Positions 1 to 40,242 of a stretch of 40,242 nt of DNA are shown one piece after another. Origin of the DNA: Anaerolineae bacterium (GTDB lineage: Bacteria; Chloroflexota; Anaerolineae; Anaerolineales; Villigracilaceae); the NCBI GenBank assembly GCA_018648605.1, contig JABGQU010000009.1, positions 1-40,242 on the forward strand, in the 5' to 3' direction. Position 1 is the first letter of the stretch. Every line of letters begins with the position of its first letter. The notes under the pieces are model-generated. The model saw nothing but the letters and a program-made list of their open reading frames with translations. It was not told where the DNA came from and did not search any database. Position numbers and translations under genes: made by a program.

Positions 1-81
1 TTAAAAGGCCTCCCCTCCTTTTTGCTTACCCCTATTTATTGAGAAGATACCATTTTTTCTCCTATCCACCCTTAAAACACA

Positions 82-108
82 AAGGAGCCGTGATGGTCAC
101 GACTCCTT
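82..108 (-). terminator. Terminator of rpmF
   Basis: A 12-bp stem (AAGGAGTCGTGA on the - strand, one mismatch) with a 3-nt loop lies just after the rpmF stop codon. On the - strand it is followed by a T-rich stretch (TTTGTGTTTT). This fits an intrinsic terminator that ends a one-gene rpmF transcript. To its left, positions 1-81 hold no recognisable gene. Confidence 0.75.
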
Positions 109-122
109 GAATGCTTGAGCAA

Positions 123-311
123 TTATTTCTCTTTTGAAACTTCGATCACTTCGCGTCCTTTGTAGAAGCCACATTCGGAACAAACGGTGTGCGGCAAGCG
201 CATGGAACCGCAGTTCGAGCAGGTGGTCAGGTTGCGAGGTTTGAGGAAATCGTGAGCACGGCGACGGTTACGACGACCTTTGGAAATTTTACGTTTTGGC
301 AACGGGGTCAT
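123..311 (-). CDS. rpmF: 50S ribosomal protein bL32
   Basis: Structural protein of the large ribosomal subunit. The 62-residue product starts MTPLPKRKISKGRRNRRRAH, the usual basic L32 N-terminus. It carries two CxxC pairs (CSNC and CSEC) that form a zinc ribbon, so this is the zinc-binding C+ form. The length is normal for the family. An AAGGAG Shine-Dalgarno sequence lies a few bases upstream of the ATG. It appears to be transcribed alone from its own promoter (374-402) to the terminator at 82-108. The frequent neighbour DUF177 (YceD) is not upstream; the divergent phosphatase gene is there instead. Confidence 0.97.
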   Translation of the reverse strand: MTPLPKRKISKGRRNRRRAHDFLKPRNLTTCSNCGSMRLPHTVCSECGFYKGREVIEVSKEK

Positions 312-331
312 GTCTTTCTCCTTAATACAAG

Positions 332-350
332 CATCGGGCTTTGCCCGATG
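332..350. other. Perfect hairpin in the rpmF leader
   Basis: CATCGGGC and GCCCGATG form a perfect 8-bp stem around a TTT loop. On the - strand it lies in the predicted rpmF 5' leader, about 10 nt upstream of the Shine-Dalgarno sequence. It could be an autoregulatory ribosomal-protein leader element or only a small dispersed palindrome; the sequence does not decide this. Confidence 0.5.
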
Positions 351-373
351 TCATCTTCATAAACAGCGCGCTG

Positions 374-402
374 ATTATAGCGGCGTTAACTAGTGACGTC
401 AA
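374..402 (-). promoter_or_regulatory. Sigma70-type promoter of rpmF
   Basis: On the - strand there is TTGACG, a 17-nt spacer, then a perfect TATAAT. This is one of the clearest promoters in the window. The predicted start gives an rpmF leader of about 55 nt that includes the 332-350 hairpin. Confidence 0.8.
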
Positions 403-421
403 GACTAAACCGTTGTACAAT
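393..421 (+). promoter_or_regulatory. Candidate promoter of the SpoIIE-like phosphatase gene
   Basis: GTGACG (393-398), a 17-nt spacer and TACAAT (416-421) place the transcript start at or next to the ATG at 428. The message would then be leaderless, which agrees with the lack of a Shine-Dalgarno sequence there. The -35 hexamer overlaps the rpmF -35 on the other strand. Confidence 0.45.
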
Positions 422-427
422 CAACCC

Positions 428-1141
428 ATGGAAATTAAAATTGCAGCAGCGAAAATTAAGAAATATGCGGTTTCAAAAAGCGGAGATACACTCGAGGTGA
501 TCGAACGCCCCAACGGTGGTCTCTCTGTTGTTCTGGCAGACGGCCAAACATCTGGGCGTGGCGCAAAAGCAGTCTCTATGATGGTTGTGCGTAAGGTCAT
601 CAGCTTGCTTGCTGAGGGTGTGCGCGATGGTGCAGCCGCGCGAGCGGCTTCGGATTATTTATATACAGAGAAGATGGGCAAAGTCTCTTCAACCCTGAAT
701 ATTGCCTCGATCGATCTACGTACAAAAACAGTCGTTCTAACACGTAATAACCCTGCCCCGACTTATATTTGCCATGGTGACAGGTTGGATATTTTAAAAT
801 CCGATAGCTCTCCGATCGGCATTGCGCGCGATATTCGCCCTGCTATCAGTGAAATTGCGATAAAACCAGGCTTAACGATCGTCATCTATACAGATGGATT
901 AACCCATGCGGGCAAACGTCGCGGTGAGGGAATGGATATTCAAACCGCTATTCAAGCCATGCTTGAAGAACAAAGTCCCGACCCTCAGGCTATCGCCGAC
1001 GCGCTTCTCGCACACGCCGTTCGGCTGGATGAGGGACGCCCCGCGGATGATATCAGCGTAGTGGTCTTGCGCGTCACATCAGACGAAGGGGACGGCGTTC
1101 GCCGCATGGGAGTCTCCTTGCCAATTGGCGAAATCCAATAA
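428..1141 (+). CDS. SpoIIE/PP2C-type Ser/Thr phosphatase domain protein
   Basis: A 237-residue single-domain protein of the SpoIIE (PP2C-like) family. Visible motifs are VVLADGQTSGRGAKAVSMMV (metal-binding Asp and helix), the central LTRNNPAPTYI strand region, VIYTDGLTHAG and the C-terminal RPADDISVVVLRV with the last metal-ligand Asp. Such enzymes remove phosphate from Ser/Thr of regulatory partners such as anti-sigma-factor antagonists. No sensor domain is attached. An ATG at 341 would extend the frame, but that extension covers the rpmF promoter and looks non-coding, so 428 is preferred. The next gene starts 12 nt downstream, so the two probably share a transcript. The substrate cannot be told from the sequence. 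Confidence 0.85.
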   Translation: MEIKIAAAKIKKYAVSKSGDTLEVIERPNGGLSVVLADGQTSGRGAKAVSMMVVRKVISLLAEGVRDGAAARAASDYLYTEKMGKVSSTLNIASIDLRTKTVVLTRNNPAPTYICHGDRLDILKSDSSPIGIARDIRPAISEIAIKPGLTIVIYTDGLTHAGKRRGEGMDIQTAIQAMLEEQSPDPQAIADALLAHAVRLDEGRPADDISVVVLRVTSDEGDGVRRMGVSLPIGEIQ

Positions 1142-1153
1142 AGGTCGCAACCA

Positions 1154-2185
1154 ATGAAAAGACGACGTAGGCGATGGCAGGCATCCTGGCGCGACACAAC
1201 GCTCTTGTTAAGAGAGTTTCGCACGCCCTTATTACTCTTTTTGGTTACCATGGTTGGGGGTGGCATGCTTTACCGGAAAATCGCCGCATTAGTAGGTGAC
1301 CCGGTAAACGACCTGTCTGAAGCCATCTATCTGGTATTAACGCTTTCTTTTCTTCAACCAAGCGGGGATTTTCCGACAAGCCCTTTTCTGGAAGCCTTTT
1401 ACTTCATTATGCCGCTGATCGGCATCGGGATTCTCGCACAAGGTCTCGCAGATTTTGGCATTATGCTCTTCAATCGCCGCACACGCAGCAAGGAATGGGA
1501 AATGGCAATAGCATCTACTTTTCATAATCATACAATTCTGGTTGGCTTGGGACATCTTGGCTTTCGGGTTGCCCATCATCTAAACTCTCTAGGCAAAAAA
1601 ATCGCCGTCATCGAACTTGACCCCAAAGATGATCTCATTGACGCTGTGCGAGAACTGGGTATTCCAGTCATTCACGATGATGCATCCCGCCAATCTGCGC
1701 TAGAAAAAGCAGGCATCTACAAAGCCAGCACGATCACCCTCTGCATGCAATCGGACTCGCTCAACCTCCAGATCGCTGTAAAAGCACGCAATCTGAACCC
1801 GGATATTAATGTTGTCGTACGTATCTTCGATGATGAGTTTGCACGCTCTATTCAAGAACAATTTGGCTTCATTGCCTTGAGTGCAACCAGCATGTCTGCG
1901 CCAGCATTTGCAGCAGCCGCAGCCGGCATGGAAATCACCCACCCCATCACCGTGGAGGGCGAGCCTTTGAGCCTGGCACGTGCCCGCCTTCCCAAAACAT
2001 CAAAGCTCAAAGGCAAAAACGTTGCCTATATTGAAGAAATATACGACGTCAGTGTAGTTCTTTTACGGCGTGGGGAAGAAGCCGATATGCACCCGGCAGG
2101 CAAACGTATCCTGCAAGAGAAAGACACTATCGCCATTCTGGGCAACCCTGATAAGATCAGCCTTCTTGTCCATGACAACCACTAA
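1154..2185 (+). CDS. TrkA-N (RCK) domain protein with two-helix ion-channel-like membrane part
   Basis: 343 residues: a basic N-terminus, a first membrane helix (about 22-43), a pore-loop-like stretch, a second helix (about 78-100), then an RCK/TrkA-N Rossmann domain (HTILVGLGHLGFRVAHHL, with GLGHLG as the nucleotide-binding loop and an acidic strand end, VIELD) and a TrkA-C-like end. The architecture is that of a prokaryotic K+ channel of the MthK class. However, the pore loop reads LTLSFLQPSGDFP where the filter TxGYGD is expected, so K+ selectivity is doubtful. It may be a channel-derived sensor or a channel of other selectivity. It is cotranscribed with the phosphatase and overlaps the next gene by 14 nt. 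Confidence 0.8.
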   Translation: MKRRRRRWQASWRDTTLLLREFRTPLLLFLVTMVGGGMLYRKIAALVGDPVNDLSEAIYLVLTLSFLQPSGDFPTSPFLEAFYFIMPLIGIGILAQGLADFGIMLFNRRTRSKEWEMAIASTFHNHTILVGLGHLGFRVAHHLNSLGKKIAVIELDPKDDLIDAVRELGIPVIHDDASRQSALEKAGIYKASTITLCMQSDSLNLQIAVKARNLNPDINVVVRIFDDEFARSIQEQFGFIALSATSMSAPAFAAAAAGMEITHPITVEGEPLSLARARLPKTSKLKGKNVAYIEEIYDVSVVLLRRGEEADMHPAGKRILQEKDTIAILGNPDKISLLVHDNH

Positions 2186-2540
2186 CGAAAAGCCACTCAT
2201 AGGGATTGTTGGACCCTGTTCAGCGGGAAAATCAACGCTCATTGCACAACTCAAAAAACACAATATGCGCACGCGCCAGATCGCGCAGGAACATTCACAT
2301 GTCAAGGATATGTGGCAGCGACTCACGAATCCAGACATCCTGATTTTTTTGGATGTGTCTTACGCTACAGCCCAGGAGCGCCGTAAACTAAACTGGAACG
2401 AAAGCGAGCACGCTACTCAGGAAAAGCGCCTACGGCACGCCCGCGAACATGCCGACATCTATCTTCTGACCGATGGTTTAACCCCAGACGAAATATTCAA
2501 AAAAGTTTTTGATTTTATAAAGGAGATGACCGATGCATAA
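2172..2540 (+). CDS. Small P-loop nucleotide kinase-like ATPase
   Basis: 122 residues starting at an ATG inside the end of the TrkA-N gene (14-nt overlap, translational coupling). An early Walker A motif GPCSAGKST is followed by a short alpha/beta fold with a Walker B-like strand (PDILIFLDVS) and an Arg-rich helical region (QEKRLRHAREHAD) typical of nucleoside-kinase lids. It resembles compact adenylate/thymidylate-kinase-like P-loop proteins; the substrate is unknown. An in-frame ATG at 2070 exists, but its extra residues only shadow the upstream gene. The stop codon overlaps the ATG of the next gene. Confidence 0.7.
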   Translation: MTTTNEKPLIGIVGPCSAGKSTLIAQLKKHNMRTRQIAQEHSHVKDMWQRLTNPDILIFLDVSYATAQERRKLNWNESEHATQEKRLRHAREHADIYLLTDGLTPDEIFKKVFDFIKEMTDA

Positions 2541-4053
2541 ATTACTCACCTTTATCCTTTTTTCCTTTCTAGTCTTATCAGGATGCAAAGCACAGCCTGC
2601 TTCGCCAGAGTCTATCCCCCCTCAAGTTGAAACATTAGAAGAAATAGTCATATTATCTGAATGGAATGAGCGCGACGTATTTAAGAGCGGCTTGATACCA
2701 TCTCAACAACATCTGCCTGATGAAATGCCAGATGCCACCATCTACCACATCGAACTAAATATTGCCGATGATCTCGTACACATCAATGGACACCAAGAAG
2801 TGCGCTACACCAATCAGGAAGATGTTGCGCTAAATGAAATTTACTTTCATCTCATGCCTAACTATCTCGGCGACGAGATGCTTATCTCGCAAGTCAGCAT
2901 AGATGGTGCGTCTGCAGAATACGTGCATGAAAAAGAAGATACTGTTATGCGTGTCTCGCTCGCATCGCCTCTGCAAATTGGAGAAAGTATTATCGTAAAG
3001 ATCGACTTTCTCACAGTCGTTCCCACACAACTGGAGAGCAATTACGGCATTCTTGCCTACACAGAGGATGTTCTGGCATTGGCACATGCCTACCCAATGG
3101 TCGCGGTTTATGACGATGAGGGCTGGAATATCGACATCCCCTCTGAACAGGGCGACGTGACGTATCTCGATGTCAGTTTTTATATCGTGCAGGTTAACGC
3201 ACCCAAAGATCTCGTGCTCGTTGCGTCTGGAAACGAGATCACGCATCAATCCGCGGGTGACCGGAAAATCGTCACCTTTGCAGCAGGCCCCGCCCGCGAT
3301 TTCTATCTCGCCGCCAGCGAAGATTATGTCCTGACATCCCAGAAATTTGGCGAATATACGATCAACAGCTACGCACCCAAAAACCTCGCGGAAGGCTCAC
3401 AATTCGCGATCGATGTTGCCGCCGCATCCATCGAATTTTTCAGCGAAGCCTATGCTCCCTACCCCTACACTGAGTTTGATATTGTCGCCACGCCGACTTA
3501 TGCGCTAGGCATCGAGTATCCGGGCATGACCGCCATCAACGTGGACTTATACGATCTGGAGGCTAATCTTTACGGCACAACGGCCGGCGTCTACCTTGAG
3601 TCGACAGTTGCGCACGAAGTCGGGCATCAATGGTTTTATAATTTGGTCGGTAACGACCAACTTGATGAACCCTGGCTGGACGAATCGCTTACGCAATACG
3701 TTACCTGGCTATATTATGTAAATCAATATGGTGAGAATAGCGCAGCCGGTTATGCCGACGCACTGGATAGCCGCTGGGAGCGGATCGGTCACGAGACTAT
3801 CCCTTTGGGGTTGCCCGTTAGCGCCTATGTAGATGGCCAATACAGCGCCATTATTTATGGGCGCGGCGCATTCTTTTTTGAAGCGCTGGCTAACAAAATA
3901 GGCCAGAAAGCTTTCGACGCATTCATGATGGAATACACTAAAAGTCATCAATGGAAGACCGCTTCAACAGAGAGTTTCCGAGAAAGCGCTGAGAAAGCTT
4001 GCGATTGTAATTTAGAGGTACTTTTTAAGGATTGGGTCTATATAATTGAGTAG
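2533..4053 (+). CDS. M1-family (gluzincin) metallopeptidase lipoprotein
   Basis: 506 residues. The signal peptide ends in lipobox LSGC (Cys18), so the protein should be lipid-anchored outside the membrane. An aminopeptidase-N-like beta domain is followed by the zinc site HEVGH (His361, Glu362, His365) and Glu384, exactly the HExxH-x18-E spacing of M1 enzymes. A later YGRGAFFFEAL stretch supplies the usual transition-state Tyr. The exopeptidase GxMEN loop is replaced by GIEYPGMTA, so classical aminopeptidase specificity is uncertain. It overlaps the small kinase gene by 8 nt at ATGCATAA and ends the first operon. Confidence 0.88.
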   Translation: MHKLLTFILFSFLVLSGCKAQPASPESIPPQVETLEEIVILSEWNERDVFKSGLIPSQQHLPDEMPDATIYHIELNIADDLVHINGHQEVRYTNQEDVALNEIYFHLMPNYLGDEMLISQVSIDGASAEYVHEKEDTVMRVSLASPLQIGESIIVKIDFLTVVPTQLESNYGILAYTEDVLALAHAYPMVAVYDDEGWNIDIPSEQGDVTYLDVSFYIVQVNAPKDLVLVASGNEITHQSAGDRKIVTFAAGPARDFYLAASEDYVLTSQKFGEYTINSYAPKNLAEGSQFAIDVAAASIEFFSEAYAPYPYTEFDIVATPTYALGIEYPGMTAINVDLYDLEANLYGTTAGVYLESTVAHEVGHQWFYNLVGNDQLDEPWLDESLTQYVTWLYYVNQYGENSAAGYADALDSRWERIGHETIPLGLPVSAYVDGQYSAIIYGRGAFFFEALANKIGQKAFDAFMMEYTKSHQWKTASTESFRESAEKACDCNLEVLFKDWVYIIE

Positions 4054-4072
4054 TAAAAACGTCAAAAAGGTG

Positions 4073-4078
4073 TATAAT
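4073..4078 (+). promoter_or_regulatory. Candidate -10 element for secDF
   Basis: A perfect TATAAT preceded by TG lies just after the metallopeptidase stop codon and 56 nt before secD. No good -35 hexamer is found at 16-18 nt, so the call rests on the -10 alone. Confidence 0.4.
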
Positions 4079-4085
4079 CCTTCAG

Positions 4086-4109
4086 CCGCCAGCACTTGGT
4101 GGTATTTTT
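4086..4109 (+). terminator. Short hairpin with T-run between the metallopeptidase gene and secD
   Basis: CCGCCA and TGGTGG form a 6-bp stem (one G-T pair), followed by TATTTTTG. It could be a weak terminator of the upstream operon. It also lies right after the candidate secD -10, so it could act as a leader hairpin. Confidence 0.35.
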
Positions 4110-4134
4110 GTGATTGGAATTGGAGTAGAGTTAT

Positions 4135-5502
4135 ATGATAAAACGCCAAAATACTCGTTTAGTCGTGATCGTGATCGTCATCGCGTTTGCGCTCTGGATC
4201 GACCTAAACGACACGCTTCTCATCAGCAATCCTTTCAATGGATCTGTGATCTATAGTCGCGATGTCAGCCCGCAATTAGGGCTTGATCTGCGTGGCGGCT
4301 TACAAGTCTTGCTTGAAGCCGACCTCCCCGAAGATGTGGATGTCTCCGCTGAATCGATGGAAGTTGCTCGCAGTGTTATTGAAAACCGCACCAACGCACT
4401 TGGTGTTGCTGAAAATGTCGTTCAGATCGCAGGCGACCGTCGCATTGTCGGCGAGTTCCCTGGGTTGAAAGATACCGAGGGTGTCATCAACACCATTCAA
4501 CAAACGGGCTTGCTCGAATTTGTTGACGTTGGCGATACGCCTATGGCTGCCGGAACGATCATCCAAACAGATTATGGTCTTTCACCTTCTGCCGCAGAAA
4601 CCACCCCTGCTGAAGGCGAAGAAGCCCCGATCGTCTACCACACCGTAATGGCTGGTGCCGCTCTCGAAGATGTTGGCGTTACGCAAGATACGCTGGGGCA
4701 ATTCCAGATCGCTTTTGCCCTAAACAGCGAAGGGAGTGATGTTTTTGCAGAGCACACTATTGCCAATTCTGGCAAGTTTCTCGCCATTGTGCTGGATAAG
4801 GAAGTTATCTCTGCCCCTCGCATCAACGAACCGATCACTGGCGGCAGCGGTGTCATTAGCGGACAATTCGACTACGAGAGCGCAAACGCCCTCACCGTCC
4901 AATTGCGCTATGGTTCCTTGCCTGTGCCCCTCAAGATCGTCGAAAGTCGTATCATCGGCCCTACCCTTGGTGAAGATTCTCTCCAGCGTAGTTTGAAAGC
5001 CGGCTTGATCGGTATCATCATCGTCGTTCTCTTTATGGCAATTTACTACCGCCTCCCGGGTATCACTGCCGATATTTCGATCCTTTTCTATGCTGCCATC
5101 GCATTTGCTGTCTTCAAAGGCATCGGTGTCACCTTGACCTTGCCGGGCATCGCTGGCTTCATGCTTAGTACCGGCTCCGCGCTTGATGCGAATATTCTTG
5201 TCTTCGAGCGTCTCAAAGAAGAACTTCGCCGTGGACGCACGCTCAAACAGGCTTTCGACATGGCTTGGTCGCGCGCATGGTCTTCCATCCGTGACTCGAA
5301 CGCTGCCGTGCTGATCACATCCCTGATCCTCTTCTGGTTCGGGAACGCCTTCGGCGCCAGCATCGTAAAAGGCTTTGCGATCACGTTGGCATTGGGTGTC
5401 TCCATCTCCCTCTTCTCTGCGCTCTACATCACCCGCACCCTTCTGGCAGTTGTGCTTGATAAGATCAAGATCACCAACTTCCAACGCTGGTTCGGAATCT
5501 AA
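4135..5502 (+). CDS. secD: Protein translocase subunit SecD
   Basis: 455 residues. An N-terminal membrane helix (about 7-25) is followed by the family signature LGLDLRGGLQVLLEADLP, a large extracytoplasmic P1-type region, and a C-terminal bundle of five helices with the conserved FMLSTGSALDANILVFERLKEE-type region (the SecD/RND motif around helices 4-5). With SecF it uses the proton gradient to help preproteins leave SecYEG. The length is near that of compact Gram-positive-like SecD. The partner gene secF begins 12 nt after the stop; yajC is not adjacent. An AT-rich leader with GGAGTAGAG precedes the ATG. Confidence 0.96.
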   Translation: MIKRQNTRLVVIVIVIAFALWIDLNDTLLISNPFNGSVIYSRDVSPQLGLDLRGGLQVLLEADLPEDVDVSAESMEVARSVIENRTNALGVAENVVQIAGDRRIVGEFPGLKDTEGVINTIQQTGLLEFVDVGDTPMAAGTIIQTDYGLSPSAAETTPAEGEEAPIVYHTVMAGAALEDVGVTQDTLGQFQIAFALNSEGSDVFAEHTIANSGKFLAIVLDKEVISAPRINEPITGGSGVISGQFDYESANALTVQLRYGSLPVPLKIVESRIIGPTLGEDSLQRSLKAGLIGIIIVVLFMAIYYRLPGITADISILFYAAIAFAVFKGIGVTLTLPGIAGFMLSTGSALDANILVFERLKEELRRGRTLKQAFDMAWSRAWSSIRDSNAAVLITSLILFWFGNAFGASIVKGFAITLALGVSISLFSALYITRTLLAVVLDKIKITNFQRWFGI

Positions 5503-5513
5503 AGGAGCAGAAC

Positions 5514-6422
5514 ATGAATTTACTTGGTAAACGTTACTTTTTCTTTACCCTTTCGCTGCTTGTTATTTTGCCGGGCTTGATCGTTCTCGCCACCAGCGGG
5601 CTTCCCCTCTCCATCGACTTCACCGGCGGCAGCCTCCTCGAAGTAACCTTCGTCGGGACAACACCGCAGCCCGCTGATGTTATTACACTTTACGAAGATG
5701 CCAATATCAAAGATGCAAAGGTACAAACTACCGATTCCGGCACCCTCGTCATTCGCTCAGAATTTCTCGACAATGAGAAACGAGATACTGTTCTAACATC
5801 GATGAACGCTGCCTTTGGTGAAACCACTATTCAGCGTTTTGACAGCGTGGGCCCCAGCATCGGCGAACAAGTCACCTCGCGTGCAGCCATGGCAGTTGGC
5901 GTTTCTTCGCTGCTCGTGGTCATCTTCATTGCCTGGTCCTTCCGTGGCATCAAGGGCGCATATCGCTATGGCATCTCTGCAATCCTTGCTATGCTCCACG
6001 ATGTTGCACTCATCTTCAGTGTCACCGCGCTCGGCAGTATCTTCCTTGGCTGGGAAATCGACTCCCTTTTCCTGACGGGTCTCCTGACCGTGATTGGTTT
6101 CTCGATGCAAGACTCCATCGTTGTTTTCGACCGCATTCGTGAGAACTCCAGTGCCCTGCGCCGTTTGGATTACGAAACCCTCGTAAATCACTCCATCGTT
6201 CAAACGCTGCAACGCTCGATCAACACACAGTTGATGACCGTCGAATTCTTACTGCTCGCCCTCGCTTTCTTTGGCGGCGTCACTTTGCGGCAATTCGTTG
6301 TCGTCCTGCTCGTTGGTCTAATGAGCGGAACCTACTCATCCATCTTCATCGCCGCCCCGGTCCTTGTGGTCTGGGAAAAGCAGGAATGGAAAACGTGGTT
6401 CAAGAAAAAAGCCACAGTCTAA
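5514..6422 (+). CDS. secF: Protein translocase subunit SecF
   Basis: 302 residues with six predicted membrane helices. N-terminal signature LPLSIDFTGGSLLEV (DFTGG) and the C-terminal RND-type motif TVIGFSMQDSIVVFDRIREN identify SecF. AAAGGAG lies just ahead of the ATG. The gene is coupled to secD and followed directly by a strong terminator, so secD-secF form a two-gene unit. Confidence 0.96.
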   Translation: MNLLGKRYFFFTLSLLVILPGLIVLATSGLPLSIDFTGGSLLEVTFVGTTPQPADVITLYEDANIKDAKVQTTDSGTLVIRSEFLDNEKRDTVLTSMNAAFGETTIQRFDSVGPSIGEQVTSRAAMAVGVSSLLVVIFIAWSFRGIKGAYRYGISAILAMLHDVALIFSVTALGSIFLGWEIDSLFLTGLLTVIGFSMQDSIVVFDRIRENSSALRRLDYETLVNHSIVQTLQRSINTQLMTVEFLLLALAFFGGVTLRQFVVVLLVGLMSGTYSSIFIAAPVLVVWEKQEWKTWFKKKATV

Positions 6423-6430
6423 ACTAAAGT

Positions 6431-6464
6431 AAAATAGCGCATCACTTGATGCGCTATTTTTTTT
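6431..6464 (+). terminator. Intrinsic terminator of secDF
   Basis: AAAATAGCGCATCA pairs perfectly with TGATGCGCTATTTT around a CT centre, followed by more T residues (eight in a row in all). Textbook rho-independent terminator 8 nt after the secF stop. Confidence 0.92.
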
Positions 6465-6478
6465 ATCTATTACACTAA

Positions 6479-6507
6479 AGCACAAAAGTCTTGAAGACTT
6501 TTGTGCT
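6479..6507. repeat. Near-perfect 29-nt palindrome, AAAAGTCTTGA family
   Basis: AGCACAAAAGTCTT and AAGACTTTTGTGCT flank a single G. The core AAAAGTCTTGA recurs in a similar hairpin at 34611-34636, which suggests a small dispersed palindromic repeat. It lies about 12 nt upstream of the Shine-Dalgarno sequence of the next gene. Confidence 0.6.
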
Positions 6508-6532
6508 CTCTTATAAACCAGGAAGGAAAAGG

Positions 6533-7435
6533 ATGAAATACATATTTACGCTTCTTCTCGCATTCTCCATCTTGATCAGCGGATGCGCCGCCCCAGCAGA
6601 GTCTACGGCGGAACCGTCCGCAATTCCAGCTGTTACCCTGCCCCCAACATCTGCCCCGCCTGAAACATCATCTGCTACAGAAACGCCGTCCCCAACAGCC
6701 GCGCCTGTCAGAGAAATTTGGCTCCCGCCCCTTGACAGCACCTTCTCGTGGCAGCTTGGTGATGAAGCAAACACGTCGTTCGATGCGGACATTTACGATA
6801 TAGATGCCTTTGAAGCGGAAGCAAGCCTAATATCCGATTTGCACTCGCAGGGCAAAAAGGTCTTCTGCTACATCTCCGTTGGGAGCTGGGAAGATTGGCG
6901 CCCAGACCGAGATGATTTCCCATCCGAAATTATTGGCAATGACTACGAAGGTTGGGATGGCGAAAAATGGCTCGACATCCGTGAAATTGATAAGCTTGCC
7001 CCCATCATGCGCGCGCGTCTGGATATGTGTGCCGAAAAAGGCTTCGACGGCATTGAACCAGATAATATTGCCCTGCATTGGGAAAACACGGGCTTCAACA
7101 TCAGCTACGACGATCAGCTTGCCTACAACATATGGCTATCCGAAGAAGCGCACGCGCGCGGGCTTTCAATTGGCTTGAAAAATAACGAAGAACAAGTGGA
7201 TGATCTACTCCCCTATTTCGATTGGGCACTCACAGAAGATTGCTTTGTCGGTGAATGGTGCAATGAGATGAGTACCTTTATTAATGCAGGCAAACCTGTC
7301 TTTGCTGTTGAGTATACCGATGAAGTTTCCTACGAAATCTTCCTTAAAGATCTTTGCCCGCAAGCTGCAGCACTAGGCTTTTATACCATCTTGAAAAACC
7401 GCAATCTGGATGAATACAGAGCTATATGCCCATAA
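6533..7435 (+). CDS. GH114-like (endo-alpha-1,4-polygalactosaminidase family) lipoprotein
   Basis: 300 residues. The signal peptide has lipobox ISGC (Cys18), followed by a Pro/Ser/Thr/Ala-rich linker (about 20-65) and a TIM-barrel-type domain. Typical GH114 stretches are FSWQLGDEANTSFDADIYDID, KKVFCYISVGSWEDWRPD, GFDGIEPDNIALHW (catalytic acidic region) and GLSIGLKNNEEQ. Family members are linked to cleavage of galactosamine-containing exopolysaccharides. Start chosen at 6533 because GGAAGGAAAAGG directly precedes it; the longer frame from 6491 begins inside the palindrome. It stands alone between the secDF terminator and the FHA cluster. Confidence 0.85.
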   Translation: MKYIFTLLLAFSILISGCAAPAESTAEPSAIPAVTLPPTSAPPETSSATETPSPTAAPVREIWLPPLDSTFSWQLGDEANTSFDADIYDIDAFEAEASLISDLHSQGKKVFCYISVGSWEDWRPDRDDFPSEIIGNDYEGWDGEKWLDIREIDKLAPIMRARLDMCAEKGFDGIEPDNIALHWENTGFNISYDDQLAYNIWLSEEAHARGLSIGLKNNEEQVDDLLPYFDWALTEDCFVGEWCNEMSTFINAGKPVFAVEYTDEVSYEIFLKDLCPQAAALGFYTILKNRNLDEYRAICP

Positions 7436-7454
7436 CACTGAATTTTACCGGCTC

Positions 7455-7485
7455 CCCCTATTTTATCTTTTCAAAATGGGGGGGG
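7455..7485. terminator. Hairpin after the GH114-like gene
   Basis: CCCCCTATTTT pairs with AAAATGGGGGG over 11 bp (one G-T pair) with an 8-nt loop. There is no T-run after it, so termination is uncertain. A second small palindrome, TGCCCGATAGGGCA, follows at 7488-7501. Confidence 0.4.
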
Positions 7486-7648
7486 AATGCCCGATAGGGC
7501 AAGGGGGCGTAAGTCGAAATTAAAGCAGCGCCTAACATTAGTAATTAGCTAAAAAACGGTCAGCATACAAAGTAGGGCACTATTAGGCTGAAAGTTCTTT
7601 ATTAGGTCGATTTTTAGGCGAAAAAAGATATTTTTCATCATATTCGTG

Positions 7649-7657
7649 TGATATACT
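7649..7657 (+). promoter_or_regulatory. Extended -10 promoter of the FHA-ABC cluster
   Basis: TGATATACT is a full extended -10 element (TGnTATACT). The -35 region is T-rich but not consensus, as expected for an extended -10 promoter. It lies 67 nt upstream of the GTG start of the transporter gene. Confidence 0.6.
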
Positions 7658-7724
7658 GTACAGGAGAAAAATCAAAAAAACACAATCCCTTGCTTGTTGC
7701 TTATTTTGTCAGGAGAATCCGTTA

Positions 7725-10700
7725 GTGAATATAAAATTAATTTTAATTGAAGGCCCTAACCCCGGTGAAGAATTTGAATTAACGGGGAATGAGTACACAG
7801 TTGGACGTGACCCTGCAAATAGCTGGGCTTTAGATTACAACGCAGTTTCCCGCAATCATGCTAAATTTACCAAGCGGGGGAATTCTTATTTACTAGAAGA
7901 TCTGGGGAGCAGCAACGGCACTTTTGTCAATGGAGAAAAAATTTCCGGCGCGTTTTTATTAAGCGGTGGCGAGGAGCTTGGTTTTGGTCAATCGGTCAAA
8001 GTACGCTTTGAAATTGCCAAACCTGCTCCAGCGGAAGAAGAATATCAATCAATAGAAGATGTACTCGCTACAAAAGTAGGTGGACCCGTAGGCTTGGCGA
8101 AAACTACAGTTGGGGAAGTTTTACCGCCGATGGGAGCCTCGCCAAAACTAGAAGTGACCATTGCCGGTTCTGCACCAAAAACATATACGCTCAAGAAGAA
8201 GAAACTTACTTTTGGGCGCGGTGAAGATAACGATATCGTGATCGCTTCGCCAGTTGTTTCCCGCAACCATGGTTATGTTGAAAAAAATGCTAATGGCAAC
8301 TATCAGATCGTGGTTTTGCCAGAAGCTGGGAACGCTGTTCATTTGGACGGCTTTCCTGTTTCAGCACCAAGCATATTACTCAACAATGCCAACATCCGAA
8401 TTGGGGGACAAACTCCAGGCGTGATGGTTTCGATGGTTTATCTTTCCCCATCGGAAGCCGCCGCAGCAATCGCTGCCGAAATTACTTTTGGCGACAAGAC
8501 TATCATTCAAATTGGGCGAGCGCCTGATAATGATGTAGTTTTAAATGTTCCTCAGGTTTCCCAATTCCATGCCCAGATCGAAAAAGTTGGTCAGCGCTAC
8601 AAAGTCAAAGACTTGGATAGCACGAACGGCACCTTTGTGAACGATAATCTCATCAAAGCCGAAACGTGGTTATCGCCTAATGATACTGTCCGGATCGGAC
8701 CCTATCGCTATGTGATGGGTGTTGAAGCCCTTGCCCAATTTGACGATTCTGTCGATTTGCGTGTTGAAGTACTCGGTCTAAATAAATGGGTGCGCGACGA
8801 TCTCAACATCTTGCAAAATATTTCTCTGGTATTTAAACCCCGTGAATTCATTGTAGTTGTCGGGCAAAGTGGTGGCGGTAAATCTACACTCGTAGACGCA
8901 CTTGCCGGATATCGCCCCGCAACACATGGGCAAGTTATCGTCAACGATACAAATGTCTACGAAAATTTTGAAGCCATCCGCGACATTATTGGCTTTGTTC
9001 CACAAAAAGATATTATTCATATGGAATTGAGCGTCTTTGACGCGCTTGACTATACAGCCCAGCTCCGTATGCCACCGGATACAACCGTGGAAGAGCGACA
9101 TCAGCGAGTGGAAGAAGTTATGCAAACACTCGACATTGCTCATCGACGCGACAACCAAATCCTGGAATTGAGCGGCGGTCAACAAAAACGAGTCTCGATC
9201 GGCGTTGAATTACTTACGAAACCCGGCTTGTTCTTCCTGGACGAACCTTCTTCCGGATTGGATCCTGGAACAGAAACTTCCTTAATGCACTTGATGCGCC
9301 AAATGGCAGATCAGGGTCGCACGATCATTCTAATTACTCACGCTACCAAGAATGTTTTCCTTGCCGATAAAGTTGTTTTCCTGGCGCGTGGTGGTTATTT
9401 AGCCTGGTTTGGTCCGCCAGATGAAGCTTTGACCTTCTTCGACCAATACCGCTCAGAACGTGATCGCCGTGTCAGCGCAATGGAGTTCGACCAGATCTAC
9501 GCTGTCCTGGAAGATTCCAGCAAAGGCACTCCTGAAGAATGGGCTGAACGCTATAGGCAACATCCTGCTTATCAACAAAATGTTGTTGATGCATTGGGAG
9601 ATAAAGCGCCGGTCGCAACACAAGGCGCTACCCCATCAGTCAACACTCCTACGAATGCGGAAGTACCTGCGCTTCCTGAAAAACAAAAGAAAGTTTCTGC
9701 GCTTCGACAATTTATCATTCTCTCTAAACGTAACCTACGGATTTTAGGAAAAGATCGCTTTAGTTTGGGTCTGATGTTAGCAGCCTCGCCTTTAATGGGC
9801 ATGATGTCGGTACTTTTGGCGACAGTTTTGGGGAATAAACCCTTTGAGTTTGTGACGGGTGATATGAATAATGTTGTGATTTCATTATTCCTATTGACAA
9901 TTTACGCCGTTATGATCGGTGGACTTTCTCAAATGCGCGAGATCGTTAAAGAGGGCGATATTTACAAACGTGAGCGTTTGGTAAATTTGAAAATCTTGCC
10001 TTATGTACTCTCCAAAGTTTGGGTGGCAGCTGCTTTGGCGCTCTATCAAACAGCCACATATATGATCATTCACTTCCTGGCATTTGATATGCCCGGAGGC
10101 ATCTTTGAATTTGTTTTGATGTATATATCCTTGACGCTTGCAACCCTGGCCGGGATGATGCTCGGTTTATTCTCATCAGCACTTTCCCCAACAGCAAATG
10201 CTGCGCCTCTGATCGTTATTTTGCTCATGTTGCCCCAGATCGTTATGGGTGGCGTATTGGTGCCTATGCCAGATGTGCTTAGCGGGATCACTTCAACAAA
10301 TTGGGCATTCCAAGGATTTTTGGGCGTAACCGGAGTCGGATCCGATATTGCTTCCGATGTTTGTATGGCTTTGCCCCCCGAACAGATTGCCGCTATGACG
10401 GCTGACGACAAGATTGCGAATGGATGTAATTGTTTAGGCGCAAGCGCCTTACGGGAAGAAACTTGTTATTTCCCCGGAAATGGTCGTTTCTACAACCCTG
10501 CCATTGATGAAGCATTGCCGCCAAGCCCTGGCCCTGAACCCGTTCGCCCTGCTGATCCTGTTATCCCAGAGGCGCCCGCGCAACCCGCTGACCAATCGGA
10601 TACAGTGGCTGTGGCAGAGTATCTGGCTGCGTTGGAAAAATATCAAATCGAAGTTGAAGCAATTCAGAGTAATACGAAAGCAGAATTTGCTACCTATGAA

Positions 10701-10964
10701 GCTCAGATCGACGTTTATCGGGCAGAGGTCGTGGCGTATCAGCAAGCTTCGATCACGCATCAGGCAAATGTTGCTACCGCAATTCAACCCGTTGAAACTA
10801 TTTTGCAAAAATATAACGATAAATTTGGCAGTGCTTTTGTTAATAGAGACAATTCCGGAGAATTCTGGACGTTTCTTTTGAAGACCTGGATGGCCCAGCT
10901 TATTATTAGCGGCGTCCTCTTAGGCGGGATCGTCTTTTTACAAAAACGTAAGGATGTAAATTAG
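7725..10964 (+). CDS. Triple-FHA-domain ABCG-type ABC transporter (fused ATPase and permease)
   Basis: 1079 residues, GTG start behind AGGAG. FHA1 (about 23-95) is canonical: GRDP, SRNH, SSNGT. FHA2 (about 160-235) has GRGEDND and SRNH but lacks the NG turn. FHA3 (about 260-330) has GRAPDND, SQFH and STNGT. The ABC ATPase follows: Walker A GQSGGGKST (380-388), signature LSGGQQKR (482-489), Walker B LFFLDE (502-507), switch His539. An ABC2-type membrane domain starts near 670. An extracytoplasmic insert with four Cys (CMA, CNC, TCY) and a coiled-coil-like Glu/Ala-rich stretch (about 940-1035) precedes a last helix. FHA domains bind phosphothreonine, so transport is probably controlled by the downstream kinase. 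Substrate unknown. The closest known arrangement is mycobacterial Rv1747. Confidence 0.93.
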   Translation: MNIKLILIEGPNPGEEFELTGNEYTVGRDPANSWALDYNAVSRNHAKFTKRGNSYLLEDLGSSNGTFVNGEKISGAFLLSGGEELGFGQSVKVRFEIAKPAPAEEEYQSIEDVLATKVGGPVGLAKTTVGEVLPPMGASPKLEVTIAGSAPKTYTLKKKKLTFGRGEDNDIVIASPVVSRNHGYVEKNANGNYQIVVLPEAGNAVHLDGFPVSAPSILLNNANIRIGGQTPGVMVSMVYLSPSEAAAAIAAEITFGDKTIIQIGRAPDNDVVLNVPQVSQFHAQIEKVGQRYKVKDLDSTNGTFVNDNLIKAETWLSPNDTVRIGPYRYVMGVEALAQFDDSVDLRVEVLGLNKWVRDDLNILQNISLVFKPREFIVVVGQSGGGKSTLVDALAGYRPATHGQVIVNDTNVYENFEAIRDIIGFVPQKDIIHMELSVFDALDYTAQLRMPPDTTVEERHQRVEEVMQTLDIAHRRDNQILELSGGQQKRVSIGVELLTKPGLFFLDEPSSGLDPGTETSLMHLMRQMADQGRTIILITHATKNVFLADKVVFLARGGYLAWFGPPDEALTFFDQYRSERDRRVSAMEFDQIYAVLEDSSKGTPEEWAERYRQHPAYQQNVVDALGDKAPVATQGATPSVNTPTNAEVPALPEKQKKVSALRQFIILSKRNLRILGKDRFSLGLMLAASPLMGMMSVLLATVLGNKPFEFVTGDMNNVVISLFLLTIYAVMIGGLSQMREIVKEGDIYKRERLVNLKILPYVLSKVWVAAALALYQTATYMIIHFLAFDMPGGIFEFVLMYISLTLATLAGMMLGLFSSALSPTANAAPLIVILLMLPQIVMGGVLVPMPDVLSGITSTNWAFQGFLGVTGVGSDIASDVCMALPPEQIAAMTADDKIANGCNCLGASALREETCYFPGNGRFYNPAIDEALPPSPGPEPVRPADPVIPEAPAQPADQSDTVAVAEYLAALEKYQIEVEAIQSNTKAEFATYEAQIDVYRAEVVAYQQASITHQANVATAIQPVETILQKYNDKFGSAFVNRDNSGEFWTFLLKTWMAQLIISGVLLGGIVFLQKRKDVN

Positions 10965-11972
10965 ATGAGAATGACAATACGACATCTAGTAATTCTGGTT
11001 TTGCTGCTGGGCGTGATCTCTGCCTGCGGGAGTGGACCTACCCCTCCCGAAATGACGGCTCAAGCACTCGGGCAATCCATTTCTCTAACGGCAACTGCCG
11101 GGGCTAATAGTGGTTTCGATGCGCAAGCGGAGTTAGCAACCGCAGTTGCGCAAGCAACGGCTAACGCGGATTCCATTGCAGCGACCCAGTCTGCCCAAGC
11201 AGGCGTTAATGCCGAAGCTATGGCAGCAACTGCAACAGCCGAGGCACCTATCCGGTCTGAGCTGCCGACATACGGGATCGATCCTGCCAACGGTCATGTG
11301 GCCTGGATACACCCCCCCGCCGCACTTTCGGTGACGGGTTATCTAAAATACGATTATGTTAATCAGTTCATTGGCACTGTGGCAGAGAATTTCGTCGTCT
11401 CTGCGGATATTACCTGGGATACACAGTACGGCACATCCGGATGTGGCCTTGTTTTGCGGTCGAACGGAAACGAGGATGCCCTAAGCCAATATTTGGTGAT
11501 TGCAACCCGAGGGGCAAATGGACATATTGTTTTTAGTTCTATGGAAAATGGAAAATTACGTAACGGCATTGACAGTTACGCCAATTATCTTGACCCGAAA
11601 TTTAGAACTGAAAACGGCGCAACCAATCGCTTGACCGTTGTTGGGCGCGGGAACACCCTGACTATCTTTACAAATGGTGTTCAGATCGACCAAGTGGTGG
11701 CAGGAGAACAACCTGTGCTTGTGCTGCCATCTGCCCCAACCCCGCCCCCTGTAGATGCATCGACAGATCAACTGGCAGAATTTGACGGCGCAATGGCTGC
11801 GCATGGTGATCTTGTTACCAGGATCACGAATAATTACAACCCTGGTCTTGCCATCATACAAGCCGAAACTCCGTATTTTGAGCGCGGTTTTGTGGCGCTG
11901 GTCGCTTTGAGCGAATCCGGGACGACTAATTGTGAATTCAACAATGCCTGGTTATGGGTGATTGATAAATAG
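10965..11972 (+). CDS. Lipoprotein with a lectin/DUF1080-like beta-sandwich
   Basis: 335 residues; the ATG directly follows the transporter stop codon, so it is translationally coupled. The signal peptide has lipobox ISAC (Cys21). An Ala/Thr/Gln-rich linker (about 30-95) is followed by a beta-rich domain: VTGYLKYDYVNQFIGTVAENF, VSADITWDTQYGTSGCGLVL and NRLTVVGRGNTLTIFTNG, resembling the concanavalin-like fold of DUF1080 proteins. A role in binding sugar or cell-wall material outside the cell is inference. Its place in the FHA-kinase operon suggests a partner or sensor for the transporter. Confidence 0.7.
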   Translation: MRMTIRHLVILVLLLGVISACGSGPTPPEMTAQALGQSISLTATAGANSGFDAQAELATAVAQATANADSIAATQSAQAGVNAEAMAATATAEAPIRSELPTYGIDPANGHVAWIHPPAALSVTGYLKYDYVNQFIGTVAENFVVSADITWDTQYGTSGCGLVLRSNGNEDALSQYLVIATRGANGHIVFSSMENGKLRNGIDSYANYLDPKFRTENGATNRLTVVGRGNTLTIFTNGVQIDQVVAGEQPVLVLPSAPTPPPVDASTDQLAEFDGAMAAHGDLVTRITNNYNPGLAIIQAETPYFERGFVALVALSESGTTNCEFNNAWLWVIDK

Positions 11973-12033
11973 ATTTTTTTGAAAAACCGAATGAACTAGA
12001 ACGCGAATTCTGAAGATTTTATAGTAATTCCAT

Positions 12034-12057
12034 AAACGCATGAGCGATCATGCGTTT
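12034..12057. promoter_or_regulatory. Perfect palindrome ahead of the kinase gene
   Basis: AAACGCATGA and TCATGCGTTT form a perfect 10-bp stem with loop GCGA, 21 nt upstream of the candidate kinase promoter. No T-run follows directly. It could be a terminator of the preceding pair of genes or an operator. Confidence 0.45.
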
Positions 12058-12077
12058 CACGGATTTCGCGCCTGTTT

Positions 12078-12107
12078 TTGAATTAGATAATATCTCAGAA
12101 ATATTAT
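12078..12107 (+). promoter_or_regulatory. Candidate promoter of the kinase gene
   Basis: TTGAAT, 18-nt spacer, TATTAT. An unusually strong Shine-Dalgarno sequence (GGAGGAGG, 12120-12127) sits 6 nt before the ATG at 12134. The kinase and SH3b lipoprotein genes can thus be made apart from the transporter. Confidence 0.5.
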
Positions 12108-12133
12108 TATGAACTTTTTGGAGGAGGTACCTT

Positions 12134-13804
12134 ATGTCTGAACCCTCGTGGGTTGGTCGTAAACTAAACGACCGTTATGAAATTGAAGATTTACTTGGTG
12201 CGGGAGGCATGTCTTCTGTTTTTAGGGCAAATGACCCTAATTTACGTCGGGCAGTTGCGATAAAACTGATCCACCCACATCTATCATCAGATCCACAGTT
12301 TGTCAGTCGATTTGAAGAAGAAGCCGTTTCTGTTGCTCAATTGCGCCATCCGAATATCATTCAAGTACACGATTTCTCGCACGATGGTGATACCTACTAT
12401 ATGGTACTGGAATTCGTGCCCGGGGAAACTCTGGAAGAGCGCATGAAACGTGTGAGTACAAGCGGTCGCCAATTCTCGACGAAAGAAGCCGTTGAGATCA
12501 TTGCCAGCATTTGTGATGCTTTAGAATATGCCCATAAGCGCGGTATGTTCCACCGGGATATTAAACCGGCGAATATTATGCTTAATCTTCAGGGGCAGTC
12601 CATATTGATGGATTTCGGGATCGCCAAGATCGTTGGCGGCAAACAACACACAGCCACTGGGGCAGTTGTAGGCACAGCGCTATACATGGCGCCCGAGATC
12701 ATCAGGGGAGAAATGGCAGATCACCGCGTTGATATTTATTCTCTGGGGATCACATTATTTGAGATATTGACTGGCAAGCGGCCTTTTGAAGCTGACTCTG
12801 CCATGACAACTTTAATGATGCATGTTAATGATCCCGTTCCGGATGCAAGTGAAATCAATCCTGATGTGCCTTCTTCTTTAGTTGATATAGTAGTCAAATC
12901 TATGGCAAAAGACAAGGCTCAGCGCTACCAAAGTGCTGCCGAGTTTGCTACAGCTTTGCGTACCGCAGACCTAAGCGCTAAACCAAAAGCCAGTGTGACT
13001 CCCGCTGCCGGTTTGGCCGGGACAATGGTTGAAGACGCTCCACTCGTTGAATCTGCAGGGATAGCTGGCACCACGATCGAAGAGGCTCCTCCCGTAGAAT
13101 CACTAAATATAGCCGGAACAATGATCGAAGACGCCCCGCCCGCAGAGGCTCTCAACATAGCCGGGACCATGGTCGAGGATGTCCCCGCAAGCGTATCGCA
13201 ACCTCAGGCTGTTAAACCCAGCTCTCCACCGCCGCCTGTAAAACCTCCTACCGCTAAAACTAAAGATTCAAAGGGTGGCTCGCCATTCAAGTGGATCGGC
13301 ATTGGCGGTATCGGGATCCTTCTCATCGCCGTTTTGGCTTTCTTTGGCCTTAGAGGGACTAAACCTCCTGAACCGACAGCAACGCCCACAATAGAGATTG
13401 TAGCTACTCTTGAGCCTACGGCAACACTCGAGCCAGCGGCAACAATGCTGCCAACCGCAACCTTGGAACCAACGGTTATCCCCACAGCAACATTACCGCC
13501 AGGGCCACAAGTGCGTATGACGTCTATTATTCTGGATGGAAGCACCTATGTAGTGGAATACGAAACCTTCGAATATACAGAAGCCTTGCCAGGAATGCAC
13601 GTTCACTTTTACTTCAATAATTTCACCCAAAGCCAAGTCGGTGCTGGCGGCGGAGGAAACTGGAAGGTGTATGGTGGACCACGCCCCTTCAGCCTATACA
13701 CAACTTCAAATCGTCCGGCTGATGCTACCCAAATGTGTGCAATTGTCGCAAACTCGAATCACACCATTATTTTGGATACTGGAAATTGCCTTGATCTGCC
13801 CTAG
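12134..13804 (+). CDS. Transmembrane Ser/Thr protein kinase with threonine repeats
   Basis: 556 residues. Hanks-type kinase domain (about 15-275): glycine loop GAGGMSSV, Lys44 (VAIK), catalytic loop HRDIKPAN with Asp142, DFG Asp160, GTALYMAPE. Next come four 16-residue tandem repeats (294-357) with the threonine of IAGTMIEDAP-like units at 297, 313, 329 and 345. A Pro/Lys-rich stretch leads to one membrane helix (about 386-406), a Thr/Pro/Glu-rich linker and a C-terminal beta-type domain (about 450-556) with two Cys outside the cell. All catalytic residues are present. The T-x-x-E units in the juxtamembrane region look like autophosphorylation sites that FHA domains could bind. The neighbouring transporter has three such domains. 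Confidence 0.93.
   Translation: MSEPSWVGRKLNDRYEIEDLLGAGGMSSVFRANDPNLRRAVAIKLIHPHLSSDPQFVSRFEEEAVSVAQLRHPNIIQVHDFSHDGDTYYMVLEFVPGETLEERMKRVSTSGRQFSTKEAVEIIASICDALEYAHKRGMFHRDIKPANIMLNLQGQSILMDFGIAKIVGGKQHTATGAVVGTALYMAPEIIRGEMADHRVDIYSLGITLFEILTGKRPFEADSAMTTLMMHVNDPVPDASEINPDVPSSLVDIVVKSMAKDKAQRYQSAAEFATALRTADLSAKPKASVTPAAGLAGTMVEDAPLVESAGIAGTTIEEAPPVESLNIAGTMIEDAPPAEALNIAGTMVEDVPASVSQPQAVKPSSPPPPVKPPTAKTKDSKGGSPFKWIGIGGIGILLIAVLAFFGLRGTKPPEPTATPTIEIVATLEPTATLEPAATMLPTATLEPTVIPTATLPPGPQVRMTSIILDGSTYVVEYETFEYTEALPGMHVHFYFNNFTQSQVGAGGGGNWKVYGGPRPFSLYTTSNRPADATQMCAIVANSNHTIILDTGNCLDLP
13013..13204 (+). repeat. Four 48-nt in-frame tandem repeats in the kinase gene
   Basis: Codons 294-357 encode four units of exactly 16 residues, each starting (L/I)AGT(M/T)(V/I)E(D/E). 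DNA identity between units is only partial while the protein motif is kept. That suggests old duplication held by selection on the TMxED core. Confidence 0.8.
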
Positions 13805-13815
13805 GAGAAGAAACG

Positions 13816-14733
13816 ATGATTGCAAAGAAAAAAATTCTATTGAGCATCATGGCAGTGATTTTTGCCACCTTGGCTTGCGGGTTACCAACCCCTGCGACTG
13901 TAGGTAATGAACCAAACTTTGAAGCCACCCTATTAGCTGTCACCATCTCTGCTCTTGAACAAACCCAGAACGCCCCGACGGCTGCAGCGCCGACGAACGA
14001 TCAGGTAGCCCCTCAGGTACCAACCAACACTTTGGTTCCTAATGTACCAACTGCAACAACGGCTCCCAGTAAGCCGATGTTAAGTGTTAGTGTGAACACA
14101 AATTGCCGCTCTGGTCCTGGTCTCAAATATCCGATCACGGGCTCAATCCTGATCCACGGCTCATTTGAAGTAGTTGCTCAAGCGCCTGATTCTACACCTT
14201 ATGTGATCATTAGAAACCCTGATGGTGGCGCAGATTGCTGGGCTTGGCTTGAACATGCCACGGTTACAGGGACTGTGAGCAGTCTCCCAATTCTTGCCAT
14301 CCCGCCAGTTCCGCTTGGCTCGATCAGTGGGCTTGTCTGGTTGGAGGATTGTGATGATGTGAACCCGGCAAATACAGGCTGTGTCAATGATCCTAATTCT
14401 GGCCTACCAGAAGGTGACGGAGCTTTCAATAACGAAGTTCTTCTCGCAGGCATCACGGTTGAGCTCTTCTCCGGGCAATGTTCTTCAAACAGCTCTCTTC
14501 TAAAAGTGATGACGGATTCGAATGGTTATAAATTTAACAACCTCGAAGCAGGTACATATTGCGTTGTTGTAGATACCTTTAAGCATGGTAACGATTCAAT
14601 TTTGATACAGAACTTTGGTGGTATCTTCACTTTTCCTGATCGCAGTAATACAGTCCAGTCATTCGAAGTTGATCTCCTGCCTGGCAAACACGTCAGCGGC
14701 TTCAATTTTGGTTGGGATGATTTCGAACAATAG
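13816..14733 (+). CDS. SH3b and SdrD-B-type envelope lipoprotein
   Basis: 305 residues. Signal peptide with lipobox TLAC (Cys21), a Thr/Pro/Ala linker, a bacterial SH3 domain (about 90-152: VNTNCRSGPGLKYPITGSI, then DCWAWLEHATVTG), then an SdrD-B/CNA-B-like prealbumin fold (about 168-300: GSISGLVWLEDCDD, LLAGITVELFSGQC, MTDSNGYKFNNLEAGTYCVVV). SH3b domains often bind cell-wall material. AGGAG precedes the ATG, 11 nt after the kinase stop, so it shares the kinase transcript. It may supply an outside sensory or wall-binding partner; this is inferred from position. Confidence 0.8.
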   Translation: MIAKKKILLSIMAVIFATLACGLPTPATVGNEPNFEATLLAVTISALEQTQNAPTAAAPTNDQVAPQVPTNTLVPNVPTATTAPSKPMLSVSVNTNCRSGPGLKYPITGSILIHGSFEVVAQAPDSTPYVIIRNPDGGADCWAWLEHATVTGTVSSLPILAIPPVPLGSISGLVWLEDCDDVNPANTGCVNDPNSGLPEGDGAFNNEVLLAGITVELFSGQCSSNSSLLKVMTDSNGYKFNNLEAGTYCVVVDTFKHGNDSILIQNFGGIFTFPDRSNTVQSFEVDLLPGKHVSGFNFGWDDFEQ

Positions 14734-14760
14734 ACAGAGATAAGTTAAGAAAGACTATGT

Positions 14761-14799
14761 AAAACACAGCAGCTTATAAATAGCTACTGTGTGTTTTTT
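14761..14799 (+). terminator. Terminator of the FHA-kinase cluster
   Basis: AAACACAG-C-AGCT pairs with AGCT-A-CTGTGT around TATAAAT, followed by GTTTTTT. It closes the envelope signalling cluster. Confidence 0.8.
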
Positions 14800-14944
14800 A
14801 ATCCGTCGAGCACAGCAAATTTATCTACAAATATGTTTATCTTGTAAATACAAAGGGGTGTGCGATTAGTGCTTTATAATATTCGAAACACGCTATTATA
14901 CAAGTTCATATTCATCACAACGCTCTATCGGAGAATTCCCTTTT

Positions 14945-15366
14945 ATGGAAAAAATACTAAAAAACATTTTTGGTTATTCCTTGAGCGGGATATTCTTTCT
15001 CATCGCAGCAGCTCTTCCTGTTGGCGGGCTTTACACATTAGGCAGATCCATTTGGCACACAACCAAATACGAAAGAAGTAGCGGCATCAATCTAACTTGC
15101 GCAAGCAAGGTTTCCAAAGCAAGGAAGACCACAAAATACGCACCTATTGTCGAAAAGAAGACGGACAAAGAATCACATCAAAGCTTTATGGCAGCCATAA
15201 AAGTTGCTTTGATAAAAAAGGCAAAGAAGTGGATATTCTTATCAACCCTGAGAACAGAAATGAAGCTGTCATAAATACATTTGACGACATGTGGCTCATA
15301 CCCATACTTTTGCTTAGCGTCCCCGGCATATTCCTGTTTTTTTATATTGCCAAGCGCTTCGACTAA
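14945..15366 (+). pseudogene. Frameshifted DUF3592-like two-helix membrane protein
   Basis: Two overlapping frames together give one DUF3592-like protein. The first (from ATG 14945) holds membrane helix 1 (SLSGIFFLIAAALPVGGLY) and KTTKYAPIVE. The other frame continues EDGQRITSKLYG, then GKEVDILINPENRNEA (the family GxxVxVxxxPxNPxxA motif) and helix 2 (MWLIPILLLSVPGIFLFFYI). The switch falls at the run AAAA, 15153-15156; one more A would restore a single frame of about 140 codons. Possible causes are a real single-base loss, a sequencing error in the A run, or -1 frameshifting on AAAAG. The first frame alone would give a 109-residue product. Confidence 0.6.
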
Positions 15367-15439
15367 GTATCTGCTTTAATCAAGGACGGAATACTTATTA
15401 TTTAGTACTACCAATAATTTCAGGATAATAACTATCAAA

Positions 15440-16558
15440 ATGAACAAGAACTCAAATTCATCTTCACCCATACCGAAACGCATCAAAGCCCCCGACGCCC
15501 TGCGTGGTCTCATCATGGTTTTTATGGCGCTCGATCACGCCAACCACTTCGTCGCGCAAAAGCATTCATCCGGCGAGTATTGGGGTGGACCTTTTCCTGA
15601 ATATCACGACGCACTCACTTTCCTCGTTCGCTGGATCACACATCTCTCCGCGCCGGGCTTTTTCTTCCTCATGGGCATTGGCATGTGGCTCTTCGCCCAG
15701 TCACGCCGAGAGAAGGACTGGAAGAATTCGCAGATCATCAGACACTTTGCTGTGCGTGGCTTAGTCCTGATCGCGCTACAATTTTTCATCGTCAACCCCG
15801 CCTGGGGACTTTCTCCCAGCGGCTGGGTATTGGAAACTTATGTCGGTGTCCTTTTTGCGCTCGGCGGAACAATGATCTTACTCAGTTTTCTTCCGCTTCG
15901 AAATCCACGCTATTTATTACCTCTCACAATTCTCTTTCTCTTCACAAACGGTTTTATCCCGCCAGACCCCTGGGGTGAACGGATTAGCGTCATTCAGCGT
16001 CTGCTTACCACCCCGGGTGGCGATCTCGCCCTTTGGGTCAATTACCCAATATTGCCATGGATGCCGCTCGTCACGCTCGGGATGCTCTTCGGGCATTGGC
16101 TCCAAACAAATAGAGACAAAGCCCATCAGCGCGCACTCTGGATCGGGACATCTTTCATCCTGATCTTCTTCATCACGCGCTCCCTCGGCAATTTCTGGAA
16201 TATCCGCCCAACACAAGGGAGCAACTGGATCGCCTTCCTCAATGTCGTCAAATACCCACCCAGCTTGACTTTCATCTTTTTGACGATGGGAATCAACTTG
16301 CTGCTCCTGTGGACATTCTCGAAACTAGATAAAGCATTAGTCCCTCTGACCGTTTTCGGGAAAACGCCCCTGTTCTTCTACATCTCCCACCTCTATCTTT
16401 ATGCCGGTTTGGGAATTTGGCTCACCCCCGCCGGAACGAGCATTCCCACGATGTTCCTCTATTGGCTACTGGGATTAGTAATTCTTTACCCCCTCTGCCT
16501 GGGATATGCCCGCCTGAAGAAAACAGATGCACTAAAGGCCATTTTGCAGTTTTTCTAA
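15440..16558 (+). CDS. DUF1624/HGSNAT-catalytic-like multi-pass membrane protein
   Basis: 372 residues with about nine to ten membrane helices. The N-terminal signature APDALRGLIMVFMALDHANHF, with His in the first helix, is typical of DUF1624/heparan-alpha-glucosaminide N-acetyltransferase-like and YeiB-like proteins. A later motif, PLTVFGKTPLFFYISHLYLY, carries a second His. These families are thought to move acyl groups across the membrane onto sugars; the true substrate is unknown. A separate gene with no close operon partner. A GATAAT 10 nt before the ATG might be a -10 element. Confidence 0.8.
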   Translation: MNKNSNSSSPIPKRIKAPDALRGLIMVFMALDHANHFVAQKHSSGEYWGGPFPEYHDALTFLVRWITHLSAPGFFFLMGIGMWLFAQSRREKDWKNSQIIRHFAVRGLVLIALQFFIVNPAWGLSPSGWVLETYVGVLFALGGTMILLSFLPLRNPRYLLPLTILFLFTNGFIPPDPWGERISVIQRLLTTPGGDLALWVNYPILPWMPLVTLGMLFGHWLQTNRDKAHQRALWIGTSFILIFFITRSLGNFWNIRPTQGSNWIAFLNVVKYPPSLTFIFLTMGINLLLLWTFSKLDKALVPLTVFGKTPLFFYISHLYLYAGLGIWLTPAGTSIPTMFLYWLLGLVILYPLCLGYARLKKTDALKAILQFF

Positions 16559-16606
16559 ATCGGAAAAAAGGGTCGTATAATCTTGCATCTATTACATCTA
16601 AGGAAC

Positions 16607-16629
16607 TTATACAGCACAGCGCTGTATAA
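16607..16629. other. Perfect palindrome ahead of the 16668 gene
   Basis: TTATACAGC and GCTGTATAA form a perfect 9-bp stem with loop ACAGC. Without a T-run it looks more like an operator or spacer palindrome than a terminator. Confidence 0.4.
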
Positions 16630-16667
16630 ACATAATTGGGCACAATACCGTATCGAGTAAAAATAAT

Positions 16668-17171
16668 ATGATCAGAGATCTCAATCGCGGAATCTTGTTA
16701 GAAGGTGTAGACGTGTTACTTCCTTGGGATACTCCCAAAGACAAACTACAAAACATTGGGAATCCCATCCTACAGGAAAGCAGTGATAGATTTCAATTGT
16801 ATTGGAATGAACATATCGTGTTCGGTGGCATTAAAACTCAGGTTAAGGCTGTTTTTTATAAATCTATCAAGAACTCAGCCGATCATCCTAACGCAAATGG
16901 CAAGCTCCATATTGTTAATTTGAATTTTTATCCGATTGAAGAGCTTAAGCCTCGTGAACAATATGAGCACCTTAAAACGGATTTTATACAAATATTAGGT
17001 ACGCCATCACCTGAACGAAAAATAGAAACCAAGCCTTTTGATCAACCGTTCACCGAATGGGAATTACCAAGTGCGTTAGTCGTTCTGATGGTGTTCGAAC
17101 GATTTGGAGAACATTGTGTTGGCGAGATTTGGCACAAACCTTTGCCCGCTTGGAGAAAACCCAAATCCTAA
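16668..17171 (+). CDS. Uncharacterised 167-residue soluble protein
   Basis: No family recognised. The product has no signal peptide or membrane helix and contains Trp/Tyr-rich stretches (RFQLYWNEHIVFGG, IVNLNFYPIEELKP, FTEWELPSALVVLMVFERFGEHCVGEIW). The mix of beta-type segments and small size resembles orphan immunity-like or accessory proteins, but nothing nearby supports a toxin-immunity role. Codon use is more AT-rich than in neighbouring genes, which could mean recent acquisition. No clear Shine-Dalgarno sequence precedes the ATG. Confidence 0.6.
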   Translation: MIRDLNRGILLEGVDVLLPWDTPKDKLQNIGNPILQESSDRFQLYWNEHIVFGGIKTQVKAVFYKSIKNSADHPNANGKLHIVNLNFYPIEELKPREQYEHLKTDFIQILGTPSPERKIETKPFDQPFTEWELPSALVVLMVFERFGEHCVGEIWHKPLPAWRKPKS

Positions 17172-17220
17172 TAACCTAATCCAAAAGCGCCTAACAAATC
17201 GTTAGAAAGTTTCCTGTTCT

Positions 17221-18435
17221 ATGAAAAAAACAATTATTATCGGCGCAGGTCCTGCAGGCTTGATGGCTGCCGAAGTTTTACTCTCTGGCGGCATGCAAGT
17301 CGATATTTACGATGCCATGCCCTCTGCTGGCAGGAAGTTTCTTCTGGCAGGCAAAAGTGGGTTAAACATAACTCATTCCGAGCCTTACGAGAAATTTATT
17401 TCTCGCTATGGGGAAGCGGCAGAATGGCTCAAACCTTACCTCGATGATTTCCCGCCTTCTGCATTACGCGCATGGACAGAAGAACTCGGCATCAAGACCT
17501 TCGTCGGCTCATCGGGGAAGATATTTCCCGCAGGGATGAATGCTGTCCCCATGCTGCAGGAATGGCTGGAGCGTTTAAATGAGCAGGGTGCAAAATTCCA
17601 TTTTCGACATCGCTGGTTGGGATGGAATGAGAAAAATGCCCTTCATTTTGAGACTGCTGAAGGCGAGATTTTAACGGAAGCTGATGCAGTGATACTCGCG
17701 CTCGGAGGCGGTAGCAGACCCAAAACAGGTTCGAACGCGGCGTGGATCCCAATTTTGGAAGAACGCGGCATTAGCGTCGCGCCGCTGAAAGCATCCAATT
17801 GCGGCTTTGATATTCAATGGTCTGAGCATCTAAAAACGCGCTTTGCAGGCAGTCCAATCAAATCTGTATCACTCTCATTTGGTGCGCAAAAAAAACGTGG
17901 GGAGTTCGTACTCACCGAAAACGGGATCGAAGGGAGCTTGATCTATACTTTTTCAGCTGCCTTGCGAGATGAGATCGAGAAATCCGGTAGCGCGATCATT
18001 CAACTCGACCTGATGCCTGATTGGTCAAGCGAGAGATTGCTCAAGGCCCTTTCCAAAGAGAGCGGCTCGCGCAGCCTTTCCAATCATCTTAAAAAGCAGA
18101 CGGGGCTGGCAGGCGCAAAGGCAAACCTGATCTGGGAAGTTTTATCAGGCAATGCCCGCAATGATGAGAGAGAGCTTGCGAAAACGATCAAAGCACTTCC
18201 CCTGACTCTGCTCACCCCACGCCCTCTTGACGAGGCGATCAGCAGCGCAGGGGGCATAAAACTTGATGACCTAGATCAAGCCTTGATGTTTAAAAAAATG
18301 CCCGGCGTGTTTTGCGCAGGCGAGATGTTAGATTGGGAAGCACCCACCGGCGGCTACCTGCTCACTGCCTGTTTTGCAACCGGTAAAGCGGCAGGCAGGG
18401 GCGCGTTCGCTTGGCTGCAAAGGAGAAATTCATGA
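17221..18435 (+). CDS. BaiN/HI0933-type NAD(P)/FAD-dependent oxidoreductase
   Basis: 404 residues. N-terminal FAD-binding GAGPAGLMAAEVLLSGG (GxGxxG), then the family mark GRKFLLAGKSGLNITHSEP, a middle domain, and the C-terminal FAD motif GVFCAGEMLDWEAPTGGYLLTAC. It matches the HI0933-like family (TIGR03862-type subgroup, TIGR00275 relatives). The natural substrate of most members is unknown. The stop codon overlaps the start of the thioesterase gene (ATGA), so the two are coupled. Confidence 0.9.
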   Translation: MKKTIIIGAGPAGLMAAEVLLSGGMQVDIYDAMPSAGRKFLLAGKSGLNITHSEPYEKFISRYGEAAEWLKPYLDDFPPSALRAWTEELGIKTFVGSSGKIFPAGMNAVPMLQEWLERLNEQGAKFHFRHRWLGWNEKNALHFETAEGEILTEADAVILALGGGSRPKTGSNAAWIPILEERGISVAPLKASNCGFDIQWSEHLKTRFAGSPIKSVSLSFGAQKKRGEFVLTENGIEGSLIYTFSAALRDEIEKSGSAIIQLDLMPDWSSERLLKALSKESGSRSLSNHLKKQTGLAGAKANLIWEVLSGNARNDERELAKTIKALPLTLLTPRPLDEAISSAGGIKLDDLDQALMFKKMPGVFCAGEMLDWEAPTGGYLLTACFATGKAAGRGAFAWLQRRNS

Positions 18436-18899
18436 CAAAAGACGAAACCCTGCTCGAACAAATGATGGAAATATTGCGCGATCGCTATGGCGACCGCATA
18501 AATAATTTTCTTTTTCCCCCACCGATCTTTGAGTTAATGCAAGGCGAATTGCTTGAGGTCGATCTAGAAATTGGTATGTTGACAGCCCGTTTCCCTGTTT
18601 TGGCATCCTATCAAAATCCATACCGTGCCATGCAAGGTGGAATGATCGCCACAGCTGTTGATAATACACTCGGACCACTGAGCGTCCTCGTCGCTCCGCC
18701 AAACGTGACACGTACGCTAGAGATGAAATACAGCCGCCCTGCTACACTCGAAATGGGCACGATCATCGTCAAGGCAAAATTAGTTGATAGAAATCAGCAG
18801 CGACTTTTTTTCGAAGCGGATGTTCGCAACCCAAACGGGGAAAAACTAGCCAGAGCAAAAGCCACCCACTGGATTGCGGAAAAACAAACGAAAATATAA
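18432..18899 (+). CDS. PaaI-type hotdog thioesterase
   Basis: 155 residues. Start chosen at 18432 because AAGGAG lies 7-8 nt ahead and the ATG overlaps the upstream TGA; a longer frame from 18411 is less likely. The hotdog core YRAMQGGMIATAVDNTLGPLSVL is the PaaI/4HBT pattern (HGG replaced by QGG, Asp on the central helix), followed by TRTLEMKYSRPA. Likely cleaves acyl-CoA thioesters. It forms a two-gene unit with the flavoprotein. Confidence 0.85.
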   Translation: MTKDETLLEQMMEILRDRYGDRINNFLFPPPIFELMQGELLEVDLEIGMLTARFPVLASYQNPYRAMQGGMIATAVDNTLGPLSVLVAPPNVTRTLEMKYSRPATLEMGTIIVKAKLVDRNQQRLFFEADVRNPNGEKLARAKATHWIAEKQTKI

Positions 18900-18900
18900 A

Positions 18901-18940
18901 AAAAGAGCCGCCAAAAAAAAAATTGAGAGGCTCTTTTCTT
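18901..18940. terminator. Bidirectional terminator after the thioesterase gene
   Basis: AAAAGAGCC (18901-18909) pairs with GGCTCTTTT (18929-18937); TCTTT follows on + and an A/T-rich tract on -. The loop is long and A-rich. Confidence 0.65.
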
Positions 18941-19004
18941 TCGCAAAATACCCTTACTGAATCACTACACTGTAAAGAAAGTTTTTTGCATTTCTTACCA
19001 TTAC

Positions 19005-19084
19005 GTCACTGCGAGCGTCTGTTGCGAATCAGTCTCCCCACCAGTGCGGAGATTGATTCGGCGGAAAACTTGCCTCGCAATGAC
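19005..19084. repeat. Dispersed palindromic repeat GTCACTGCGAG, copy 1
   Basis: Ends GTCACTGCGAG and CTCGCAATGAC are inverted copies (10 of 11). Inside, GAATCAGTCTCC pairs with GGAGATTGATTC (11 of 12). The whole 80 nt can fold into one long stem. A second copy lies at 24713-24822. Confidence 0.75.
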
Positions 19085-19109
19085 CAATAAGAATATGTGC
19101 TTATTTATT

Positions 19110-19691
19110 TTACGGTGCAATTACTTTTGCAAACTCAGCTTCAAACTCTGCTGCGGGAACAGCCCCTAGCCAGGTTTTGACTGGCGTTCCGTTGCTGTCC
19201 AAAAGGACGAACATCGGTTGGTAGCTAAAACTGAACTCTTGCTTGAAAGGCTCTACAAGCGGATCTTCTATATCAAGATAAGAGAACTCGATCTGACCGA
19301 AATACTCTGCTTCAAGCCCGTGCACGACGGGCGCCATAGAACGGCAGGTACTTCACCAAAAGGCAAAGAATTCGATCAGTTGCGGTTTTCCGCTGGCAAG
19401 ATTTACAGTGCTCGGGTCAGTTGCTTCAAGATCATTACCTCGTGGGGTAACAACAATAACTGGCGCTTCAGCAGGTGGTTCTTCTTCAACAACTGGAGCG
19501 TCCGCTTCTGGAGCGGGGGCAACAACCGGAGCTTCTGCTTCAGGAGCAGATTCAGGGGCGGGGGCGGCAGGTTCTGCCGCGATCGTCGGCGTCGGCGGGG
19601 AAGCAGGCGCACTTGGGGTACAAGCCGAAAGAACGAAAACGGCAAGTAAGCCCAGGGTCAAGAATGTATTACGGTTCAAATGATCCTCCAT
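19110..19691 (-). CDS. Thioredoxin-like lipoprotein, candidate selenoprotein (in-frame TGA at codon 113)
   Basis: Reading through one TGA (19353-19355) gives 193 residues. N-terminal lipobox LSAC is followed by an Ala/Pro/Glu-rich linker (about 24-90) and a complete thioredoxin fold. The active site reads FFAFW-TGA-STCRSMAP, so TGA replaces the first Cys of WCxxC. The part after it keeps the cis-Pro loop (SYQPMFVLLDSNG) and the last strand and helix. A TTG at 19679 with GGAGG 5 nt ahead is a better start than the ATG at 19691, because it removes acidic residues from the signal peptide. TGA serves as a normal stop elsewhere in the window, for example at 18433 and 27597. The most likely reading is UxxC selenocysteine; a nonsense mutation is the alternative. 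It would act outside the membrane in redox or thiol exchange. Confidence 0.75.
19316..19332 (-). promoter_or_regulatory. Candidate bacterial SECIS hairpin
   Basis: On the - strand GCCCGT-CGTGC-ACGGGC forms a perfect 6-bp stem with a 5-nt loop whose second base is G, about 27 nt after the TGA. This fits the loose bacterial SECIS rule (apical loop with an early G, about 16-37 nt past UGA). It lies inside the coding region, as bacterial SECIS elements do. Confidence 0.55.
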
Positions 19692-19812
19692 TTCTTATAT
19701 CTTTTATATAGTTTATGCAAAGATATTTTACTTTATTATGATAATATTCACCTTAATTATCTTACTAAGACCTTGATACTCTAATCAGGTTTTAATACTC
19801 TAAAAGGATACC

Positions 19813-21387
19813 ATGTCTGCATTTAAATTAACTTACGCAACTATGTTCGACCCACCCGCTGAATTGCATACGCGCTTTGACGAAGCCATCATCCAGTTGA
19901 AAGCCAATCTTGGACGCGAGTTTGGGATGCACATCAACGGCAAAGATGTTTTTACCGATGAAAAATTAAACGACTACTCCCCCATTGACACCGAAATGAA
20001 ACTGGCTGTGATGCAAAAGGGCAACGAGAGCCATGCGCAGGCTGCCATTGAAGCAGCGCGCAAAGCCTTCCCTGCCTGGTCACGGACACCCTGGCAAGAG
20101 CGCCTCAAACTCTTGCGCCGAGCCACCGACCTGATCGACAAACGTATTTTTGAATTGAGCGCAGCTATGGCGCTCGAAGTCGGCAAAAACCGCATGGAAG
20201 CGCTCGGCGACGTCGCCGAAACCGCTGACCTGATCCGCTACGCCTGCGACCAGATAGAAGAAAATAACGGCTTCGTCGTCGAGATGGGCAAAGACCCGCT
20301 CGTCGGCTACGAGGCGCGCAACGTTTCCAAATTGCACCCCTACGGTGTTTGGCTGGTCATCAGCCCTTTCAATTTCCCATTTGCGCTCACGGGTGGACCA
20401 ACTGGCGCAGCGCTTGCAGCGGGCAATACTGTCATCATCAAACCTGCCACAGATACAGCCTGGATCGTACGTCTGCTCATGGATTGTTTCGTAGATGCAG
20501 GTATCCCGGATGGCGTGCTCAACTTCGTGACGGGACCGGGACGCACGTTGGGACAGGCGCTCGTTGACAGCCCCGACATTGACGGGGCGACCTTCACCGG
20601 TTCGTTAAAGGTCGGCATGAATATCCACCGTGCCTTTAGCAGCGGTAAATACGTCCGTCCAACCATCTTGGAATTGGGTGGCAAAAACCCCGTCATCGTC
20701 TCGCGTAACGCCGATCTTGAGCGTGCCGCGATCGGCATCGTCCGCTCGGCGTTTGGTTTGCAAGGACAAAAATGCTCAGCAGCATCGCGCGTCATTGTCG
20801 AGGCACCCGTCTACGACGATCTGGTTTCGCGCCTAAAAGAGCTAACTGAAAATCTCGTCATTGGCGACCCAACTGAGAAGGAAACCTATATGGGACCGGT
20901 AATTAACGAATCAGCTTATCGGGATTTCCAGAACTTTAACGAGGAAATATCAGGAACCGGGGCAACGTTCATTACTGGCGGGCATGTCCAGGTCACGGGC
21001 GATTACACCAAAGGCTATTTCTGCGAGCCAACGTTGGTCACCGACCTTCCGCTTTCCCATCGTCTCTGGCAAGAGGAGATGTTCGTCCCCATTACGACTA
21101 TCACCAAAGTGGACGATCTCGACACGGCAATGGAGATCGCCAATAACGTCGATTATGGTCTCACGGCTGGCTTCTATGGCAGCCACAATGAAGCGGATTG
21201 GTTCTTCGACAAGATCGAAGCAGGTGTCGTATACGCCAATCGCCCACAAGGTGCGTCAACGGGCGCATGGCCCGGATTCCAACCCTTTGGCGGCTGGAAA
21301 GGTTCTGGCTCCAGCGGCAAGAATGCCGGTGGGCATTATTATGTTCAGCTTTATATGCACGAGCAAACCCAGACTTTGATCAAATAA
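19813..21387 (+). CDS. L-glutamate gamma-semialdehyde (1-pyrroline-5-carboxylate) dehydrogenase
   Basis: 524 residues of the aldehyde dehydrogenase superfamily, closest by eye to the RocA/PruA group: oxidises glutamate semialdehyde to glutamate with NAD(P)+ in proline/arginine breakdown. Visible are the cofactor region VISPFNFPFALTGGPTGAAL, the Gly-rich FTGSLKVG, the general-base loop LELGGKNP (Glu287) and catalytic Cys321 in GQKCSAASR. The length matches RocA (about 515). No proline dehydrogenase gene is adjacent. AAAAGGA precedes the ATG. A TTGATA about 40 nt upstream may be its -35. It diverges from the thioredoxin-like gene. Confidence 0.88.
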   Translation: MSAFKLTYATMFDPPAELHTRFDEAIIQLKANLGREFGMHINGKDVFTDEKLNDYSPIDTEMKLAVMQKGNESHAQAAIEAARKAFPAWSRTPWQERLKLLRRATDLIDKRIFELSAAMALEVGKNRMEALGDVAETADLIRYACDQIEENNGFVVEMGKDPLVGYEARNVSKLHPYGVWLVISPFNFPFALTGGPTGAALAAGNTVIIKPATDTAWIVRLLMDCFVDAGIPDGVLNFVTGPGRTLGQALVDSPDIDGATFTGSLKVGMNIHRAFSSGKYVRPTILELGGKNPVIVSRNADLERAAIGIVRSAFGLQGQKCSAASRVIVEAPVYDDLVSRLKELTENLVIGDPTEKETYMGPVINESAYRDFQNFNEEISGTGATFITGGHVQVTGDYTKGYFCEPTLVTDLPLSHRLWQEEMFVPITTITKVDDLDTAMEIANNVDYGLTAGFYGSHNEADWFFDKIEAGVVYANRPQGASTGAWPGFQPFGGWKGSGSSGKNAGGHYYVQLYMHEQTQTLIK

Positions 21388-21406
21388 ACCAACGGAGTTG
21401 CTTTAT

Positions 21407-21440
21407 ACCCCTTCCCTATCAACGGGAAGGGGTTTATTAT
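21407..21440 (+). terminator. Terminator after the aldehyde dehydrogenase gene
   Basis: ACCCCTTCCC pairs with GGGAAGGGGT around TATCAAC, followed by TTATTATTT. Strong intrinsic terminator. Confidence 0.9.
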
Positions 21441-21449
21441 TTAAGCACT

Positions 21450-21692
21450 ATGGATGAGAAAAATATTATTCCCCGAATTGGCACTTTCTTCCTCGTGGTT
21501 GGCGTGGGCTTCATTATTCTCTTCGTTGTCTCCGATCTCGCCCAAACCGTCTATTTCGATTATCTTTTTATCGGCTTGCTTTTTGCAGGATTTGGTATCT
21601 TTCTGCGGCGAAAAGCCGACCCTCCGCCACCGAGTGGGCGTTTTGCAACCTGGCGAAAAATGCGTAAAAAAGAAAAGAAAAACAAGGACTAA
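21450..21692 (+). CDS. Small two-helix membrane protein
   Basis: 80 residues: a short polar start (MDEKNIIPRIG), two membrane helices (FFLVVGVGFIILFVVSDLA and YFDYLFIGLLFAGFGIFL), then a Pro-rich and Lys-rich cytoplasmic tail. No named family recognised. It starts just after the terminator of the aldehyde dehydrogenase gene and ends 10 nt before the CoA-transferase subunit gene, so it is probably the first gene of that operon. A longer frame from 21198 only shadows the dehydrogenase gene. Confidence 0.7.
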   Translation: MDEKNIIPRIGTFFLVVGVGFIILFVVSDLAQTVYFDYLFIGLLFAGFGIFLRRKADPPPPSGRFATWRKMRKKEKKNKD

Positions 21693-21702
21693 TAAGGAAC
21701 GT

Positions 21703-22605
21703 ATGAGCAAATTAACTCTCCTCTCTGAAGCTGTTTCGAAATATGTACAGGACGGCGATAGTCTCTATGCCGCCGGATTTACACACCTGATCCCCTTTGC
21801 GGCGGGACACGAGATCATCCGCCAAAAGAAGCGTGACCTTGTGCTCGCTCGCGCTACCCCAGATTTGATCTACGACCAACTGGTTGCGGCTGGTTGCGCG
21901 AAAAAAGTCATTTTCTCGTATATGGGCAACCCTGGCGTTGGTTCCTTGCGCATTGTACGCGGCGCCATTGAGCGCGGCGAAATCGAATGGGAAGAGTATT
22001 CCCATTTTGGGATGATCTCCCGCCTGCAAGCCGGCGCGGCAGGGCTGCCCTTTATGCACATGAACCCTACGGCTGCAACCAGCCTCGAGGAAGCCAACCC
22101 CAAGATCAAACGCGTTATTGATCCTTATTCCGGGAAAGAGCTGATCGCCGTCCCCGCGCTAAACCCGGATGTTGCCATTATCCACGTACAGCGCGCCGAC
22201 ACAAACGGAAATGCACACCTTTGGGGCATCATCGGTGAGCAAAAAGAAGCCGCCTTCGCTGCAAAAAAGGTCATTCTAACCGCTGAAGAGATCGTAGACG
22301 AAGAAGTTATCCGCTCTGACCCAAACCGCACGCTGATCCCCGGCTTCATCGTGGACGCAGTCTGTCACGTTCCATACGCTTGCCATCCCTCCTATGCACA
22401 AGGTCATTATGATCGTGATAACGAGTTCTATCTAGGTTGGGATAAAGTCAGCAAGACGAAAGAAAACGTTCAGGCATGGCTCGATGAGTGGGTCTACGGG
22501 ACAAAAGATCACGAAGAATATTGGCAAAAATTTGGTGCAGAAAAACATAAGGCACTTGAAGTGGAAGAACAACTGAGCGCACCGATCAATTACGGGAAAT
22601 ATTAA
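21703..22605 (+). CDS. Class I CoA-transferase subunit A (GctA/IpdA-like)
   Basis: 300 residues. Start at 21703 behind AAGGA; the longer frame is a shadow. The CoA-transferase I fold is seen in DGDSLYAAGFTHLIPFAAGHEIIRQ, KVIFSYMGNPGVGSL, NPKIKRVIDPYSGKELIAVPAL and VAIIHVQRADTNGNAHLWG. It resembles the glutaconate CoA-transferase/IpdA group rather than the short acetoacetate transferases. Together with the B subunit at 23473 it should form a heteromeric enzyme acting on a (di)carboxylic acyl-CoA. The acyl substrate cannot be assigned. Confidence 0.88.
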   Translation: MSKLTLLSEAVSKYVQDGDSLYAAGFTHLIPFAAGHEIIRQKKRDLVLARATPDLIYDQLVAAGCAKKVIFSYMGNPGVGSLRIVRGAIERGEIEWEEYSHFGMISRLQAGAAGLPFMHMNPTAATSLEEANPKIKRVIDPYSGKELIAVPALNPDVAIIHVQRADTNGNAHLWGIIGEQKEAAFAAKKVILTAEEIVDEEVIRSDPNRTLIPGFIVDAVCHVPYACHPSYAQGHYDRDNEFYLGWDKVSKTKENVQAWLDEWVYGTKDHEEYWQKFGAEKHKALEVEEQLSAPINYGKY

Positions 22606-22620
22606 CCACTGATCTACACT

Positions 22621-23457
22621 ATGACACAACCTATCCCCTATACCACCTACAATAACGAAAACGCGCCCCTGCTCTTCGCACACGCCAACGGCTATCCGCC
22701 TGATTGCTATAAGCCCCTCTTTAATTTACTCAAAGGCTATAAGATCGCGGCAATGCACCAACGTCCGCTTTGGGATGATGCTGATCCAAACGAGATTGAC
22801 GATTGGCATCCCCTCAGCGATGACCTGTTACGGTTCATGGATGAGCAAAAAATGGATAAGACGATTGCTATCGGTCATTCGATGGGCGGGATCGCCATCC
22901 TGAGGGCTGCGCTGCGTGAACCCGAGCGATTCTCGCACGTCATCCTCCTTGACCCGGTCTTGTTTCCGCCATATTTTATTCGATTCTATAATGTCATTCA
23001 TGCGTTAAAGCTCGCCCATAAGCTACATCCGCTTGTGCCTGCTGCGCAGCGTCGCAGACGGATTTTCAAAAGCCGCGAGATGATGATGCGCGGGTATCGC
23101 AAGAAGAGTATCTTTCGCCATTTTAGCGATGAATCTCTCGAAGCCTATATCAACGGGATCACCTGCCCTGCTGAAGACGGGAGCTACGAACTCTGCTACT
23201 CCGCCAATTGGGAAGTCCAAATTTACATAACCGGCGTTTGGCGGGATATGGAACTTTGGCGGGCATTACCCAGTTTAAAGCCCCTCCTGCTCATCGTCCG
23301 CGGCGCAGAGACCGATACCTTTCACGAAAGCGCAACACGACTTGTCACTAAAAAACTCCCCAGCGCGCGAGTCGCCACCATCCCAAAAAGCACACATCTC
23401 CTGCCGCTCGAACAACCCGAAGCCGTACGAGACGAAATTAAAAAATTCTTAGCGTAA
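22621..23457 (+). CDS. Alpha/beta hydrolase
   Basis: 278 residues. HANGYPPDCYKPLF near the N-terminus gives the oxyanion region; the nucleophile elbow is GHSMGG (Ser of GxSxG), and a C-terminal His lies in KSTHLLPLEQP. No signal peptide. It sits between the two CoA-transferase subunit genes with short gaps (15 nt on each side), so all three are probably made together. It may cleave an ester, lactone or C-C bond in the same catabolic route; no substrate can be read from the sequence. Confidence 0.88.
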   Translation: MTQPIPYTTYNNENAPLLFAHANGYPPDCYKPLFNLLKGYKIAAMHQRPLWDDADPNEIDDWHPLSDDLLRFMDEQKMDKTIAIGHSMGGIAILRAALREPERFSHVILLDPVLFPPYFIRFYNVIHALKLAHKLHPLVPAAQRRRRIFKSREMMMRGYRKKSIFRHFSDESLEAYINGITCPAEDGSYELCYSANWEVQIYITGVWRDMELWRALPSLKPLLLIVRGAETDTFHESATRLVTKKLPSARVATIPKSTHLLPLEQPEAVRDEIKKFLA

Positions 23458-23472
23458 ACAAAAGGATCCACC

Positions 23473-24246
23473 ATGACCCCAACATTCTCATCTGCCGAAC
23501 TGATGATCGTCAACTCCGCCCGCATGCTCCGCGATGGCGACGTAGTATTCGTGGGCGTTGGGCAGCCAAACCTGGCTTGCAATCTCGCCAAACGCACCCA
23601 CGCGCCTAATATCACGATGATCTACGAAGCCGGTGTCATCGGCGCGAACCCCGCTCGCCTGCCGCTCTCCATTGGCGACCCGACTCTCGTTAGTGGCGCG
23701 CTCTCGATCTGCTCAATGTATGATATTTTCGCCAACTATCTCCAGCGCGGTAACGTAGACGTAGGTTTTCTCGGCGGTGCGCAAATCGACCGTTTTGGCA
23801 ATATCAACGCCACCATCGTTGGCGATGATTACGCGCAACCAAAAGTGCGTCTGCCTGGCTCTGGCGGCGCGGAGTTGATCTCTGCCTGGGCAAATCGCTG
23901 CTATATCATGACCCCGCACCAAAAACGCCGCTTCCCCGAAAAAGTGGACTTTATGACCTCGGCAGGTTTTCTGAACGGGCGCGCCGAACGTGAAGCCACA
24001 GGCGTGCGCGGTGGCGGTCCACTGGCGATCATAACCGACATCGGCTTTATGGAACCCGACGAAAACGGCGAGTTGACCTTAGCCGCTCTTCATCCAGGAA
24101 AAAAAGCCGAAGAAGCTATCGAAAATACCGGCTGGGATTTGAAGGTTGCAAGCGAGTTACGAACTACTGAACCACCCAGCGATGAAGAGTTGCGTATTTT
24201 GTATGAGGAGCTTGACCCTGACGGGCTGTACCTGAAACGCGCCTAA
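23473..24246 (+). CDS. Class I CoA-transferase subunit B (GctB/IpdB-like)
   Basis: 257 residues with AAAGGA ahead of the ATG. Family stretches: DGDVVFVGVGQPNLACNLAK, MIYEAGVIGANPARLPLSIG (Glu52 at the place of the catalytic Glu), VDVGFLGGAQIDRFGNINAT and KVRLPGSGGAELISAWANR. In true transferases this Glu carries the CoA thioester; keeping it favours a transferase over an IpdAB-type hydrolase. Partner of the A subunit at 21703 across the inserted hydrolase gene. Last gene of the operon. Confidence 0.88.
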   Translation: MTPTFSSAELMIVNSARMLRDGDVVFVGVGQPNLACNLAKRTHAPNITMIYEAGVIGANPARLPLSIGDPTLVSGALSICSMYDIFANYLQRGNVDVGFLGGAQIDRFGNINATIVGDDYAQPKVRLPGSGGAELISAWANRCYIMTPHQKRRFPEKVDFMTSAGFLNGRAEREATGVRGGGPLAIITDIGFMEPDENGELTLAALHPGKKAEEAIENTGWDLKVASELRTTEPPSDEELRILYEELDPDGLYLKRA

Positions 24247-24357
24247 GCCCGCAACCCCACATCAAAGATCAGCGTATATCAGGTAAATTCATTCACACAC
24301 AAGATTTCTCGTTGCAAAAAATGGCCTTTCTACACAATGAGATAAAAGGAGAAAAAA

Positions 24358-24564
24358 ATGACAACTGAAAAAGAACCACGTCCAAAATTACGTCGCTCGC
24401 GCAGCAATCGTGTTATCGCAGGCATTTGCGGTGGGTTGGCAGAATTCTACGACATCAACGTCTTCTGGTTCCGACTGGCATTCGTTTTAGCCATGGTGCC
24501 CGGCGGCATTCCCGGCATTGGCGCGTATCTGATTTTCTGGTTCATCGTCCCTGACGCAAACTAA
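24358..24564 (+). CDS. PspC domain membrane protein
   Basis: 68 residues with AAAAGGAGAAAAAA before the ATG. The PspC signature is clear: RRSRSNRVIAGICGGLAEFY, then DINVFWFRLAFVLAMVPGGI and the second membrane stretch GIGAYLIFWFIVPDAN. PspC proteins take part in envelope stress responses; free-standing short forms are common and mostly uncharacterised. No other psp gene is nearby. Confidence 0.92.
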   Translation: MTTEKEPRPKLRRSRSNRVIAGICGGLAEFYDINVFWFRLAFVLAMVPGGIPGIGAYLIFWFIVPDAN

Positions 24565-24594
24565 TAGAGAAAACAAATAAAACTTATAAAGCTA

Positions 24595-24708
24595 TTAGGA
24601 CTTACGCAAAATGCTTTTTTGTCTAGTAGCAATGCTCTGCGTTGCTACTTTCTACAGTGTCCCAACGCAGAGCATTGGGACAAGGACTTAAAAATGCGTA
24701 ACTCCTAA
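24595..24708. mobile_element. 114-bp MITE with terminal inverted repeats and CTA target duplication
   Basis: TTAGGACTTACGCA (24595-24608) and TGCGTAACTCCTAA (24695-24708) are inverted copies (13 of 14), flanked by CTA on both sides (24592-24594 and 24709-24711). Inside are two 7-bp hairpins (24626-24648 and 24659-24681) whose 9-nt loops are exact reverse complements. There is no coding capacity. It occupies most of the 304-nt gap 24565-24868 together with the next repeat. Ends like AGGACTTACGCA resemble those of IS5-type elements from memory, not from a search. Confidence 0.75.
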
Positions 24709-24712
24709 CTAT

Positions 24713-24822
24713 GTCACTGCGAGGAGGGCGATAGCCTGACGCGGCAGTCTCCTCCACGAAGAGGGAGATTGCTTCGCCCCGACAAGTGCCGAAAAGGCAA
24801 AAGCATCGGGGCTCGCAAAGAC
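24713..24822. repeat. Dispersed palindromic repeat GTCACTGCGAG, copy 2
   Basis: Ends GTCACTGCGAG and CTCGCAAAGAC match those of the 19005-19084 copy, with shared inner blocks CAGTCTCC and GGAGATTGCTTCG. It lies one base after the MITE target duplication. The rest of the gap up to 24868 holds only the leader of the next gene. Confidence 0.75.
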
Positions 24823-24868
24823 ATATCATTGTACAATTTCTAAATAATTACATCCATAAGGAGAAAAA

Positions 24869-25786
24869 ATGACCGCCGAAGAAAAACCTCGCTCCTTCTT
24901 TTCCAATATATTCACATCATCCGACGAACCCCGCCTGCGTGCGGGGTGGCGTCTTTTTTTGCACTTGCTTATCATGATCCCAATAGGGCTTCTTTCAGGC
25001 GCGCTCTCAAAGGTACTCTTCCCTTTTTGGCATGGCGGCGCGCTCAGAGACCAACTCGTCAGCCTGATCACAATGACACTCTCCGTCTTCATCGCCCGCC
25101 GTTGGTTCGACAAACGCAGCTTCAGCAGTCTTGGGTTAAAACTCAACAAAAAGGCGTGGATCGACCTGCTCGCAGGCATCGTCATCACCTTTTTGATGAT
25201 GGGATTCATCTATCTCATCATGTGGTCAGTCGGATGGATCAACTTTGAAAACTTCGCTTGGGAAGTAGAATCCGCATCCTCCGTGACCCTGAATTTGCTC
25301 GGCATCCTAGCGGTATTTATCCTGGTCGGATGGAACGAGGAGCTACTTAGTCGTGGCTACCAGCTACAGAATCTCGCCGATGGCATGAACTTATTCTGGG
25401 GCATTACCATCTCCTCCGCCGTTTTCGGGATTTTACATCTCGGCAACCCCAACGCGACCTGGCTCAGCGCAGTCGGCATTTTCTTTGCAGGCATCTTCCT
25501 TGCCTATGGCTACGTCCTCACGAAGCAGCTCTGGTTACCCATCGGATTGCATATCGGCTGGAACTTCTTCGAAGGCGTCATCTTCGGCTTCCCCGTCAGC
25601 GGCATGGACTTCTTCCGCTTAACACGCATCAGCGTGGACGGTCCTGAACTCTGGACAGGCGGCGCCTTTGGTCCCGAAGCAGGATTGATCGTTATTCCAG
25701 CACTCATACTGGGAACAGGGTTAATTTACTTCTATACGAAAAATGATCAAGATACTGACGAAGATGAAGTAATATATGCAGCCTAA
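24869..25786 (+). CDS. CPBP-family intramembrane metalloprotease (Abi/CAAX-like)
   Basis: 305 residues with about eight membrane helices. Three family motifs hold the expected catalytic residues: NEELLSRGYQ (Glu157, Glu158, Arg162), FGILHLGN (His190) and GLHIGWNFFEG (His228, Asn232). CPBP proteases process membrane or prenylated peptides and sometimes act in bacteriocin self-immunity; here no peptide partner is visible. AAGGAG precedes the ATG. It follows the repeat-filled gap and appears to stand alone. Confidence 0.9.
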   Translation: MTAEEKPRSFFSNIFTSSDEPRLRAGWRLFLHLLIMIPIGLLSGALSKVLFPFWHGGALRDQLVSLITMTLSVFIARRWFDKRSFSSLGLKLNKKAWIDLLAGIVITFLMMGFIYLIMWSVGWINFENFAWEVESASSVTLNLLGILAVFILVGWNEELLSRGYQLQNLADGMNLFWGITISSAVFGILHLGNPNATWLSAVGIFFAGIFLAYGYVLTKQLWLPIGLHIGWNFFEGVIFGFPVSGMDFFRLTRISVDGPELWTGGAFGPEAGLIVIPALILGTGLIYFYTKNDQDTDEDEVIYAA

Positions 25787-25835
25787 ATAATTGCTGCGAA
25801 ACTCAATCTAAAAAGACATTAAAAACATATAAATA

Positions 25836-27368
25836 ATGCCCCTCCTCGCCACCCTCCCCATCCTCATCATTCTACTCCTCATGGTTGGCTATCGTTGGGG
25901 AGCAGCACGCGCTGGCGCGGCGGGATACCTCGCCGCGCTCGTCGTTGCAGTTGCCTTTTTCGGAGCAAACGCTGAAGTTTTAGCCTATGCCCACACCAGA
26001 GCAATTCTACTGACTTTTGATGTACTCTTCATCATCTGGGCAGCCTATTTGCTCTATCGCGTCTCAGATGAAGCAGGCGCGATAGAGACCATCGGGGAGG
26101 CGCTGCGTCAACTCACCAGCGATAAGGGCATGCAAGCAATTCTGATCGGCTGGATTTTCGCATCTTTTTTACAAGGCACAGGCGGGTTTGGTGTGCCCGT
26201 AGCGATCACGGCACCGCTATTGATCGGGTTGGGATTTAGCCCATTAGCCGCGGTTGTTATCCCAACAATAGGGCATGGCTGGGCGGTGACTTTTGGGTCT
26301 TTGGGTTCATCCTTTAATGCACTGATCTCTACAACTGGTCTTGAAGCCAGCTATCTCGCGCCCGCATCAGCAGGATTCTTGGGGCTGGCGGTCTTCCCCG
26401 TCGGCTTGATGGTTGTCCACGCCGCAGATGGTTGGGGAGCAGTAAAACGCCTTGCCTGGAAAGTATTGCTGATCGGCGCAGTCATGGGTGGCACCCAATA
26501 TTTTGTTGGCGTGACACTAGGATTATGGAATATCGGTTCTTTCGCGGGCGGGATGGCAGGATTAATTGTCGGGGTGCCATTGGCTCGGTGGGATGAAACA
26601 AACTCAATTTCCCGCGAGCGGATCGGGGCGAAGCCGCTCTTCATCGCCCTATCTGCTTATCTTCTTTTGATCGTGATCACAGCGTCCATTTTGCTCATCC
26701 CCTCTGTAAACCCATTAAAAGATGCGCTCGGCGAGATCGCTATTCGCGTGTCTTTTCCTGAAACGGTGAGTAATCTGAGCTATATCAACCCGGAAGGAAC
26801 GACCAAGCCTATTTATATTTTCAAACATACGGGCGCGATCTTGCTCTACACCTCGGCAGCGGCATTTGTGATCTATAAACGAGCGGGGTTATATGCAGCG
26901 GTCGCGGGGAAGAAGATCTTGAGCCAAACAGCGCGCAAGATGATAACATCCAGCCTGAGCATTGCGCTGATGGTGGCAATGGCGGTGGTGATGCAACAAT
27001 CGGGCATGACGGAAGCGCTCGCGCAAGGCTTGGCAAACGCAGTCGGGACAGCCTTCCCCTTCGCCGCGGCGTGGATCGGCGCATTGGGCGCCTTTATGAC
27101 CGGCTCAAACACCAACTCAAATGTGGTTTTCGCCGCGCTGCAATTACGCACAGCCGAGTTGCTGGGTTACAGCGTACCGATCATTTTAGCAGCCCAAACG
27201 GCAGGTGCATCGCTTGGCTCGGTGCTTGCACCAGCCAAGCTGATCGTGGGCGCCAGCACCGCAGGGATGGAAGGCAAAGAGGGCGTTGCGCTGCGCGCGG
27301 TAATTGGTTATGGGGTGGGCTTAATTTTCTTTATTAGCTCATTGACAGTTTTAGCGATCATCTTCTAA
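25836..27368 (+). CDS. L-lactate permease family transporter (LctP type)
   Basis: 510 residues with about 12 to 13 membrane helices. Family marks are GWIFASFLQGTGGFGVPVAITAPLLIGLGFSPLAAVV and the C-terminal MTGSNTNSNVVFAALQ and AAQTAGASLGSVLAPAKLIVG. The family imports lactate or glycolate with protons. No lactate-oxidation genes (lldEFG) or lldD are nearby, so the substrate could be a related hydroxy acid. No clear Shine-Dalgarno sequence ahead of the ATG. Confidence 0.9.
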   Translation: MPLLATLPILIILLLMVGYRWGAARAGAAGYLAALVVAVAFFGANAEVLAYAHTRAILLTFDVLFIIWAAYLLYRVSDEAGAIETIGEALRQLTSDKGMQAILIGWIFASFLQGTGGFGVPVAITAPLLIGLGFSPLAAVVIPTIGHGWAVTFGSLGSSFNALISTTGLEASYLAPASAGFLGLAVFPVGLMVVHAADGWGAVKRLAWKVLLIGAVMGGTQYFVGVTLGLWNIGSFAGGMAGLIVGVPLARWDETNSISRERIGAKPLFIALSAYLLLIVITASILLIPSVNPLKDALGEIAIRVSFPETVSNLSYINPEGTTKPIYIFKHTGAILLYTSAAAFVIYKRAGLYAAVAGKKILSQTARKMITSSLSIALMVAMAVVMQQSGMTEALAQGLANAVGTAFPFAAAWIGALGAFMTGSNTNSNVVFAALQLRTAELLGYSVPIILAAQTAGASLGSVLAPAKLIVGASTAGMEGKEGVALRAVIGYGVGLIFFISSLTVLAIIF

Positions 27369-27434
27369 AAGCACTTAACGGTTGTGTCAATTTATTTCTT
27401 CGTTCGATCCGCGATTAAGCGGTACACTTAAGCT

Positions 27435-27599
27435 ATGCTTCACAGCAAACTCTCCCGCCACGCATTTGCCTTCGGGCTGATCGTCGTCGCATCCATCACA
27501 CTCTATCCTGCCGCAAAAGGGGAGAAAACGCTCATCGTTTACTTGCTGCTGGCTCTCATCATTTTCGCAGCCCTACTAACCTTATTCAAAGAAAAATGA
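27435..27599 (+). CDS. 54-residue two-helix membrane mini-protein
   Basis: A short frame starting MLHSKLSRHAFAFGLIVVAS, with a second helix (LIVYLLLALIIFAALLTLF) and end KEK. Its TGA overlaps the ATG of the HAD gene (ATGA), the usual sign of coupled translation. A TACACT 6 nt before the ATG could be a -10 element of a leaderless message. No family recognised. Confidence 0.55.
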   Translation: MLHSKLSRHAFAFGLIVVASITLYPAAKGEKTLIVYLLLALIIFAALLTLFKEK

Positions 27600-28333
27600 C
27601 CCCTATTCGCGCTGTATTTTTCGATCTTGGTAAAACCCTCATCTACCCCAAAGATATTTGGCAACCTGTCCTCTTGCGCTCCGATAAGACACTGACAGAA
27701 AAGTTGATTGCCAATGGAGTTGATGTCGATCCACGCACCTTCCCTTACGAGTTTATCGACCGTCTCAATCACTACTATGCTGATCGAGAAGGCACCTTGC
27801 GTGAAACGACCACATTCAGGATGCTCCAACATCTGCTCGAAGAAAAGGGATTCCGGGACGTTCCCGCCCCGACCGTGCGTGCTGCGCTGGACGCAAAATA
27901 CGCCATCACACAATCTAATTGGCATCTCGAAGCGGACGCGCACACCGCGCTCCGCGCCCTCAAGCTGAAGGGTTATCAACTTGCTCTCATCTCCAACGCC
28001 GGCGATGATCCGGATGTCCAAGCCTTACTCACGACTCATCAATTGAATCATTTTTTTAGTTTTATCCGCTCATCAGCCGCTGCCGGATATCGCAAGCCTC
28101 ATCCCCACATGTTCGAAGAAGCACTCAAGGAACTAGGCTTATTCCCTGAACAATGTGCCATGGTCGGCGATACCTTGGAGGCTGATATCAAGGGTGCAAA
28201 TGCACTCGGCATTTATAGTATCTGGATCAACCGCCGTGTCAACCAAAACACAAAAACGCTTGTCGATATTCGTCCCAAAGCTGTTATTCAAGAACTAACT
28301 GAACTACCCAAACTCCTGTTCGAAATCTCCTAG
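27596..28333 (+). CDS. HAD-superfamily hydrolase
   Basis: 245 residues. Motif I is FFDLGKTL (Asp nucleophile; the usual second Asp is Gly, as also seen in YihX-type phosphatases), motif II LISNAGDD, motif III Lys in GYRKPHPHMF, motif IV MVGDTLEADIKGA. A helical cap lies between motifs I and II (type C1). Probably a phosphatase for a small phosphorylated metabolite; substrate not predictable. Starts inside the stop of the mini-protein gene. Confidence 0.9.
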   Translation: MTPIRAVFFDLGKTLIYPKDIWQPVLLRSDKTLTEKLIANGVDVDPRTFPYEFIDRLNHYYADREGTLRETTTFRMLQHLLEEKGFRDVPAPTVRAALDAKYAITQSNWHLEADAHTALRALKLKGYQLALISNAGDDPDVQALLTTHQLNHFFSFIRSSAAAGYRKPHPHMFEEALKELGLFPEQCAMVGDTLEADIKGANALGIYSIWINRRVNQNTKTLVDIRPKAVIQELTELPKLLFEIS

Positions 28334-28345
28334 ATTCTTCATAAA

Positions 28346-29254
28346 ATGCCCCTATCAAAGAAGACTCTTTCCTACATTGCGCTTGCCATTGCAATTGTCT
28401 CAATGGGCACTTCCGCAATCCTCGTACGCTGGGCAGATGCGCCGGGTCCCGTCACGGCGTTTTATCGTGTATTTCTCGCAACGATTATCCTGACACCTTT
28501 TTTTCTCAAACGCTCCCGAGAAAGCCGGAAGATCACCAAAAGCATCCTCATCATGCCTCTTCTAGGCGGGCTTTTTACTGCCTTTGATCTCGCCCTCTGG
28601 AACACATCCCTTTTTTACACCACCGCTGGCAATGCGACCTTGTTAGTCAACACCAATCCGCTTTGGGTTGCGCTGGGGGCCTGGCTTATCTTCCGAGAGA
28701 AACTTAGTAAGGATTTCTGGGTCGGTCTCGCCATCGCCTTATTCGGAGCCGCCCTTGTCGTCGGCGGGGATTTTCTAATTCATCCCCGTCTCGGCATCGG
28801 AGACCTGATCGCAATTTCAGCAGGTTTTTTTTATGCAGGCTATTTCCTGACTACACAACGTGGCAGAGAGAATCTTCACCCCATTACCTATATTTGGATC
28901 ATTGGTCTAAGTGCCAGCATCGGTTTGGCTCTCATCAATCTTGTGCTTGGCAACTCCCTCATTGGCTACTCATCCCAAACCTGGGGCGTTTTCTGGACAA
29001 CGGCCCTTGTCTCACAAGTGATCGGTTATTTGGCTGTCTCCTACGCGCTCGGGCATCTCCCTGCATCGGTCGTCGCCCCAACGATGATCGGGCAGCCGAT
29101 CATGACCACGCTCTTTGCCATTCCATTACTAGGTGAAATTCCGCTTCCCTTACAGATCGTTGGCGGCGTCACCGCGCTTATTGGCATCTTTCTTGTCAAT
29201 CGCGCTTATCAAAAAGGGAAAGAGAACTCAGAAAAGCCTGTATTAGATTTTTAA
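28346..29254 (+). CDS. EamA-family (DMT) transporter
   Basis: 302 residues, ten membrane helices in two EamA repeats. Repeat 1 holds GTSAILVRWADAPGPVTAFYRVFLA and TTAGNATLLVNTNPLWVALGAWLIFREKLS. Repeat 2 ends with GHLPASVVAPTMIGQPIMTTLFA. The family exports or imports metabolites such as amino acids or nucleotide sugars. The gene begins 12 nt after the HAD gene, so it likely closes that operon. Confidence 0.9.
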   Translation: MPLSKKTLSYIALAIAIVSMGTSAILVRWADAPGPVTAFYRVFLATIILTPFFLKRSRESRKITKSILIMPLLGGLFTAFDLALWNTSLFYTTAGNATLLVNTNPLWVALGAWLIFREKLSKDFWVGLAIALFGAALVVGGDFLIHPRLGIGDLIAISAGFFYAGYFLTTQRGRENLHPITYIWIIGLSASIGLALINLVLGNSLIGYSSQTWGVFWTTALVSQVIGYLAVSYALGHLPASVVAPTMIGQPIMTTLFAIPLLGEIPLPLQIVGGVTALIGIFLVNRAYQKGKENSEKPVLDF

Positions 29255-29283
29255 TGATTGCAACAAGCAAAATTCGATTAAAA

Positions 29284-29312
29284 TTGACTAGCTCTCTTTT
29301 TTTTCATATACT
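29284..29312 (+). promoter_or_regulatory. Promoter of the 29346 gene
   Basis: TTGACT, exactly 17 nt, TATACT. Both hexamers match the sigma70 consensus at five of six positions. AGAGGAGAAGG then precedes the ATG. Confidence 0.75.
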
Positions 29313-29345
29313 TGACACAAACTCACGCACAAAGAGGAGAAGGAC

Positions 29346-30356
29346 ATGAATAACTTAGATGCGATCCTTGAAATTGCAATTGGCTTGATTCTTACTTGGC
29401 TGATCTTGAGCGTTGCAACGATGGAAGTACAAGATCTCTTTAGTAAATGGTTCGATAAACGCGCACAATTTCTCGAGAAATCTATTCTTGAGATGTTTCA
29501 GGGTGATCAAAACTACGTAGATCTATTTTATAGCCAGCCAGTTATTAAAGCCTTGGTTCCTAAAGATCGCTCAGGGCAACCTAAAAAGACACTTCTCCGC
29601 AAAGCAAAAAAACCGGACTATATCCCCAACGCCGCTTTTGCAGAGGCTGTCTTTGAAATGTTTGTCGATCTGGGTACCGAAAAAGACAAACTTGCTGAAG
29701 CCACGGTTTCACTTGAAAGAATTCTCGGCAAGATCGACACGATCATAAAAGAGAATGAAGACCTTGGTTATTTTGTGCGTCGCCTTCTTCCCAACCTTGA
29801 CAGCAAGAAATCTGTCAGTAATCTACCTGAAGCACACGACAAGGTCATAGAATTCAAAACCAACGCCGAAAGCTGGTTTGACACATCCATGAAGCGGGCA
29901 TCTTTCTGGTATAAGGAAAATGCAAAAAATCTCGCCTTCGTCATCGGTCTTGTGATTGCTGCAGCTTTCAATATAGATTCTATTCAGATCACCGAGCAGC
30001 TTTGGCGTGAGCCCACCTTGCGTCAATCTCTGGTGGCGCAGGCACAGGTAGCAAGTGTGAATACAGGCGCTGACTCTGTTGCTGAACTTGAAACTTATTA
30101 CCAGGATTTACAACTACCCGTCGGTTGGGATGCGAGCAAGTTGCCCCCCACACCATTAGACTGGACTACAAAAATAATCGGTTTTCTTATCAGCGGTTTA
30201 GCTGCCATGCAAGGCGCACCTTTCTGGTTTGAAATTCTCAAGAATTTATTAAAGTTCAAGGGAGGTTCAAAGAAAGAATCCGAATCGCCTCCGCCGCCAG
30301 CCACACCGCCAGCCACACCGCCAGTAGCTGCGTCGAAACTTGAAGCCGTTGGCTAG
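29346..30356 (+). CDS. Uncharacterised three-helix membrane protein with helical cytoplasmic region
   Basis: 336 residues. One N-terminal helix (about 5-26, ending VATMEVQDLFSKWFDKRAQFLEK), a long charged helical region (about 30-190), then two further helices (about 197-212 and 275-292). The second is followed by GAPFWFEILKNLLKFKGG and a Pro/Ala-rich tail (four repeats close to PPATPPATP). Proteins of this outline occur in several phyla without known function. It has its own promoter and a terminator after it, so it is a single-gene unit. Confidence 0.65.
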   Translation: MNNLDAILEIAIGLILTWLILSVATMEVQDLFSKWFDKRAQFLEKSILEMFQGDQNYVDLFYSQPVIKALVPKDRSGQPKKTLLRKAKKPDYIPNAAFAEAVFEMFVDLGTEKDKLAEATVSLERILGKIDTIIKENEDLGYFVRRLLPNLDSKKSVSNLPEAHDKVIEFKTNAESWFDTSMKRASFWYKENAKNLAFVIGLVIAAAFNIDSIQITEQLWREPTLRQSLVAQAQVASVNTGADSVAELETYYQDLQLPVGWDASKLPPTPLDWTTKIIGFLISGLAAMQGAPFWFEILKNLLKFKGGSKKESESPPPPATPPATPPVAASKLEAVG

Positions 30357-30367
30357 CAGATAATAGA

Positions 30368-30402
30368 CAAAAGAGGGTTGCGATCATTGCAACCCTCTTT
30401 TG
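30368..30402. terminator. Perfect 14-bp hairpin between the 29346 gene and rarA
   Basis: CAAAAGAGGGTTGC and GCAACCCTCTTTTG are perfect inverted copies around GATCATT. The A and T runs lie inside the stem, so it can act as a terminator for + transcription. Confidence 0.8.
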
Positions 30403-30417
30403 ATTCACCAGTATAAT
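30387..30417 (+). promoter_or_regulatory. Candidate promoter of rarA
   Basis: TTGCAA (within the preceding hairpin), 19-nt spacer, perfect TATAAT ending 7 nt before the ATG at 30425. This would give a leaderless rarA message; no Shine-Dalgarno sequence is present. Confidence 0.45.
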
Positions 30418-30424
30418 AAACATC

Positions 30425-31825
30425 ATGACTGATCTATTCGACCACAAGATGCAGGAAAATCTCAGAAAAGAAGCGCCTCTTGCCGCGCGGATGCGCCCAC
30501 GCACGCTCGATGAATATATCGGGCAGGAGCATATCGTTGGCGAGGGGAAGTTGTTGCGCCGTGCGATTGAAGCGGACCGACTTTTCGCTTCAATTATCTT
30601 ATGGGGACCTCCCGGAACGGGCAAGACAACCCTTGCTCAGATCATCGCTAATCAGACCGAATCACATTTCGAGACTCTCTCCGCTGTTTTAGACGGGAAG
30701 CCACGCTTGCGTGAAGTGATCCACGAGGCGAAGGAACGCCGCAAACTCTATCAGAAGAAGACGATCCTTTTCGTGGATGAAGTCCACCGTTGGAATAAGG
30801 CACAACAAGACGCGCTTTTACCACACGTCGAAAACGGGACTTTTACTCTGATCGGTGCGACGACGGAGAATCCTTTTTTTGAGATTATTGGGGCATTGGT
30901 TTCGCGCTCACGTGTTTTTCAGTTACGAGGATTGAATCAGAAAGAGTGCGGCACTTTACTGGATCGCGCTTTGGGCGACGTTGAACGGGGCTATGGTTCT
31001 CGCCGAATCAACCTTCATGACACAGCTCGTAAGCATCTCGTCGAGATGGCTACGGGCGATGCTCGCAATGCCTTAAATGCCCTCGAGTTGGCAGTTGAAT
31101 CCACAAATAAAGATGCGGATGGCATCATCCAGATCACCTTGGACGTAGCGCAGGAATCCATTCAGCGGCGCGCAGTTTTATATGATAAAGACGGCGATTC
31201 GCATTACGATACAGTTTCTGCATTCATCAAATCGGTGCGCGGCTCAGACCCCGACGCTGCGCTCTATTGGCTGGCAAAGATGGTTTACGCTGGTGAAGAC
31301 CCGCGTTTTATTGTGCGCCGTTTGCTGATCTTGGCGGGCGAGGATATCGGGTTGGCTGACCCAATGGGCTTGGTCGTCGCGAACGCAGCCGCACAGGCTT
31401 TTGAATTTGTGGGCATGCCGGAGGGGATTTACTCCATCGTGGAAGCAACGCTTTACTTGGCGACTGCGCCAAAATCAAATAGCGCGGGGGCGTATTTCAA
31501 GGCTTTGAAACGTTTGGAAGATCAGGGGCAAATTTCTGTGCCGAACCATCTCAAGGATGGCAATCGCGATGCGGATGCGCTCAAACACGGCGAGGGTTAT
31601 GTTTACCCCCATTCAGAAGATGGGCATTTTACGCCGCAGCAATATTTACCCAAGCGCCTGCTGGGGACGTATTTCTATGCACCCTCCAGTGAGGGCTACG
31701 AAGCAGAGGTTGCGGCGCGCCTGGAGGCTTGGCGTGCGGCACAGCGCAAAGCTTTAGGGATTGAGGACTTTGAGTTTGCGCCTGAGTTGAGTGAAGAGAA
31801 GATCAAGAACATGAAAAGAAAATAA
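30425..31825 (+). CDS. rarA: Replication-associated recombination protein A (AAA+ ATPase)
   Basis: 466 residues. N-terminal [21 protein letters not shown], Walker A GPPGTGKT (61-68), Walker B LFVDE (115-119) with the family [13 protein letters not shown], sensor 1 [12 protein letters not shown], sensor 2 [11 protein letters not shown], and the long C-terminal tetramerisation domain ([24 protein letters not shown]). RarA/MgsA/WRNIP1 acts at stalled replication forks. Length and motifs are normal for the family. Confidence 0.95.
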
Positions 31826-31854
31826 GCATGCGCACTGTATTTTTTAGAAGCTCC

Positions 31855-31883
31855 TTGACACATCCTCCCCCCTGCTGTAAACT
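31855..31883 (+). promoter_or_regulatory. Promoter of the aromatic amino acid cluster
   Basis: Perfect TTGACA, 17-nt spacer, TAAACT preceded by TG. The predicted start lies only a few bases before the leader-peptide ATG at 31894, which explains why that ORF has no Shine-Dalgarno sequence. Confidence 0.7.
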
Positions 31884-31893
31884 TGCGCCCAAT

Positions 31894-31977
31894 ATGAAAC
31901 ACGCAGCCTTCAACGCCTTTTACTTTTATTTTTATTTTGGCTTCCAAAAACGGAAACCGCTGGCGGCGTTTAACTAG
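31894..31977 (+). CDS. Phe/Tyr-rich leader peptide of the aromatic operon attenuator
   Basis: A 27-codon ORF starting MKHAAFNAF and running into alternating FYFYFYFGF, so seven Phe and three Tyr codons in all, ten of them aromatic in 27. It lies between a strong promoter and an intrinsic terminator ahead of chorismate mutase and DAHP synthase genes. E. coli pheL (MKHIPFF and so on) is the known model. When charged Phe- or Tyr-tRNA is low, ribosome stalling here should favour an antiterminator. The stretch after the control codons can form a 1:2-type hairpin (AAACG with CGTTT, and CCG with CGG inside). Confidence 0.8.
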   Translation: MKHAAFNAFYFYFYFGFQKRKPLAAFN

Positions 31978-31999
31978 GCATCTTTTACTTTACCCTGAC

Positions 32000-32031
32000 A
32001 AAACGTGAGACCATCGGTCTCACGTTTTTTT
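32000..32031 (+). terminator. Attenuator terminator of the aromatic cluster
   Basis: AAAACGTGAGACC pairs perfectly with GGTCTCACGTTTT around ATC, then more T residues (seven in a row). It lies 22 nt past the leader-peptide stop and 23 nt before aroH. The leader segment AAAAACG (in the last third of the leader ORF) can pair with the terminator 3' arm CGTTTTT, and GCGTTT with its 5' arm, as candidate alternative folds. Confidence 0.85.
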
Positions 32032-32054
32032 GTTTTTATATAACAGGAGGCATT

Positions 32055-32432
32055 ATGCCAACAAGAGGAATACGCGGTGCCATCACCGTTAGCACGGATA
32101 CAAAAAATGAAGTTCTCAGCGCTACATCAGAAATGCTCAAAGAAATCTCGGCAGCCAATCCTGGCTTAAGACCCGAGGATATTGCCAGCGCCTTTTTTAC
32201 CGTCACCGACGATATTCGCTCAGTCTTCCCCGCGGAAGCCGCCAGATACAACGGCTGGAAAAATGTTCCTCGCCTTTGCGCAAAAGAAATCCCTGTCGAG
32301 GGCAGCCTTGGGCTTTGCATCCGAGTATTATTGCATTGGAATACCGAACTAGCCCCCGAAAAAATCAAACACGTTTATCTGAAAAGGGCAAAAAAGCTAC
32401 GCCCCGATCTCGTAAATAATACACAGGAGTAA
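32055..32432 (+). CDS. aroH: Chorismate mutase, AroH (B. subtilis) type
   Basis: 125 residues with ACAGGAGG ahead. The monofunctional AroH fold is seen in MPTRGIRGAITVSTDTK (active-site Arg in RGIRGA), DIASAFFTVTDDIRSVFPAEAAR (second Arg region) and VPRLCAKEIPVEGSLGLCIRVLLHWN (Cys/Arg active-site strand). It converts chorismate to prephenate, the first step toward Phe and Tyr. First structural gene after the attenuator; AGGAG of the next gene overlaps its end. Confidence 0.94.
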   Translation: MPTRGIRGAITVSTDTKNEVLSATSEMLKEISAANPGLRPEDIASAFFTVTDDIRSVFPAEAARYNGWKNVPRLCAKEIPVEGSLGLCIRVLLHWNTELAPEKIKHVYLKRAKKLRPDLVNNTQE

Positions 32433-32440
32433 TAAAACTT

Positions 32441-33475
32441 ATGCTGATCATCATGCGCACCAGCGCAACCAAAGCGGATGTAGAGAACGTCGTCGCCCGC
32501 GTCAAATCTTTCGATCTGGATGCCCATCTCTCGGATGGCGCGGAACGCACCGTCATCGGCGTGGTCGGCGATGGACGCCCTGTCGAAAAGAGTCTATTTA
32601 TCCGTCTCCCCGGCGTGGACAATATTGTCCCCATCTCCAAATCCTACAAACTCGCCTCGCGCGAGTTCTACCCAAAAAACTCACTCGTCCCCATTGGCGA
32701 AAATAGGGTCGGCAATGGCAGCGCCATCATCATTGGCGGACCTTGCGCCGTCGAAAACCGCGAACAACTCCTCGAAGCTGCGCAAGCCGTAAAAGATGCA
32801 GGCGCGCACGCCCTGCGGGGCGGGGCTTACAAACCGCGCACTTCGCCCTATTCCTTTCAGGGCATGGGCGAAGATGGGTTGAAACTACTCGCCGAAGCCC
32901 GCGATCTGACAGGGCTGCCCATCGTCACCGAAATTATTTCTCCAGAATTGGTTCCCCTCGTTGCCGACTATGCAGACGTGCTCCAGATCGGCGCACGAAA
33001 TATGCAGAATTATTCCCTGCTCAAAGCAGCCGGACTGACCCAACGCACCATTCTGCTCAAACGCGGCATGAGCGCTACTATTAGCGATTTCCTCATGGCT
33101 GCCGAATATATTCTCTCCAAGGGCAATCAAAACGTCATTCTTTGCGAGCGTGGCATCCGCACCTTTGAAACCGCCACCCGTAACACCACCGACATCAATG
33201 CCATTCCGGTATTGAAATCCCTTACCCATCTGCCCGTCATGCTTGACCCCAGCCACAGCACCGGTGATTGGCGTTTCGTCAGCTCACTTGCGCGCTCAGG
33301 CATTGCCGCAGGCGCAGACGGGCTGGTTATCGAAGTCCATCCCGATCCGGCTAATGCACTCTCGGATGGTGCCCAATCGCTCAAGCCGAAGCGTTTTGCT
33401 GAATTAGTGAACCAGGTCAATATCATCGCCAACGCGATGAAAGCTGCAAATATAACTGCGCTCCCAGAAGGATAA
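32441..33475 (+). CDS. aroF: DAHP synthase (type I-beta, with N-terminal ferredoxin-like domain), copy 1
   Basis: 344 residues. The N-terminal ferredoxin-like domain (about 1-70: MLIIMRTSATKADVENVVARV) is the regulatory part known in Thermotoga DAHP synthase. The TIM barrel follows: IIGGPCAVE (metal-binding Cys), [15 protein letters not shown] (substrate Lys/Arg), [17 protein letters not shown] (metal Asp/His) and EVHPDPANALSDG. It makes DAHP from PEP and erythrose 4-phosphate, the entry step of the pathway. A close paralogue follows directly. Confidence 0.95.
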   Translation: MLIIMRTSATKADVENVVARVKSFDLDAHLSDGAERTVIGVVGDGRPVEKSLFIRLPGVDNIVPISKSYKLASREFYPKNSLVPIGENRVGNGSAIIIGGPCAVENREQLLEAAQAVKDAGAHALRGGAYKPRTSPYSFQGMGEDGLKLLAEARDLTGLPIVTEIISPELVPLVADYADVLQIGARNMQNYSLLKAAGLTQRTILLKRGMSATISDFLMAAEYILSKGNQNVILCERGIRTFETATRNTTDINAIPVLKSLTHLPVMLDPSHSTGDWRFVSSLARSGIAAGADGLVIEVHPDPANALSDGAQSLKPKRFAELVNQVNIIANAMKAANITALPEG

Positions 33476-33495
33476 TTACCAATCACACGAGTAGC

Positions 33496-33524
33496 TTGAA
33501 TAACAAAAACATTCATGCTATTCG
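33496..33524 (+). promoter_or_regulatory. Candidate internal promoter of the second DAHP synthase gene
   Basis: TTGAAT, 17-nt spacer, TATTCG with an extended TG (TGCTATTCG). It would allow expression of the downstream genes that escapes the attenuator. The -10 is weak. Confidence 0.35.
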
Positions 33525-33565
33525 GAAAATTCGCATAATTCGTGATACAAAAAGGAAAAAATCTT

Positions 33566-34600
33566 ATGATGATCATTATGAAAACCAGCGCTTCACAAGA
33601 AGAACTAGAGAATGTCCTTGCAAGCGTCAAGGGACTTAAGCTCCACCCCCATCGTATTTCTGGCTCAGAGCGCAACGTCATTGGCGTTGTCGGCGATGGG
33701 CGCCCGATCGAGCCGAGCAATTTCATCCGTTTGCCGGGTGTTGCCTCGGTTATCCCCATCTCAAAGCCCTATAAACTCGCCTCGCGTGAGTTTTACCCTG
33801 AAAACACCCTCATCCCCATCGGCGACCACGTTGTCGGCAACGGGACTCCCACTATCATCGGCGGACCTTGCGCCGTAGAGAGCCGCGATCAAATTCTTGA
33901 AGTTGCCAAAGCGGTCAAAGAAGCCGGCGCGCACGCCCTTCGTGGTGGCGCCTTCAAGCCTCGCACCTCCCCCTATTCTTTTCAAGGAATGGGCGAAGAC
34001 GGACTAAAACTCCTTGCAGAAGCCCGCGATCTCACTGGTTTGCCGATCGTCACTGAAGTCACCTCCCCCGATTTAGTCCCCCTCGTTGCGGATTATGCTG
34101 AAGTGCTTCAAATTGGCGCAAGAAATATGCAAAATTATGCCCTTCTCAAAGCCGCTGGGCAAACCAATCGCACGGTTTTGCTCAAACGTGGCATGAGCGC
34201 AACCATCAATGACCTCCTCATGGCAGCCGAATATATCCTCGCGCAAGGCAATCAAAATGTCATTCTTTGCGAGCGCGGCATCCGCACCTTTGAGACGGCT
34301 ACCCGCAACACCACCGACATCAACGCTATTCCTGTCCTTCAAGCCCAAACCCATCTCCCCGTCATTCTCGACCCTAGCCATAGTACCGGGCATTGGGAGT
34401 ATGTCTCTGCCCTCGCTCGTTCTGGCATTGCGGCGGGCGCAGATGGTATCATCGTAGAGGTGCATCCCGACCCCGCCTGCGCACTTTCGGATGGCGCGCA
34501 ATCGCTCAAGCCAAGGCGTTTCAAGCGGCTTGTCAAACAAGTCAATGCGATTGCAAACGCCCTCAAAGCCGAAGATATTTCGACCAATCCGCTGCAATGA
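33566..34600 (+). CDS. aroF: DAHP synthase (type I-beta), copy 2
   Basis: 344 residues, the same length as copy 1. Start chosen at the ATG 33566 behind AAAGGA; a GTG at 33542 would add eight residues with no support. The barrel is nearly the same as copy 1 ([40 protein letters not shown]). The N-terminal domain differs more ([20 protein letters not shown] against KSFDLDAHLSDGAERTVIGV). A tandem duplication with divergence in the regulatory part suggests isoenzymes with different feedback inhibitors. Confidence 0.95.
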
Positions 34601-34610
34601 ATTAGATAAA

Positions 34611-34636
34611 CTATAAAAGTCTTGAGATTTTTGTAG
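34611..34636. repeat. Hairpin of the AAAAGTCTTGA family, copy 2
   Basis: CTATAAAAGTCT pairs with AGATTTTTGTAG (12 bp with two G-T pairs) in the gap before tyrA. Shares the AAAAGTCTTGA core with 6479-6507. Confidence 0.5.
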
Positions 34637-34650
34637 TTTGCCAAAATATT

Positions 34651-35511
34651 ATGGAAGAAACCAACTTTTTACGCGAACAAAACATCGCAATTATTGGATT
34701 AGGTTTGATGGGCGCATCCATCGCAATGGGATTGCGCGGTCATTGCAAGAGCGTTCTGGGATCAGATAGCGATTCGCTCACCTGTCAAATTGCTACCGCT
34801 AAAGGGATGGTGGATTCGGCATCAACAGATCTTCGCCAAATCCTGCCCCAAGCAGATATACTCATCATCGCTACGCCGGTCTCTGCCGCGCTAAAGATCA
34901 TTGCCGCGCTCCCCGGCATCCATAACGGAAGCAAGCTCATCGTCACGGATGTCACGTCCACGAAAGAGCAGATCATGCGCGCGCTTGATTCCCTCCCATC
35001 CAATTTTGATGTGATCGGCGGTCATCCCATCTGCGGTAAGGAGAAGTTAGGCATTTGCCACGCCGAAAAAGAGATGCTCTACGACTGCACCTACACGCTC
35101 ACGCCATCCGAGCGAACGTCGGCGCGGACGAAGTCTTTGCTAGCGCAACTCGTGGAAGCCATTGGCGGAAATCCGCTCTGGATAGACGCCGTGAAGCACG
35201 ACCAAATGTTGGCAAAAACCAGCCACGCGCCCCACTTGCTAGCGGTCGCGCTGATGCACGCTACAGAAGCAGACCTTTCGAAACTCAAGGCGGGCGGATT
35301 TTCGAGCGCGACGCGGCTCTCTGCCACGCCGACGAGCATGATGCTGCCGATGGTGATGACGAACGCCGAAAACACGATTGCCGCGCTGGAAGCAGTAAAG
35401 ACCGAAATTGATAAAATCTTGACGCTGATGAAGGCTGGCGATAACGAAAATCTGGAAATCTTGTTGGATACGAGCAAAGCCAAGCGTGAAGAGATGATGA
35501 GGAGAATGTAA
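34651..35511 (+). CDS. tyrA: Prephenate dehydrogenase
   Basis: 286 residues. The NAD(P)-binding IAIIGLGLMGASIAMGL (GxGxxG at 16-21) is followed by ILIIATPVSA, VTDVTSTKEQI, the substrate-site GGHPICGKEKLG and the helical dimer domain with KTSHAPHLLAVALMHA. It oxidatively decarboxylates prephenate to 4-hydroxyphenylpyruvate (or arogenate to Tyr). There is no ACT domain at the C-terminus, so it lacks that type of Tyr feedback. Poor Shine-Dalgarno sequence; transcription probably comes from the upstream aro genes. Confidence 0.92.
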   Translation: MEETNFLREQNIAIIGLGLMGASIAMGLRGHCKSVLGSDSDSLTCQIATAKGMVDSASTDLRQILPQADILIIATPVSAALKIIAALPGIHNGSKLIVTDVTSTKEQIMRALDSLPSNFDVIGGHPICGKEKLGICHAEKEMLYDCTYTLTPSERTSARTKSLLAQLVEAIGGNPLWIDAVKHDQMLAKTSHAPHLLAVALMHATEADLSKLKAGGFSSATRLSATPTSMMLPMVMTNAENTIAALEAVKTEIDKILTLMKAGDNENLEILLDTSKAKREEMMRRM

Positions 35512-35518
35512 AAGCCTT

Positions 35519-35595
35519 CACCACAGAGAGCGCGGAGATCACTGAGCTTTTCTCTTTTTTCTCCAAAACTCTGTGCGCTCTGTGTATTCAGTGGT
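35519..35595. repeat. CACAGAG-type intergenic repeat between tyrA and aroA
   Basis: ACCACAGAGAGCGCGGAG at the left and CTCTGTGCGCTCTGTG at the right form inverted partial copies. Related fragments appear at 36947-36975 (GCACAAAGAGCACGAAG) and 39252-39275 (GATGCAGAGAGCGCAGAG). It looks like a degenerate dispersed repeat. Confidence 0.5.
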
Positions 35596-35601
35596 AAAAA
35601 G

Positions 35602-36939
35602 ATGACAAAAAAAATCACCCCCATCACCCATCCGCTCAACGCCAGCGTGCGCGTGCCCGGCTCAAAATCGTTGACCAATCGTGCGTTGCTCATCGCTGCA
35701 CTCGCTGAAGGAAAAACAACGCTAACCAACGCGCTTTTCTCTGACGATTCGCGATATTTTGCCAACGCCCTGAAAGCATTGGGATTTGAAGTCTCAGTAA
35801 ACGAAGAAGAAAAGACCATGAGCGTCGTCGGATTGGGAGGAAAAATCCCCGCAGACAGCGCGGAGCTTTTCATCGGCAACGCGGGCACAGCGGCGCGCTT
35901 TTTGACCGCATTCTTGAATTTAGGCAATGGCGAATATATTCTCGACGGCGAACCCCGCATGAGAGAACGTCCTATCGGTGATTTGGTGGATGCACTCACC
36001 CCGCTCGGCGCGGATATTTCCTCCCCTTGTAGTGACGACTTCAGTCGTCCCGCTCGCAACGAGAAGGGGCTAAAGCCCTTACTACAAGGGAAAAGGGAAA
36101 ATTATCTTCCTCTCAAACTCACCGCATCTCGTTTCACGGGCGGCAAAACACAAATTGCAGGCAACGTCTCCTCGCAATATCTTTCTGCACTCTTGATGAC
36201 CGCACCTTATGCCGAAAATCCCGTTGAAATTGAGATCACGACTGAGCTATTTTCCAAACCCTACGTGGATATGACTATCAACATCATGCAAGACTTTGGC
36301 ATAGAGATTGAACGAGACGGCTACCAGTATTTCAAAGTCTCCCCCAACGCCTATTTCCCAATCTCCAATTACCAAATAGAATCTGATGCTTCTGCCGCAT
36401 CCTATTTCTTCACCGCCCCAGCCATCTGTGGTGGGACTGTGCGCGTGGAAAATATCTCACGTAATTCTGTGCAAGGAGATATTGATTTCCTGGATGTCTT
36501 GGCGGAAATGGGCTGCACCATCGAAGAGACTGAAAACTGTATACTGGTTACTGGCAACTCATCACTTCGCGGTGTGGACGTGGACATGTCCGATATCCCC
36601 GACACAGCCCAAACGCTCGCTGCCATCGCCCCCTTCGCATCTTCGCCGACGCGGATTCGGGGTATCGCGTCTGCGCGTATGAAAGAAACCGATCGCATTT
36701 CCGCTGTTTGCACCGAGTTGATGAAGCTAGGTGTTAAAGTAGAAGAATACGAAGACGGGATGACAATCTATCCCTGCGAAAATATCCAACCTGCTAGCAT
36801 CGAAACCTACAACGATCATCGTATGGCGATGGCGTTCTCGTTAATCGGCTTGCGAGCAGAAGGTGTTGAGATAGAAGCCCCCGGCTGTGTATCGAAGACT
36901 TTTCCAAATTACTTCGATGTTTTGGATGAGTTGAGATAA
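35602..36939 (+). CDS. aroA: 3-phosphoshikimate 1-carboxyvinyltransferase (EPSP synthase)
   Basis: 445 residues, about 20 longer than usual. Motifs: VRVPGSKSLTNRALL (Lys22), FIGNAGTAARFLTA, LDGEPRMRERPIGDLV, SSQYLSALLM, ESDASAASYFF, ARMKETDRISAV and TYNDHRMAMAFS, all intact. It joins PEP to shikimate 3-phosphate. The extra length lies at about residues 141-163, between LGADI and LPLKL, and is encoded by a palindromic repeat (36024-36090) in an open frame. The insert is in the loop between two secondary-structure elements, so the enzyme is probably still active. Confidence 0.95.
   Translation: MTKKITPITHPLNASVRVPGSKSLTNRALLIAALAEGKTTLTNALFSDDSRYFANALKALGFEVSVNEEEKTMSVVGLGGKIPADSAELFIGNAGTAARFLTAFLNLGNGEYILDGEPRMRERPIGDLVDALTPLGADISSPCSDDFSRPARNEKGLKPLLQGKRENYLPLKLTASRFTGGKTQIAGNVSSQYLSALLMTAPYAENPVEIEITTELFSKPYVDMTINIMQDFGIEIERDGYQYFKVSPNAYFPISNYQIESDASAASYFFTAPAICGGTVRVENISRNSVQGDIDFLDVLAEMGCTIEETENCILVTGNSSLRGVDVDMSDIPDTAQTLAAIAPFASSPTRIRGIASARMKETDRISAVCTELMKLGVKVEEYEDGMTIYPCENIQPASIETYNDHRMAMAFSLIGLRAEGVEIEAPGCVSKTFPNYFDVLDELR
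36024..36090. repeat. Palindromic repeat element inserted in frame in aroA
   Basis: Outer ends CCCTTGTAGT and ACTACAAGGG are exact inverted copies. Inside are GACGAC-TTCA-GTCGTC (perfect hairpin, 36034-36049) and AAGGG-GCTAAAG-CCCTT (36064-36080). The 67 nt add about 22 codons (CSDDFSRPARNEKGLKPLLQ) to the synthase without a stop. Confidence 0.8.
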
Positions 36940-37073
36940 TTTTTCAGCACAAAGAGCACGAAGAAGCACAAAGGAAAAACATTAAGAAAAAGCAGAGGTT
37001 GAAAGAGAAGAGAATAGTAACGGAACTCTGTTTCCTAATCCCTAATTACCTAATCCCAGCTAAAAGGAAAACC

Positions 37074-37973
37074 ATGCCAAACCTTCAACCCTCAACCTTC
37101 AACCTCGGACTAATCGGCTACCCCATCAGCGCCAGTGTATCACCGAAAATTCATGGCGCGGCGCTCAAAGAAACGGGCCTGGATGGCGAATATAGGCTTT
37201 ACCCCATCGCGCCCGACGATATTCAGGGGCTAAAAGACTTACTCAACAAAGTCCGCACGGGAGAGATGCAAGGGCTGAATGTGACCATTCCGCATAAGCA
37301 GAACGTCATTCCGCTTCTGGACGAGTTGAGCGATACTGCCAAGACCATCGGCGCAGTCAATACCATTATTTTCAAAGATGGCAAACTCATCGGCGATAAT
37401 ACCGACGCGCCTGGCTTTTGGAACGACCTTCAAAAATTACTAAAAAACCGAGAAGATCTGCTAAATCCGCCAAGTTTTTATGCGATGGCTCCCCACGCGC
37501 TCATTCTCGGCGCAGGCGGCGCGGCGCGGGCAGTCTGCTACGCCCTGCTCAACGCAGGGTGGGATATCACCCTCGCCACCCGCGCAGACGATATCCCCCA
37601 AGCCGAAGAACTGATCGCCGATTTCAACGCCGAAATCCCCGGATGCGACGCTAAACTCTCAAATATCGAACTCAACGCTTCGGTTCTCTCCCCGCTACTC
37701 CCGACGATCTCCCTCATCATCAACGCCACGCCCGTCGGGATGAAATCGCATCACGCAGGCACGCCGTGGCTCACCAATCTACCCTTCCCCGACGATGCCC
37801 TGCTCTACGATCTCATCTATACCCCCGCAGAAACACAACTGATGAAAGATGCCGCGCAAGCGGGATTGCCTACGCGCAGCGGCTTGGGGATGTTGGTCGG
37901 GCAGGCATTGTTCTCCTTTGAGATTTGGACGGGGAAGAAAGTGTCCATTGAAAAGATTATTCTTGACACCTAA
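37074..37973 (+). CDS. aroE: Shikimate dehydrogenase
   Basis: 299 residues from the ATG behind AAAAGGAAAA; a longer frame from 36999 covers repeat-like leader DNA. Motifs: LIGYPISASVSPKIHGAAL (shikimate Ser pair), LNVTIPHK (catalytic Lys), GDNTDAPGF, the nucleotide-binding ALILGAGGAARAVCYAL and INATPVGM. It reduces 3-dehydroshikimate with NADPH. The first ten residues (NLQPSTFN) come from a pyrimidine-rich direct repeat (CCTTCAACC, CCTCAACC, CCTTCAACC), so the native N-terminus could be slightly different. Confidence 0.94.
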   Translation: MPNLQPSTFNLGLIGYPISASVSPKIHGAALKETGLDGEYRLYPIAPDDIQGLKDLLNKVRTGEMQGLNVTIPHKQNVIPLLDELSDTAKTIGAVNTIIFKDGKLIGDNTDAPGFWNDLQKLLKNREDLLNPPSFYAMAPHALILGAGGAARAVCYALLNAGWDITLATRADDIPQAEELIADFNAEIPGCDAKLSNIELNASVLSPLLPTISLIINATPVGMKSHHAGTPWLTNLPFPDDALLYDLIYTPAETQLMKDAAQAGLPTRSGLGMLVGQALFSFEIWTGKKVSIEKIILDT

Positions 37974-38076
37974 TCCAGTCTCTAAGCGGCGCTACCAGCG
38001 AATATCGTCCTTCGACTACGGCTTCGCTCTGCTTCACATCCGCTCAGAAACTGAATATTTTTTAGAAGGATTAATT

Positions 38077-39243
38077 ATGCCCATACGATTTTTAACCGCA
38101 GGAGAATCACACGGCCCCGCCGTGACAGCTATTTTAGAAGGCATTCCCGCTGGCTTAGCGCTTGACGTAGACAAAGTTAATCATGAACTCGCTCGCCGTC
38201 AAAAAGGCTTTGGTTCTGGCGGACGGATGAAGCTCGAACGCGACACCGTCCAAGTTCTCAGCGGCATTATGGATGGGAAAACAATGGGGATGCCCATCTC
38301 GCTATTCGTCGAAAATCTCAACCATAAACAGTGGAAAGGGAAAGAGACTGCTGCAATGACCGCTCCCCGCCCGGGTCATGCCGATTTGACGGGCGTCGTC
38401 AAATATGGCTATAACGACCTGCGCCCCTCGCTCGAACGCGCATCCGCTCGAGAGACGACGATGCGCGTTTCCGTTGGCGCAATCTGCAAGCAGTTTTTAG
38501 CGGAATTCGGGATCGTCGTCGGCGGGTACGTGAGAAGTATCGGGGAAGTAGATGCCAATTTTGGAATGACCACGTATAAATCCAGGTTCGAAGTGGCGGA
38601 GACGAATGATCTTCGCTGCCCAGATGCTAAGGCTGCTGAGATGATGAGGACACGCATCCAGCAATGCATCCAAGAAAAAGATACATTAGGCGGTGTGATT
38701 GAGATCGTTGCTCTGAATGTACCTGTGGGACTTGGCTCTTTCGCGCAATGGGATACGCGTCTCGAAGCAAAACTCGCTCAAGCGATGCTTTCTGTGCAGG
38801 CGATCAAGGGCGTGGAAATTGGCGATGCCTTCGAGAACGCAAGACTGCCCGGCACACAGGCGCATGATGCGGTGATTTTGGAAAGCGAGAAAATAGTGCG
38901 CCCGACCAACCGCGCGGGCGGCATCGAAGGCGGGATTTCAAATGGCGAGCCGATTGTCATCCGCGCCGCGATGAAACCGATTGCGTCCACGCTCACGCCG
39001 CAAAAAACAGTTGATCTGGTGACGGGCGAAGAAACAGTCACGACTTATGAGCGTTCCGATTTTTGCCCCGTGCCGCGTGCTGTGCCCGTACTAGAAGCAG
39101 TCGTTGCAATTACACTCGCGGATGCGCTGATAACCAAACTCGGCGGGGACTCAATCGCTGAGATGAAGCCGCGTTTTAAAGCGTTGAAAGAAGCGAAGTT
39201 GAACGATATTGAGTTGGATAATCAGCCGCATATTTTTTGGTAG
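38077..39243 (+). CDS. aroC: Chorismate synthase
   Basis: 388 residues. Start at 38077 behind AGAAGGA; the frame is open further upstream from 37849, but that part only shadows the end of aroE and a repeat. Motifs: IRFLTAGESHGPAVTAILEG (first signature), GRMKLERDTVQVLSG, RPGHADLTGVVKYGYNDLRPSLERASARETTMRVSVGA and GGIEGGISNGEPI. It removes phosphate from EPSP with reduced FMN to make chorismate. The leader holds a copy of the CCTTCGACTACG repeat (38007-38047). Confidence 0.96.
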   Translation: MPIRFLTAGESHGPAVTAILEGIPAGLALDVDKVNHELARRQKGFGSGGRMKLERDTVQVLSGIMDGKTMGMPISLFVENLNHKQWKGKETAAMTAPRPGHADLTGVVKYGYNDLRPSLERASARETTMRVSVGAICKQFLAEFGIVVGGYVRSIGEVDANFGMTTYKSRFEVAETNDLRCPDAKAAEMMRTRIQQCIQEKDTLGGVIEIVALNVPVGLGSFAQWDTRLEAKLAQAMLSVQAIKGVEIGDAFENARLPGTQAHDAVILESEKIVRPTNRAGGIEGGISNGEPIVIRAAMKPIASTLTPQKTVDLVTGEETVTTYERSDFCPVPRAVPVLEAVVAITLADALITKLGGDSIAEMKPRFKALKEAKLNDIELDNQPHIFW

Positions 39244-39300
39244 GAAATAACCGCCAAGATGCAGAGAGCGCAGAGATTTTTTGAGAAAAGAGAAAAGCGA

Positions 39301-39335
39301 GCAGTGCATTGCATCTTAAAGATGCGTTGCACTGC
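39301..39335. terminator. Hairpin after aroC
   Basis: GCAGTGCATTGCATC and GATGCGTTGCACTGC pair over 15 positions with a mismatch and a G-T pair around TTAAA. No T-run follows, so it may be a repeat hairpin and not a terminator. Confidence 0.4.
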
Positions 39336-39348
39336 GGGTTAGCAAAAC

Positions 39349-39468
39349 AATCCAGCCCCTGAGCGGAGCGATGACCGAAGGGAAGCGCACAGTCGAAGGG
39401 CGGCATTTGAAACACCGTCCTTCGACTACGTGCTTTGCTTCGCAAAGCCCTCCGCTCAGGAGCTGGAT
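39349..39468. repeat. 120-bp imperfect palindrome ahead of the aroK-aroB fusion
   Basis: AATCCAGCCCCTGAGCGGA at the left is inverted at the right as TCCGCTCAGGAGCTGGATT (one mismatch). AGTCGAAGG and CCTTCGACT form the inner arms. The centre also holds GCTTTGC-TTC-GCAAAGC. A third partial copy of CCTTCGACTACG with CCGCTCAG is at 38007-38047. Its right end abuts the AGGAAAA of the next gene. Confidence 0.7.
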
Positions 39469-39484
39469 TTTACAGGAAAATAAA

Positions 39485-40242
39485 ATGACATCATCCATCA
39501 TCTACATTTACGGTCCTCCCGGCGTGGGGAAATCGACCATTGGCAAAATACTTGCAGCGAACTTAAACCTCCCCTTTGTTGATCTTGACGCAGAGATCGA
39601 AAAAATTGCAGGAACGACTATCCCTGAAATTTTTGAAAACGAAGGTGAAGAAGTTTTTCGCGACCGCGAAGAGAGAGCGTTGAAAAGCGTTGGGGAAACC
39701 TCCATCGTCTCTCTTGGGGGTGGCGCTCTTTTACGCCGAGCAAGCCGAAATTACGTCCGCGATGAGCAGGTCATCTGCTTGGGGGCAGCGACCGAGACAA
39801 TTAGGGCACGCTTGCAAGGGGATGGGCAAAACGAGCGTCCCCTTCTCAAAGAAAATGCTTTAGAGATTTTTTTGGAGGGGCGTAAGGCACATTACGCATC
39901 TTTTCCCATCCAGTTGAATACGGAAAATCGTACGCCAGCAGCGTGCGCGACTGAAATACAGGAGCGTTTGGGGCGGTTTTATTTGCGCGGGATGGGGCAG
40001 GGTTACGCGGCGCGTGTGGAAAATAGCGCGCTCGAAAACTTGGCAAATTTGCTCACGGAGCATAGTTGCAAGCTGCCCTATATGCTGATTTGCGATAGCG
40101 ATGTTGCGCCGATCTACGCTGAAAAAATTGCGCAGGTTGTGGAGGTGCGCAAGGTCGTTTTTCCCGCTGGCGAGAAAAATAAAACCATCGCAACGATGAC
40201 GCAGCTCTGGCGCGATCTGGTTGGCGCGGGGATGGAGCGCGG
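39485..40242 (+). CDS. aroKB: Shikimate kinase / 3-dehydroquinate synthase fusion (3' end outside the window)
   Basis: 252 codons without a stop up to the window edge. The N-terminal shikimate kinase (about 1-160) shows Walker A GPPGVGKST, FVDLDAEIEK (shikimate Asp), VFRDREERAL (Arg) and SLGGGALL. From about 180 the sequence changes to 3-dehydroquinate synthase: YMLICDSDVAPIYAEKIA, KVVFPAGEKNKTIATMTQLWRDL (NAD-binding PxGExxK). A single frame joins them, so one protein carries steps 2 and 5 of the pathway. Start behind AGGAAAA. The metal-binding and catalytic half of the AroB part lies beyond the window. Confidence 0.92.
   Translation, partial: MTSSIIYIYGPPGVGKSTIGKILAANLNLPFVDLDAEIEKIAGTTIPEIFENEGEEVFRDREERALKSVGETSIVSLGGGALLRRASRNYVRDEQVICLGAATETIRARLQGDGQNERPLLKENALEIFLEGRKAHYASFPIQLNTENRTPAACATEIQERLGRFYLRGMGQGYAARVENSALENLANLLTEHSCKLPYMLICDSDVAPIYAEKIAQVVEVRKVVFPAGEKNKTIATMTQLWRDLVGAGMER

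Follow-up and report, generated by a model that had tools for sequence, protein, structure and literature searches.

Gene layout and predicted product

The window, by which we mean the whole stretch of 40,242 nucleotides analysed here, is contig C53 of a 3.26-Mb assembly that is 96.1% complete. On its minus strand, direct translation of 19110–19691 gives a single reading frame with one in-frame TGA and a terminal TAA. The TGA is codon 113 counted from the ATG at 19691 and sits in the context FAFW-U-STC-RSMAP, where U marks the TGA; the program-made open reading frame ends there, after 112 aa. A sequence-only reading of this stretch had described a thioredoxin-like lipoprotein that is complete save for one TGA at the first active-site Cys. 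Translation and Pfam confirm that description: residues 100–185 match PF00085 (Thioredoxin) with E 1.1e-10 and 41.9 bits, above the cut-off of 23.5. The wider proposal, that this is a selenocysteine (Sec) thioredoxin-like lipoprotein, is supported by the computational checks reported below, which came out in its favour. The features are collected in Table 1.

Table 1. Features of the Sec thioredoxin lipoprotein locus and its divergent neighbour, in window coordinates
Feature	Coordinates	Strand	Basis
Predicted CDS, Sec-containing thioredoxin-like lipoprotein, 189 aa from the probable TTG start	19110..19679	-	Translation, Pfam, orthologue starts
Shine-Dalgarno-like GGAGG, 5 nt upstream of TTG 19679	19685..19689	-	Sequence read directly
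Predicted signal peptide up to lipobox LSA-C; Cys codon TGT 19622-19620	19620..19679	-	Translation
Pro/Ala/Glu-rich tether and stretch into the thioredoxin domain	19395..19619	-	Translation; model pLDDT
TGA, almost certainly read as Sec (Sec109 from TTG, U113 from ATG 19691)	19353..19355	-	Homologue column
TGC, predicted resolving Cys112 of UxxC	19344..19346	-	Invariant column C116, alignment A4
Candidate bacterial SECIS hairpin within the CDS, 6-bp stem, 5-nt loop CGTGC	19316..19332	-	Conservation, covariation
CCG, conserved thioredoxin-fold Pro (P159 from ATG 19691)	19215..19217	-	Column nearly invariant
Divergent neighbour, aldehyde dehydrogenase	19813..21387	+	Best matches are L-glutamate gamma-semialdehyde dehydrogenase models, below cut-offs

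The sequence-only reading had begun the gene at the ATG at 19691. That codon is in frame, but it lies four codons upstream of a likelier start, the TTG at 19679. Translation probably begins at the TTG, because the GGAGG stands 5 nt upstream and because all seven same-genus orthologues have a start codon at the same position (TTG in six, ATG in L018). One of them, L015, also has an ATG one codon ahead of that position, and purine stretches with GGA precede the start in all seven. From the TTG, the product is 189 aa with Sec109, Cys112 and the lipobox LSA-C20. The LSAC at residues 17–20, close to the N-terminus, is the sequence motif of a bacterial lipoprotein, and a loose regular expression picks out a lipobox-like motif in 42 of 50 Sec homologues. 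The eight without it comprise four truncated by contig ends (L040, L041, L053 and L057) and four in which near-misses such as TSAC are seen by eye (L025, L030, L054 and L058).

Residues further along were compared in alignment A4, which holds 38 sequences; the second Sec of its two UxxU members is displayed as C in column C116. P159, the cis-Pro of the thioredoxin fold, lying opposite the active site, is conserved in 90% or more of the 38 sequences, and the tether is poorly conserved among homologues in both sequence and length. The structural model has an overall pLDDT of 59, with values below 50 for residues 13–86 (from ATG 19691), 66–86 over 10-residue blocks of the thioredoxin part and 56 in the active-site block. 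The best fold match of the thioredoxin part is 3gnj_A (Z 13.7, 2.3 A over 108 residues), and the best 50 solved folds for the model are mostly plain thioredoxins. A thioredoxin fold with its conserved Pro is therefore found, on a model of modest confidence.

An aldehyde dehydrogenase homologue with 65–80% identity adjoins the gene divergently in 17 of 54 related loci. Two further loci have a match, one divergent at 28.5% and one in the other orientation at 28%; among the loci without the aldehyde dehydrogenase, six have less than 1.2 kb upstream of the TGA. The shared neighbourhood supports orthology rather than function, and a functional link of the dehydrogenase to the thioredoxin is not clear. 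The short convergent neighbour at 18411–18899 matches no Pfam family and has only a weak hotdog-thioesterase match, below cut-off.

The in-frame TGA in homologues

Homologues were sought in 100 genomes, the window's own included, of which 95 had some match at E 0.001. The relatives are genome assemblies only, many of them fragmented. The 70 loci taken cover every match listed with E below 1e-15. A separate protein search returned two close named relatives, an Anaerolinea sp. MAG and Anaerolineales bacterium UBA4823, both Anaerolineae; its third match, L011, is a distant thioredoxin. Out of 75 matches, 56 are orthologue-like by an E below 1e-25, the window's sequence among them, and the 19 weaker rows left out are other thioredoxin-like proteins or broken copies. 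The column of the active-site codon holds TGA in 50 of the 56 (from 49 genomes) and TGT or TGC in six, four of these from the 100 genomes and two (L009 and L010) from the protein search. Thus the alignment check proposed with the sequence-only reading finds the column mostly TGA with a minority of Cys codons, which is the arrangement of a bacterial selenoprotein: an in-frame TGA at the position of a redox Cys, with Cys homologues.

The frame stays open for 78–86 codons past the TGA in all 50 TGA forms. Between the window and the seven same-genus copies, the changes after the TGA number 132, 80 and 261 at codon positions 1, 2 and 3. The corresponding dN/dS is 0.08–0.27 in six of the seven comparisons; the seventh has saturated dS, and in the comparison with L019 dS is also close to saturation (3.7). 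Taken together, the open frame, the bias of change to third positions and the low dN/dS indicate that the region downstream of the TGA is most likely translated and under selection. The earlier claim that the frame continues intact beyond the TGA thus holds, with no decay and with purifying selection in six of the seven comparisons.

A lone TGA in a single assembly could be a nonsense mutation in a pseudogene, or a sequencing error in which TGC or TGT was miscalled; the sequence-only reading had allowed for this. Against this, the identical TGA recurs in 50 sequences, the downstream frame is intact and selected, and the hairpin described below covaries. We therefore reject this explanation, the TGA being common to 49 genome assemblies and the frame intact, and give it almost no weight; sequencing error, which had been named as something to be checked, is implausible.

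Two of the loci are irregular. L055 (G064:C719) carries the Sec-thioredoxin lipoprotein gene twice in tandem, so that the 50 TGA forms come from 49 genomes, and its downstream copy has diverged. L069 (G073:C24) is a frameshifted homologue, with the frameshift just past the active site and a TGA at the site in the upstream frame; it is counted neither as a TGA form nor as a Cys form. The SelA of the G073 assembly is likewise split in two, and assembly indels are possible.

The SECIS-like hairpin

Downstream of the TGA lies the sequence GCCCGT-CGTGC-ACGGGC (19332–19316), with G at loop position 2. The stem begins 20 nt and the 5-nt loop 26 nt after the TGA. The 6-bp hairpin, its 5-nt loop and the loop G had all been recognised correctly from the sequence; the distance given for it, about 27 nt, fits the loop but not the stem. 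A search for the hairpin pattern of the family gives a single match in the 40-kb window and no match in 100 shuffles. In fold energy, the 46-nt region is just slightly better than its shuffles (z -1.53, matched by 11 of 200). Since this is unexceptional, the case for a SECIS element rests on conservation rather than on the fold energy of a single sequence. Rfam finds nothing above gathering score in 18900–20000, with three matches at chance level.

A hairpin shortly downstream of the TGA with conserved structure is found throughout the TGA forms, 48 of 50 being fully paired (6 of 6 pairs). In alignment A1, where stem columns 54–59 pair with 65–70, the proportion of paired cells is 99.0%; shuffles give 94.2% and slid controls no more than 48.7%. 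There are 21 double-change cells against 6.6 in shuffles. When 12 more loci are included, of which 11 come from other orders of the class (alignment A5), pairing is 99.2%, double-change cells rise to 40 against 13.6 shuffled, and a fourth covarying pair appears. The count of further standard pair types is not above shuffles (161 of 500 in the 50-sequence set, 79 of 500 with the 12 added loci).

The most informative pair joins columns 58 and 66. Codon +9 opens with column 58, which is either A (Met or Ile) or G (Val), and column 66 is the third position of a His codon found in 50 of 50. An A is accompanied by CAT in 32 sequences; a G is accompanied by CAC in 17 and, as a G-U pair, by CAT in one. 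The synonymous choice between CAT and CAC thus tracks an amino-acid change elsewhere, which is hard to explain by selection on the protein. Tree contrasts for this pair on supported branches give six independent contrasts, five or six of the six concordant and none discordant (p 0.03–0.06).

The six Cys homologues have not retained the stem: 58.3% of cells are paired, compared with 54.5% in shuffles, and each homologue has three or four of the six pairs. Two of them, L009 and L059, have lost all of the VHG residues encoded by the stem region, and L010 has lost the Val and Gly. This loss, whole or partial, suggests from the sequences compared that the constraint on VHG comes from the RNA and less from the protein itself. 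L062, L065 and L068 retain His-Gly and four of the six pairs, possibly as a remnant of the hairpin. Protein coding may account for the conservation seen in the initial part of the folded region (GCC...GGC). Bacterial SelB needs a G and a U in the loop; here, a Val codon shared by all 50 sequences is a confounder for both bases.

Selenocysteine machinery

All four of the genes that had been proposed for checking, selA, selB, selD and the tRNA-Sec gene selC, were located in the window's genome. SelA scores 435.1 bits, SelD 350.9 bits and SelB 334.3 bits against a cut-off of 242. The tRNA-Sec scores 65.2 bits against a gathering score of 47 and is called tRNA-SeC with anticodon tca by ARAGORN; six weaker tRNA-like matches in the same genome fall below the gathering score. 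The 40-kb window itself holds no tRNA genes. The selD gene (L044, G000:C75) has an in-frame TGA within the motif GUASK and shares its contig with selA, and SelD of this genome is probably a selenoprotein too. The presence of SelA, SelB, SelD and tRNA-Sec amounts to a complete Sec gene set, and the GUASK SelD is a second gene pointing to its use.

This bears on whether TGA might be reassigned throughout the organism, for instance to Trp or Cys. Under such a code the frame would also stay open. However, TGA is the true stop codon of 12 of the 50 TGA-form genes, the Sec machinery is complete down to a SelD that itself encodes Sec, and the TGA is accompanied by a hairpin that is not kept in the TGT and TGC forms. 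A code change is accordingly rejected, since TGA still terminates these 12 genes, and its probability is negligible, in agreement with the sequence-only reading. All of these comparisons make it almost certain that Sec is what the in-frame TGA encodes.

Sec and Cys forms

Among the relatives, SelA was sought at E 1e-3 and SelB at E 1e-50; the search for tRNA-Sec was confined to the window's genome. Each of the 49 Sec genomes has at least one of the two proteins, SelA being above cut-off in 46 and SelB in 46. The three without SelB above cut-off (G008, G077 and G093) all have SelA, and the three without SelA all have SelB. These few absences follow the pattern expected from gaps in incomplete assemblies. 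Four Cys-form genomes were tested; in three of them (G067, G080 and G092, family f9) neither SelA nor SelB was found at these thresholds, and the fourth, G085, has a Cys form yet keeps both.

In the tree, the Cys forms make two groups nested within the Sec forms, and the sister of one group is the Sec form L055, so at least two changes between Sec and Cys are required. Sec may have been lost twice, or lost once and regained in L055. The tree has 108 columns, many weak forks and a midpoint root; on that rooting, Sec is likely the older state in the sampled set, though this is unproven.

An alignment-profile search of 298 genomes drawn from the class gave 89 with a match at E 1e-15 or better. 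The 37 matches listed with E below 1e-35 comprise 34 with one TGA, one with two TGAs, one with a TGA and a TAA, and one with none. From this search 20 loci were taken. Six of these (L087–L092) are the window and genomes already counted. Each of the other 14 (L093–L106) carries the TGA, followed at the usual distance by a hairpin with every stem position paired, and 11 of the 14 lie outside the order, so forms with TGA and hairpin exist in other orders of the class. Two of the 14 (L095 and L096) are re-fetched genomes already counted, and the remaining 12 were those added to form A5. We lean, by a modest degree, toward regarding this as an undescribed class-wide selenoprotein family in which Sec would be older than Cys, and in which VHG would be dictated by the SECIS RNA and drift after Sec is lost.

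Relationship to known families

Sec-containing thioredoxins (PF00085, UxxC) are listed as experimentally verified in Table 1 of PMC13188914. The window protein shares with the verified protein the PF00085 fold family and a Sec placed first in UxxC. It differs from it in that its family are lipoproteins with a long Pro-rich tether, and in the active-site motifs, which are U-S/G-T-C or U-P-T-C after FAFW or FRFT. Against the thioredoxin equivalog TIGR01068, the window protein scores 45.4 of the 96.8 bits needed and does not reach the cut-off.

The nearest selenolipoprotein model is NF041057, the Rcas_1661 family thioredoxin-like (seleno)lipoprotein, which corresponds to the UxxC 'DsbG-like protein' in the same Table 1 of PMC13188914. 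It is likewise a thioredoxin-like lipoprotein able to carry Sec in UxxC. The window protein (P0001) scores 23.2 of 190 bits against it, below cut-off, and among 38 members of the family, matches with an E of at most 0.01 are found for 14, the best E being 1.8e-6. When NF041057 was searched against 60 genomes, the matches listed for the window's genome lay on other contigs (C94, C164 and C151), and among the matches listed the cut-off was passed only by G068, at a different locus.

TlpA, ResA and DsbE resemble the window protein in being exported, membrane-anchored proteins of thioredoxin fold. The window protein reaches only 20.9 of 123.15 bits for DsbE, 18.5 of 230 for TlpA and 13.9 of 170 for ResA, and indeed falls far under the cut-off of every NCBIfam model it matches. 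The 38 family members match 27 NCBIfam families, with a best E among the 25 listed no better than 5.1e-14. We infer from these E-values that the other members are also below the NCBIfam cut-offs, apart from those scanned directly.

Table 2 of PMC1794560 gives three selenoproteins of three families for Chloroflexi. Sec formate dehydrogenases are described from Anaerolineales single-cell genomes in PMC4959059, so the Sec trait is already recorded for the order there, but for a different protein family; the word thioredoxin is absent from the main text of that paper. In the available text of PMC4959059 and PMC5736913, Sec in Anaerolineales is mentioned for formate dehydrogenase only. The open-access literature, to which the search was confined with subscription papers and preprints outside its scope, holds no report of a Sec-thioredoxin lipoprotein in Anaerolineae. 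Since the window protein passes neither the thioredoxin equivalog nor NF041057, and since the available text on Anaerolineales mentions Sec only for formate dehydrogenase, it is a new family, Sec-thioredoxins as such being already known.

Other thioredoxin-like genes with in-frame TGA were seen in the course of this work. L074 (G093:C380) and L076 (G068:C128) encode thioredoxin-like lipoproteins in which a pair of in-frame TGAs gives a UxxU motif (WUTTUR and WUPTUQ); a single hairpin with the stem CCCGT/ACGGG lies in the same place and seems to serve both TGAs. A second thioredoxin-like family has the TGA at the first Cys (L071, L075, L077, L080, L081, L082, L084 and L085), mostly as LLEFQSPY-U-xxC, with hydrophobic N-terminal stretches, in the same genome group; L078 and L079 are its Cys forms, and the two members scanned, L075 and L084, are below the NCBIfam thioredoxin cut-offs. 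L070 (G053:C9) and L072 (G043:C161) have a hydrophobic segment followed by a thioredoxin-like domain with FIxFYADW-U-xACRSMQP, likely a Sec form, of which L073 (G040) is the Cys counterpart.

Proposed mechanism and function

We consider it very probable that this is a functional selenoprotein gene, with SECIS-driven insertion of Sec and an exported, lipidated, tethered Sec thioredoxin that would act as an extracytoplasmic reductant. Sec-tRNA, made with SelA and SelD, would be carried by SelB, which when bound to the hairpin at 19332–19316 would bring it to the UGA at 19355–19353, where Sec would be inserted in place of termination. The product would be exported and lipidated at Cys20. The lipobox and the long tether are the reason for placing the domain at the outer face of the membrane, where the Pro/Ala-rich tether would hold it. 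In the U-S-T-C site, Sec would be the attacking nucleophile and Cys112 the resolving residue, and the substrates would be disulfides or similar oxidised targets outside the cytoplasm. Recharging across the membrane would probably be by the genome's CcdA/DsbD-type protein; the one CcdA/DsbD_TM match in the genome is on C120, where it adjoins another thioredoxin-like gene.

Sec incorporation generally competes with termination, so the UGA could serve as a selenium-dependent switch, with a short tether lipoprotein made when selenium is scarce, the full thioredoxin when it is ample, and both products used. The TGA does come after a complete signal peptide and tether, and termination there would yield a 108-aa lipoprotein precursor. 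However, the poor conservation of the tether argues against a separate function of a short form, and the Cys forms do without the switch. We think such a dual product improbable.

Alternatively, Sec is inserted as proposed, but the protein serves mainly as a sensor, or as the partner of a reductase for peroxides, methionine sulfoxide or metal(loid)s, and less as a reductant of disulfides in general. PMC13188914 describes the functions of most selenoproteins as not clear, and the residue before Sec is Thr in place of Trp in 26 of the 50 sequences (as FRFTU), making the site unlike the canonical WCGPC. On the other side, a plain thioredoxin is the only domain found. This alternative deserves mention, though we hold it unlikely. 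The most likely job of the Sec thioredoxin, on the features predicted from its sequence, is that of reducing disulfides or other oxidised thiols at the outer face of the membrane.

Significance

Because ordinary gene callers end the gene at the TGA, as in the 112-aa frame here, annotations of a widespread redox protein of these bacteria probably show just a short fragment. The family is also a natural experiment: its Sec forms number in the dozens, the tree has at least two Sec/Cys changes, there are Cys forms whose genomes show neither SelA nor SelB, and the covariation of the hairpin can be traced codon by codon. As interpreted here, it would place a Sec nucleophile outside the cytoplasm in Anaerolineales. 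If the class-wide reading with Sec as the first state is true, these bacteria would carry, at the outer face of their membrane, a disulfide reductant that works with selenium.
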